A stretch of 64,000 nt of DNA from Sipunculus nudus. Its lineage: Eukaryota > Annelida > Sipuncula > Golfingiida > Sipunculidae. Positions within the stretch are counted from its first letter, which is position 1. The number at the start of each line of letters is the position of its first letter. The translations under genes were made by a program, and so were the position numbers. The notes beneath the pieces were generated by a model. It made no database searches. It was not told the DNA's origin and worked only from the letters and a program-made list of their open reading frames with translations. Positions 1 through 64,000 of the stretch are shown here, piece after piece. The stretch covers positions 44,578,840 through 44,642,839 of the forward strand of contig CM049322.1 in NCBI GenBank assembly GCA_026874595.1, written 5' to 3'.

Positions 1-273
1 ACATGTCTAGACAGGTACTGTTTATATGATCAATTGCATTTTTCTAGCAAAATACAGGAGGTAAGCTTTCCTCTAGTTTAATTTTATTAGCGGGCTCACA
101 TATACAGTCATTTATTTTTATTTTTTTAACGTAAGTCAGTAAGTCTAGGACCTGATTTTTCATCGCAAGATAACAAATGTCTTTATTAATTGTCACTCCT
201 TTAGAACTGCATGCTGTATTCAAGACCAAAATTAAAGGTATATCTTACAGAGTTTATATTCAGGGTGATTTTT

Positions 274-448
274 TTACAAAAATTTCTTGAAAATCTCTAT
301 TAGGTTTGTATAAATCATGAATAAAATGTATTCAATGTCATCAAACAATCTTTCGTGTACTGATTTACTTGCTATTTTGAAGAATAGGTTACTCCAAAGG
401 GAATGCAATAAGACTTGAGGATCTGGAGGTAAAAATAATGTAATACAA
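274..448 (-). CDS. possible 3' coding exon of an unrecognised gene
   Basis: An open frame starts after a CAG acceptor-like site and runs 57 codons to a TAA. The translation has balanced composition, with stretches such as LFLPPDPQVLLHSLWSN and SVHERLFDDIEYILF, and reads more like protein than chance AT-rich ORFs nearby. I recognise no family. A second open stretch on the same strand at 44-229, containing INKDICYLAMKNQVLDLL, lies just downstream. A gtaaga donor-like site near 246 and a CAG near 212 would make only a 35-nt intron between them, which is unusually short. This could be a real 3' exon, a decayed gene or chance. Confidence 0.25.
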
Positions 449-568
449 CTGTTGATGGCGTTCGAGGAAACCGTAGAAGCCGGAGAAAACCTCGGACGGG
501 TCACATCACATACATCATAGCCATTCCGGATCGAACGCGAGTTTCCAGGGAGAGAGCCGAGCTTTTAT

Positions 569-571
<3 letters not shown>

Positions 572-621
<50 letters not shown>

Positions 622-728
622 AATATATATATATATTGGTACAAATAAAAAAATAATATGATCACAAATAATAAAATATTAAAAAAATTGTGAACTTAAA
701 TCAAATCAAAATTCCAATATCTGTTAAT

Positions 729-761
<33 letters not shown>

Positions 762-814
762 TTATACATATATATATATATACATACATAAATGCATATA
801 TATATTATATTATA

Positions 815-849
<35 letters not shown>

Positions 850-850
850 C
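572..850. repeat. CA/TA microsatellite complex
   Basis: A (CA)n run passes into (TA)n, then about 90 bases of AT-rich unique sequence, then more interrupted (TA)n. There is no coding content. Confidence 0.9.
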
Positions 851-851
851 G

Positions 852-915
852 AACATGAATACACAGAAAAAGTCGTGTCATCGGCAGTGAACCGACTTTT
901 CTGTTTATTCATGTT
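852..915. repeat. hairpin-forming inverted repeat between TA tracts
   Basis: The left arm AACATGAATACACAGAAAAA followed by GTCG is mirrored by CGACTTTTCTGTTTATTCAT followed by GTT, giving arms of about 23 bp with two or three differences and a loop of about 17 bases. It is flanked on both sides by (TA)n. It may be a miniature inverted-repeat element that inserted into a TA tract. Confidence 0.65.
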
Positions 916-966
916 TTATTTATATATGAAATGAATCAGCTTGGCTATTCATTCATCCTACTATAT

Positions 967-968
<2 letters not shown>

Positions 969-1026
<58 letters not shown>

Positions 1027-1031
1027 TATAT
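969..1031. repeat. (TA)n microsatellite
   Basis: Near-perfect TA dinucleotide run of about 60 bases. Confidence 0.95.
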
Positions 1032-4018
1032 TGTTTCAACAGTGTTTTGTCAACTGTGTAGCCCTCGATATTTCCAAGTAGTCACTCGTCATTGTGAAAA
1101 GCAGGTTTGTGTCACAAAGATTACGAATCTTTTTTAACTGAGCGTGGACTATCTGCATGAATACCCTGCATGTTCTATCACACCTGACCACACAGGTTAA
1201 CTGCTTCCTTGGTGGAATGTGTATTGAAACCGAATAAATAAGGCACCCCCTATAAAACCATCAGGTAGATGGAAACTTCCATGCAGCATACAGCTGATAA
1301 AAAGGGTTGCCTGGATAATATGTGTGAGACTAATATTTGTCCTTAACAAAAGATAAAAAAGGCACCCTTTCATCCGAGGCAATTCAAGTCAGACAAGTCC
1401 GTTTAAATATTACCAACTGTGCGAGTTTAGACACGTTCTTTGGTTGTCTCAAGTCACACACAATTAATACCATTAGCATATCCCGGTCGTAGTTAAATAT
1501 TCATGTATTAAAATTATTGTCGCGTAAATTACGGGATATTATGGGACATAGCCAGGATTGAGGTCGGGGATTGGGCTGTAATCAACTGCGGGTCCAGAAA
1601 TTCCAGAGGGGGGGGGGGGGGGCCTTAGATTTGGTTGGCGTTTGTTTGGTATTATGAAAACTAAGTATAATATGTATAATATAATATATAGATGTATTAA
1701 CTATTACTACGTTATATATTTTTTTTTAAATCCATTAATGAAATATGTTTTTCTACTAAGGTTAATTACAGGTACAAGTACAGGTTCCCATATTCGGAAA
1801 TGTTTTGAATATGCAACGTTAAGAGGTTATTATGAGGCAATTTTCACACAATTCTGTTCATCAGAAACTATTTTCTGATGTCATTGCATAATATAGTCAA
1901 ACTGTATAAGGGTTTCATATATAACATTCAAACTTTCTTCAAACGATGGACACTTAGCATTTTACCGTTTTCCTTGGTCTCAACAGCACACTACTCAGCA
2001 GAGCTCTGATGCAACCATTATTATAATAACGTTCTTTATTGTAATAATTATTGCAATGGTGGTTATGGTAATACTGTTTAATTACAATAGTGGTTGAAGT
2101 TGCCGGCGGAAATTTTCCCCAGTTTCTTTGAGATTCTTCCAAACGAAGATATTCCCTGAAAATAACACACAATTTTCACCCTGTACCCCCCTCCCCCGTA
2201 AAGCAGCAGTGTGTATTTTATATGTTTTGCACTAGTTACCTTTAATACAATAGTGACCATGTCGAGCAACCACAATTGTAATAACGTTTAACTATTGTAA
2301 TTAAAACTATTAGCCACATTATATTAAAATTAAAATCTTTCATCGTTCATCCTCAGTAAAAAGACTCAGTTATATCCCACGGAAGTATACGGCTCACACC
2401 AGAAGGCTTGTCATCGTAATCCTGACATGCGAATGCACATTTCTTATCCAGTCGGTCATAGGGCAAAATATATGTCTTCTTTATGTCTTTACAGCCAACA
2501 TAACAAATATAAAGTGGCTATAGCTTTATATGTAGTTAAGATTATTGTTTAAGTTAGACTTTTATCCATATTTGTTAGCAGTCGTTATTCCGCAATATGA
2601 CCTATACAGTATGCATAGCGTTTCGGTAACTGTAATAACGTTGCTTTTCGATTCGTATAGATTTAACGGTATATTGATACACCCCTAATAGATATCTCTT
2701 GTGTCATGTGATATTTGATATTTTCTAGATGAATGATGTACGTTTTTATTTGTGCACGCATTATTGAGTTGAAATATTTGCAATATGATACACACACATA
2801 CACACTCATATATATGCACTTTGCAGATATACCAATCTCCGTATCTTCGATATGCCCATAATATTGGTACAAATCACTCCTCTTTAATGTCATTTATACA
2901 ACATCCGGACACTTCAACACGTGTCCTGTTTGTCATTGAAACATATAAAAAGCACCTAAACTTTGAACTTAACACAAATACTCTCATTTTACATGTCATG
3001 ATAAGCATGTACATGTATAGAGTATATGACCTTGACGAGTGCATATATCCTCTTGAGAGTGGAAAATTTCCGAGACGGTCATTTCCCAGAAGAAAGGTGT
3101 GAAAACCTCGAGCCTCGTTTTCGGTCACTTATTGTCACGTGACGTTCATCTATTGGCTGTTTGTGACTGTTGGTTAATCGTTAAGGTGAGCATTACTTGG
3201 ATACACCAGCTGCCAGCGGGTCACACGAGTAGACAGGGAGGTAAGAATAATTATGTCTTTATAAATTATATCACTACCGAAATTATCTGGAATTATTCCC
3301 CATATATAATTTAATATTATGATAATCATTACAAGAACTTTAATTTAGCATAACAGCATATACAGAACGCAGTGTTTTAGAATATATCCTTCTTTTATCG
3401 AGAAACTTCATTAGTCATTAAAAATGTAATGTCTGGAAGATTTATGACTCCGATTTAATAAGCCTGTGGACTAATTTTCTAAATTTTCGAAATATATTTC
3501 AAATATACCTTGTTGATTTTCACTCCTTTGTTTATACACTTGAAAATAAGTTTAGATTACTGACGAAAACATTCAATGCACTTTCAGTGGCGACATTGGC
3601 CCTTAGAGCGATATATCAATTTGGACTGGATATTTGGGGAGAGAGTATGAGAAGGGGTTTCAACATTTAGTAATTTTCTATCTGTAATTTTAAAGAGCAT
3701 AGAACATTATTTTTAATTTGCAAAGAAAAGCGAAAAAAAAGGGGGGGGGGCTGAATCTGTCACTGATTTGTATACATGTATACCTAGTGACAGCCGTGCC
3801 ATTGTATTTACCCTTGTACACAGAAATTAGATTCTACATATCGAGTGTTAATGGATCAAATAACATAAACAAAGCGCACTTTCGGTGTAAATCTTCCCGA
3901 ACGAAGTACTCTGCACCTAAATGTGTCATTATAACAATATGGGCCTATTTAAACATCTGACATGTATCAATTTAAGATAACCCGTTGAATCTTCAATAGA
4001 AAACAGACTAGAAAAGCA
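1032..4018. other. AT-rich non-coding stretch
   Basis: No supportable gene. Contains a run of 15 G at 1608-1622 and 10 G at 3741-3750. Donor-like sites at about 3187 (gtgagc) and 3241 (gtaaga) follow a somewhat GC-richer segment from 3050 and could mark a 5' untranslated exon of the Ly6-type gene downstream; this is speculation. Confidence 0.5.
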
Positions 4019-4057
4019 ATGATCCCATACTGCACAGGATGTTTGTTCTTATTATGT
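4019..4057 (+). CDS. possible signal-peptide exon of the Ly6-type gene
   Basis: ATG opens a 13-codon exon with hydrophobic core CLFLLC, ending in phase 0 before a gtatgt donor. The next recognised exon of the Ly6-type gene starts in phase 0, so the two would join in frame and place Ala-Ala-Thr before the first domain cysteine, a plausible cleavage region. The leader would be short, and a stop codon lies upstream in frame. It is chosen only on phase, position and hydrophobicity; the true leader exon may lie further upstream. Confidence 0.22.
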
Positions 4058-4085
4058 GTATGTGTTTAACATATGGAGTTCAAAA

Positions 4086-4345
4086 CCGGCTTCTGTTGCT
4101 CAGGGATGGGACACTTTGCCCAACAGTCGTATTTCACTCACAAACGAGTGCGCCTTTTGAGGGTTCCTCGGTGTTTTGACCTAGCAATGGGGGATAACAC
4201 GCACCCAGGACTCGTGTTGACTCAAGAATTATTGCGTGAAGGCGGTTCTTACGTAGTCCGAAAGCGAAATGGAATTCTACAGATGTACATACTACTTATT
4301 TCAGCATTCAAAACATATAGGCGGTTACCTCCACCAAAAAAAAAA
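4086..4345 (+). mobile_element. diverged, internally deleted tRNA-derived SINE
   Basis: It aligns with the complete SINE at 36325-36723. It keeps the head CCGGCTTCTGTTGCTCAGGG (a diverged Pol III A box), the body segment ACAAACGAGTGCGCC, the segment GTAGTCCGAAAGCG, and the tail GGCGGTTACCTCCACC followed by poly-A. The B-box part of the head and about 100 bases of body are missing, so this copy is dead. It lies upstream of the second Ly6 exon, in intron 1 if the proposed leader exon is right. Confidence 0.85.
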
Positions 4346-4624
4346 TCTTTAAAAATGTTAAAAAAAATTGAGGAAGGACCACTTGCCCCAAATGAGAAGA
4401 ACCAGAGTTTATAAAAAGCAGCTTGGCAAATAGGGACATAACAACTTTCAAACCTAAGCAACCAACCATGTTCAGATACCTATTTTCCTTTTTTTATCAA
4501 AGTTTTTTTTTTTTAAAAAAAAGCAAAGCAAGGCAGAAGTCAAGTAGATTCAACAAAGCAGTTGTATGGCTGTTCTCTAATACATACATGGCTCAATATG
4601 TGTTATTTTCGAATTCCAGCGTAG

Positions 4625-4726
4625 GCCGCCACTGAGTGCTTCAGTTGTAACTCGGGAACGGATTCCGGGTGCAATGATCCGTTCTCGAACAACAACAAAG
4701 TTGCTTGTGACAACCAAAAATGCTTT
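4625..4726 (+). CDS. Ly6/uPAR (three-finger) protein, N-terminal half exon
   Basis: This 34-codon exon encodes the first half of a Ly6/three-finger domain. It begins AATECFSC, the usual start of the mature domain, and has five cysteines in the order CxxC, C, C, C. It ends in CF exactly at a gtaagt donor, phase 0. The acceptor is the TAG directly before GCC: using the CAG five bases earlier would bring an in-frame TAG into the exon. The following exon at 6603 starts in phase 0 and supplies the other five cysteines, so together they give the canonical ten-cysteine fold. Ly6 proteins of this type are usually GPI-anchored at the outer cell surface and act in adhesion, signalling or channel modulation. 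The ligand cannot be told from sequence. Confidence 0.75.
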
Positions 4727-6602
4727 GTAAGTTTTCAGTTACATTTCCTCCTTGCCCTAATGTTTTGCTAACTTATTGATTTTACTGTTTGCTTTTGCAA
4801 CCAATACATATTTTGTACAACCACTCCCATTGGCCCCATTGCACAAATACTTTTTGCGTGCTTGACTGGTCAATTCTGGTCTTCTTTGATCAATTTAAAC
4901 CTTACAGGTTCATGGATTTTTTAGATATATGCATAACAAATTGCATTTGCTACAATGCATGAAATATTATAAAACATATTTTTGGTCAGCATACACTGAC
5001 ATTCATTTGAGTTATTACGATCAGCCTTTATCGTTCGCCCATCCGATTGCCCGATCGTCCGTTAACAGTACACATATCTTAAACGTAGAACTTATTGTGC
5101 ACCCAGGCCTTGAACAAGTCACCTGGAAACTCAAAATTATGTGACGGTGATATCCTGATAGCCCAGACAAAAAAAAAATAAAATAATGTTTTAGTGGCTG
5201 GAAATCTTAACCCATCGGCGTAGCAACTGCTTTCCATAAATATTGGTAGATCTGCTTAAAGTTTTCTTTTTAATTTGCAATTATATCACAGTTACCTATA
5301 TTTTGTGATCTTTAGAAAAAAGCCTGAGTTAAATTCCTTGAAAATCTTCGGGACAAATTTTAACCTTTCAACCTTTAGGCCTCGCTCCCAACATCCATGG
5401 ATGTAATTGTAAAGTCCCCTTTGAAACCTGATATATACTGTAATATGCGAACTATGGGATGTACCATGACTGGATGCATAAATTTAAAGTATTCAACTTG
5501 CAACTTGGAAAAATCGATCTTTCGTTATCGAGGTATTAAGAAAGTGCTTTCCTTTTTTTTTTTTTTTTTATGCTCTTATTCTGCTCGAAACTGGCTTGTC
5601 TAATTATACCAGATACTACTGTTGTAAGTCTACTGTTGTTTAGTATTTCTGCCAACGGCGCCGGATACACTCACGCAGCGGTATACACTTCACTATTTAT
5701 GAATCTCCTTCATCGTTACCGCTGCTAGGAATAGCAAGATTGACTTGGTTTCACAAGCACCGGATGCACAAAGCAAGGCATTGTCATCAGACCAATGAGA
5801 GCATGGTGTCTCATTTTGCATTCAGCTTCAAGTTTTATCCCTCCACAACCAGCTCTCGCTGGTCTGATTTCACCGGATATGACACCAGGAATCAGCTGAA
5901 TGAGATCCGGGTGTAGTATATGCTTACGGGGTGTAGAAGCCGGCACACTGAGAAGGCTAAACGAAAGTCTAACAGTGGATGGTGTTGGTCAGTGTTGAAA
6001 TGAATGTGAATTTAGCTATAAAAAAAGAAAAACATGGACAAATGCAATATGTAAATCGTTCAGACATTTGTAAGTAGGTATGTAAAATGGCAGCCATAAG
6101 TCGCATATTCACTTTCTCAAAATGTGTATGTTAATGAACGACGATTTTGAATGGAAGTGAGAAAATAAAAGAGGTTAAACTGAATCTTATAAAATATTTG
6201 AAATATGAACATCCTATAAATCCGCTAGTAAGTATAATGTTTTTTTATTAATCTTCGGTTTGTTACTTTGATCGGCTGTTCATTGGTTATATGATTACTT
6301 TGTTAATTTGTCTGTTAGCAAATTATAACAAACATTATGAGCGGGTGGTCATGAAAAATGATGAAGTTTAGCGAAATTCACTCAAATAATTTTTTGAGAT
6401 ATTCTGTATCTAAAACATAACAATGTGAGAATCTCCTGTCCTTTTGAACTGACCCTGATCTTACCAACGAATGTGTGAACGGAGACACCATTTTTTGGAC
6501 GTCAATTCATATATTTTTTTGCACAAAGCGACGATGTTTGAATATATAGAGTACTAAAAGGTATACAACTATATAAAAATAATTATTTAAATCTTACTTC
6601 AG
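4727..6602 (+). other. intron of the Ly6-type gene
   Basis: It has a gtaagt donor and a cttcag acceptor. It holds homopolymer T runs (about 5553-5569) and a GC-richer patch at 5650-5960 that is open on the minus strand for 73 codons but has no recognisable motif. No further cysteine exon was found, and the two flanking exons already complete the domain. Confidence 0.6.
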
Positions 6603-6821
6603 AAAGCAACGGGACAGCTGAACGGACAAACGTCCACAATGAGAGGTTGCGGGAATCCCGCGGGGATTGGACCCTGCGTAGCTGGGGAAGGTACGATCCA
6701 AGGTGTTAAGTTTCAGTATCTATGCTGTGATGGTAACAACTGCAACGGCGTCGGCGTGGCCTCTTTCAATCCAATGCTGACCTTTGTGCTAGTTGCTGTG
6801 CTTTTCACGTTCTTCATGTGA
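6603..6821 (+). CDS. Ly6/uPAR (three-finger) protein, C-terminal exon with GPI signal
   Basis: After the cttcag acceptor the frame is open in phase 0 for 72 codons to TGA. Features in order: RGC, then GPC, then the family hallmark CCDGNNCN, then a spacer and a hydrophobic tail (MLTFVLVAVLFTFFM) ending at the stop. This is the usual C-terminal signal for cleavage and GPI attachment. Joined to the exon at 4625 it gives a mature region of 106 residues including the tail, normal for a single-domain Ly6 protein. AATAAA signals occur at 7234 and 7264. An ATG at 6639 is internal and is not the start. No frameshift or stop was seen, so the gene appears intact apart from the uncertain leader exon. Confidence 0.8.
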   Translation, partial: KATGQLNGQTSTMRGCGNPAGIGPCVAGEGTIQGVKFQYLCCDGNNCNGVGVASFNPMLTFVLVAVLFTFFM

Positions 6822-7689
6822 TAGTTAATTAAACGCAATGTTCTTATATTGTTTTCTTATGACCAAGCTTGAATCGTCATAAAATAATTCAGTGATATAT
6901 TTTGATTTCCTGGACTGAATTTTTTTCACAAAAGCAAAAAGCAGACACTTTGTATGCATAGAAGGACAGTTTAAAAAATATTTAATGTGCTGTTTCCTTT
7001 AAGTGTTTTATATAACATCCGCTTACGTTAAGATGTATTTTATGACACAGGTAATTTGATTAGGACGCACAAAGAAGTGCACATTATGAAATGGGCTGAT
7101 TTTTAACCCTGATTTGTTATGGCTATTTAAATATATCAGACAATTGTTGACGTATGTACTCTTGCAGTATTTAATGCCTAGACCTTAAATTTTAATAATT
7201 CAAGTATTTGGAGGCATTTTTTTCTCTTGAAAGAATAAAACTTGTACTACAGATCAAGAAAGCAATAAATGAAACTCTACACTTAATATGTTTTTTTTTT
7301 ATGTGCTGAATGATTCTAAGAGAAGTGTCTTTGCATGTACATTAAATAGTTCCGTATTTCTTTGATGTAATGTTCCATCTGAACACTTGAGGGACTTTAT
7401 CTTACTTTTGGCATAAAGAGGAACTATGTTTTCTTACTTATTGTCTCCTGATTAAATGGCTTTGGTGTCGGAAGTACGGAATTAATATTTTTTTGTCCCT
7501 AGCTTTCTTAGAACATGAAGATTTAGCAAAAACGATTTTCCATTCCCCTCGATGCACGAGGTTCTGGATTAGTTGTACTGTAGTTTGACCACTGACGGAC
7601 GTATAGACGGAGAGTAGAAAAATCGGATTGTTACTACACCTTTCTGGTTAACATCAGGTTTTATATAACTGGTTTTGGTCTCTGAAATA
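6822..7689. other. 3' UTR and intergenic AT-rich sequence
   Basis: Probably the 3' UTR of the Ly6-type gene as far as one of the AATAAA signals at 7234 or 7264, then unique sequence without coding signal. Confidence 0.5.
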
Positions 7690-8935
7690 GTCCTGCAAAC
7701 CTCCGTACCTTGCAAACAACAGCATTGGCCCAGATTATTAACGAACAAAGGACTGCCTGACCCCACAGTATTAAGAACAAGTAACCTCCTCCCCGCAACA
7801 GTAAGAACAACAAAAAGTACCCCATCGCATTTAGAACGAACAACCTCCTTACCCTACAGCATTTAGAACGGAAAACCTCCCTAAACCGCAGTATTCAGAA
7901 CCAAAAACCTCCACAGCATTTTGAACAAACAAACAACTATCCAGTGATATTCAGAACCAGCTTCCTTCATACCCCATAGTATTCAGAACAAGCAACCCCT
8001 CTATCCACAGGGGATTTAGAGTGAACCACCCCCTACCCATCAGTATTAAGAACAAAAAAAACCATCCCCACGGCAGTTAGAACAAAAAAAAACAGCCTCC
8101 ATACCCCGTAGTATTTGGAACAAGCAACATCCCTACCTCGCAGTTTTCAGAACCAACAACCTCTCTACCCAACTTAATTAAGAACAAACAAGCCCCCTCC
8201 CCGTAGAATTCAGGACTAACAAACTCCCTACCCCACAGCACTAAGAACAAACAATCTCCCTACCCCGCAATATTCAGAACCAATAACCTTCCTAACCCAC
8301 AGCATTTAGAAAAAACAACCCCTATATCCAGCAATTTCAGAACAAGCAACCCTCCCACCCCGTAGTATTAAGAAAAAACAACCTCCCTATCCCCAAGCAT
8401 TTAGAACGAACAACCTCGCTACCTCGCAGTATTCAGAACCAACAACCTCCCTACCTCAAAACATTTTTAACAAACAACCTCTCGACCCCATAGCATTCAG
8501 GACCAAACAGCATCCCTACTCCGCAGTTTTCAGAACCAACTAACTCCCAACCAAACAGCATTTAGAACAAACGACCTCTCTACCCCGCAGTATTCAGATC
8601 CAACAACATCCCCAACGCAAAGGGTTTAGATCAAGCAACCTCCATACCCCAAAGCGTTCAAACTAGCAATCCCCTTACCCGACAGCGTTTAGAAACAACA
8701 AACTCTCTACCAAACAGCGTTTATAACTAACAAAACCCTTTCCTCCATTCTTCCCCACAATATTTTAAAGTCCCAACCTCCCTATCCCGCAGTATTCACA
8801 ACAATCACCCCCTACCCCGCACTATTCAGAGCAATCAACCTCCCTACCTCACCGTATTTAGAAAGAACAACGTCCCTACAACGTAATATTCAGAACCTAC
8901 AACCTCCGTGCTACCCCCCCCCCCCCCCAACACAC
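7690..8935. repeat. degenerate minisatellite of about 32 bp
   Basis: About 38 imperfect copies of a unit near 32 bp that carries an AGAACnAACAACCTC core followed by CTACCCCGCAGTATT. The copies vary in length and sequence throughout. There is no spacer/repeat alternation. It ends in 15 C at 8914-8928 and a short CA run. Confidence 0.9.
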
Positions 8936-8971
8936 ACACACGATTCCGATATCCGGCCACGTCCGTTTGAG

Positions 8972-9413
8972 TTAAAGGGGCCCATTCACCTATCTGACCT
9001 TATAAACTGAAGGTTATTCCTTGGAGCTTTTATAAAGGTAGGCCAGAAAACGTTGATATCACGATCATGGACTGCTTGTTTTGTTTCTATCCACGTGTTT
9101 ATGATATGTTGGGGCCTGCCAAAATAATCAAAGCAAAATCAAGAATTGCATCTGGTAGCAAGTCAGATAAGCCAGAGCCTTGCAAACTGCGTCTTGCAAC
9201 AAGTGACCTTTCTACCAGGATACATGTTTCTTCCCGGTTTGTCAACATATATGTGTTTACAAACATGTTTTTGATAAAAAAAAGTTTGTACATACTTCAT
9301 GAAGGCATTATAAGAACTTTCTTAAACCAAAATTTAGATCATTAATATATTCACACAGGAAGCCAAATATCATATATATATTTTTCATAAGGTAGGTGAA
9401 TGGGCACCTTTAA
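8972..9413. mobile_element. TTAA-flanked inverted-repeat element (piggyBac-type MITE candidate)
   Basis: A TTAA at 8972-8975 is followed by AGGGGCCCATTCACCTA. At the other end TAGGTGAATGGGCACCT is followed by TTAA at 9410-9413. The terminal repeats match over 17 bases with one difference. The internal 400 bases encode no transposase. TTAA target duplication is characteristic of piggyBac-type transposons, so this is probably a non-autonomous derivative. Assignment to that superfamily rests only on the target site. Confidence 0.7.
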
Positions 9414-10639
9414 GCAACCTACAGCTAACCTAACCGACGCAAGCACGTACTTCCTCCCCAGTTGAAGGATTTATGGCTAATATATAGGAGTTTTATGCAT
9501 TTGTCTGAAGAAGCACTGAAAACACGAAATCTTCCAACTATCAATTAACACTACTCTGACTGATAGTGCTCTCAGTGAATAATTTTACATGTTTCGTAAT
9601 TACAAGTTAACAATGTCAGCAGTTTCGTATTGAGGAGCTTATGAGTAGTTTAACATAATTTTCTATTCAAACTGAGCTCTTTCAAGAAAGAATGTAAAAT
9701 CGACTCTATCTTGTACCTTGACCAGTTTAATTTTATCATTATAAGGGGTCTATTCTGGACAGGTAATAACCTCCGCCAAGGTTAGATTTTTACTCATACC
9801 TGTTTATATGTTGGCTTTCTTGGTTGCCTATTGCACAAAAATAACTACTTAAACTATTCCACAAAAACAAGATTAACATTGTATAGTTTGATACTATAAC
9901 ACTAGGGGACGATCTATATAAAATTTATTGTAGAAATAAATAATAGTAAAAACAAAAATAAGATAATAAAGATACCTACAGTTAGTTTAAATAAACAAAA
10001 ATATACCACATCTATGCAAATCATAACATGTTCAATTAAAACTGATGAGTTAGAATATGTGATTGAGAATGGTCACTTTAGTAATCCAATGAATCTGCTG
10101 CCACAGCTTTTGTACAGCGCAGCACTTGTATAATAGATCGCCGTTTCAGATTTTACGTATGTGACCTCTCGCTCTAAGCTGAGGACTGGTATCGTGGTCA
10201 AGGTGGAACATATTATGACTTAACAAGCTATTCTTTGGGCAAAGCAGGCTGCCGTTTTTTCCTTAATCTCACTAAATTACATCCTGAGCCTTACTGTCCC
10301 AAAAAGTATATTTTTTTAGATATAGTTTGTTTATTTATTTATTATCCTTGTGACATTTACATCATGTTTTAACATTTACTTCATATACATACATATTCTA
10401 AGGTGTACCTAGCCCTCTCGAAAAATTAATGTCACCAATTACTTAACATGTTATCAATGCAGGTTGAAATAATACATATACAAAAACAATGTAATATTGA
10501 ACCGGACTTGTCCACTTTATATGAACAACATATTGCTGCGAGTGCTCCATATGTCTCTTATATAACGAAGTAATATTACGAATTCATTCACAATCACGTA
10601 TATTATTTTTTCTTCATCATTCATACTGATGAAGTCTGG
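9414..10639. other. AT-rich non-coding stretch
   Basis: No gene recognised. The part after about 10320 may be the 3' end of the LINE remnant that follows on the minus strand. Confidence 0.5.
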
Positions 10640-11705
10640 GTTCCTGTCGTATATATTATCATACAACTATTTCCTCCTTTCCGAATAAACGGGGCATTGA
10701 CAGATAAAATGAACCTAATCCTCAACTTTTTACTCTCACAAAGTTCATATATTCTTTCTTCAATATTCATTTTTCTTTATGGCCCTGTCCCCGAATGCTT
10801 AATATTCTTGAAACGCCCAGTTTCTATATTTAATGGTAATATAGAAAATCCTTAGTTGGGCCATAAGTGATATTTGTTTCTGCGGTAAAAGTATAGTAAA
10901 GTATCCTTCACTACTCACTTTAGATCTTAACTTTAAATAGGTTCGTAATTTCCGCATACTGTTGCCTTTAATTAACCAATCAGTATCAACATATTCTTTC
11001 ATATTCTTCTCTGTTTGTGTTTATGGTTAGTGTCTGGCTTTAGTGTAAATATTAAGTAGATTTATAAAATATAGGTTTTGTTTACTCTTCGTAGACTTTT
11101 TTTTATTTTGATTATAATCCCATTTGAATATCCTTTTCGTTAAACAATGATTATTCGTTTTTTAAAGACTGTTCCAGTATCTCAAAATGTTTAGTAGTCT
11201 TCTGCTCCTACAACCAAACCATCTCATCTTGCCATAAAAAGAAGGAATAGAACAAAATCTGTATACCCCAAGAAAATATCTAATTGCTCTCTGCTGAATT
11301 TTAGCGCCATGCATGCGATTTTACGTATCCCTATATTCCAGAAGCGTAGTCGATGACTGGAACCACACCTGAATGGAACAGTTCATAAAAAAATACCATA
11401 CGTAATATCTTTGTAATTCTTAAATTTTGATATTATTGCACCTTATTGCTTAGATTTTTTTCTGAACTCACATTATAAGCCATATGCTCATTTAAATTCA
11501 ATCCAAAATACTTATATCCACTAACTATCTCTAATTCCTGACTATTAAGCATGAATATAAATTTGTTAACCTTTTCATGCAATTTCTAGAATGCATTATC
11601 TTTGTTTTGAATTTTGCTCCATAGCAGAAATTAAGGTCTGTAACTCTCCCTCTGACTTAGCAAAGTACTATAGCAAGAGTACTATATTGTCTGCGTAAAA
11701 TACAA
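10640..11705 (-). mobile_element. decayed LINE: reverse-transcriptase C-terminal part
   Basis: Read on the minus strand, broken frames still show reverse-transcriptase signatures in the right order. These are FYADNIVLL (the catalytic YxDD box with the second Asp changed to Asn), KSEGELQTLISAMEQNS, then GYKYFGLNLNEHMAY, then LFHSGVVPVIDYASGI. This order and wording are typical of Jockey/CR1-type non-LTR elements. Many stop codons and frameshifts are present, so the copy is inactive. No endonuclease or 5' end was found. Confidence 0.8.
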
Positions 11706-13024
11706 TATATATTGTAAATTAATTTTTTCCTACACTTAACTGTTTTTGGTGTGCTTAACATGTCTATTTATTGAGCTGAATTTTTTTTTTATGGTTAAAC
11801 TTGTCGGGTGTTGTATCTAATTAGTAAAAAGGAGTACAATGAGTTTATGTTGAAGTAGGGCATAATAGGGCAAAGCTGGTAATTTTGAGACTTAGATGAG
11901 AAGAATGTGTGCGGAGAAATCGTGACTTGGTAAAACTATTCACGAGTTTTACCTTTACACGTGCTTTCTGTGAAGGGAACTCGGAAATGTCAAACGTACT
12001 CAATGTGAATGTTTAAGTATGAGTGCATTTTAAAGTAAGTTTTATTTTCAACACCCCGTCTGTGAAACAGTAATTTCGTGCACAGACCGGTACACTTTGC
12101 ACCGAGGTACACTCTCGTTCTCATTTTACCTGCGAAAGATTCATTTTATTATTCATTTTCTAATACAATTCTTTATTAAATAAATATAAATTATGCCTTT
12201 GCTACCGAATATGTTCATTGCCTACCCATGTAGAATTTCTATGTTTGAAGAATCTTCTGAGCAAAGTGCGGCACACATATGCGATTAAAATTTCTTTAAG
12301 TGTATCAGTGATATCCATATTGTGTACAAGACGCTCTCTGTACCGTCAATTCATGCATGTCCACACACTGGTTTGTGAGACTGAATTTTAAATAAAACAG
12401 TTCTAGTTGTGAAACCAACCGGTATTTATGAATCACAAATGATACTGAGTTAGTTACAGGACTCCATTTTATTTACTTTTTAGAGACAGAGTGTTTAAAT
12501 TTCAGATCTTAACAGCCATGTATTGCCTCTATGGGATGCTTATATAATAAAATGTGTTATAAAAAGTTGGGTAAGGGTGAAGGTTAAGTAAACCTATATC
12601 ACGTGCGTTTGCTGTGTGAACGGAGGATTTCATCCAGATCCAAGACTTTGCCCTGATTTGATTGGCTGGTACAAATGTTGACATCATTGACTGAATGTTA
12701 TCAACAACCCAGATATAGTAATGGTGGTTGTTTTTTTATTCTCTGCTGAAAATTTGGCACTGACAGTGGCAGAAATACTGTTATTTACCGAGATCTAGAA
12801 TGCTTAGTCACTGGTTATTTCCCAGTTTGTGATTTTTCGTAGGCAATTATGTTATATGATAATAAAATCAAATTTGGAATACGTTTGCTTGACCTGTAGT
12901 ATAATGTAACATTCTTAAATGTCACGTATTTTTATGTGGACTTTGTAAATATTGTTTTGTTTAAGAAATCAAACAGATATCTAATGAATAATACTAGGAA
13001 TATATTTCTTTAGGAAGTTAATTA
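11706..13024. other. AT-rich non-coding stretch
   Basis: No supportable gene, RNA or repeat was recognised. Confidence 0.5.
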
Positions 13025-13042
13025 ATGCCAACTGAAAACAAA

Positions 13043-13091
13043 ATGAAGACAGGAATTCCTTGGCTATTTTGTACCACAGTACTATCTATGG
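13043..13091 (+). CDS. possible signal-peptide exon
   Basis: From this ATG the frame encodes MKTGIPWLFCTTVLSM and ends with one extra base at a gtgagc donor (phase 1). An in-frame ATG six codons upstream, at 13025, is an alternative start. The peptide has a basic start and a hydrophobic core as secretory leaders do. A phase-1 acceptor follows at 13513. There is no direct proof of transcription. Confidence 0.35.
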
Positions 13092-13512
13092 GTGAGCATA
13101 TATACAAGGTGAAGTATACTAGTTCCTCAAGTATTTGCCATGAGTAAGCCGGTACATAACTGGCCTAATACCCTCTATTGAAGAGCAAACATATTCTTCC
13201 CCTTATAACCCCACACTTTATTATTATGGAAAAAAATTAACAGGCATTACATGTTTCTTATCAGCAATTCACTCTTACAAACCTGAGTAAACACTAAAAG
13301 AAAACTTGAAGCCACCATGTCTTATGCATGGGCCTAACACATGAAATCTGGAACGGCCTGTGTTTGGCTTATGGTATAAAGAACACACAACACTTATTCA
13401 GATCCGTCATATGTCCTAAAAGCTGTAAATCGAACTCGCGAAGTGCCCACCTTAGGTGTAATGGAATACAAGCATCATGCAAAAATGAATCATCTTAATA
13501 GTTTATTTCAGG

Positions 13513-13551
13513 AATAAGGTGTTCTGGAGATGCGGGTAAGAGATGGACAGG
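13513..13551 (+). CDS. possible small exon following the leader
   Basis: It starts after a pyrimidine-rich acceptor (tttatttcag). Joined to the leader it reads GIRCSGDAGKRWT and ends in phase 1 at gtaact; an alternative gtaaga donor lies inside it. It contains a single cysteine and no family motif. It is supported only by splice signals and phase. Confidence 0.25.
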
Positions 13552-13994
13552 TAACTGCCAACACTAAATTATCACGTATCCTATATGATTCACCACTGTT
13601 TTTAATATGTGTTGAATATTTTATATAGGTTGTTGCCATGGTAAACACAATAACTATTTTCAACTCCATCTTCCTTTTCTTTAAAAAACAACTTATAAGA
13701 ACAGTATTCAATGTCTTATGAAATAGTTCACCAAGTGTCAAGTGTACTATGTAAGAAACTATATCAAATTTTACTTGAAGCTACCAAGTAAGTTTTTGTC
13801 TCGTACAACAGCTAAAAGTCAATTGATACCTGAGTATGTGAGATTTATATAAAATGTATTAAATTTTTTTCCGGACTAAAGTTTGTACGATAAAATGCAC
13901 CTTACGGTTTTTGTTATAATATAGTTAAAATAGCATGCTTAAGTAACTATGTAGGATGATAACTGTTATAATATATGTCGTCATCAAGAAAAGT

Positions 13995-14171
13995 AGCTTC
14001 ACGTCTCAATATTGTAGAGTTGTCTGTGGAAAGTATAGTAAGTTTTCCAAAAGGTTTTACTTGACAAATGTTGCTTTGCGTTTCGGCCTAAACAATTCCC
14101 TCAAAGTCATAGATCTGTCAAATAATGTTATGTCTTATATTAGTGAAACGACATCCCCTTGCATGAAATAA
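13995..14171 (+). pseudogene. leucine-rich-repeat-like fragment
   Basis: The frame ends in ALRFGLNNSLKVIDLSNN followed by VMSYI, which fits the leucine-rich-repeat consensus (LxxLxLSxN with the Asn in place). It stops soon after at TAA, with AATAAA overlapping the next bases. Only about one repeat is present, too few for a folded LRR domain. It could be the last exon of an LRR receptor-like gene starting with the leader at 13043, or a truncated relic. The start of the exon is not determined. Confidence 0.4.
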
Positions 14172-15871
14172 GAATAAAAGTACGCATTGTATCGGTTGAC
14201 GCGAGAAATACAGAAAGTAATTCAGTTTATTTTCATTCAAAATTTCAACTCCTATTTAACGTAAGCTATTAACTAGGATACCTTTATCCTGAAAAAAATA
14301 TCTTGGATATGTGTAACATACTAGAGAGACCTAGAAAATTGATAGTATAAAAACCTAACTGTGTCTAAAGATAATACCATAGATATTTATCATTCGCTAT
14401 TCTTACAAAGACGTTAAGACCTTACCATGGACCAAACGGTCAAGGGGTGCCTCGGATATGTAAAAACTAAAATCCATATTCAACATAAGTCAATGATGAG
14501 CATAGTTAGTACCGAACCCCTAAGTACAATCCCAGTGCATAATGAGGTATAGTAAGAGATAACCCTGGCCCCTGGTGGTCGAACGTGATGTTTAATTAGG
14601 AGATCGCTACCAATGCTGTTTACCCGGTTGTTGAAGTCACGTGTGATAACAGTGCGGGCAATAATACCTCTATGGAAAAGTCTACTGTGGTTAATATCAC
14701 ATATACTGTTGTTCAATTTCTGTGTGCCAAAACAAACATTAACAAGCTATATAACTCAGGATCATATATTCTATTCGACATTACACTTTACTTTTATCAA
14801 CTGCATGGACATGTCGTGGTTGTATGAAATAATTGTCATCGTATGTATGTGAACATATATATATATATATATATAAAGATATATATATATATATATATAT
14901 ATATCATTAATAAATATTCGGAATTCAAAAACAACATGACATGATAAATAAAAATGTTATTACAAATACGTCCTTTTTGTTTTTTGCCAACCATGAGGCA
15001 CCTTTACCGTAAAGAACAAATGAGGCACCTGTGTGACACAACAATAAAATTTTATTGACAGTATAAAAAAGATAACATTTAACACATGCACCAAAATAAC
15101 ACCAGCTGTGAATTGTTTATTCGGAATTAACCAGAGTTCAGATGTATAATCTACCAAACAGTTCAGCAGGTATCCAAGGAATATGTTTTGGTCCGCCAAA
15201 GAATATCGAAAGAGACTTAGGGCAATTGTTCATCCTTCAGAAACAAGTTTAAAAAAGAAGCAAAACTATAATATTGAATCCGCTTAAATAATAAAGGAGA
15301 ACTTCAAAGAATAACTTTTAATCGTCAAGATAATTTTATAGGAGGTCTAAGTATAATGTTCAATTCGCCAGATAATACATGAGTCAATAGTGTAATACTT
15401 ATCCACCAAAGAATAGAATTTTCTCAAGTATTAATTATGAAAGGAATTTTATCCTACCGCACGTTTGACCAGGTCAAATACCGACAAACCTGGTGACATA
15501 AGTATCCATAAGTATCAAAAATGCTGTTCTGCATTTAGAGCGTCATTGCTTTTCGAAGAAAAAAAGCTTACAGATAATATATTATGAGGATACAGCGTTG
15601 ATTTTGAAATATTAGATTTAAGAGTTTGAATCTTGTTCAAGAAGGTTTTAGAGATATTGTGGCAGTTGCCTAAATCGGCTTGTATTTGTTGTTTTATGAT
15701 TGGAAGCGAAATTTTATACATATGTATATATATTGTGAAGTTTGTTTAACGTATATAATAATGTACCTAGATAATACGACATCGATATGTAAATCATCAA
15801 TAAAGACACACAACTTTGCTAAAGCTTTCCTTATGACAGTCATTTACTGGTAAATTCTTATATAACCTGAT
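14172..15871. other. non-coding stretch with TA tract
   Basis: Contains a (TA)n tract at 14854-14904. No gene recognised. The end of this stretch is the 3' flank of the minus-strand lectin pseudogene. Confidence 0.5.
14854..14904. repeat. (TA)n microsatellite
   Basis: TA run broken once by AAAG. Confidence 0.9.
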
Positions 15872-16115
15872 TCACATTCCCCTAGCTTCACATATTACGC
15901 CATAAGAATTTCTGTAGCCAGAGAGATCGTTCCATTTTAAAGTCGTTCCTGACGGATACACTGCCAGATAATCTTCGCCCATGTCAAACTGAGTAGGGGT
16001 ACTGTCAGGCTGTCTATCAGGTCAGTTCTCGTATTCAAACTTATGACCTGTAGCCATCCAGATCCATGTACTTTTTTCGAGTCAGAACCGGATGTCCAAT
16101 AAGGCTTGTTGTACA
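15872..16115 (-). CDS. lectin pseudogene exon 4: C-terminal half of C-type lectin domain
   Basis: It starts after a tttag acceptor with YNKPYWTSGSDSKK. After a frame slip near 16058 it continues WMATGHKFEYEN, a TGA in place of Trp, then PDRQPDS, GEDYLAVYPSG, LKWNDLSGY and YGVICEARGM to a TGA stop. QPD and WND are the calcium and sugar-binding motifs of C-type lectins; QPD predicts galactose-type binding. The two cysteines of the inner disulfide are both replaced (GEDY instead of GEDC; LSG instead of LSC), each explainable by one base change. The outer cysteine in ICE is kept. Confidence 0.8.
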
Positions 16116-16488
16116 CTAAAAATTTAAAAGGATTGTACATATGAATATATATAAATATTCATTATTTTTCCCATTTTTTACCGTCTTTTTACCTTTAAAA
16201 GGATACACTTCGACCTACCTGTCTTCCTCATAAGAAATGTTTATCCCTGAGTAAAGGATATTAAAAGGTATAAACGGATGGAAACAACTTTACTCCGGAA
16301 CTCTTTAAATGTATCAGGTATTTTTATGCTTGAATATAATAATCGATTGCATCTTTTATCATATAGTAAAATTAAATTGTTTATATTTAGCCACTGAGTG
16401 ATCAAGAATTTTTAATATCTAAAGTGGCGCTGTATATACTGATAAACAGAAAATAATATTTATATTTTGAAGAGTCCAAAATTCTTAC

Positions 16489-16731
16489 TGCCAGTTGATA
16501 ATACTCTCTTCAAAATATGTTCTTCTTCTTCTTTAGATTCGAGACTCACTAATTCGCCCATTCCCAACAGACAGCTCAATCTTGCCGACCTCCAGTCCAA
16601 ACGGTCCTGAATTAGTTTGTAGCAGGAAGGGGCACAGATCTGTCCTATTGGTTTCCTCCCTCATGGGTAACCGTGACCGTAGTCGTCAGGGCATAAAACA
16701 TTCATTGCTTGAGAGGACATGGTAACGTTAT
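16489..16731 (-). CDS. lectin pseudogene exon 3: N-terminal half of C-type lectin domain
   Basis: The acceptor ttgctttag is preceded by a good pyrimidine tract. The exon reads NVTMSSQAMNVLCPDDYGHG, then YP, an in-frame TGA, GRKPIGQICAPSCYKL, DWRSARLSC and LVSLESKEEEE, ending in phase 1 at gtaaga. The pattern CY...W..A...C...G.LVS...E is the standard first half of a C-type lectin domain. Apart from the TGA the exon is open for 80 codons. Confidence 0.8.
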
Positions 16732-17115
16732 CTAAAGCAAAAACAATAATCGCCCCTTAAGAATGGCCAGGAAAAGATCCCCAAATATAATCGTTATAAA
16801 CTTGACCCATTTACCGGAGATTAATATTATTTGTGCTGTCAAAGATTTTATTCTTCTTTACCATTTTGTTCCAATAAATTTCCTTTTCATACTCAAGTTT
16901 GTTATATATGTTATATATTTTATATAAATATATATATAATTACAACAAAACTAGGCATAAAGTTAAGATTTCAAAATATACCTACGCAACGTGATAGAGG
17001 AAACTAGTACGGGGTATAATAACAATCTATAATCTTCTTGAATAAATAATTATTGTCAATACTCCATCATATGTTTTGAGACTCTTTTTTGTTGTCATAC
17101 CAAATTCAAACTTAC

Positions 17116-17349
17116 CACGTTTCCCAGACTTAACAAATGAACAAATATCCACCCTCGCTCTTTTGGTAGGTTCCCCGTCACCAAACAATATACATAACCC
17201 GTCCTCCATTGTGAAGTCAGAACAATTGGGCGTATTCTGGCAGGCACATAAATCGATGCATATTTGCAGTTTCATTCCTTCTCTATATACACGTTTAAGT
17301 TCTCTGAATCTCTTAAACTGCCCGTAGCCTCTTCCAGGTAAGGCAAAAA
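17116..17349 (-). CDS. lectin pseudogene exon 2: PAN/apple-like module
   Basis: A 77-codon open exon between a tttcctgcag acceptor and a gtaagt donor, both phase 1. The core ICIDLCACQNTPNC is followed by SDFTMEDGLCILFGDG, and a last cysteine appears in VDICSF. The spacing Cxx(x)C, then C, then GxC matches PAN/apple-type modules, which bind protein or carbohydrate ligands. No lesion is seen in this exon. A 121-codon open frame spans it and reads through the introns; the splice-bounded exon is the better call. Confidence 0.75.
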
Positions 17350-17602
17350 CTGCAGGAAATAGATAATGTCTCATATTTCGACATATACCCAAACTATGTA
17401 TATTATGTACCTGTTGAGCTAACGATACTCTTCAATGATTTGTTTACATTCATGGGTAACTGTGAAAAAAATTGTTCATCAAGATACCCCTGTCCAATAT
17501 ATGGTTTATCCATTGATCGTGATGATGTTAAAAAATATAATTTTTACGACAGTGACAAAATACTTAGCAATTATAAATGTTTTTATAACAGTAATATATA
17601 AA

Positions 17603-17639
17603 TACACACACACACACACATATATATATATAAATATAT
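17603..17639. repeat. (CA)n/(TA)n microsatellite
   Basis: Short CA then TA run inside intron 1 of the lectin pseudogene. Confidence 0.9.
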
Positions 17640-17708
17640 GGATGTGAATAAACATAAGTTTGCTTATGTTTTTCTAGTTATTCGGGATGAAAATAGTAGT
17701 TGTCTCAC

Positions 17709-17760
17709 CCGGCAAATAAAGAAATAAAAATGCAAGAGCCAAGCAATGTACACTTTCCAT
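17709..17760 (-). CDS. lectin pseudogene exon 1: signal peptide
   Basis: ATG after a poly-A stretch opens MESVHCLALAFLFLYLP, a clear secretory leader, then one base at a gtgaga donor. The phase-1 junction with the PAN exon gives Val. A cttag acceptor-like site lies just upstream of the ATG, so a 5' untranslated exon further upstream is possible. Confidence 0.75.
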
Positions 17761-20700
17761 TTTTTTTTTTGCTAAGAGAGAATAATCTGCAATCAATGCA
17801 TTCGGATTTTTTCTTCATTCTCTGTCTTTATCTGAACTCCTTGTAAATTAATTAAATATCCTTGTTGTATGTAAATTTGTTATTTTATCAAGCATGGAGA
17901 CACATGAACGTTGTCTGGTAAAATGTATGATGCTTAAGTTCTAAAGGTAAAAAATACGCTCTTCCTCTCAAGGTTGGTCATAGTGTCATTAGGAATTTTT
18001 TAAAGTGTAAAAATTGGAACTCCTTAATGAATCAGTACAGCCTGACGGCCCGGTACACCCAAAAATATAGCGATTAATTAACAAAAGTTTTCAATTATAG
18101 ATCGGTCAAATAATAAAACTCTGACAACGTTTGAGCAATTATAAAGCCTGATAATGCACACGTTGATCAACAACTTGAATGTTGACGATGCAATTTGTTA
18201 TTTCGACATATAATTTTTTGTCTTTGTCGTGTATCTTTTTCTTAGGTGTCAGACACAGAGATCCCCTCTTTCATGCATGCAGGTTACAACCATGTGCAAA
18301 TATCTTTGTGGTTTTATATGAAGTATACATCACCTTATATACAGAGTGCTTCACGTAGCCGTCATTCGTTTATCCGTCAAAAAGTTTTGAATCGGCATCG
18401 AGTGTCCTGTTTTTAAGGTATTTTCTAGAGATGCCCGCTTCAATGGGTGCAGGCTACAGTTGTATTCAAGAATCATTGGGATTCATATTTATCATTATCC
18501 CTTGAAGCTCCGAAAAGCATTGTTATTACCATTTGACAAACATTAAACAAAGGACATGAGGTTTTTTTTCAGCAAATATGTCAATTATTCTAAAAAATAA
18601 ACATTCTCCTGTTATGTCATGTGTAGTTAAAAAGTTTAATTTGTCTTAAATCGCGGGCATATATTATCCTCCCTTCATACCGTAGAACTAACACTTTCTC
18701 CTTGATTGACAGGAGGAGAGACTGATGCTAATGGGAATGATTCAGTTATACACATTATGCTGTCAACATAAATTCAACATCGATGGAGTGCGGCCAAAAA
18801 GGGATATAAGACGATTAACAATAGCCCTTTATTACCCCTGCAATATGCATCTAATTATCTCCTGCCAAGCGGTATATTTTATTGGGAATATTGCTTTCTC
18901 AATATCTAGATACAATTGCACATTACCTACTGCAGGGTTTGACATTAATGCTCATTCAATGCCCTCTCGTCCAAGGGTAATAAGAAACATTGTTGTGAAT
19001 GCAATTCTGTTCCAACTTGGCATCAGGGCTATTTATGTTTTTGGTAATTCCTCTAGCAAACATTAAACAAGAGAAATACACGGTAAACTAAAAGGAAATA
19101 TAAGTCAATACTCCATTTGAATAATGTAAACCCTTGGTGTCAATTACCACGTCCAGTCCACGTTTCGCCATGATCATAAAGTTCATGGGAGGACCTGGCA
19201 GGAAGATACCGTAAATACGCGTAGGTGGTTACAAAAATATTCAACGAGAAAAGAACAGAACGCGGCCCCTAATATAGAAATATGCACCTGTTTGCACCCT
19301 GAGTGGAACTGATTTTATGTATGAAACACTAGGTGCTTGGCCACGGCAAATCGTCTTGAACGCGACCCATTGCCGTAGGACACCGTGGGACAAGTGACTG
19401 AACGCGGTTACTCTGATGTTGACGTCACACTGCCGTAGGTGGACGTATACAACAGTAGCAGTATCGTGGCGAGAATGTGGCAAGTACTAGGCAGAACGGC
19501 GCCTGTGTACGTTCGACTACAGCAAACCACGTTTTTCGGTGGGGAAAACGGTGCTTAACCGTAACATCACGGAATTAGTATAAATCCGCCGTAAGAACGT
19601 GCCGAAAAGTCACGAGAATGAGGTTATCATAGTATACGTTTATTCCAGACAATGACACGTTCTGACTCGCTGTGGCTTCTCCGTTGGAAGCCATTGAATA
19701 ATTGGCTAGTAAGACCCAGGCATAAGAAGGCATTACAACAAGCCCTCATCTGCAAGGTGAATCACTGAACAAAACCCTATGTAAATTCAAATTTCCTTGG
19801 TACTCTAACAAGTAGCAAAACATTAGTGTCTTGCTAAGTGCAATATTTTGGCTGATTAGCTACTTTTGTATTTTAAGAATTCATTGAGAACATTTGAAAT
19901 TTTAATTTTAACAGAATTGTCATTTTCCTTGGAGTATGGCGTTCTTGCCTACTAAAGAGAAACATAGAAAACGGTTACTATGATATTAACACGTTATAGC
20001 ATATAAGTTTATTCTTTATTGTGAAATATTTAAGTATGATTTAAACCGTGCTTAACTGTGTTATTCTGAATAAACATATATACAGTTCATGGTCTACTTG
20101 TTTACCTTTGCAGGCCTATTCTGACAATATCCGTTCTACCCTAATGGACATGTTGTTCACCTTTTCTTTTATTCTGGAGGAATTCAACCAAATGAAGATT
20201 TAAAATGAATATGAACAATATTCATATTGGCTATGTTAAAAAGTGTCTATGGTGTTACTATGGGGATTATTTCTTTTCAGTGGGAAACGTCTTTAGGGCA
20301 AACCACAGGTAATCATATAACAATTTCTTCAAATAGCCTCCCTGCCATCACAGTATTCATGACCCATTGTACTATATAGAATCTACTATCATCTCCTGGT
20401 CCCATCATGTATCTGGATTCGATTAAATTATGCTTTGTTAGTTCTGATTGGCATACAAATCTACACAGTCGGTGGGTAAAAGTCTTAAGCGAGAGTTGGC
20501 TAAATGGACCGATTTACTCAAAGCTGGTTTTTGTTTGTAAATGCTATCCTCTCTTGGTTCTATCGTGTAACTGAATTAGATTAAATGATACTTTGTTAGT
20601 TCTGATTGACAGATAACACTATACAGACAAACATCAATCGAAAGTATTTAAGACAAGAGAAAGTAGAATAAACAACATATTCTTATTTTTTTTACGTAAA

Positions 20701-20980
20701 AGCAGAAATGCTCCCGATTATGAATTACAAATTATGGGAGTATCAAAAAAATTATGTTGTCATAAGAGATAAGATCACTACTCTCTATTTTGAAATTGAA
20801 ATATATATCTTCATACTCCTTAGGGATTTATTGTGCGCGTCTTTGATATTAGATTCTCTAGCTCTAGCTCTTCTAAAATTTCCAAGACAGGGATCGCGTA
20901 CTTTCTACGAGAGTCCAATGTGATACCTCTTCTACCTTAAATATATAGAAAGTGCTTCCAGTCCTAGGCAAAGAAGGCCG
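17761..20980. other. non-coding stretch with short duplication
   Basis: No gene recognised. A CpG-richer segment lies at about 19130-19620, where the word TGCCGTAGG occurs twice; it is otherwise uncharacterised. At about 20390-20475 and 20550-20635 two related segments share GCTTTGTTAGTTCTGATTG or a close variant, a short tandem duplication about 160 bases apart. Confidence 0.5.

Positions 20981-21045
<65 letters not shown>
20981..21045. repeat. (TA)n microsatellite
   Basis: TA run with one ACAT interruption near the start. Confidence 0.95.
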
Positions 21046-21047
<2 letters not shown>

Positions 21048-21699
21048 AAACCTTTGACCACACCTGATTCATCCTATACTAGAAAACATTTATAATGTTT
21101 AAAATGATTTTTGCAAGTAACCTTACGTGTTTGTTTACCGAGTTTGAAATCAAAAGCAAATGAACTTGTTCACCGGCATAACACACGAAACCGAACATGT
21201 TCCCCGTGATAACACAACCATGATTACCCATTAACTTAGCCTGGGTGTCACGTGACAAAACCACATCGGATTAATGTTAAACTGTTGAGTAAAATATTGT
21301 AATATATTTATTTTTATCTTAGTCTAGATATATATTGAAAGCCAGATAATGTTCTGTCTGATCAAGTCAGTCGTATATTCGCTGGTTGTATGTTAACTTT
21401 TCAAGTCTCAGTGTGAACACGTGGGCTCGCAAACTCAAAGCAGGCTGACATATCAGATTACTAAAATAATGCCCCTTACAAATATCTGAGGAATGTCCAC
21501 TTAACCCATGAGGTGTGTCAGAGATAAATCTGTGAACAACAGAAGTAGCATTCCGAAAATAAGAAAATGGCAATATTCATTTTTAAATTAACGTAATGCA
21601 ATAAATAAGTTCACCAAAATAAATAAACAGTATTTTTTATTTTTAGAAAAAAAATATGCAAAACAAGCACTGAAACGTGCGTTCATACAAAACGCCTCA
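21046..21699. other. non-coding stretch
   Basis: Nothing supportable was seen here. Confidence 0.5.
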
Positions 21700-22190
21700 G
21701 AAATCACATATAGTTTAAGTCATTGAAGATATATACACAAAAAGGTATAGGGATAATCCGAAGACAAATATCCATGTTGATTGCTGAAATCTTCTCATCT
21801 TCATTTTCATTATTTACTATTACAAACAAAATCAACAGCCATTTCTTGTTTTGTTCAGTGGTCAGAGGACATTCTATCTGTGCTGACGTTTTTCTACTGT
21901 TCTGATGTGATATACCCAAAACTACATTTTTTTAAATATCATCTCTGTTGCAATATTATGGAAAATTGTCATGTCATTACAAAATCTCTGGACAACATCA
22001 CAATTAAGAAATAAATGTACAAGATCCTCAACCTGATTATTACAGTATCTGTTATCTGCACTAAGGATCATCAGATATCTTATATTTATAAAGTTTTTCT
22101 TTAAAGCAAAGGTATATATGTACCATTTAATATTGAAATTCACTGATACTTCTATCTTTAAACAAGTTTCGATTTATTTAAAGGACACTG
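21700..22190 (-). mobile_element. decayed LINE ORF2 3' end
   Basis: The minus strand shows VNFNIKWYIYTFALKKN, then CNNQVEDLVHLFLNCDVVQ with FCNDM after it. This is the CxxC...HLFxxC zinc-knuckle-like tail common after the reverse transcriptase of L1/Tx1-type elements. Further shifted frames continue GISHQNSRKTSAQ. The frames are broken. It belongs to a different LINE lineage from the remnant at 10.6 kb. Confidence 0.55.
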
Positions 22191-22905
22191 AACTCTTCCT
22201 ATTTCATATTAGACTGGTATATGCGTTTATCCTTAGATATAATACTGTTAAATCATACTCGTCTTACTAAATAATCATATGCTTGTTTTGATATGAAGTT
22301 GTTAACCTCTCTACCGCTATGTGTTTTTGTTTGCCCGCAAACCCTCTTTACTGTTCTAACAAATATCCTCAGCAAATACACCGTATGCAGCCACAGTGTT
22401 TCCTCTTTTAGCTGCCACTAAGAGAAGCCATATGTATACATATGTTAACACATATATGTTATCGACCAAATTTATCAATATTCTATTTTACATTACACAG
22501 GTATCAAAATAATAGTTTTATATTCTTAATCGTATAATATCATGTTTTGAATGTACATGGAGGCATAACTAAACCATAATCTTTGATTCGTGTCTGGTTG
22601 CAAATATGTCACCAAAAGCAATATCTGATATGAAAACTGAAGTTCCCTTGAGCTTTGTATTTCCGAGACCATTTGTTTACCAAACATATCAAACGATGTA
22701 AAAAAGAGGGTTGAGAGTAAGCTAAAACACAAGCAGTGACTGATACCTAAAGAGCTTAAATACAGATCTGATCTATCTAAAAAGGATTAAAAAATAACAA
22801 ACTTCATATTATTTCCTTTTTTGTAGTGAATTGGAAAACGTGCTTTGAATTCATTCAGATAGTGAATTATCTCTGCTGGGATAAGTGAGTCTTCAACTGC
22901 CTAAT
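22191..22905. other. non-coding stretch
   Basis: Probably further decayed LINE sequence on the 5' side of the minus-strand remnant; no clear motif. Confidence 0.35.
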
Positions 22906-22937
<32 letters not shown>

Positions 22938-22996
22938 TTATTTTATATAGCGTAAAATCCACAGAGTTCTCTTAAAACGCTGTACAAATGATATAA
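22906..22996. repeat. (AAT)n tract with attached dispersed-repeat end
   Basis: About ten AAT units run into TTTATTTTATATAGCGTAAA and an AACGCTGTACAAA segment. This combination (AAT tract, then TATATAGCG, then GCTGTACA) looks like the end of a dispersed invertebrate repeat, though no second copy is present in this window. Confidence 0.5.
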
Positions 22997-23207
22997 ATAA
23001 ACATAATATATATATAATATACATGTGTATGCTTATCAATCAAGATGTAACCTGGAGCATTTCCCTGTAAACTTTAAAGGGTAACGACAAAGCTTTGTAT
23101 CTAATGAAGCTCTGGACAGGCAGCTAGAGAAGGGCGGTATACACAAGGTGTTATGCTGTTAATAACGACTTGTCCTCCTTGTAATAATCCTATCCACTGT
23201 ATTCTCT

Positions 23208-23271
<64 letters not shown>

Positions 23272-23773
23272 CAATGCCATATCTAAAAAGTTAAAAAAAT
23301 ATATTTGCAAGATCATTGTGGAACAGATGAAGACAGTTAAAAGATAAAGATGACGTAATAATTACAATGTATATTTATTCAATTAAACAAGGAAATAAAA
23401 TGCGAGGGAGTATAGGAGTATCGTGTAATATAAGGAGGACGTATGCAACCTTGTACATGATTATTGGACAGCATGGGAAAATTGGATATGATTTTTTAGG
23501 CATGCTTTGTGTCAACATCCGGTTATGGTCGGTAAGGCTAGAGAATGATAAATCACCTGGCCATTGCTGTGAGCCATGCGGCGCCTTAGGATGTAAAGCT
23601 GTGAAACATCCCTTCTTTTACTATACTCCGGGTATTCGAGGGACAACTCGAAATCGGAAGAGATATACTTTAGCTGCACTAACACATTTGTTCAATAGAA
23701 TATCCAAAGCACAAAGGGAAAATATTAAAACATTAATGTTTTTATTCTCCATTGTATCTCTCTCATATCTAAC

Positions 23774-23809
<36 letters not shown>

Positions 23810-24508
23810 TATTTAAATATATATATACATAAGAGTAATCTTTGAGCATTATTGAAATCAATTTATTAATTTGCTACTTAAATATTAAATTTAAAAGAAT
23901 TGAATAATAAATCGATAATCATATATGAATAAGTAGTTTACAACATTTCTCTGTCTTAGATGTTCTTTAAATAACTGCAAAAATATTAATTTTGAGAGCA
24001 ACCGTTTTTCACCTGTCGGAAAGGTTTGTCTTAATTTATATATATTCCTGTTCTATATTCCTCCAACCAGGACTATTACTCTTTTTGAAACCTAACAGAG
24101 TCTAATTTTTGAAGGTTTTACATGTGGCCTTACATTTATAACCAACAAGGCAACAGAAACACGGACTTAATATACAGTTATATACATATTTACGAAAACC
24201 TTAAACATGTGAATAATTATTCAGCAAATTGCAAAATAAAGCCGATAGAGAAAAGCATACAAGGCAGAGGGAAATGGAGAGCAAGAGAGAGAGAGAGAAA
24301 AAAAAACAGATGGATAGATAAAAAAAGAGATTTGAAAATAGCGAGGAGACCGAAGAGGGGATGCGCAGACAGACAGAGTCCGGCTTAACAATGGCACACA
24401 TATAGCAGACGACATAGATTATAACCAACACTTTATGGGAGACAATGACCTAGTTCACTTTGGTTTTAAGTGTTCTTACGCCTGAGTCGGCAGAAATAAA
24501 AGTTGTCC

Positions 24509-24555
<47 letters not shown>

Positions 24556-24606
24556 GATAAGTATTATATCATTATTATACTATTATTTCTTTTATAACAC
24601 ACACAA

Positions 24607-24656
<50 letters not shown>
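22997..24656. other. non-coding stretch with TA, CA and GA tracts
   Basis: Contains TA tracts at 23211-23267, 23779-23828 and 24512-24551, a purine-rich GA patch near 24250-24310, and a CA/TA tract at 24597-24657. A 149-codon open stretch at 23367-23816 ends inside a TA tract, and no motif in it supports a gene. Confidence 0.5.
23211..23267. repeat. (TA)n microsatellite
   Basis: TA run of about 55 bases. Confidence 0.95.

Positions 24657-24657
<1 letters not shown>
24512..24657. repeat. TA and CA/TA microsatellites at the duplication edge
   Basis: A TA run (24512-24551), AT-rich spacer, then CA passing into TA (24597-24657). It directly precedes the left copy of the tandem duplication; a TA tract also precedes the right copy. 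Confidence 0.9.
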
Positions 24658-24658
<1 letters not shown>

Positions 24659-25654
24659 CGTCACTTTCTGCAAGGAAGTTTAAGTATAAGACTATATTAA
24701 AACAAATTTTCTCCCTAATTTCTTCATATTATTTCTGTCAAATTATAATATTTGCCCGAACAAATTATGTTTATCAAATAAGGTAATGTGGCTATTCCGC
24801 TGATGTATAAACATATAACGAATGTATTTGCTTTTCGACGATGATGCCGTGTCGACCTGTCAAGAAGGAGAAGCAAACAATCGGAATTCAATTCGAAAGG
24901 AAATTTGCGTTTATTCATATAATGTAGGGATGTCGTATAGCTCTCATGACAAAAGTGTGACGCACAAATACCATCGTGACGTCATTTATATAATTCGTCA
25001 AGTAAAAGTAGTTTAATTTCGTCTGCTCAGATCGTCATTAATATGCTGCAAAAACTAACATCTGTAAAGTCATATCTTGTTACTTAATAAGTCACACTGT
25101 ATTGATACACAAGAGCGCATTTTGTTCCTGTCGCATAATCGCTCATATTCTAATTTGGCTCTGGGAAGAATAAAGGTGAGCTTTAGTGGTACGAACAATT
25201 TACGATTAAGAAACACCGGTTTGACAGTGGAAGTAAAGAGTGGTAAAGTCACTGGCCAGGACGGAGTCATGGTCATAATTGAACACACATAAAAAAATAG
25301 GGGAAGATAACCAAATAACGTAATAGCGTAATTAGTAGCCTGGCTTCTTGTATTGTGAATCATGAGCCAGCAGAGCGGGACCTTTTACCCATGTTTTGAA
25401 CTTTTTTTCTATTAAACTCATATAAAACTACATAAACCAACATTGCTCTTTTACTTCTTACAATAAAATAGTGTCTGCCCCACAGCACAAAAGGCCACAA
25501 GTTCTCCCTGCTGCATGCATAGTTATAATTATGACGTCATTTTAATTGCTTGTTCATAAAAAATATATGCAAATACACAGAGGGATACGAGAACTGTTGT
25601 AGCTGAGGGGCAAGAGCTCACGACCGGCAATTGGATCTCTTCATCCGTGTCTGT

Positions 25655-25663
25655 CTGTCTGTC

Positions 25664-25697
<34 letters not shown>

Positions 25698-25823
25698 TAT
25701 ATACATACATATATATGTGTGTGTGTGTGTGTGAGTGTGTATGTGTATGTATATATATAAATTGTATATATATATATATATATGCATATACATATACATA
25801 CATACATATATATATATATGTAT

Positions 25824-25880
<57 letters not shown>
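25655..25880. repeat. compound TA/TG microsatellite
   Basis: TCTG, TA, TG and TA runs in succession. It corresponds in position to the CT/TA tract of the right duplication copy. Confidence 0.95.
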
Positions 25881-25882
<2 letters not shown>

Positions 25883-26950
25883 AGTCTCTTTCCGTGTAAT
25901 CTGTTATCTATACACGTAACAAAACCAGGTACCTAATTTACCTGAAACAGCATGTGATAGAAAGGCCCATATTTATGTACATCCTTCTGATAGACACCGC
26001 TGTTACCTCACAAAGCCCCATTTTACTTAACGATATTTAGAAACAAATTTGTTATTGAACAGAGATATGCGGTTTCTGGTGAACGGGATATGGAACATCG
26101 AAATAATCGAGGTAAGGTCACTGAATAAGGTCCCTTATGTCCCTTAGCTCTGATGTGGGGAAAATACTGTTAAACATGGAGGGGTGGAACACAGATGATA
26201 AAGTGAAGAGTTTTTGGTGGGTTTATGTTTTGTCGATTTCGTGGATGTTGGATTTCATCTAAGTTATAAACCATGAGGTACAAAATGAATTGCAAATAAT
26301 TGTTTAAGCATGTATGTTTATATAAATATGATTATTTTTCTTTTCTACTATAATACATGGCCAATTATGTAGATTCAGAACATCTTGATGACGCTTATTA
26401 TATTATGTTCGTAGATATGTCTTGTTGCTATCTTTGTCCTACAGTCGGGTCTAATGTCCTTACGCCATGCTCATCAAGTAACTAAGTGAACGAAAACAGC
26501 CTTGATTTAAGAAGTTGAGTTAGTAGAAAGGACGTGCGTCCCATACTTACAGCTGTGTGTAAAACAATACAAACGAGCAAAACACTACGGAAACATGAGC
26601 TGTTATGTATACAAACTGACTGGTACAACAGCGATACAGAAAAAAACGAAATCTAAGAGTTGTTCAATAATAACGTTAGCTAAAATGCATAAAATGTATG
26701 TGTATGTGTGTGTGTGAATGTCTGATAATGTACATAACTTTATCCAGGTCTCAGTGTGCAAGACAATGTGACAGAGATTGAACAGTAATGTAATCGTGAA
26801 TCCTATTTCTATGGAAATTATCTTTGTCGTGACAAACCTTGACAAAACAACCGAGCTTGTATTACTAATCAATTCATCTATACTGAGCCCTGGAGTTTCA
26901 AGAATCCTGTTTTGACCCCTGGGACTGCAAGAATATTTTTTTTCTCACAG

Positions 26951-26962
26951 TATATTTATATA
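26951..26962 (+). promoter_or_regulatory. TATA box of the one-repeat galaxin-like gene
   Basis: TATATTTATATA lies 57 bases before the ATG, so the start of transcription would be near 26980-26990. A similar box with the following ACCCCG word is kept in the right duplication copy (about 34672) although the gene there is gone. Confidence 0.6.
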
Positions 26963-27018
26963 CAACCCCGTGGACGCATAGTCATACTCCAGTCGTTGTA
27001 CAGGAGGACATCGTCACG

Positions 27019-27085
27019 ATGGCGAGAATTTCCGTGACACTGGTGGTACTGCTCGTTTGCCTAGTCGTCTGCTCAGAGGCCTTCC
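27019..27085 (+). CDS. one-repeat galaxin-like gene, exon 1 (signal peptide)
   Basis: ATG opens MARISVTLVVLLVCLVVCSE followed by Ala-Phe, a strong secretory leader with likely cleavage after Ala-21. The exon ends after one base of a codon at gtaagt. Its length (67 bases, 22 codons plus one base) and phase are identical to exon 1 of the five-repeat gene at 49.4 kb. The ATG is the first after the TATA box and lies in a short 5' UTR. Confidence 0.85.
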
Positions 27086-27711
27086 GTAAGTAACTTTACA
27101 TGTTCTCTGTCTTATTCATTAGTACTGAACAGTATACTCACAGAAATAGAAAAGAATATCAGACGAGGATGGATGATAATAATTTCATAGCAGAAAAGTG
27201 GTTTGAAATTCATATATAAGTATAACACATGGTAATGAGTGAAATTTCCGAGCACAATTTTGTAAGTACCGTGTATCCTTTTTCTATAGACAACATCAGA
27301 ATAATAGGAAATATTGTCGGTTAGTAAGTGGTTGAAGGAATGTTGGGTATCGTTGTCTGAAAACTGCTAAATGTAACATATAGAGAACAAACCCGATTTT
27401 TGTGACACATACTATCTAGTAACAGCATTCTTTTCCGGCTTACCTGGTACATAAACATAGAGGTTATTATAATTATACCATTATTAATGGGCGAGGTTAG
27501 ACAGTCATAGGAAAAGACTGATGATAATTAAAGGTAATAAAATGTTAAAATGTATACAGGAGGAGATGTATAACTGAAGGCATGGGAATATTACCTTATC
27601 CAGATTTTTTAAATAAACAGCCAGCATTTGGTTTCTATAAAGGTAGTAATGGAAGTTGTTCCTCTTGCTGAAACTCTGCTGTTACAGTAATGTGTTCTAA
27701 CTCACTTTCAG
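27086..27711 (+). other. intron of the one-repeat galaxin-like gene
   Basis: A 626-base phase-1 intron with gtaagt donor and ctcactttcag acceptor. No other signal was seen. Confidence 0.8.
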
Positions 27712-27887
27712 GGCGCTCACGATGCGGGTACAGAACATACAACCCGCGGTTTGAGTTGTGTTGTCGGGGAGTTGTCAACAGACGGTATGGTTTTGCTACT
27801 GGATGCTGTGGTACCAGAAGTTATGACGCCAATTTTTACAAGTGTTGTCGTGGCAGGGTCAGGAGAAGCTGCGGTTGGAGGGGATGA
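27712..27887 (+). CDS. one-repeat galaxin-like gene, exon 2 (cationic di-cysteine domain)
   Basis: With exon 1 this gives an 80-residue precursor and a mature peptide of about 59 residues. In order: RCGYRTYNPRFELCC, one spacer, GCCGTRSYDANFYKCC, then RGRVRRSCGWRG and TGA. There are eight cysteines, six of them in three CC pairs, the galaxin signature. Arg is very abundant (14, plus one Lys, against two acidic residues), so the peptide is strongly basic. Galaxins are secreted matrix proteins first known from coral skeletons; a squid relative has been reported to be antimicrobial and to affect bacterial symbionts. The basic charge would suit membrane or polyanion binding, which is inference. 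AATAAA lies at 28021. No lesion is present. An upstream in-frame ATG at 27690 is intronic and is not the start. Confidence 0.85.
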
Positions 27888-28747
27888 AATGAACCCTGGT
27901 GGATGATGTTCAATCTTTTCTGTGAATGACTTTTAACCTTCGTGTTTCTAATTGAATTAAGATTATTGGACAACATGCACGCAGTTATGTATTAACAAAT
28001 GCAGGGTTATTTTTTTCGGAAATAAATAACCTTGCTTTTACCAGTTTGGTTCCAGTGGCAAGTAAAGCTGCGCAATACTGGATCGAACATCACATACTGG
28101 TGTAATGTTGTTAAAATATTACGGATGATCGTATACCTTACAAACGCAACATGTATCATGTTCATTTTCTATTCTCAATTAAATATTTGATCTTTTCTGC
28201 ACTTTTTGTTCATTTTTAATACATTACCAGTGAATGAATAACATCTGTAACGTCAATTCTCCCCTGTCACCGTCCTGTAATTGACCTTCAACTTTTATAC
28301 ACCAGAAACAGTAACATAACGTAGAACCTCAGTTATTCAATTCAAAACAGAAAGCAGAAACAAATGAAATACAATAAGGGGATTGGATATGTTCAACTTA
28401 AAACGCAAAAACGATACACAGAACGCATTAACCACTGTTGACGACAGAATGGCGAATACGCAAAGTGGGATGATCATAATGGCATGTTTAACTCGTCATG
28501 ACGAGGGTGGAAGTAGCAGTCATATAAAGGTTTTTTTTTATCAAATGTTTTATGACAGTCCCGTTTTTTCTCCTTATTATTTCTCGTTTGGTCAGGACTT
28601 GCATATAGTTTATACCTCTATAGACAGCGCAGTTTGGCCCACAAGACGGAGGTTTGTTTCATTGTGGCTGTAACATGAACTTTTCGAGAATGCTGATATT
28701 GTAGTATACTTTTTTTCTGCGGTAATATTTGGTATGTATAAAACCGG
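27888..28747. other. 3' flank of the galaxin-like gene within the duplication
   Basis: 3' UTR to about 28040 (AATAAA at 28021), then sequence matched by 34715-35289 in the right copy. A 96-codon open stretch at 28383-28673 is not kept open in that copy and has no motif. Confidence 0.6.
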
Positions 28748-28880
28748 AGGACATTAGAATGTAATTTTTCTCCTTACATTTTCACCCAACCAAACTCTGT
28801 TTTGTCCATTTAAAATTTGAAATATGAATTTAGGCAAAGCCCATCTGCAAGGGACAGCAACATAAAAAGTTATTAATAAA

Positions 28881-28934
<54 letters not shown>

Positions 28935-29499
28935 CAGCACTATTTTTTCAAACTTTCTCTCCCAGAATGACATTCAATCACTTTTGGATTTCAACCCAAC
29001 CCGGCTTTTTGCATTTTGAAAGTATGCTGTATTGTCCAAGTTTGTCTTTTTTATACATATGTGACCGTAAATAATGACACACAAAGATATCAGATTTATA
29101 TATGCTGCTTTTCTGAATCTAGCCGAAACATCGTTAGATATAATTAATAAAAATAATTACGCATTACCACTTTACTTATAAGAGGGCTAATCCAGGTAAA
29201 CCATGATTCGAAACCTAGATGAACTAAAATGCTTATTTTTAAGTCTAATGTTATCAACAATGAACGTCGGAACTTTGTTAAAAAAACAAGACACGTTGAT
29301 ATTATCCCTAATGAGACGATGAAAATTGTCACATTTTTTCTTAAATCTAAGGATAAATTAAACGTAAATTTGCTTATATTATTCTAATGTTCAAGAACCT
29401 AAAGGTTTAATCAGAACATTTTATTGTTCTCTCAGTCATGCTTTGTTCTTCTAACAAATTTATTCCTAAAAGTGCATAATTTCTATTCTAACATTCAGT
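28748..29499. other. non-coding stretch between duplication copies
   Basis: Starts the spacer between the two copies; contains (TA)n at 28883-28930. No gene recognised. Confidence 0.5.
28883..28930. repeat. (TA)n microsatellite
   Basis: Near-perfect TA run. Confidence 0.95.
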
Positions 29500-30150
29500 A
29501 GTTTCTTTATCCCAACGTTTCTAAACGATTATGAACATAAAGATCGGAAGTATTTTCATTCTCTGTATACTGAAAATACAAATTCAATGTTAGGTAATCG
29601 ATTTTTTCCTCAAATAAAGGTACGCTTCTGCTATTGATGTGTTTTTTTCTCATAAATCCATATTGGTTCCTATGTTTTAATTCTGAGATAATTGTCTTGA
29701 CTCTAAATGGAATAGCTTTTCTCATGATTTTATAGTCTATGTTTAATAAAGGAATATGGCGCCATTATCATTTAAGTTCGATTCTTTCCTTTTTATCAAA
29801 GTTATCACTGCCTCCTCCCATTTTAACATAATGATCTTCATCTAATTTTAATTCCTCAATTTCCTTATAAACTTCCATATAAAATAAAACTTTTTGCCTG
29901 TCACCATTAGTGGAATACAAATTAACAACAACATTTTAGTAATTTTCAATATGAAATTTCAAAATTACAAATCTTCCATCCTTGTCTTTAACCGTAATTA
30001 AAATCTTTAATTTAAGATTATTTGAGATAAAACAGGCAAATCATATATTATGATTTGACCCATGGCTCATTATTTATTTCCCTCCCCATCCATTTTACCT
30101 AAATTTTCATCATTACTTTCACTATAAGTTTCTTAAAATAATGCTATACT
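29500..30150 (-). mobile_element. decayed LINE: endonuclease and start of reverse transcriptase
   Basis: Minus-strand frames show DKDGRFVILKFHIEN, VVNLYST, KVLFYMEVYKEIEELKL and MGGGSDN, the order seen in AP-type endonucleases of L1-like elements (GRFvil, vNlY, lGGDFN). They are followed by LLNIDYKIMRKAIPFRVK and HRNQYGFMRKKHI, the first fingers of the reverse transcriptase. Several hundred residues between the two parts are missing and stops interrupt the frames, so the copy is internally deleted and dead. Confidence 0.75.
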
Positions 30151-30162
30151 AGCTTTATGTTT

Positions 30163-30249
30163 ATTATATATATATTATATATATTTATGAATATATATAT
30201 ATATATATATATTAGTAATTATTATTTTATCATTTTTTCATTTATATCC

Positions 30250-30312
<63 letters not shown>
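30163..30312. repeat. (TA)n microsatellites
   Basis: Interrupted TA runs directly before the right duplication copy. Confidence 0.95.
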
Positions 30313-30318
<6 letters not shown>

Positions 30319-30764
30319 CTCTTATTGAGCCTCAACTTCTGTCGGGAAGATTAATTATAAGACTATATTTAAAAATAAATTGTCCCCCTATTTCTATTAA
30401 TATTTCTGTCACATTTATTATGTTTGCCCGAAAAATCATGTTTTATCAAATAAGGTAATCTGGCCATTCATGTGAATACACATGAAACGAATGTTTGGTA
30501 CTTTGGTACACGATGATGGTGCAGTGTTGACCTATCTGGAAAGAGATACAAAATGGGAGCATTCAAAAGGCAATATTTGTTTATCCATATAATAGAATAA
30601 GATCGTATGTCTCTCATAACAATAGTTTGACGCACAGATACCATCGTGATGTCATATCAAATGCACGTGGTTCAATTTCTTTTGCTTAGATCATCACTAA
30701 TTTGCTGCAAGAACTTACATATGTAAAGTCAAGTACGTTACTTAATTAGTCACCCTGAATAGGG

Positions 30765-32655
<1,891 letters not shown>

Positions 32656-33213
32656 ATGGTCTGTGACGTCACGATGCGCATTTATTTTCTCACTATTCTG
32701 ATTTGGCTCTTAGAAAAATAAAGGTAGGCTTCAGTGGCACAAACAATTCGCGATAAAAACACAGGCTTTACAGGGGAGGTGAAGTGAAGATAAGTCACCG
32801 AACAGCTCGGAGTCATAGGATTATTGTACACATAAGTAAAAAGAAAACAACATAAGATAAACTTGTAAGTAGTAACATGGCTGCCGGTATTGTGAATCAT
32901 GAGCAAGCAGAACGTAAACTTTTACCAATCCCTTGACCTTTTTATTAAACCGTTATAAAACTGCATGAACCAGCATGGCCGTTTTATATCTCTCTCTATA
33001 ATAATGTTTGTCGCACACCAAGGCCACTAGTTGTCCTGTATATTTATTACTGTGATGCCACTTCGCTGGTTCCTATAAACATGTTCAAATACACAGAGGG
33101 GTAGGGGGTTCCTTTTTAGCCATGTGGCTAGATCCAACGACCGTCAATCGGAAATCTATGTTTTCGTTTCTAATTGCTGGTGAAACGTCTATTCTGTATT
33201 TTTATGTTATATA

Positions 33214-33285
33214 TCTCTCTTTCTCTATGTCTGTCTCTCTGTCTCTCTCTGTCTTTCTCTCTCTCTCTGTCTTTCTCTCTCTCTA

Positions 33286-33371
<86 letters not shown>
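33214..33371. repeat. (CT)n/(TA)n microsatellite
   Basis: Imperfect CT tract passing into TA; positional counterpart of 25655-25880 in the left copy. Confidence 0.95.
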
Positions 33372-33375
<4 letters not shown>

Positions 33376-34408
33376 CATCGGTCACTTCCCGTGTTATCTC
33401 TCATCTTAACAAAAAGAGGTACCCAATTCACCTGAAACAGCATATGATAAAACGATCCAGGCCCATGTTTATTTACATGCTTCTGACAAACACGACTATT
33501 ACCTCACAAAGCACCATTCTATTAAACGATCTTTCGGAACAAATATGTTGTTGAGTAGAGATATGCTTTTTCGAGTGATATGGGCTCTGAATTACTGATG
33601 TTATCGAGGTTCGGTCACTGAAGAATGTCCCTAAGCTCTGATGTGGGGAGAAATACTGTTATGTATGGAGGAACGGAACACGTTCAATAAAGTGCATAGA
33701 TGTTAGCGGGTTTATGTTTTGACAATTTCGTGGATATGTAATTTCATCTAAATTGAAAAGCATTTTTATAAAATGATTATAAAATATTTTTAAAACATGT
33801 GTATTAATCTGTATCTCTTCCATGTTACTATTATACATGGCCAATTATGTGAATTCAGAAATTCTCAGTGACGTTTGGGAAGTTGTTTCGTAGAGAAGTC
33901 TTTGTACTATTTTTGTACTACAGTTTGGTTCAATGTCCTTACCTCATGAAATTTCTAAGTAAATGAAAACAGCTAAAATATAAACAATGGACTTAGCGCT
34001 AGAACGTACTACAAGATGTGTGCATAACAATACAAACGGGCACAACACTACGGAAACATGAGCTGTTACATATACAAATTTTCGGGTACAGCAGCAATAC
34101 AGACAAACATGGTAACTCTAAGATTCGCATGCATTTTCTAAATAACGTTAGATAAAATCCATTTAATATATTAATGTAATTTATGAATTAGTGTAAAAAA
34201 ATATGTATTACTATCATATCTTTATAATAATTTTTCTTTGTTTGTGAGCTGAGTTGATTATTCATTCTTAATCCAGGAACATTTCTTCGAATGCACGTGG
34301 CATATTCACAAAAGATGTTCATAATGTGTTACACACATATACACACTTGGTCATAATCCTAACCCGTTCACATGATAAAATACATATATAAAACTGTGCG
34401 TGCGGCTG

Positions 34409-34468
<60 letters not shown>
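34409..34468. repeat. (TA)n microsatellite
   Basis: TA run of about 60 bases with one early interruption. Confidence 0.95.
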
Positions 34469-34471
<3 letters not shown>

Positions 34472-34671
34472 ATATTTTTGTGTGTTTATCATAGTGTCCA
34501 TAACTTATACTTTATTCACGTGAGCAAACATGAAAATATGACAGAGATTAAACATTGATGTAGTCATGCATCCTATTTCTAAGGAAATTACCTTTGTCTT
34601 GATGGACCTATGTTTCTTATCAATACCTCTCTCCCCTGAGCCTCTGGGATTTCAAGAATTCTGTTTTGCAA

Positions 34672-34685
34672 TGTATATATAACCC
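34672..34685 (+). promoter_or_regulatory. orphan TATA-like box at the lost-gene locus
   Basis: TGTATATATAACCCCG corresponds to the TATA box and following ACCCCG of the galaxin-like gene in the left copy. Downstream the gene is absent, so this is a promoter relic. Confidence 0.55.
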
Positions 34686-35289
34686 CGCCCTGTGAAAGAA
34701 CAGCATTAGGATTTTACATTAAGGATGCTCATATACCTTACAGACGCAACATGTATAATGTTAATTTTATTTCTCGTTTTTTATTAAAAATTCGATCTTT
34801 TCCGCTGTTTTTGTTCTATGGTTATACATTACCAGTGATTGAATAGCATCTAGCATATTCCCCTGTCACAGTCCTACAAATTACCTTTAATGTTCGGATA
34901 CACAAGAAACAAGAAGAGGATTTGATATGTTGAACTTGTATTTTTTTTTTTTTTTTTTTTTTTGGTGGCAAAATACCTGAACGCAAAACGATATACAGAA
35001 CGCATATCACACTGTTGTCGACAGAATGGCGAATACTTAGAGTAGAATGAAGGTGGAAGTAGTAGTCATATAAAGGTATTTTATCAAATGTATTATGACA
35101 GTCCCGTTTTTTCTCTTTATTATTTTTTTCTTGTGGTCGGGATCTGCATACAGTTTGCACCTCGATAGAGAGCGCGGTTCGGCCCACAATACGGAAGTTT
35201 CATTATAGCTGTAACATGATTTTTTAGAATGATACTGGTCTAGTAGAATAACACTTTTCTGCAGTAATATTTGGTATTTATAAAACGAT

Positions 35290-36312
35290 CTCTGTTATGG
35301 TGTTGAGAGATATTATCTTCTTCCAGGAAAAGCCCAAGTAAAGCCAATCCTGGTACATTTTGGCATTCTAATGTTTGACTCGACCAAACTGCAAATATAG
35401 TTGATATAACCACTCTTTATACGTTCGTACTTACGAAAAAATATTACCAAAATAAGTCTTTATCGTGTTTTTTTATGGAATACATAATATTTTGATATAA
35501 CCTAGCCTACTCGCTATGTTCAAACAGTTTAAAACAAAAATATATTAAAACGTAATCCTGAGTTCTTTAGGTAATCAATATTTCTTAATACCTTTAACAT
35601 GAAAAGAAAATTCATGTAATTCTTAAGTACTGTAAGCTGATACTTATTGAAGATAAATGGAGCTGATTTTATATGATTTTTTTAAAATATACAACAGTGT
35701 TAATATATATTGGAAATATCTACATATAACATTCTTATTCAGTCAGAATAAGTTAGAATGCTGCGTCACCGTTCCTTATTACGAAACACTGCAGCGGTTA
35801 TGTTTATTAAGAAAATGGCATTTAAGGGGATGGCAAAAGAATGTGGCCGGAAATTAATTTCTTGTGAAGTTAGATCAACCATAGATCCTGATCGTTTACC
35901 TCGGTTGCGAAATGCACTTGCTTTAGGACATATTTTTTTTTTTAACTTATTTATTTTACATGGATTGTACACATAGTTATTATAACTAATCGAGGCACTC
36001 TCCATGACTCAGGTGATGGCGTTCTGTAGTCTGCAGGGGTGGAGGTCATATAAACTGACAAAGTACAAGGCAAGGTAATATTTGAACAGCAAATCAAGCC
36101 ACAAGGCTTCTGTGGCTCTGTAAGAGGTGATCTGATCCTTAGAGTAAATTGTGTTCAGTTATTAATTTGTAAATTGTAAACTGAGGAAATTTGCAAAATT
36201 GATTGAGAAACTTTTTTTTTTACCGTCAGTACCTGTTTAAAACAGGTACGAAACAAATTGGAAATATAAGTTATAGTTATGAGGGGGAAAATGATAATTT
36301 GATAATGTTAAC
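35290..36312. other. non-coding stretch
   Basis: No gene, RNA or repeat was recognised. Confidence 0.5.
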
Positions 36313-36324
36313 ATCGTAAAATAA

Positions 36325-36723
36325 CCGGCTTCTGTGGCTCAGGGGTAGAGCGCAGGTCTCAAAGCCGGGAGATCGTGAGTTCGAATCTCAGCCGAGGCGG
36401 TGAAGTTTTTCACGGTCGGCCCCCACCCAGGGTGAGCGCTCTGCAGGCTTAATGGGAAGGTCGTGCCCAACGGCCGTGTTTTACAAACAACGAGTGCGCC
36501 TTTCGGGGGTCCTCGGTGGTATGATTACCAACCCAGGGCCCGCAGGTGCAGTAGTCACCGGGCCTGGTTAACGCCAGGATATAAAATGAGAGGAAGCGTG
36601 TGATACTGCCCTGTCACGTAGTCCGAAACCGGAATGGAAATCTGCAGATGTACATATAATTAGTTAAGCTAGCATTAAATAATGGAGGCGGTTACCTCCA
36701 ACAAAAAAATATATAAAAAAAAA
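36325..36723 (+). mobile_element. complete tRNA-derived SINE with target-site duplication
   Basis: The head has a Pol III A box (TGGCTCAGGGGTAGAGC) and B box (GAGTTCGAATCTC). A body of about 300 bases follows, ending GGCGGTTACCTCC and an A-rich tail. It is flanked by a perfect 12-bp direct repeat, ATCGTAAAATAA, at 36313-36324 and 36724-36735. The intact duplication and promoter boxes suggest a fairly recent insertion. Related decayed copies lie at 4086-4345 and, on the minus strand, at 58120-58394. It encodes no protein and would depend on a LINE for movement. Confidence 0.92.
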
Positions 36724-36735
36724 ATCGTAAAATAA

Positions 36736-37149
36736 GACTCGCTAATCAGAGAGCTTGCAAATTTGTAACACATTTACCTTCAGGATAAACCACACATTTT
36801 TCAGGGGGACAGGCATAAATTGGTCGTTTTTCTTAAGTCATTCTAATTTCACGTTTCTTTTATCAGAACAACCGTGCATACTACAAAGTATACGGCATAT
36901 ACTTGGAATGATACATCAGTGATAGGTGACGTCAATAAGACAACAGTGACTTGGAATGCAATTTAAAGTCTGTCGTATTACACATATTTTTTTACTAGAT
37001 AAACGCACACGCCACATTATGTAATTTGACAATTTCTATTCGCTATCCAGCGCCATGATCTTGAATATGCTTGGACCTAGTTTGATTCCACGGAAGAACT
37101 TTCGTGTCTGACATATTTTCATATATTACGATTTGTTGTCGCAACGTTT
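36736..37149. other. non-coding stretch
   Basis: Nothing supportable was seen here. Confidence 0.5.
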
Positions 37150-37405
37150 GATACTGCGGGGCGTTATTCTGCCGGCACTTATAGTGAGGGGCGTTATTCT
37201 ACGGGCACTTTTATTGTGGGGCGTTATTTTACTGCACATTTATTGTGGGGCCTTATTCCTCGGGCACTTTTATTATGGGGCGTTATTCTACAGGCACCTG
37301 CATTGTGAGGCGTTATTCTACAGGCACTTTTATTGTGAGGCGTTATTCTACAGGCACTAATATTATGGGGCGTTATTCTACAGGCACCTTTATTGTGGGA
37401 CACTT
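37150..37405. repeat. 31-bp minisatellite
   Basis: About eight copies of a 31-bp unit beginning GGGGCGTTATTCTACAGG and ending in a TTTTATTGTG-like part. Some units differ by a few bases. 31 is not a multiple of three, so the frame changes each unit and the open frames across it are not genes. Confidence 0.92.
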
Positions 37406-39449
37406 TTACTGTTTGTTTCCTTTACCATGGCCCTATTTTAGTAAATATTATTAATGGGCTTGTATATTCATATGCATTTTCTATCTCGTTCACACAGCTC
37501 GGGTAAGGTGTAATACTACTTTTGGCTGCCATCTATGTTTAAAAGGTAGAAAATGTGGCAATGTTTATTATAGTTAAACATAATATACTTATTGGTGCGC
37601 TTCAGTTTTTCTTGCGAGATTATACTCATACAAGGTTAGCGCAAACAAAATCCTGAACGACTTTATTTTCAGGCATATTAATATCCGGGTCAGCAAGATT
37701 GTCTGTATCCAAAGTTATATCTTGAATTATAAAAAAAAAAAAATCCGTTAATAAGTAGGCGTAACGTTTTTAATGGTTAGCAAAGTATATCCTGAATAAA
37801 CAATAAACCCGGTTATGATATATTTTAAATGGGTGGCCTTAATAAAACTAAAACATTTGAATATGCCCTGTGTCTGATCAGGTAATATCATATGTTCAAT
37901 GAACGATACAAAAATAAAAGCACAGCAATTTGAAACTGCAGTGTTCGTGATATGGCCAGTACACTTGAATATACTTGGTATTTGATGATACTCCCAACGT
38001 ATTCTGAATGTCTTATATCTGACATGGACACAACAAGTTCTGGATCTACACTGTATCTGATAAATCTACAACATTCAATGTTTCAAATAAAGCTAGTTAT
38101 TTTTTTTTCCTGGAGCTACATAACATCTGATCATAGCAGATTAAATTCCAAACGAACAGTTCATAACACAGCCACAAATGTCCACAGTGAACAAACAATT
38201 TTCAAAATATGCATACAAACGTTTTTAATTGTACAATGTATATGGAAAAAAAGGTGGCTCATTTCCCCAACTTGATTGAGTCAAACTATTTCCGCCACAT
38301 GTCCTTGATGCATAGTTTGTCTGGTAAGAGCATGTACTATCGATAATACCCAGTTTATCTTATAAGCCGCATCATATTTTTACATATACATATTGTCCGA
38401 TAAGTAAGCAACATGTCCTTGATATAATGTAGATGATAGAAAAGGTAGTACTTTATAGTGAGACCCCCTCTACTTTAATTCATCTGTGCTGCTATTCCCT
38501 AGGTTAATGCTGTTCAGTTCTATTAAATATTTTATTATAATGCCTGTAGCGTTACTATTATAGTGGGGCCCTAAATTACTTATTGTGTAAATATTATTAG
38601 ATATGAATTATATGCTTACGTCACATATGGCTTTATTATTCAATATTAATTATATGCTTGTATGACATATATTCACATTTATTCGCTATATAAAGCCTGT
38701 GTTAATAGATCAAATGATTTATTTTTACCAGAAGTATTATGGATAACTGCATTGATGGTTTCAATTTAAAATGTTAAAGGGAATCAACGAAAAATCCATG
38801 AAAATGGCGTTTTTTTCCTGGCAGTCTGAGACGCGATACAAATATATGTGACAAGTAAATGTGTAATATAGTAACATAATATGAAATAAAACAGAAAGCA
38901 ATGAAGTGTTCCTTGAATGGATTTTGAAGCGAGTCTGATGCAATGTACTCCATGGTTCATTTCTTTTCAATGCTGTTGGTCACCATAAGCGAAAAAATAA
39001 ATTCGCAAGAAATTTTCTACATTGAGGAAACAAGACGCCAAAAATGTATCAGTGATCAAGCTATTCAGCTGTATCTCAATCACGTCTTGTTTGGCGCCTA
39101 TATGAAAAGCTATATCCGTTCTAACCAGTTCAGTAAATTATATAAATTCCTGTTAATGATCCCCTCTACGATATGTCAAGATATGGTGATTTCCTGATAA
39201 TTTATCCAGGTGTTTACGCAGTAATCCAATAATATGATTCACTTGTTTATACGCCTTCTGGCGTCTTGAAAGAGCAGATATAGCAAATTGTCAATAATGA
39301 CAAGGATTAATGGGCCTTTTAAAATTAAAAATGCGTTTATGTTTCTGTAACTAGATCAATAGGATCAACGAAATCGTCAAACGCCCAATTTCCCTCCCTT
39401 GTTGGTTGGTGATAGTCATCGCGTCCAGAAAGATTCTTCGCTTTCTGCT
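37406..39449. other. non-coding stretch
   Basis: No supportable gene. At about 38605-38680 two neighbouring segments share AATTATATGCTT, a short local duplication. An open stretch at 38943-39197 begins with a leader-like hydrophobic run (MVHFFSMLLVTI), but no domain or splice context supports it. Confidence 0.45.
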
Positions 39450-39697
39450 CTATGTCTCTAACAGGTAAACCGTATTGACTGATACCCATACAAAGATTGA
39501 TAGAGTACACATGTCTTGATCATCATATTGCAGAAAAGCGCTGGTCATCTGAAAGCGGCGTAATACTTTATCCCACAACATGACCAACAGTGGCGTACCG
39601 AAGACCACAGGAATATACATTATAGAAATGTACAAGATAGTCACAGGGATATATGACAATGATGTGACCAAGGGACCACTCCATGTTAACGATAGGC
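39450..39697 (-). CDS. possible membrane-protein terminal exon, unrecognised
   Basis: After a catttttag acceptor the frame is open for 81 codons to TAG, entering in phase 1. It contains one long hydrophobic segment (YIPVTILYISIMYIPVVFGT) followed by a basic/charged stretch (WDKVLRRFQ), as expected for a single membrane span and short tail. I do not recognise a family. No upstream partner exon was identified; chance is a real possibility. Confidence 0.22.
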
Positions 39698-40563
39698 CTA
39701 AAAATGAAACAAGAGGACTTAAATATAAATTTTACAAGAAAAAATATCTCGGATAAAAATTTAGAAATATGCTTTCTTCGGCAGAGCAGTAGATTACTAG
39801 GTCTACCTAGCCATATCATCGATTCTACAAATTTAAATATTTTCAAAAGATGACTAGACAAATTCTAGAACAAGCAAAGTGTATACGATTATAAAGCCAC
39901 ACCTTAGCTATTTATGTGCAAACAGCTAATATGAAAAGAAAAGGACAAAAATAGACGTGTTTGCATCAGATGCGCTCAAAGACATAGATCAGGCATAACT
40001 AAACCTATTAACCTATGAATGATCATTATGCCTGTTTCTAAATTATATATATATATATATAAATATACAATGCCTCACATGGTTCACAATCCTTGTTATG
40101 GTTTATCATATAACTCCTACGGGACCATAGATATATATCATGTCTCACATAATTTACACTCCTTCTACTGGCTTATTAATCAAAGTATTCGTCACCAGAA
40201 GGATTAAGACCAATGATAAAGTGGTAACGCTGCTGCAAACACTGTTCCATAATGCCGGAACCAGTTACTGAGATTAGACATATTTAGTCTTTATCCGGCT
40301 GCATGGCAACGAAACCCTGCAAACATTGCTAAAGAAAATTGCGGTTTTACACATAGGAGGAATTGTAAGACAAATGCATCGTATAACACGGGATAAAGAA
40401 CTGGGCATATTTCAGGCCCAAAAGCCCTCTTGTTCGTCTCAAAAGCAAGGGAACTAATGGGAACTGACTACATGTAAATGGTTGTGTAACTTTTCAGCTC
40501 TCTGGTAATAACTGTTATCAGGTGATAAAAAAATATTGATAATAGAAGCAATATCACCATTAC
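39698..40563. other. non-coding stretch
   Basis: The expected C-terminal half exon of the lectin-like relic that follows was searched for here by eye (YW, WND and ICE motifs on the minus strand) and not found. Confidence 0.4.
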
Positions 40564-40685
40564 CGTTCTTTGTCTTGTATTTAATTACTGCCTTAACGTT
40601 TGTTTGTTCTTCTGGTAACTCAATGCTGACCAAAGCACCACTTCTCTTCTTGAATTCAACCTTTGCATCTTCCAGTTGAATATTT
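40564..40685 (-). pseudogene. C-type-lectin-like exon (first half of domain)
   Basis: Between a cctcttatacag acceptor and a gtaatg donor the exon reads NIQLEDAKVEFKKRSGALVS followed by IELPEEQTNVKAVI. This fits the W..A...C...G..LVxI...E pattern of the first half of a C-type lectin domain, with Leu for the Trp and Phe for the cysteine. It ends in phase 1 like the matching exon of the 16 kb lectin. The acceptor phase does not agree with the exon proposed at 41246, so the gene may be decayed. Confidence 0.5.
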
Positions 40686-41245
40686 CTGTATAAGAGGAAG
40701 AGACACAATAAATTCTGACCAAACTGGCTACCATAAAATATTATACAAGAACTTCATAGAAGTTAAGGGAGGATACGTAAGATCCATAAGGCATTTTATA
40801 ATGATAACCAAAAAACGGAAACGTATTTTCATTATTTTCAGACTCCAATCTGGTCGCATGCAGTTTTATATGGTGGATTTTCTTAACGTAGCGGGGTACT
40901 TTAAAGTGACACGATAATGTTGAGGAATATGTTTTTATCAATCTGAAAAGTCAGACAATTAATTACCCGTGATATATGTTTATTTTTATAGGCTGGATAA
41001 ATACTTTATTGTATATTATTAGCACTGCAGTGTCATATGGTTTTCTTTTGATTAAACACTAGCAGTTATTTTTTGTCCAGAGAAATTTAGTCATGTTTAT
41101 TAATATTGCTTAATGAACACTTTGAATAAGAATGACACCATAGTGAACAAAAAAAGAAGTATTCATATCCGTTTAACTGTAACAAAATACCCTATAAATA
41201 GAGCATGTAAGAGTTATAAATATGTAAACCATTTGTAATACATAC

Positions 41246-41340
41246 ATCAAGGATGACGTAACAGGACTCTGTTCCAGCACCTCCTGTGTATTGGCCATGT
41301 ACAACTGAGTCGGGTACATCAGTGCGTTTCGCGCTGTGCT
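41246..41340 (-). pseudogene. possible lectin linker exon
   Basis: After a ctcatctttcag acceptor the frame reads HSAKRTDVPDSVVHGQYTGG then AGTESCYVILD at a gtatgt donor. SCYVILD matches the SCYKLIQ start of the lectin domain in the 16 kb gene, and the distance to the next exon suits the fold. However, the join to 40685 is out of frame, and the join to the PAN-like exon at 42166 would create TAG. Confidence 0.4.
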
Positions 41341-42165
41341 CTGAAAGATGAGAGCATGTGCGCGTAAAATAAACAAAATATCATTAAAACTGATACTATA
41401 ATGAATCAGTGAATTTGTTTCGCAATATCTGCAATAGTATATTTCTGACTGGACATCTGGATTTATACAGCAAATTGTAATCGGTTATATCTCTCTCATC
41501 AATTATCTACATCCTCTGAACAACAGTCGGGGTGAATATATTCAAGAAGCATTAATCGTCATTTTTTTTCAGTACAGAATAAACCTATCCGTAGCAAGTC
41601 ACAAATCGGAGGTCAGGTGTAGGTACTGCACCTGCGATACGACGCATATGTCTAGTAGTCTCATTAATTGTTCCAATCACACCGACAATTGAATATATAA
41701 ACCCCGCCACAATAATTATTTATGGCAGATGCTTTAAAGTTTTATCATATGAAAAAGTACTGGAAATATTATGCACTAGCTACCCTTTCTATTCCCTAGG
41801 CGTAGCGTGGGTGAAGTTACCTTGAAAGGAATCTGTATTAGACAAATAATGCGAAGTTTGACAATTTAAACTAATAACATCAGCGTCTTTACCGATAAAT
41901 TTTAGAGATAAATTTCTTTTTCTAACTGATGACGGTAACTAATGAAAAGTCGTGCGCGTTCTGTTAAATTTTATGTTCTATCCTGCGCATTTACCCTATA
42001 GCTTAAAAAGGTATTGACAGGTTATTCCTTTTAAAAATTGCAGACTTAACGAATTCCGATTTAACATGGCCTTGTTTTTTATCGTTATAAATCTACTAAT
42101 CATAAGCCAACAGAGCCAGGCTTTATCTGAAGGTGTCTCTAGTAGGCTGGTAAGAAAAGACTCAC

Positions 42166-42410
42166 ATTGCATCAGGCTGTATGCTGCCGCTCTTAGGTGA
42201 GGTTCGAAACACTCAATCGCTCTTATTGCATCTTCACAGATTCCATCATTGTACAAAGTCGCACCTGCACATGTAGGTCTTTTAAGGCAGTGGGTTAAAC
42301 ACCTCAGGGATTGCAAGAAAGTTAGAGAGACATGTAGCCAGTCTGAATCCGATGTCATTGCTTTACTCTCCAAGTTTCCTTCATACCAGATCACATTCGA
42401 ATTTTCAGAG
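42166..42410 (-). pseudogene. PAN/apple-like exon of a second lectin-type gene
   Basis: The frame reads NVIWYEGNLESKAMTSDSDW, then SLTFLQSLRCLTHCLKRPTC, then AGATLYNDGICEDA and IECFEPHLRAAA, ending at a gtgagt donor in phase 1. The CLxxC, PxC, NDGxC spacing resembles PAN/apple modules and the exon in the 17 kb lectin. The 5' border is uncertain: none of the nearby AGs has a good pyrimidine tract. The open frame itself is intact. Confidence 0.5.
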
Positions 42411-42909
42411 CTGACGCCTTCATGGGATTATATAATAACTGTCTCTTTAGCGAATATAGCAAAACATTTATATGTTGGTTATAAAAAAAATGAAACAAAC
42501 ATGTAAAGGACTTTTTGAATATGTTTAATATTATGGTACTTCTCAGCTATCGTTTACCTCAAAATAAAACTCCATTTATATATTTATTTCATCTACTCTA
42601 AACTGAAAAGAAAAGCATATGTAGTTTTTGCCGAGGTTGTTGACCATAATCTATTAAATTGAAGTTGCTTTTAAATAATCTTTATATGTATTCCTCCCAA
42701 GAATAATTATTCACCGATCTCTTATAATGTGACAAAGGAAATTCATATAAATGTACTTTTTGCTGATAATGTGATCTTAAATTACCTAAAATAACCTACA
42801 AGTCCGTATGGCTGATCTTAACATCTTTATTCTTTTTCCAAGAATGATTATGTATGTATTTACAATGTTATCGGGTCAAAAATATATTTTTATTTTACAC
42901 TTGACTCAC

Positions 42910-42946
42910 CTGTGAAAATTCAAAGAACAAGCAAAATTAAGATCAT
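42910..42946 (-). pseudogene. possible leader exon with in-frame TGA
   Basis: ATG starts MILILLVL, then TGA, then IFT and one base at a perfect gtgagt donor (phase 1). Apart from the TGA it looks like a secretory leader. It sits at the expected place upstream of the PAN-like exon. It could equally be chance. Confidence 0.2.
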
Positions 42947-44968
42947 AGTTTGTTACTTCATCTGATGTGTTTCATTGAAATTGTTAGTGTGATGCAGACA
43001 CTGCAATTTTACTGGGTTGGTACTCTACATCAGTAATGTCAGTCTAATTGTGGGAACTGCAAACACCACGATCAAGTCGGAAGGACAATATGAAAAGTAG
43101 GACATCTAAAAATAGTATCTAAAAGTCTTACTTACTGCTTTATTTATTTGAATCAGTTATAATTAATCTTACCGCAGGCAAGGACAGTCGTCGAAATGTA
43201 CTTTTAGCTGAAATACGGTTAATATGAAGATAATTTAACCCACATCAGAAAATGCCTGACACACCAGCTTCAGTTTCTATTATAAGTGTGAAAAAAAGAC
43301 AATATCCTACGTTATTATTTTGTTTTTATTCTCTGTAAACCTTTTACGCATTTCAAATTATTGACAAAGCTCCTCCCTAAGTGCCAGTTTAATAGTGACC
43401 AAAATGTGGTTTGCTATTTTTTTTTTTTTTTTTTTTTATGAAATCAGCGAATGAAGAAAAAATTGTCTGTCATGCATTTTACTTTAACACAATGTCAGAG
43501 ACAAACTAACTATATCAAAATTGAAAACATGACACAAGGCCATCAAAGAAACTACTCTCAACTCATAAAAGCACCATACATAATGCGAATCTAACGTAAA
43601 AGAAAGATAATCGGTTGCATTTTTTTGCATTTTCGAACAAATTTTTTTTGTATTTTACGGAAATGTTTGTACCTGTTGTCCCAAGGGAATGCAAATCCTT
43701 TTGAATTTATTTACGGGGAATGACTTCTCCCATAGAAAGACTGGTATTGATATGCCCATTCAAGGCCAATGTACCAATGCAAATAAAAAGGCGCATGTGT
43801 ATTTGAAGGACATCAATCGAATCCTTAATATCCTGTAAATTGACGGTTTTAAAGAGCTATACCTGTGCAGAAATGTAGCTGGTATTTCGTATTGATTTAA
43901 GCATTTCATGCGTACATCTAAATCCAGACATCTATAGCTATGCATATAGATGCAGGATGCCTATAGGATGAAAGTTAAACACAAAAAAAAAAATAATTCG
44001 AACGGGATTTTTTTCTTCTAAAGCGAGATGAGCACCTAATTAAACATTCAATAAAAAAAAGGAATATTTTACCAAGCTCTCTTTTAAGACCAGGGATAAT
44101 TCAGGCGCATATCAATAAGTAAGATTAAAGCGAATTGTTATCGAAATTTCACCTTTTCGCATTTTGAAATTCCTTTGTGTTACACAAAACTGTCACTATT
44201 TTGAAACTATTTATTAATCTGTGGCATAATGTGGACCAAAAAGGAGATAATATAACTTGACAAACAGTTTTCAGTTTTTATAAGTATTCTTTATTATATC
44301 TATTTTATATATTCCTTAAAATATTGGGACTTAGAAATATGGCTATAAAATATGTAAATAAATATCACTTCCTATTATCAGTCTTTACCCCATCCCCCAC
44401 CCCCTCCAATCCTTCCCAACTCCAAATTACACCATCCATACGAGATGTCATTCAGGTACGTGTTAACGGTAAGATACATACCACAAACAGACCCCTCCAG
44501 TCCCATAAAAAAAACATGCTGCAAATTGTTGAATTAGCTGAACAGTTGACATACGATTTTTCTTTTTATCTATAAACGGTTCTTGCATTAATAACTGTCC
44601 AAACGTACGTGCATTTATTAAAATGCAGATGAACCTAAAAAAACAATATTCCTTCTGTTTACCTTTTCATAAAAACTCACACACCCTCACACACGCACAC
44701 ACATGTATATAGAAGCTGATAAACCCAATAACCGGGCTTTTTTGGGTTTATGGATGTATTAAATGAGATAAAGAATGTTGGCTCAATATTTTCTTAATTC
44801 TAAAGTTAAAAACAAATATAGATTTCCAATGGGATACTGTCCCAATGTGATATGCACAAACATACGTTTGATTTACATTGGGGCGCTGAACTCGTGGCAA
44901 GAAACTCATACAACAGTATTTTACCTTGAAGACCCTGTCAGACCGGATTTTAGAAGATCTGTGACTTG
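42947..44968. other. non-coding stretch
   Basis: Long T run at about 43420-43437. No gene recognised. Confidence 0.5.
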
Positions 44969-45330
44969 TTAACCATGCGCGAAGCGAGGGTTATTGTTTT
45001 CGATTCTGTGTGTTTGTATGTACGTATGTATGTCCGGACGATATCTGGAGACGGTATAACGGATGCTATTGAAATTAATCATATAGGCTGGTGTTCTGAA
45101 AGTGTTGATAAAGTTCAATATTGATGTTATTTCAAGGCTAAAAAACCTCAGAATGGATGTTTTATGGGGTTTTATAGCACATTTTAATACTTGCACTTGT
45201 TGCATGTGACCATACGGCCATCTTTCGAGCGTGATCCGTTACGTCACAGGCGACAATGATGTCACGCCACGTGCCATTTCCCTGAATGGTGTCTGTAAAC
45301 CGATGTACATCAGGGGGGGGGGGGGGGGTT
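44969..45330. repeat. possible dispersed repeat ending in a G run
   Basis: Starts AACCATGCGCGAAGCGAGGG and shows a change to higher GC, with GTATGTACGTATGTATGT and a CpG-rich part (TTACGTCACAGGCGAC), ending in 16 G at 45313-45328. Composition unlike its surroundings suggests an inserted element; no second copy is visible in this window. Confidence 0.35.
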
Positions 45331-47080
45331 GTTGTTCGTCATGTTTATAGGCAAGTACAGTAAAACCACAATGTCAGGGGGTATTTTTCAAAATATTCAC
45401 ATAAAACGTTAACCAGGAATAACACAAGCAGCTGGTTCATTAAAATTCCATACTACTATCTTCTGCGCAGGTTCTGCGTCCCGATATCGGACGCTTTTTT
45501 AATAAAATATATTATAATTAATGTTAGACTATATAGGATGGACTGATGTTAGGAAGATAGGAGAAATGAATTAAATGTATGTCATAAGGCAAGGAAATTG
45601 TTCCTTAAGAAAACAATGGGGACATGCAAATATCGTTTTTCACAAAAGCGGAACTTGGAGAGGTCCAGGGTTTCAGACCTTGTTTTCCCGTGATCTGATC
45701 CCATTCTCCACACAGACGGTCTATCTATGGATGTCAGGGATAAACTTCCTGCCCACATACATTCATACATGAAACACGCTTTTATCCCGGAAAACCTGTT
45801 GGGTGTAAATTATAAAAAAAATTTAAAATATTTAAAATTGGAGCAAATATATACACCGAGTATGCGTCGACAACATCCAAAAATAACCGACAAAAGGTAT
45901 TTGTCCGTGAAATATTTTACAAATAAATAAACGTGGATCTGTAACATCCGTGACGCGGTATATAAACATAAACTTATGCACGTGCTTACGTACAAACTTT
46001 ACGTGATACAACTGTTTCCAGAATTGTTAAAGATTTGTAAAATGCAAGGTCATAATGCAGCGACACTTGTTGTGGCCATTTCAACTTTATGCAAAAGAAT
46101 ACCTGGATGAATTGGTGGATTAACAATCATTGCATGCTGACATAAGAAATGAATGCCAAAGTTTGGTATCATATTAATTTATTTAATTCTGCAAATCATT
46201 AATATTTGAGGAACTTTGTAACATATATTTGTTTGTTTACGACTCATGTTGTTTACGGATTCAAATTAAAGCCTATTTTTATGACAAAGTGACATTTTTA
46301 TTAATTGGCAAAACGTGTTTTTTGTGTATGTGTTTGGCGGCAAGACGTCATTTCCCGCTCCCTTTGGTTAAAAATATGTGTTGGACTGGAAGGACTTTTT
46401 TACATTGTATTCCAAAACAATGTATACGCCAACTGTCTCTACATACATACACAAGCCCGCGCGCACATCCACGCACAGATAACAAATCTTACCTGCAAAT
46501 AAAACAAAGGGACAGGTTTATAGTCTGCTATTTCCACCAATGTCAGTCTCAGCTGAATTTTACACTTTGCCTTCCTATTTTTTTCGGGCCTGTTCGTTCT
46601 TGTTGCTTTTCTTGTCTCATTTGGGAGCGTACAGCCAAGCAGCCATACTAGGCGCTTAAAGCTTATTCGTTTTACCCTTGTTGTCGCCCATGACCAGTAC
46701 CCATTCACTCCTGGTTTGAGAGAGCGCACCCTGGTGGTAAAGACTTTCACTCAAAATCTTAGTGCAGACGGTGGACTGAGACCACACCCCCGCACCTTGA
46801 AACTAAGGAAACAACTCCTCAACCTGAACATTAAATTGAGCAACCGTTAATTAAACGTAATTTAATTTATATTTAGTTTAAATAATAGGAGAAACTGGGA
46901 GAAACTGTTTTTGAAATCTTCATTCATTCGGGGGGGGGGGGGGGGGGGTACCTAGCTTTATTATGTCCCTCGGTGTTTGGTTGAAAGCCATAATTGATAG
47001 GGTTACAAGTCTAGGGGTTGCATGGCACAGCTAGTTTTCTCAGGTGTCTTTCTTTTCAATCCTGTGTTTTCTCTTTCTCT

Positions 47081-47125
<45 letters not shown>

Positions 47126-47473
47126 TCTTTGAATCATGAAACCGTCTCATATCCCAGAGCATATCATATATGTCTCAAATAAAACAATAAAGGTCATAGT
47201 CAGCTGAAGAAGCAATTTAATAAATGATACATGTTTACTGTGTATTTGAATCTTCGAGCAAGATTTTTTATGCATGCAATGCATAAGGTTTAATGTCAGG
47301 CACAGGCAACATCAGAAGTATTAATGTCTTAAACCTTGTTTCATTGTCTTAGGTTTAAATAAATAAAATACCCGATAAATAAAAGAAATTCACAAATCTA
47401 AACATATGCATAGAATTCCAAGTTATTTTCATCGGCATCATTCATATGATTTCGTCGATGTGACTCTCAAGCA
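45331..47473. other. non-coding stretch; 3' flank of the five-repeat gene
   Basis: Contains 19 G at 46930-46948 and a CT tract at about 47080-47120. ATTAAA signals on the minus strand at 47289-47294 and 47216-47221 could end the galaxin-like transcript. No other gene recognised. Confidence 0.5.
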
Positions 47474-47991
47474 TTAACCCCTCCAGAAACCTCCACATGA
47501 CCTTTGAATTCTTCCGTTACAACATTTGTAGAACCTGGCATCGTAACTTCTGGTGCCACAGCAAGCTGGCGAGATTCCACTTCTTCTGTTAATAACTCGA
47601 GAGCAGCAAAGATAGAACCTGGCGTCATAGCCACTTGTGCCGCAACATGACGGGCTCAGTCCGGACCGTCTCTGGATGACGCCAGAACAACACATGTAGA
47701 ACCTGGCGTCATAGTTCCTGTTCCCGCAGCAGGAAGGGCTGAGTCCACTTTTACGTTGGATGGTGCCGCCGCAGCACTGATAGAACCTCGCATCGTAAGC
47801 CCGGGTGCCGCAACAACTCGGGCTAAGTCCAGATCGCCTTTGTATTGTGCCTGCACAGCACATGTAGAACCTGGCGTCGTAACCCCTCCTGCCACAACAA
47901 CTCGGGCTCAGACCACTTCGCCTCTGCAGGACTCCGGAGCAACACATGTAGAACCGTGGATCATAAGTTCTCGATCCGCAACGTGCAGTAC
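47474..47991 (-). CDS. five-repeat galaxin-like gene, exon 2
   Basis: With exon 1 this gives a 194-residue secreted precursor. After the attttcag acceptor: TARCGSRTYDPRFYMCC, then five tandem repeats of 28 residues with consensus CCSGxIQRRSGLSPSCCG followed by xRxYDARFYM, then CCNGRIQRSCGGFWRG and TGA. The mature part has 24 cysteines: 11 CC pairs plus one single cysteine near each end. This is the galaxin design of repeated di-cysteine motifs, cross-linked and secreted, known from skeleton or shell matrix and host-microbe surfaces. The repeats are closer at protein than at DNA level, which suggests selection on the protein. The C-terminus and the single terminal cysteines match the one-repeat gene at 27.7 kb. 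No lesion. Exact role unknown. Confidence 0.88.
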
Positions 47992-48567
47992 CTGAAAATA
48001 TTCAAATTGTACAACTGTAATGATCGTTTATATCTTATTGAGAAATCCTACACAAGGATAGAGAAACTGACCACAAATTAATTATTCAGTTGAAAATTGA
48101 ACTGGACTGACACGGCCTACTTTGCAACCTCAGCAGACTCAATGAAGTCAGAGGGGAAAACAGCTGCTAAGTTACTGACGTTCTGCGATGGAGTGGTGGG
48201 ATATTTTACTCTTCAGTAAGCCTTTTCAGTTGACAAACTCATGCTTTAGAATATATTATAATGAAATATATTGATCTACATTACTCATTTTTATTTATTT
48301 TTTAAATACGATATATAAATATATATATATGTGGGTGTGTGTATATAATTATAAAATTTAGAAAAAAGGTTTTTTTGGCATGAATTCTTACTTTAACGTA
48401 GTTTCGTGCAACCTGATGTTGTACTCATCAGGTAAGACTGTCAACATGTTGCGTGAAACCACGTACTCGTGAAAATGTCTGACAAAATTATTTGTATGAT
48501 TATAAAGCTCTGGTGTCATACTCTAGAGTACTCTAGCACTTGTTATTTTCAGGAAACTAGTAGATTA

Positions 48568-48568
<1 letters not shown>

Positions 48569-48622
<54 letters not shown>

Positions 48623-48645
48623 TAGATAGATAGATAGATAGATAT
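48569..48645. repeat. (TA)n(GATA)n microsatellite
   Basis: TA run followed by about six GATA units, within the galaxin-like intron. Confidence 0.95.
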
Positions 48646-49016
48646 ACGATTATTGGTCGTTAGCTTTCATAATCGATTAAATCGATTGCATTTTTTTCTA
48701 ATATTATGAACATCCAAAGAAGTCATATTTACCTATTAAAATATTTTGATTTTGTCAGAGATATGGGAAAGACTGGGAACAAAACAGCGAACAGCATTAA
48801 AAATTAACCTTTTGCAATGAAAATGTGTCAACGAACCAACAGAAATATGTGATTTGCTTGACGTTGAGTGAAATGTACAAGTTAGAGTCAATATATGAGC
48901 TATGATTCTTTACAGCCGATTTCACGAAGATATAGATTGTAATAAATAATCGATTAATAATCGGTCATCCGTCATTTTTTATCTTTTAATCATCGAATAT
49001 GATCTTACAATCGATT

Positions 49017-49022
49017 ATATAT

Positions 49023-49104
<82 letters not shown>
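49017..49104. repeat. (TA)n microsatellite
   Basis: TA run with single AAAT-type interruption, within the galaxin-like intron. Confidence 0.95.
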
Positions 49105-49108
<4 letters not shown>

Positions 49109-49339
49109 ATTCAGATTCGAACAACAAAATCTGACTTTTTTTTATTTTCGCCTAACCATTAATACCGATGTTTGACTTCTCACCACTGAATGTCATAAAT
49201 GGTCCAAGAAACTATCATCTCTTTCTATGTTTTAATATAAATATATGTATACGTGTTTTACAGTTTTTAAACACTAATAAATTTAATGCATTCAAGAAAA
49301 AATATTGTTTCATAAACTATACGTTATAAAAATACTTAC

Positions 49340-49406
49340 TCCATAACGCCTGCGAACAGACCACAATACAGGCCAGCACTAGAAGTGTAGCGTAGAATCT
49401 TGTCAT
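49340..49406 (-). CDS. five-repeat galaxin-like gene, exon 1 (signal peptide)
   Basis: ATG opens MTRFYATLLVLACIVVCSQA followed by Leu-Trp; cleavage after Ala-20 is likely. The exon ends with one base at gtaagt. At 67 bases and phase 1 it is identical in structure to exon 1 of the one-repeat gene, and both leaders end in VCS(E/Q)A. The 5' UTR is short. Confidence 0.87.
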
Positions 49407-49486
49407 GGTGAAAATATTCTGCCTCTGTGTGACGTAGTAGCGTGGAGTGAGATGTGAGCTCTGCCTGAGACGAAGCCCGAGGCTCC

Positions 49487-49495
49487 TACATATAC
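49487..49495 (-). promoter_or_regulatory. TATA box of the five-repeat galaxin-like gene
   Basis: GTATATGTA on the minus strand, 81 bases before the ATG, would place transcription start near 49460. Confidence 0.55.
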
Positions 49496-50088
49496 CCGGC
49501 TACCCGGATTCATGGTCAGTCAAGCGTGAAACTCATAAATGACCGCTCGTGCACATCACTAGAAACAGGACATACTTTGGAAGTTGTATTATGTGCTTCT
49601 GATGAAACCGGACTTTCTCGAAGATCCGACATGTTGTTTCATTGGCGCAGAGAGAGAGAGAGATAGAGAGAGAGCTATGTCTAAGCTCATGTAAAACGAT
49701 CAGAGTACTTGAAGGTATGTGGACCCCACTCGTCTAAATAAACATAAGACTCAATTAAACTAGAGTGGGACTATTAGAGCGCATTACTCCGCCTTTGCTA
49801 AACAACACCTTTTTTATCATCCCTGCAGGGATTTCACTTAGTCCTATATTGATTACATTTTTAAAAGAACAGTCATGAAATTCCTGTCACTGATAACCCC
49901 AGATCTGGGACTCATTTCAATACAAAGCATTGCACATTGAGTAATTAATAATTTGTTGTATTGACAATTATACATTTCTACAGTTTGATCATGCAAATAT
50001 TATATTTTTTTCATTTTTTTTCATTTTGAACATTGTAAAATATAAATATATATATATTGTCAATATATATTTATATATATATATGTAT

Positions 50089-50122
<34 letters not shown>

Positions 50123-51564
50123 TTCAATTGAATTGACAAATATTTCGGCCCGCTCCCCCGCCTCGATCCTGGCTACGCCCCTGGCTGGCTCATGTCACAC
50201 CCTTCACAAGGGTTCGTAAATATAGTAAAAGTGTACGTGCTAACAGATAAACAAACGTAAAGACACGAATGGAAACATCACCTCCTCCATGCCAGTGTTG
50301 CCCGCGTTCATGCATTAGGGTAGAACAAACTACATCTGCCACAAGATGTCAGTTAATAATTTGTTTACCCATATACAGACCATGACAGAGTTAAAAGATT
50401 AATTAAGTCATTCTTTGTTTCAAATATCCCCATTTCACTTAATTATGTGACTTATATGACGGCTGGCCCGTAGACACAAGAACAGCTTAAAGACATTTAC
50501 TAGATCAGTAAGCTATCTAGGTAGGTGTGATGAGATCATATGGCTATCATTATGCTCCAGTAGAACGTGCCCTTGCATAGAGGCTGCTTCTGGTGTGTGG
50601 GTAAGATCATGCACTTAACATCCCACTAAACTAAATGGGGCAAATTCTAACAAGTCCCTTTTTAAACTACTCAATTAAAGTTTAAAAAATGCACCTGTTA
50701 TTTTCTTTAATATCTTTTAAACAGACTTATATATATAGAAAGCAAAATTCTAAAAAAATAAAAGATAAAGATAGGTTTGCAAGATACAAAATAAACATTG
50801 CATATGCTTTAGAGGGGGGAGAGGGGCTCCCAAACTGCTTGGCCTTAGGGTTGAGGTCAGTGTGACCTTTCTTTGAGAATTACGTAAATTCCATCAATTT
50901 GCCTGGAAAATACATTATATTTCTTCTCAGACTACTTGCCTCACGTGTAAACAACTCGGACTTCATTTTTATTGTGTTTAGTAATATAGGCCAGTTTTGT
51001 GTAATTTTTAGAGGTAAGGGAGTTAAATATAATGCAAATCATGCAATGCCTGCTTTGGAATACATGTATAACAATTTTTGCACTGTGTAATTATTGTGTA
51101 ATTATATATGACTGAAATCAGGAAAGTTTTCTATAAATCAATTGTTCATGGTAATATTTATTTGATAATGACAACTTGAAATTCATGCAAGTTTGAAAAT
51201 AGTATACCCTTTGCCTCTCAGTATGCCTTTATTTTGTTCGTGCTTCACGCCTTTGGTTTGAGTAAAATTAAAAACCCAGTAACGGATCAGAACTTTTATT
51301 AAGATTTGAAGAATACTATATTAGGGTATGAATATTATCAGTTAGGCACACATGATTAGTTTCATGTTTGTATTTTCTGTGCGATGCAGCATGTGATTAA
51401 AAGTAAGAAATTGGTCAAAATACTGCATTAAAAATGATTATTTCAGGCTTTTTTTTTCAAAATATACCAAACCTGATGAGGGGGATAACCATTCCCAGAC
51501 CCATCCGCTTTCTCGCGCTTAGGCGCCCTCAAACCCGCTGTACTTGCAGAATGTGCCCTAACCT

Positions 51565-51620
<56 letters not shown>

Positions 51621-52948
51621 GGTGTGTGTGTTTTTGCCCCCCTTCCCACTTTTAAAAAAAACTATCCAAAGCCTGTGCATTGGGAACGTGTGTATGGATA
51701 ACATGTAACAGGATGTGGAACGACGTGTCAAGCGGAGCACATAATTATGGCGGACGCCCCTGTACAACATAAGACGAAATGTGTGGCTGTGTTCCATTGT
51801 ATACACACGAATGATCCTTATTGAGAATGTTCACCATAGGTCCGGGTTTTGGGAATCCCCCATAAATCCCCCCTCCTGAGGTGAACTGGTTATGGGTAGG
51901 TTTGTCAAGTGGTCCGTCAATACACAATAGCATTAATGGTGCGGGAGTGCACTAAAGTTATGTCATGCAGAACATTTCATATTAAATGAATAACAAACGT
52001 TACCGCGTGTACCTGGGTCTTTAGGAAATAGTCATTTTGTGTTTCCTAGATGAAGGACATATACGAGCAATATTCTCAGGACAAAATCCTCTATGACGTT
52101 ATAAATGAGTCATGATCGGGATATTACACTTATGTATTCCGGGTGAACTTCGATGTATCATTCTCTGCAAGGTATGCCATACCAGAATAATAACAAACCA
52201 TACACGAAAAACAGGTTCGGGGTCAGACAGAGTCACTCGTTGTGATTTGCCCCGAGGGCAACTATTACACCTTGATCTTACGTTGTGTTTTCTTAGCCTA
52301 TCATGTGGAAAACTTACAATTATAAAATCCCTACTAGTAATCAAAAGACCAAACGCAAAATGTTTAGCAGTGTGTTTTGAATGAAATATATGAAAATATC
52401 TCTATAATTTATGGTACAATTAACTTAAATTTCATGAAAGTTTGATTTAAATAAAATCGACTTACATAAATTAAACAACAAGATGTGATGTAGGTTAACA
52501 TCAAAGACGATTCCATGGTAACTGACACAAACCATAATTTGAATTTTCTCAATATGAGATGCCTAACTCTCCGCTTGATTATTATAGAAAATATGAAGGA
52601 ACTTTAAAAGTATTAATTTAGGAATTATCCAGCAATAACTTTAAAAATATACCCTTAGGTCTTAAGAATATCGTGCCGACAAAGCTGATGGCGATTACTT
52701 TGTCCTCCCTCCAACAAAATGTGGGTTAATCGATAATTGCAGCCGTAATACAGCCTTAATACCTTGTATAGAACGTTGGCCTTCATGGGTATACCGGATA
52801 CAATCATTTAGGCATGCGCGGAATCACCATTCGGTTATTGTCGCTTAGTTTTTGGAATAATAAATGACCTAGGCACATTGTTATAAGTCATAAAAAGTCA
52901 TCGGTAATTTAACTTGTGTGTCATATATAAAAAAGCATATATACAGGG
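49496..52948. other. non-coding stretch with TA/CA tracts
   Basis: TA/CA tracts at 50041-50122 and 51568-51615; a short GA patch near 49650. No gene recognised. Confidence 0.5.
51568..51615. repeat. (TA)n microsatellite
   Basis: Near-perfect TA run. Confidence 0.95.
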
Positions 52949-53235
<287 letters not shown>

Positions 53236-54114
53236 AGAAACAGACAGACGAACAATCACAGTCTATTATTCGTTTACATATCATATTTAGGCGTTAGTTT
53301 TATTATAATAATTGATTTGACTGGTCATACTGAATGCCTCATGAATAACTCCAAACCAAAGTTATTAAAAATTATCTATTCTGCAGCTCGTCTACGTGTT
53401 CTCTTTCTCTCACACACACGCACACACACACAAAGTTTTCCGACTGGGGTTCAAGTTACCCTATTTGTTTTCTTCATTTTTTACGCACAGAAAGTACAGG
53501 GTGCAAAATTTTTCTTTTGCTTTGCTACACACACCTTAACAAACACCACCGCTTGTTCACAAGGCGTATTTTGCTTATTGCTCGTGCAGAACAAACGTGT
53601 CTTGATTATAGGCTTGCCGCTGCAAATAAATATAGCCAGCTGATCAAAGTCATAATGTCATGTGACTCTTTATATAAATAAAGACGGCAGTTTACAATTC
53701 TTTGTCATCAGACCATTGTCATAAGACAGTAAGACGTATAGACTTCTAATATATTACAGACAGAGGAGAAGACTAAATATCTTCCACTTGAGGAGTTTCC
53801 CCGTATCCGGGGCATATCAAGGAAAAACAAATTGCCCAGCGTCTTCGGACCACCACATAATTGCGACCACCACATAATTTACAACCAGTCTTCTTAGTCC
53901 CGATTGTTTTTAGTGTTTTCCAAATGACAAATAACCCAATATTGCACCTTCCTTTTAAATCTAAATTACGAACACATTTCTCGAGCTAATGAAATATAGT
54001 AATGTAGAAACGAAAATGGGACCACTGATCATTGAAATAATATTTGTCCCATTTTAGTGGCCTGCCGTAAGGTCACAACCGAATTTCAGAACCAACGTTG
54101 TTACGGGGTGACAT
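53236..54114. other. non-coding stretch
   Basis: No gene recognised. The word GACCACCACATAATT is repeated within a few bases near 53848-53880. Confidence 0.5.
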
Positions 54115-54240
54115 AAAAGCGGACCGAACTGTCTCGCTAGTGAAGCTTGCTTTTCTAGCGACGCGGTTGGAACGCCGGACATGTGCGCCACCGACATGGG
54201 TTCAAATCCAGAATCGGTTAGGATAGGCAATACATGCGAC
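54115..54240 (+). mobile_element. tRNA-derived SINE head fragment
   Basis: CTAGCGACGCGGTTGGAACG resembles a diverged A-box region, and GGGTTCAAATCC is a B box about 40 bases later. The cloverleaf is not complete enough for a working tRNA. No recognisable SINE body follows. Confidence 0.5.
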
Positions 54241-54721
54241 AATGTCATCAAAGAGTAAAATGAACAATAATGTTATATACGAAGAATACATTTCATTTGA
54301 CGTCGACAGGTGTCGCCAGGGTCAGTTATAAGACTGTTCTTTCAAGTAGTTTGCACTTTAATAACATGATATCTCATGCACAAAACTTTTAAAAGGTTGA
54401 TAGATGATCATTTCCTTGGGTGCTCTGACGCCTTTGTTAGGGATATATCAGCTCATTTTACCTACAACCTGTTAGAAAAGACAGTACACGCGCCAATGTT
54501 GTGAAACAGAAAACATATAAACATTAGTTCTATGCGTATGTGCTGATGTTTAAAGATAAATAGTTGTCAGACTTGACGCCATATATCTTTATTGAATGTA
54601 TTGGGATATTTTGGCGGGACCTCCATATGTTATAATCAGGTAATTAGATTTTGTTACTCAGACTTCTTTATTGATCAAGTCACTCTTGTTCTTTTATAAA
54701 TTGCAGTTTGTGGTGTGGGAC

Positions 54722-54800
54722 ATAGCTTAACTGTTCAGGCATAGCCTTTGGAGCGCAGTGTCCCCTGTTCGAAGCCCGTTAGTGCCTTTGATGCCAAATG
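54722..54800 (+). mobile_element. tRNA-like fragment
   Basis: TAGCTTAACTGTTCAGGCAT (A-box-like) and CTGTTCGAAGCCC (B-box-like) are at tRNA spacing. Probably a decayed SINE head. Confidence 0.4.
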
Positions 54801-55130
54801 GTGATTTTCGATAAATAGATTCACTTCCTTAATGGCAGTTGATCGCTTTTAGATTGCCCCTTTTACTGTATGAAATTAAATCATTCTTACCGTACTGCTA
54901 CATACTTACCGTGTAACATACCGTGGCACCAAATGGCCCGGAGCCTATACTTGGAAATGAAACTGCATGGTGTTTGTATAATGCTGCTCAGCAGAAGTGG
55001 TTTATAATTTGATACACACATCTATACTTATCCATGTTAGGGTTGTTACGTGGCGTCATCTACATTTCCTGTTAAGAACTTACGTGGACTACTAACGCAG
55101 AATCAATCATGTCAGATATCGCCGTTAATA
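54801..55130. other. non-coding stretch
   Basis: Nothing supportable was seen here. Confidence 0.5.
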
Positions 55131-55238
55131 TCGAGTTTTACCATTAGTCCATTTTGACTAGTAGGTTTTATCCCTAAGTATTGCTAGCTAAATAGGGGAA
55201 ACACCTACTAGTCAAAAGGGACAAATGGTAACACTCGA
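55131..55238. repeat. 108-bp imperfect palindrome
   Basis: The left arm TCGAGTTTTACCATTAGTCC and TTTTGACTAGTAGGT is mirrored by ACCTACTAGTCAAAA and GGACAAATGGTAACACTCGA. Arms are about 48 bp with only a few mismatches and the central loop is short. GATATCG words stand further out on both sides. It may be a foldback element or a relic of one. Confidence 0.8.
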
Positions 55239-57533
55239 TCACATTTTTTCTAGGTAATCCGATATCGGGAGGGGGGGGGGGGGGATTTGATTCATGCGAA
55301 ATGAAATTTATTTTTAAATACCCACTGCCGCATATATTAAGGATCCTTGTTGTCCGCATGCTCCTTGTTGCCCCTCAAGTATCTATTACATATTGGCTTC
55401 CATTGGTAAAGAGAGAAAAAAATGAGGGTTCACGAATTTTATATAAATGAACAAAAAGTTTAAATTGCGTAATCAGCTTTAGGTTGCGGCCTAAAGTTCC
55501 TTGTGCATATGAAACGGTATGTTTAATTTGAGTCCAATACGTTTTATAATGAAACATCCCTCCGTAGATTTTCTGTCAAATGTTTTTGCTTCCACTGTTG
55601 GTTTTGATAATATATGATCTTTTAAAACAATGATCGATTTTGTGTGTAATTATTTGATATAACCAAAATATTAACTTAAAATATATATTCTGGGGTCCAC
55701 AAGATTAAAGGCAGCTCATAACGTGCATGGACAAACACGGTAATTAGTCTTGATTCGAATTGTCTTAATACTATGCGGTAGGTGACATTTTGGGACCGAA
55801 CTGCCTGAGGTAAACATCATTCCATTTCTGGCACTTGCTGTCTCGCTTGCTCCCTCTCGCTCTCTTCCTCCCTCAAGGTAATTCAGCCTTTACATCATAA
55901 CAATACCACACCAACTTATCTATATCTTTCATGTAATATGGCATCTACCACACAAGGTTTTCCCATTACCTCTATATCCTATCACCACTTCATCCGTACC
56001 TCTGATTTAGGCTGATACACGTAGTCGCTTGTCGACTACCCGTATTCTAGTTTACTGTGTAATATCTATGACCTTTACTCACAAATGAACAATGTATTAC
56101 TTGTCGGCGAATTGAAGCATATGTAACGAGTAACAGGTTCGCTTTTAGCAACTAGGCTAAGGTTCACTTCCTTATCAGCTTTTTTTCGAATAGAGAGCTG
56201 CCATCATGGAGCTTGTCCCAAGATTTAAGTACATGGCAAAAACACCGGCGAATCTCCGGGAAACGAATGAAAGACTCGAAAGATATAATTATATTAAATA
56301 TAAAAGGCCCGGTAAATAGAGGGATCGATGGTTAAAACAAAACAATACTTTTATTATTTCACAAGATGATTTCCGTATATATTAAGAAAGCTTACACAAA
56401 TGCATCTGAATCAGAACTATTGTTGGTCCTACTGCTTCAGACGTGCAGTATATTTGCTATTGAAAAGTACGGGGTTTCCATTTTAAACATTATACGTGTA
56501 GAATACGTAAATGCAGCTTTTAAATATGTGATTTGGACTTAACCGTTTAGGAAAAAAAATGTTTCTAATGATTAAATACTGAAATAATTCTAATACGGAA
56601 TGAGAAAAGAAGGGTAAATCTTGCTCCTCAAGATTTTCATAAATTCATAAACTGCAACGATAACAAACGCATTTGTTTTGGAAACCATTAAGGCGGTTAT
56701 AATTCGAGATCATATGTCAGATAAAAAATAAGTTGCGTTTCAGTCTCATTGGGCGCTAAATGCTTAAGAAATCTTAGAAAATCTCTTTTGTTTCCTCATT
56801 GAAGGTACGCTGCGGGACTTGCAAAGTGTCGTAGCTGCATAGAATGGTGACTTCTCAAAACTGTGCACTCCTTTATAGAGTTCGGTGTTCGGCCACTCAT
56901 GTAACATAAAATATCCATTTACAGAGAACAGTCTACCATAATCAATTGTAACCGTTCTGTAACAGGTTTACACTTATAACCATGCACCGATTATGAACCA
57001 TTAAGCACGCTGTTTTCCTATAGTGTATATGGTTGACTATTGTTCATCAAGTGTTTCATTTAAACCTGAACTATTCATTGCAGAATCAACAGTGTTTCTC
57101 TAATGTATTCAACCCAATGGAATATAAAAACGCGCGTTGCCAGGATAAAAAGAAATGATTACACACTTTCATCAGAGCACACTTATTGCCACAGTGATGA
57201 TAAGAATTAAAAAAGCAGGGATGTCGAAATTCTTCAATTAGAAATTGTATTATAGGCAGACAATACAACAGCGAGAAATTTCTATCAATGATTAAATATG
57301 TCAAAACAGAAAGGGCCAGTGCGGCAAGTGTGCCATTTAAACGTAATTTTTACAGACGAAGGCAAAAATACGCTGCGCAAAACTACGTAGTACATATTAT
57401 GTATGATAAAATTATATATCTCTATATCTGTATAAATCTAGAGCTCTGTTTCGATATCATTAACAACCCTAGCAGTTGCTTGTTGCAAATATAATATATG
57501 TGTATATGTTATAAATATATGTACACATATATT

Positions 57534-57614
<81 letters not shown>

Positions 57615-58119
57615 GAGGTCAGTACTTTTTAACATTTCGGATAAATCAAGAGCAAAAGACAATGACGTATTTATATATATATTTTTAGGAGTTTCAAACT
57701 ACCTTTTGAATTGCCGGTCAAATAACACCTTGAACTTGATTATTAATGCCGGAGGATCACATCATGTATGCTCGAGTCATCACTTTGGACTGCTCATCAT
57801 ATGTTCTTATATCATTTTCTATCGATCAAACTTATATTACCAGGTGTTTCTCAGCGGAAGTAAACGATCACACCTGGATGTTACGAAGCAGGAATATCTA
57901 TCCCCACCTTTATCAATATCTCTAAAAAGCTTTTAGAACTTGGAGTTGAAACTGTAATTGCAACTTGCAAGTTCATTTTTTTTTTTTTTTTATTTTGCTG
58001 AAGGTTACCGCCTTAATGTTTTATGTTCCCTTATCTTATTCCTAGTTGAAGTATAAACATGTACGTCTCGGTTCCATTTCGACTTGGGACTAGGTGAAAC
58101 GGCGGTATCCCTCGCTTCC
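55239..58119. other. non-coding stretch
   Basis: 14 G at 55271-55284; TA tract at 57536-57609. No gene recognised. Confidence 0.5.
57536..57609. repeat. (CA)n/(TA)n microsatellite
   Basis: Short CA run then a long TA run. Confidence 0.95.
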
Positions 58120-58394
58120 CGTTATATTATTTTGTGTCTCGGTGTCATCCCGGCCTTTAGGATTGTATGTGTGTAACCATTCCCATTGTTAAACCATAAT
58201 ACCAAGAAACCCCCAAGTACGTACGCGGATGAGTCACGGAGGTGAGGCACAGCCTTTCCATTAAGTATGCAGAGCGACCAACATAGGTGAGGGCCGATCG
58301 TGAACATCCAACCGCCTCCACTGAGATTTGAACTCACGACCTCCCGGGTTGAGTCCGATGCTTTACCCAATAGCCTGTTCCCGTGTAAGTCCAT
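58120..58394 (-). mobile_element. diverged tRNA-derived SINE
   Basis: On the minus strand the head shows GTCGTGAGTTCAAATCTCAG (B-box region). The body follows with TTCACGATCGGCCCTCACC and CTTAATGGAAAGGC, each aligned in order with the complete SINE at 36325. The middle and 3' end are diverged. No target duplication was identified. The open frame across it is not a gene. Confidence 0.8.
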
Positions 58395-59740
58395 AGCATA
58401 TCAAATACCGTAATGCCAGGAGTGCAAAGGCTATTTGTGCCTGATATGTAATAATGCAATTCTCATAACCGTTTGTATTTCCGTCTTGTTTGTTTGTATT
58501 TTTCTCGGTTAATTATTACATCTTACAGATTATCGTAAATGACGATCAACCCGTTACAACAAAACGATAAATCAGGTTGTCATATTATAGTAAATGTATG
58601 TTCAGATACGATCAGCTTGTGAATATCCGCATGTCGGACAAGACAATTTGCTACCTTAAATAAGGGCCCTAGGCTCGAGTAAAAACGATGACTATTTTTC
58701 CTCCGCAACAGCGCGAGAAATCTACAAAAAGTTCTAGATAAGGTTTCCCGATTTGTAGGAAGATGTGAAAAGCTAACGCAGGTGTCTTATGCTGCCATAT
58801 CAATATACGATGCAGTGCACTGTTAGTTGATAACTTCACAAGATGCATGCTACCAAACAAGTATTCGCCATGTATCCCTCATCATGAAAATGGTTATAAA
58901 GTGATACTAAAATACTTAACTCGAAAAATACAACTCAAACCTGACCAGATCATTAACGTAACATTTTAAACCCGCAAAATGGAAAAAAAAAAAAAAAACA
59001 CGGAAGAATTTGATAATTCCAGAGGTTATGACTAAATTGATATATTTAAAAGCATGCGATTTACATACATCCCACCCCCTTCTCCTTTTTAAGTGACTTC
59101 GTTGTTTTCTTTAACAGGTATATTACTTTGAAATGCTTTAATGGGCACTATATACATAAAAAAACAATATCGACATTTGGATACTATATGCATGCAGCTT
59201 GATCAATGAAAGTATAATAAGTTGATAATAATGTAAGCCTGTCCAGCAAAATATAAATACTCTGTGAAATATTTCGTACGGTGCTGTAGCGCTCAAACAC
59301 TCGATATTCATCAGACTATCATAGACAGATTTCAGAAGTGGTATAGTTGTCACGAAATGGATGGTGTCATTTTATTTGTGAAGCTGTACCTGGTTAGCTG
59401 TTCATTGAACGAGGATTGACTCGGTCTGAGTATTTCATTGTTAAACAATGGCGGGTTTTCAGTGAGAAGTTGGCGAGTTTGCGGCTTTCTTAAATCGTTT
59501 TTGGGGTCTACTCTTGTTTTTTTTTCTAGAAGGGATCATTTTCAGATCACCACATTTTGTTCCAAGCCTTTTAAGTATTCAGCGTGCTTATTAATATATA
59601 TGGACCATAGTAGGAAAAGCTGGCGAGGCATTGTAATTGTCTTAAAAACAAAAATAAGCATCTAGCTTAGATTGGTATTTTAGAGAGTCAAAACACAGTA
59701 TTCGGGGAGACAGAGGTATGGAGCCTGCAGAGGCCAGAAG
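58395..59740. other. non-coding stretch
   Basis: A-run at about 58982-58998. No gene recognised. Confidence 0.5.
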
Positions 59741-60290
59741 CTGCCAGTGAGGTGCGTCAAGTGAGGTACTGCTAGTGAGGCTCTGTCCAACGAGTGCTGT
59801 CGAACGAGATGCTGTCCATCAATGTGCGGATGTCTAGTCAGGTGCTCCCACCTGGTGTCCAGTGAGTTGCTGCCAGCTGGTGCCCAGTGAGATGCGGCCA
59901 GCCTGTCTCCAGTGACATGCTGTAAGCTGGTGTCAAGTGAGGTGGTGTCAGCCGGTATTCAGTGAGGTGCTGTCAGGTGGTGTCAAGTGAGGTGGTGTCA
60001 GCCGGTTTTCAGTGAGGTGCTATCAGGTGGTGTCCAGTGAGATGCGGCCATCCTGTCTCCAGTGACGTGCTGTAAGCTGGTGTCCGGTGAGGTGGTGTCA
60101 GCCGGTATTCAGTGAGGTGCTGCCAGGTGGTGTTCAGTGACGTGCTGTAAGCTGGTGTCCGGTGAGGTGGTGTCAGCCGGTGTCCAGTGAGGTGCTGTCA
60201 GGTGGTGTCCAGTGAGGTGCTGATTGCCGCTGCCCAGTTAAGTGCCACCAAAGGATGGCAAGTGAGGTGCCTCCAGCTGGGGTCCAGTAT
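59741..60290. repeat. 25-bp minisatellite
   Basis: About 20 imperfect copies of a unit near GTGAGGTGCTGTCAGGTGG plus a short end. Groups of units recur as larger blocks (for example the series at 59950-60020 resembles that at 60090-60215), so there has been higher-order duplication. It is GC-rich relative to its surroundings. Confidence 0.92.
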
Positions 60291-61514
60291 CACTAGTCAA
60301 GGAGATAAAGAGACTATGAGAGACTGTGCTTTAACTTAAGTTTTATTTAGGCGTCATAGACTGGGAACCCCGTCTGGTAGGACATTTTGAATAATGTTCC
60401 TTTTATGTTCTTTTAATATACTCTTTTTGTTTAGCCGCTGACTTGTGATTTGGTGTTGGCCTGAGTGCCATAAAAAATACACAATCTCTATTTTTTCCCT
60501 GTTGAACCAAGGTCAACCGTGTTCTTCCCCTGGTAAGGGCAAACATTTCCTCAGGGCACCAGAACGGGGTAACTGTCATTGGGTAACAACATCAACAACA
60601 GCAATGCTGTATTAGAGTTCCAAATCCATATTTACATATTACAAAGTGGTCCATCTAAACATATTACAGATACAAATTATTATTTGTGCCACCCATGGAT
60701 GAAAACATATCAGTGGCCTACTCATGTTAACTATAGTGTTACAACCGTTACCATTATTTTTGCGAGTTGGGTGTTATATTGTGGATATATGACCACATTC
60801 AGAACTACCTTTATGTAAAGTATATTCTTGATCCTATACCATAACTTCTTTGTTATATGTAATTTATTATATTTATCTTAAATCATGCTAGATATGTTTT
60901 TCTTATTCTTTATTCTTTAATCTTTTAGATTGGAAATTTATGTTGCTGCGTAATCATGATCATTATTCCAGAATAACACTCAAATACGGGGTAAGTTTTT
61001 ACTCCTTTTTCTAACTTTAATGGCGTGGTGATGGCATAGATTTCGTTCTGTTGGATCGGGGCGGCATATAAATTATTTGTTTTAATGATTATATAAATGA
61101 AGGATGTTTGTATTGTTCAATGAAACATTGAGGTCGGTGGAGGTTAGTAACTGGGGGATATTGACTATACTTGCCTTGTTAGTGTGCGTTCGCTGGATCT
61201 TTCAGGTGCTCTTACACAAAAACTAAACCACCCCACTCAACAATTAAGCAAATATTATTCTCGTTACCATTGGACACTAATAACACACAAGTAGAACATA
61301 CTTTGATCGCTGCTGTGTGCAGGTTACCACTGAATATCATTTGCGCGAGTAAAAGATATGATGGTAATATATAAAAGTATAGTGTGGTGATCAGAGTTCA
61401 GGGTATGTCTTTTATTTATGTGCCTTGATCAAATGCAGTCACGTTCACGCCTTGACAACTGTGCGCCTTTTTCACAAATCGCATGTCTACCACATCGGAC
61501 ATAATATTGGGTAA

Positions 61515-61583
<69 letters not shown>

Positions 61584-61674
61584 ATGCAATTATACCCGAA
61601 TAGCACCCAAATTGTATAAGAATAAAATGGAGTGTCAGAGAAAAACATTAATTTAAACCTCCGATTTAAATAAT
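60291..61674. other. non-coding stretch with a repeat also found near 63.8 kb
   Basis: The part 60865-61015 resembles 63742-63890 (see that entry). TA tract at 61517-61580. An exon-like span at 60929-60990 (good acceptor and gtaagt donor) lies in the repeat and is not preserved in the other copy. Confidence 0.5.
61517..61580. repeat. (TA)n microsatellite
   Basis: TA run of about 64 bases. Confidence 0.95.
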
Positions 61675-62064
61675 TTATTTAAAGATCTGATCTTCCTCTA
61701 CAACTAAATGTTTTCTTTTTATGCTGAGCAGAGATAGTTTTCTGGAATTCTTCCAGTGAACCTTCCTCTTACAATGCAGGCACCTTATATTAGAACTTAT
61801 ATTTTCCACCATGCCTCTATATAAAAAAACATAATTTACTGAATCACTAAAATCAAAATTCATCAGATCACAAGCAGGATTCTGAGGACGCCACTCATTC
61901 TTCTTGTTGAAATCAGATTTGACTTCCTCAGAATAGTTCTGTGTTACTTTAATAGCATGAGAAGGTGGCGCCATCTTGTTGAAATCATAATTATTTCTTC
62001 TACTGTCTGGGAGCAGATTATCATCCAAAAAATCCTTGAAATTAATACTTGTGATTCTGATCAT
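61675..62064 (-). CDS. 129-codon ORF of unknown function
   Basis: A single uninterrupted frame from ATG to TAA. It is hydrophilic, with mixed charge and no membrane segment. It begins MIRITSINFKDFLDD, includes KMAPPSHAIKV and DFSDSVNYVFLYRG, and ends with a basic part containing IRCLHCKRKVHW and LLSIKRKHLVVEE. The CxxC is the only metal-site-like pair. No family recognised. The composition is more protein-like than expected for an AT-rich random frame. It could be a small gene, a terminal exon or a transposon fragment. No clear promoter or splice site decides this. Confidence 0.35.
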   Translation of the reverse strand: MIRITSINFKDFLDDNLLPDSRRNNYDFNKMAPPSHAIKVTQNYSEEVKSDFNKKNEWRPQNPACDLMNFDFSDSVNYVFLYRGMVENISSNIRCLHCKRKVHWKNSRKLSLLSIKRKHLVVEEDQIFK

Positions 62065-62309
62065 TTTACCTCCAACTGGAACTATTAGTCCTTTTTAAAT
62101 TAAAAGCTAACGACAGAGGAGAGATGATTGAGTTTCATTTTCACATTTTCGTTTACCTGTCGATATTTTACGATTTCTAAGGTAAAATCCTCGTCCATGA
62201 AGATGATTCTCTTTACTCCTGAGGATGAGTAGCGGTTATGTAGATTACGAAATTTACATTTACTTTATGTGGGCACATTTTGAACTCTCCTTTAAACCCC
62301 TTATCATTT

Positions 62310-62607
62310 TGGGATTTTACGCCTGAGTCTACTGACTCATCAGGCCGGAACTTATCCCGGTTTCGGCAGCGTGTAGTGACTTAGGAGTTTAACTCCTCTT
62401 GGATGGGACGCTTGTCCTCTGCAGGTTACCTTTCCAGTATAAACTGGTACCCATTTCTACTGCTGAGTTGGACAGATGCACGCTTGCGGTTGGGACCTTG
62501 CCCAAGGGTCATTGCAAGGGGGGGGGGGGGGTAATGTCACCGAGATTCGCTTTGACGACCCTCTCGATCATGAGCCAGGTACCTTAACTATTACACTACC
62601 GCCTAGC
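62310..62607 (-). mobile_element. tRNA-derived SINE of a second family
   Basis: Minus strand: the head GGCGGTAGTGTAATAGTTAA (A-box-like) and AAAGCGAATCTCGG (diverged B box) is followed by a 14-G/C run. The body follows with TGGGTACCAGTTTATACTGG, AGGTAACCTGCAGAGGAC, CGTCCCATCCAAGAGGAG, GCTGCCGAAACCGGGATAAG and TTCCGGCC. This body wording resembles a conserved SINE central region found in many invertebrates; the exact domain name is not claimed. It is unlike the 36 kb SINE. Confidence 0.7.
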
Positions 62608-63741
62608 TTCATCCATAACTGGCTTTAATTCGCGTTTTCTATTTTTTTTACCATTCTTCACACTGAAGAAGCGCTGACTTGAAAGCTACTGTCATGGCTA
62701 TTTCTCTGAGAGATTCATGTGTCCCGTTTATTCTCTCCTGAGTAAATCAAGTCCTCCACCACACAGTGTTTTCTTCGCAGCATGCAGTCTTTGGTCTTCC
62801 GTTACCTGATATTTGACATAGTCGGCCCGCGTTTTGTATTTTTGCTATTAATCTCCACTGGAGGATGAAATGATTAACAGATGGCAACAACTGGAGGCAG
62901 ATATGGTAGTTTCCTACAGGTGTCATAAGTCACATGCATGCCCCGACTCTGGAAAAGCATTTTACCAGTACTAATCTGAACTGGTATATAGAAAATAAGC
63001 ACCACGTTACACCAAAAGAATTTCAATGTCATTTGTACATTTACCATGGAGATATTAAGTGTGAAAAAGAGCGTTGTTTTATTGCGGGTGCTCGGTGTGT
63101 GTCACCCCATTCCTGGATTATGAAACTGAGGAGCCCCCAAAAGTTGCACCCGTTTGTATATGAAACACTACTGTTGGTGGTAGTCTCCTCATTATGCCTA
63201 CTTAAATCTAACGCTCGATGGGGCCGCCTGTGAAAAATCTCAAATTCGATGTTCCAGCGTTCATCCATGTGCTCTTCCCATAGACCACGAAAACCTGTAT
63301 TTTAAGTTATTCTTAAGCTTTAAAAATGTGAAACAAATATCCTGCTTGGACTCAGTTAAAACCCAGGGACATATACAATAAAAATCTAACAAACAAACAA
63401 TTACAAACAATGAATGTTACACTCGTTCTTAAATCGAAACCATGGTATAGGTAATTTCAAAATTTGTAGTTCTCCATATTTACATAAAGTACACCCATGC
63501 AGGATAACCTTGCATGAACCTTCACCTGCGTGACATGTATATTTATCACCTCACAAGAAGCAGCATAACGTTTACTGTGTTTATTAACTCAAAGTGGCAC
63601 CCCTGAAACTATGCTTTAAAGCCTGTGAAGCTTTGGGCCTAACACAAAGGGTGCAATGTCATGGCGCCGGATCTGTGTGGAACTAGTGCCACGTTTTTAT
63701 TTCTTCTGCAGAATAATAAAAGGTATAGGACATTATTTTCA
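62608..63741. other. non-coding stretch
   Basis: No gene recognised. Overlapping open frames at about 62934-63268 on both strands carry no motif. Confidence 0.45.
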
Positions 63742-63890
63742 TGCTTAACAAAACATCCTAAATCATGCAAAATATATATTTTGTTTTTTATTCTGCAATA
63801 TTTAAATGGAGAATTTACTTGTTTCTTTACGTGCGTATATTGATGGTCATAATTTCTGAATAAATACTCAAATATGGTGTAATTCTTACT
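63742..63890. repeat. repeat copy shared with 60865-61015
   Basis: CTAAATCATGC, the TTTTTATTCT part, and ATTTCTGAATAAATACTCAA match TTAAATCATGC, TTCTTATTCT and ATTCCAGAATAACACTCAAA in order in the earlier copy. Both copies are on the same strand, about 2.9 kb apart. Confidence 0.6.
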
Positions 63891-64000
63891 CGCATATCAC
63901 TAAACTCCTCTTCAGCGTGTTTATTGTGTCTCACTACATGCACTGTTGCATATTATTTAATAAATTTTGTTCATTATCAAATCGTAACCGTCGCGTTCCG

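Follow-up and report, generated by a model that had tools for sequence, protein, structure and literature searches.

Genes and other features of the window

The stretch of DNA analysed here (the window) comprises 64,000 nucleotides of the Sipunculus nudus genome and corresponds to C17:44578840-44642839 of the 1.43-Gb assembly that we searched for members of the gene family described below. Its plus strand carries a small gene (27019..27887) with two exons. Exon 1 (27019..27085; 67 nt) encodes the leader peptide MARISVTLVVLLVCLVVCSEAF and contributes the first base of the next codon; it ends in a C that is followed by the splice donor GTAAGT. The GT-AG intron (27086..27711) is in phase 1, and exon 2 (27712..27887), which is preceded by TTTCAG, encodes a mature galaxin-type peptide and terminates with the stop codon TGA at positions 27885-27887. 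The joined reading frame comprises 80 amino acids. A TATA-like box (TATTTATA; 26953..26960, plus strand), a motif match with a putative function, is located 66 nt 5' of the ATG, and a poly(A) signal (AATAAA; 28021..28026, plus strand) is found 134 nt 3' of the stop codon.

This two-exon structure and the 80-residue precursor had been proposed in a first-pass annotation of the window; judged by the splice motifs and the open joined frame, the model appears to be correct to the base. Within about 6.5 kb of upstream DNA, the sole exon passing our leader filter, which accepts only exons with a hydrophobic core and a GT donor in phase 1, was that at 27019-27085. Since the phase-1 donor is built into the filter, the phase of the intron rests on the relatives of the small gene and on the open joined frame rather than on the filter. 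A candidate phase-1 acceptor positioned exactly 11 nt 5' of the first Cys codon was present at 10 of 15 first-unit anchors, that of the small gene among them, and several of these 10 anchors possess other candidate acceptors as well. The alternative phase-1 acceptor of the small gene at 27688 has pyrimidines at only eight of 14 positions, versus 11 of 14 at 27712, and it is not spaced 11 nt from the first Cys codon.

A long relative of the small gene lies about 20 kb away in the opposite orientation (49406-47474, minus strand; 194 amino acids). Its exon 1 (49340..49406) encodes the leader MTRFYATLLVLACIVVCSQALW and is homologous to that of the small gene; a phase-1 intron follows, and the entire repeat array is contained in exon 2 (47474..47991). 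The array consists of six units of 28 amino acids (a first, four internal and a last unit), and the mature part of the protein contains 11 di-Cys motifs and a total of 24 Cys residues.

Elsewhere in the window, the segments 25882-26640 and 33408-34291 look like a dispersed repeat, both showing about 71% similarity to the same stretch near C17:54688 kb. Two open frames on the minus strand (17027-17431 and 41996-42427) contain several Cys residues and have, by eye, the look of PAN/apple-type exons; neither of them yielded a Pfam match at E <= 0.01.

The small gene encodes a galaxin-type protein

The small 80-amino-acid protein is matched by the Pfam family PF24748 (Galaxin_repeat) with 36.4 bits (E 6e-9), a score above the curated cut-off of 28, and its long relative is matched by the same family with an E-value of 9e-39. 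The earlier description of the protein as galaxin-like is thus borne out. The Cys order reported for it (C, CC, CC, CC, C) was recovered as well, with the spacing C-x11-CC-x13-CC-x11-CC-x7-C. The di-Cys motifs are evenly spaced, and a single Cys precedes and follows the run, as is found in galaxin-like repeat proteins. With only three di-Cys, the peptide falls short of the many tandem repeats of such proteins (10-23 di-Cys in calcarins); as this is a difference in size, we refer to the gene as a minimal variant of the galaxin-type proteins.

Weaker Pfam matches stayed below their cut-offs. Against the small protein, IGFL scored 12.1 bits (E 0.2; cut-off 25); against the long relative, the carbohydrate-binding family Carb_bind reached 17.6 bits (E 0.0046; cut-off 25), and Neurensin and FaeA gave E-values of 0.11 and 0.5, respectively. 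When viral and prokaryotic relatives were sought, 17 and 5 stretches, respectively, fitted a pattern, and none of these was confirmed by tblastn. A conotoxin-like or other toxin reading, raised by the eight-Cys framework, was considered; the PF24748 match and the family context favour a galaxin. To our knowledge, none of the conotoxin frameworks follows the pattern C-CC-CC-CC-C.

Comparison of the repeat units revealed that, in the small gene, a first unit is followed immediately by the last unit of the family, with the internal units absent. Its first unit carries the motif Y-N-P-R-F, which reads Y-D-P-R-F in three relatives, while the last-unit motif K-CC-x-G-x-V/I-x-R-S-C-G is found in four members. 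For its last unit, the four best matches are likewise last units, each from a different relative; the assignment of its first unit is less clear-cut, since the best match is a first unit and the second best an internal one. The first-pass annotation had taken the gene to encode a single-repeat protein, and had itself named the contrary case, namely that a larger protein with many repeats exists of which it represents only one exon. Tested against the long window gene, this contrary case was rejected: the two-exon structure is the same in the long relative, and both end units are present in the small gene. Judged by sequence, no complete cysrichin-type galaxin found in this genome looks to be smaller.

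Members of the galaxin family in the S. nudus genome

Two protein searches of the assembly yielded at least 63 matches at E <= 0.001 (150 of 174 candidates scored) and 75 matches at E <= 0.01 (149 of 149 scored), respectively. The matches of both fall in at least 16 places, a family count that is a lower bound. Exon 2 was modelled for 14 of these 16 places; omitted were C5:5584-5586 kb, where the frame is broken by a stop codon, and C4:75257 kb, which was found later. The exon-2 products of the 14 modelled members range from 58 to 1271 residues and contain three to 89 di-Cys motifs. Very long single open frames are present at C5:6873-6877 kb (1271 residues; 89 di-Cys), C13:56380-56383 kb (1162 residues; 82 di-Cys) and C5:6827-6829 kb (704 residues; 49 di-Cys). 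At C2:82924-82926 kb, galaxin-type units share one open frame with a long Arg/Pro/Thr-rich stretch whose di-Cys motifs have other spacings. A different small galaxin-like type is represented by two genes at C4:75316 kb and C4:75257 kb; these are alike, small and basic, contain di-Cys, do not have the usual first single Cys at the start of the exon, and end in CCGW-x-C.

The Cys residues of the closest relatives can be described by the formula C-x11-CC-(x13-CC-x11-CC)n-x7-C, in which n is 1 for the small gene, 5 for the long window gene and the C16 member, and 9 for C17:54674 kb (19 di-Cys; ten units). For the C7 member, n is 2, and one of its spacers measures 12 instead of 13 residues. Only two of the 14 modelled members contain three di-Cys: the small window gene and C17:54692817-54692993. 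The latter (minus strand) possesses a different tail that does not contain the usual last unit, and its stop codon directly follows a Cys at a position where its relatives have CC; no more units were found when all frames of the following 300 bases were inspected. Its state is not simply that of the small window gene, and it may be what is left of a longer gene after truncation.

Leader exons of 67 nt followed by GTAAGT are shared by both window genes, the C16 member and C17:54692 kb; relatives on C16 and C17 also resemble the small gene in their phase-1 organisation. A 52-nt candidate leader was found for the C7 member, and a 61-nt leader was read from the sequence for C17:54674 kb. Those of C17:50496 kb, C4:75316 kb, C13 and C2 are unconfirmed candidates, while at two C10 and three C5 places no leader passed the filter in the stretch examined.

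Conservation of the coding sequence and broken copies of the leader region

When the two window genes are compared with each other, their end units differ at most synonymous and at few non-synonymous sites (pS 0.89, pN 0.23; 58 codons; Fisher p 1.5e-14), and the same holds for their leader exons (pS 0.85, pN 0.22; 21 codons; Fisher p 5e-6). This contrast was also seen when the long gene was compared with the C16 member (p 1e-21) and the small gene with C17:54692 kb (p 1e-10); all of these Fisher tests use rounded counts and treat sites as independent. Near-saturated synonymous sites combined with kept amino acids support both exons as coding. Leader exons similar to that of the small gene occur in three relatives, with 57% identity in the long window gene (E 0.003), 57% in the C16 member (E 0.016) and 55% in the C7 member (E 8e-5). 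Collectively, the small gene looks real and conserved.

When 183 bases spanning parts of its leader and intron were used as a query, four matches were obtained; besides the gene itself, these were three broken copies on the same chromosome. One of these (C17:54689213-54690241, plus strand) has a stop codon at the end of the leader and a degraded exon 2, while the start codon has been lost in the other two (C17:50330030-50330133, minus strand; C17:56425116-56425197, plus strand). Exon 2 was not found in the stretch examined for the copies at C17:50330 kb and C17:56425 kb. Three broken copies of the leader region indicate that the lineage of the small gene is prone to loss, and the window gene appears to be the only intact gene found with this leader.

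Composition and charge of the small peptide

Cleavage of the small precursor is presumed to occur before F22, a site placed by reading the sequence. Its leader is hydrophobic, small residues (SEA) precede the presumed cut, and similar leader exons are present in its relatives; the product is probably secreted. Likewise, the earlier reading of a complete small secreted peptide with one repeat's worth of di-Cys motifs agrees with the sequence. Starting at F22, the peptide comprises 59 residues (7.0 kDa), among them eight Cys, 14 Arg and one Lys versus one Asp and one Glu, and has a net charge of +13 and a pI of 10.3. The 15 basic and two acidic residues counted previously in about 59 mature residues were found again.

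The strong Arg-rich basicity emphasised by the first-pass annotation holds in part. The peptide is unusually Arg-rich, but basicity is not unique to it: its close relatives are basic as well (the long window gene has a net charge of +22 and a pI of 9.5), and the charge is merely densest here. Further small basic members are found on C7 (one) and C4 (two). With 22.4 net charges per 100 residues, the small peptide ranks at the top of the 14 modelled members, followed by one with 15.3, the count starting at exon 2 for members whose leader is not settled. Charge density falls with length, both among the 14 members (Spearman -0.69, p 0.006) and among six close relatives (-0.83, p 0.04); these p-values are indicative only because the members are related. 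In the long window gene and the C16 member, the end parts carry 14.5 and 16.4 charges per 100 residues, respectively, and the parts between them 11.6 in both. The excess in charge density of the small gene is thus explained in part by the less-charged internal units of its relatives; the remainder stems from extra arginines in the small gene itself.

A predicted disulfide ladder

According to the portions of the calcarin study consulted, galaxins and calcarins possess a run of di-Cys motifs flanked by single Cys residues; a short-turned beta-hairpin begins at each di-Cys, and within a pair the first Cys bonds with the second Cys of the preceding hairpin, thereby forming a ladder (PMC12419799). 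Applied to the small peptide, this published pairing implies a ladder of four bonds that is closed by the single cysteine at either end; by analogy, we infer the pairs C6-C18, C19-C33, C34-C46 and C47-C55, with loops of 11, 13, 11 and 7 residues. AlphaFold models built from the window sequence only placed hairpins with two-residue turns at three of five Cys sites in the small protein and at 10 of 13 in the long one, counts that were taken from the strand lists of low-confidence models (mean pLDDT of the best of five 58.6 and 58.5; other models 25-47). Sequence searches of the PDB returned no relative at E up to 5 and 10, and Foldseek, run with the long model only, gave 11 matches at E up to 10 and none at E <= 0.001.

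Proposed function of the small peptide

Taken as a whole, the best explanation, to which we give somewhat less than even confidence, is that the locus is a functional gene for the smallest complete cysrichin-type galaxin in this genome, encoding a secreted, closed, Arg-rich ladder that binds polyanions. Each Cys site would start a short beta-hairpin, disulfides would tie neighbouring hairpins together, and the peptide would be compact, with every cysteine bonded and a surface rich in arginine. It would be secreted by an epithelium, most likely that of mantle or gill, and would bind polyanions electrostatically, either the acidic glycans and acidic proteins of a shell matrix together with forming carbonate, or surface mucus and microbes. 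Cysrichin, a characterised relative with closely similar repeats, has an extracellular matrix or mineral-modifying role; by analogy, we slightly prefer such a role over the direct killing of microbes.

A tenable but doubtful alternative is that the gene encodes a host-defence peptide of mucus or haemocytes, which, with its 7 kDa, net charge of +13 and four predicted disulfides, would bind to and disrupt bacterial envelopes. Size, charge and Cys count fit this proposal, as do the antimicrobial activity of the squid galaxin EsGal1, known here from the available parts of later papers (PMC5216023, PMC8547416, PMC5380838), and the response of galaxin-annotated genes to immune challenge in mussel haemocytes or gills, as described in the portions of three transcriptome studies consulted (PMC6697025, PMC7772429, PMC7773633). 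However, the long relatives are also highly charged, the mentions in the mussel transcriptomes depend on annotation, and galaxin is grouped with recognition or lectin genes in two of these studies (PMC6697025, PMC7773633).

We consider it rather unlikely that the joined end units serve as a stand-alone mini-scaffold, that is, as a new class of short, Arg-rich, four-disulfide defence peptide. Were this true, shell-matrix proteins and antimicrobial peptides would mark the opposite extremes of a single gene family, whose members would differ solely in charge density and in how many internal rungs they possess.

It is improbable that the peptide serves as a diffusible ligand or regulates assembly, in which case its short ladder would pair with or cap the longer galaxins of the same tissue and thereby limit their assembly. 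The small gene consists only of first and last units resembling those of its long neighbour, and the two genes are about 20 kb apart; yet the closed-ladder model satisfies all Cys residues and would leave no obvious covalent linkage. That the gene is a decaying or non-functional contracted copy, as the three broken leader-region copies on the same chromosome might suggest, is very improbable in view of its intact frame, GTAAGT donor, poly(A) signal and eight retained Cys, and of the strong amino acid conservation against near-saturated synonymous sites.

Returning to the closed, polyanion-binding ladder that we favour, a ladder that closes at three di-Cys would be the smallest unit found here for making and testing the galaxin fold. 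One could then ask whether the end units suffice for the binding of minerals or microbes or whether a long array is required; the differing reports on coral (matrix), mussel (vaterite) and squid (antimicrobial) galaxins raise this question.

Comparison with known galaxins

Galaxins occur in coral skeletons and mollusc shells, and have been placed among shell-matrix or mantle genes in the parts of several studies consulted (PMC9365450, PMC9768464, PMC9100110). Of the characterised proteins considered, the closest is cysrichin of Hyriopsis cumingii, a mantle shell-matrix protein that is described in the accessible sections of the report as having 163 amino acids with five repeats, a 28-residue period and a pI of 8.15 (PMC10045328). 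There, its repeats are printed as AYDARFSMCCSDNIQSRSGL and PACCGT, and its expression is given as strong in the mantle, with low levels in gill, adductor muscle and foot, whereas the abstract instead names mainly mantle and gill; RNAi altered the prismatic and nacreous layers, and vaterite was induced in vitro (PMC10045328). Cysrichin shares with the S. nudus proteins the 28-residue period, a leader peptide and a basic character, and its motifs AYDARFSMCC..SGL and PACCGT are similar to the YDARFSLCC..SGL and PACCGT motifs seen in the relatives, a likeness that refers to printed motifs set against units of the long window gene, the C16 member and C17:54674 kb rather than to a full-length alignment. 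Units of 28 residues with the YDARF-CC..SGL..CCGT signature are present in these three members; the small gene has kept the unit length and, in its last unit, CCGTRSYDA, but not SGL. With its 80-amino-acid precursor, two units and pI of 10.3, it also differs from cysrichin in size and charge.

Coral galaxins (Galaxea, Acropora), as far as the consulted text describes them, likewise have a signal peptide and repeats of about 30 amino acids, each with two di-Cys; the multi-repeat Acropora protein, with 338 amino acids and an acidic pI of 4.52, differs from the tiny, strongly basic small peptide (PMC2726143). Since cysrichin is only mildly basic and the Acropora galaxin acidic, the matrix role need not carry over to the S. 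nudus peptide. In the consulted part of the calcarin study, the calcarins of Sycon ciliatum show a di-Cys run with one single Cys on each side and a predicted hairpin ladder; they differ in having 10-23 di-Cys versus three, and these sponge proteins do not possess such detailed repeats (PMC12419799). EsGal1 of Euprymna scolopes is a mollusc galaxin with reported antimicrobial activity, to which we liken the small peptide by description only, via portions of later papers (PMC5216023, PMC8547416, PMC5380838). The PANTHER family is given as 623 proteins in the calcarin study (PMC12419799), and short galaxins may exist elsewhere as unannotated proteome entries. No report of a two-unit galaxin was found in the portions of the open-licence literature searched. 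While the galaxin family as such is already known, the small gene of S. nudus, as far as its sequence allows this to be judged, appears to be new as a minimal two-unit form.
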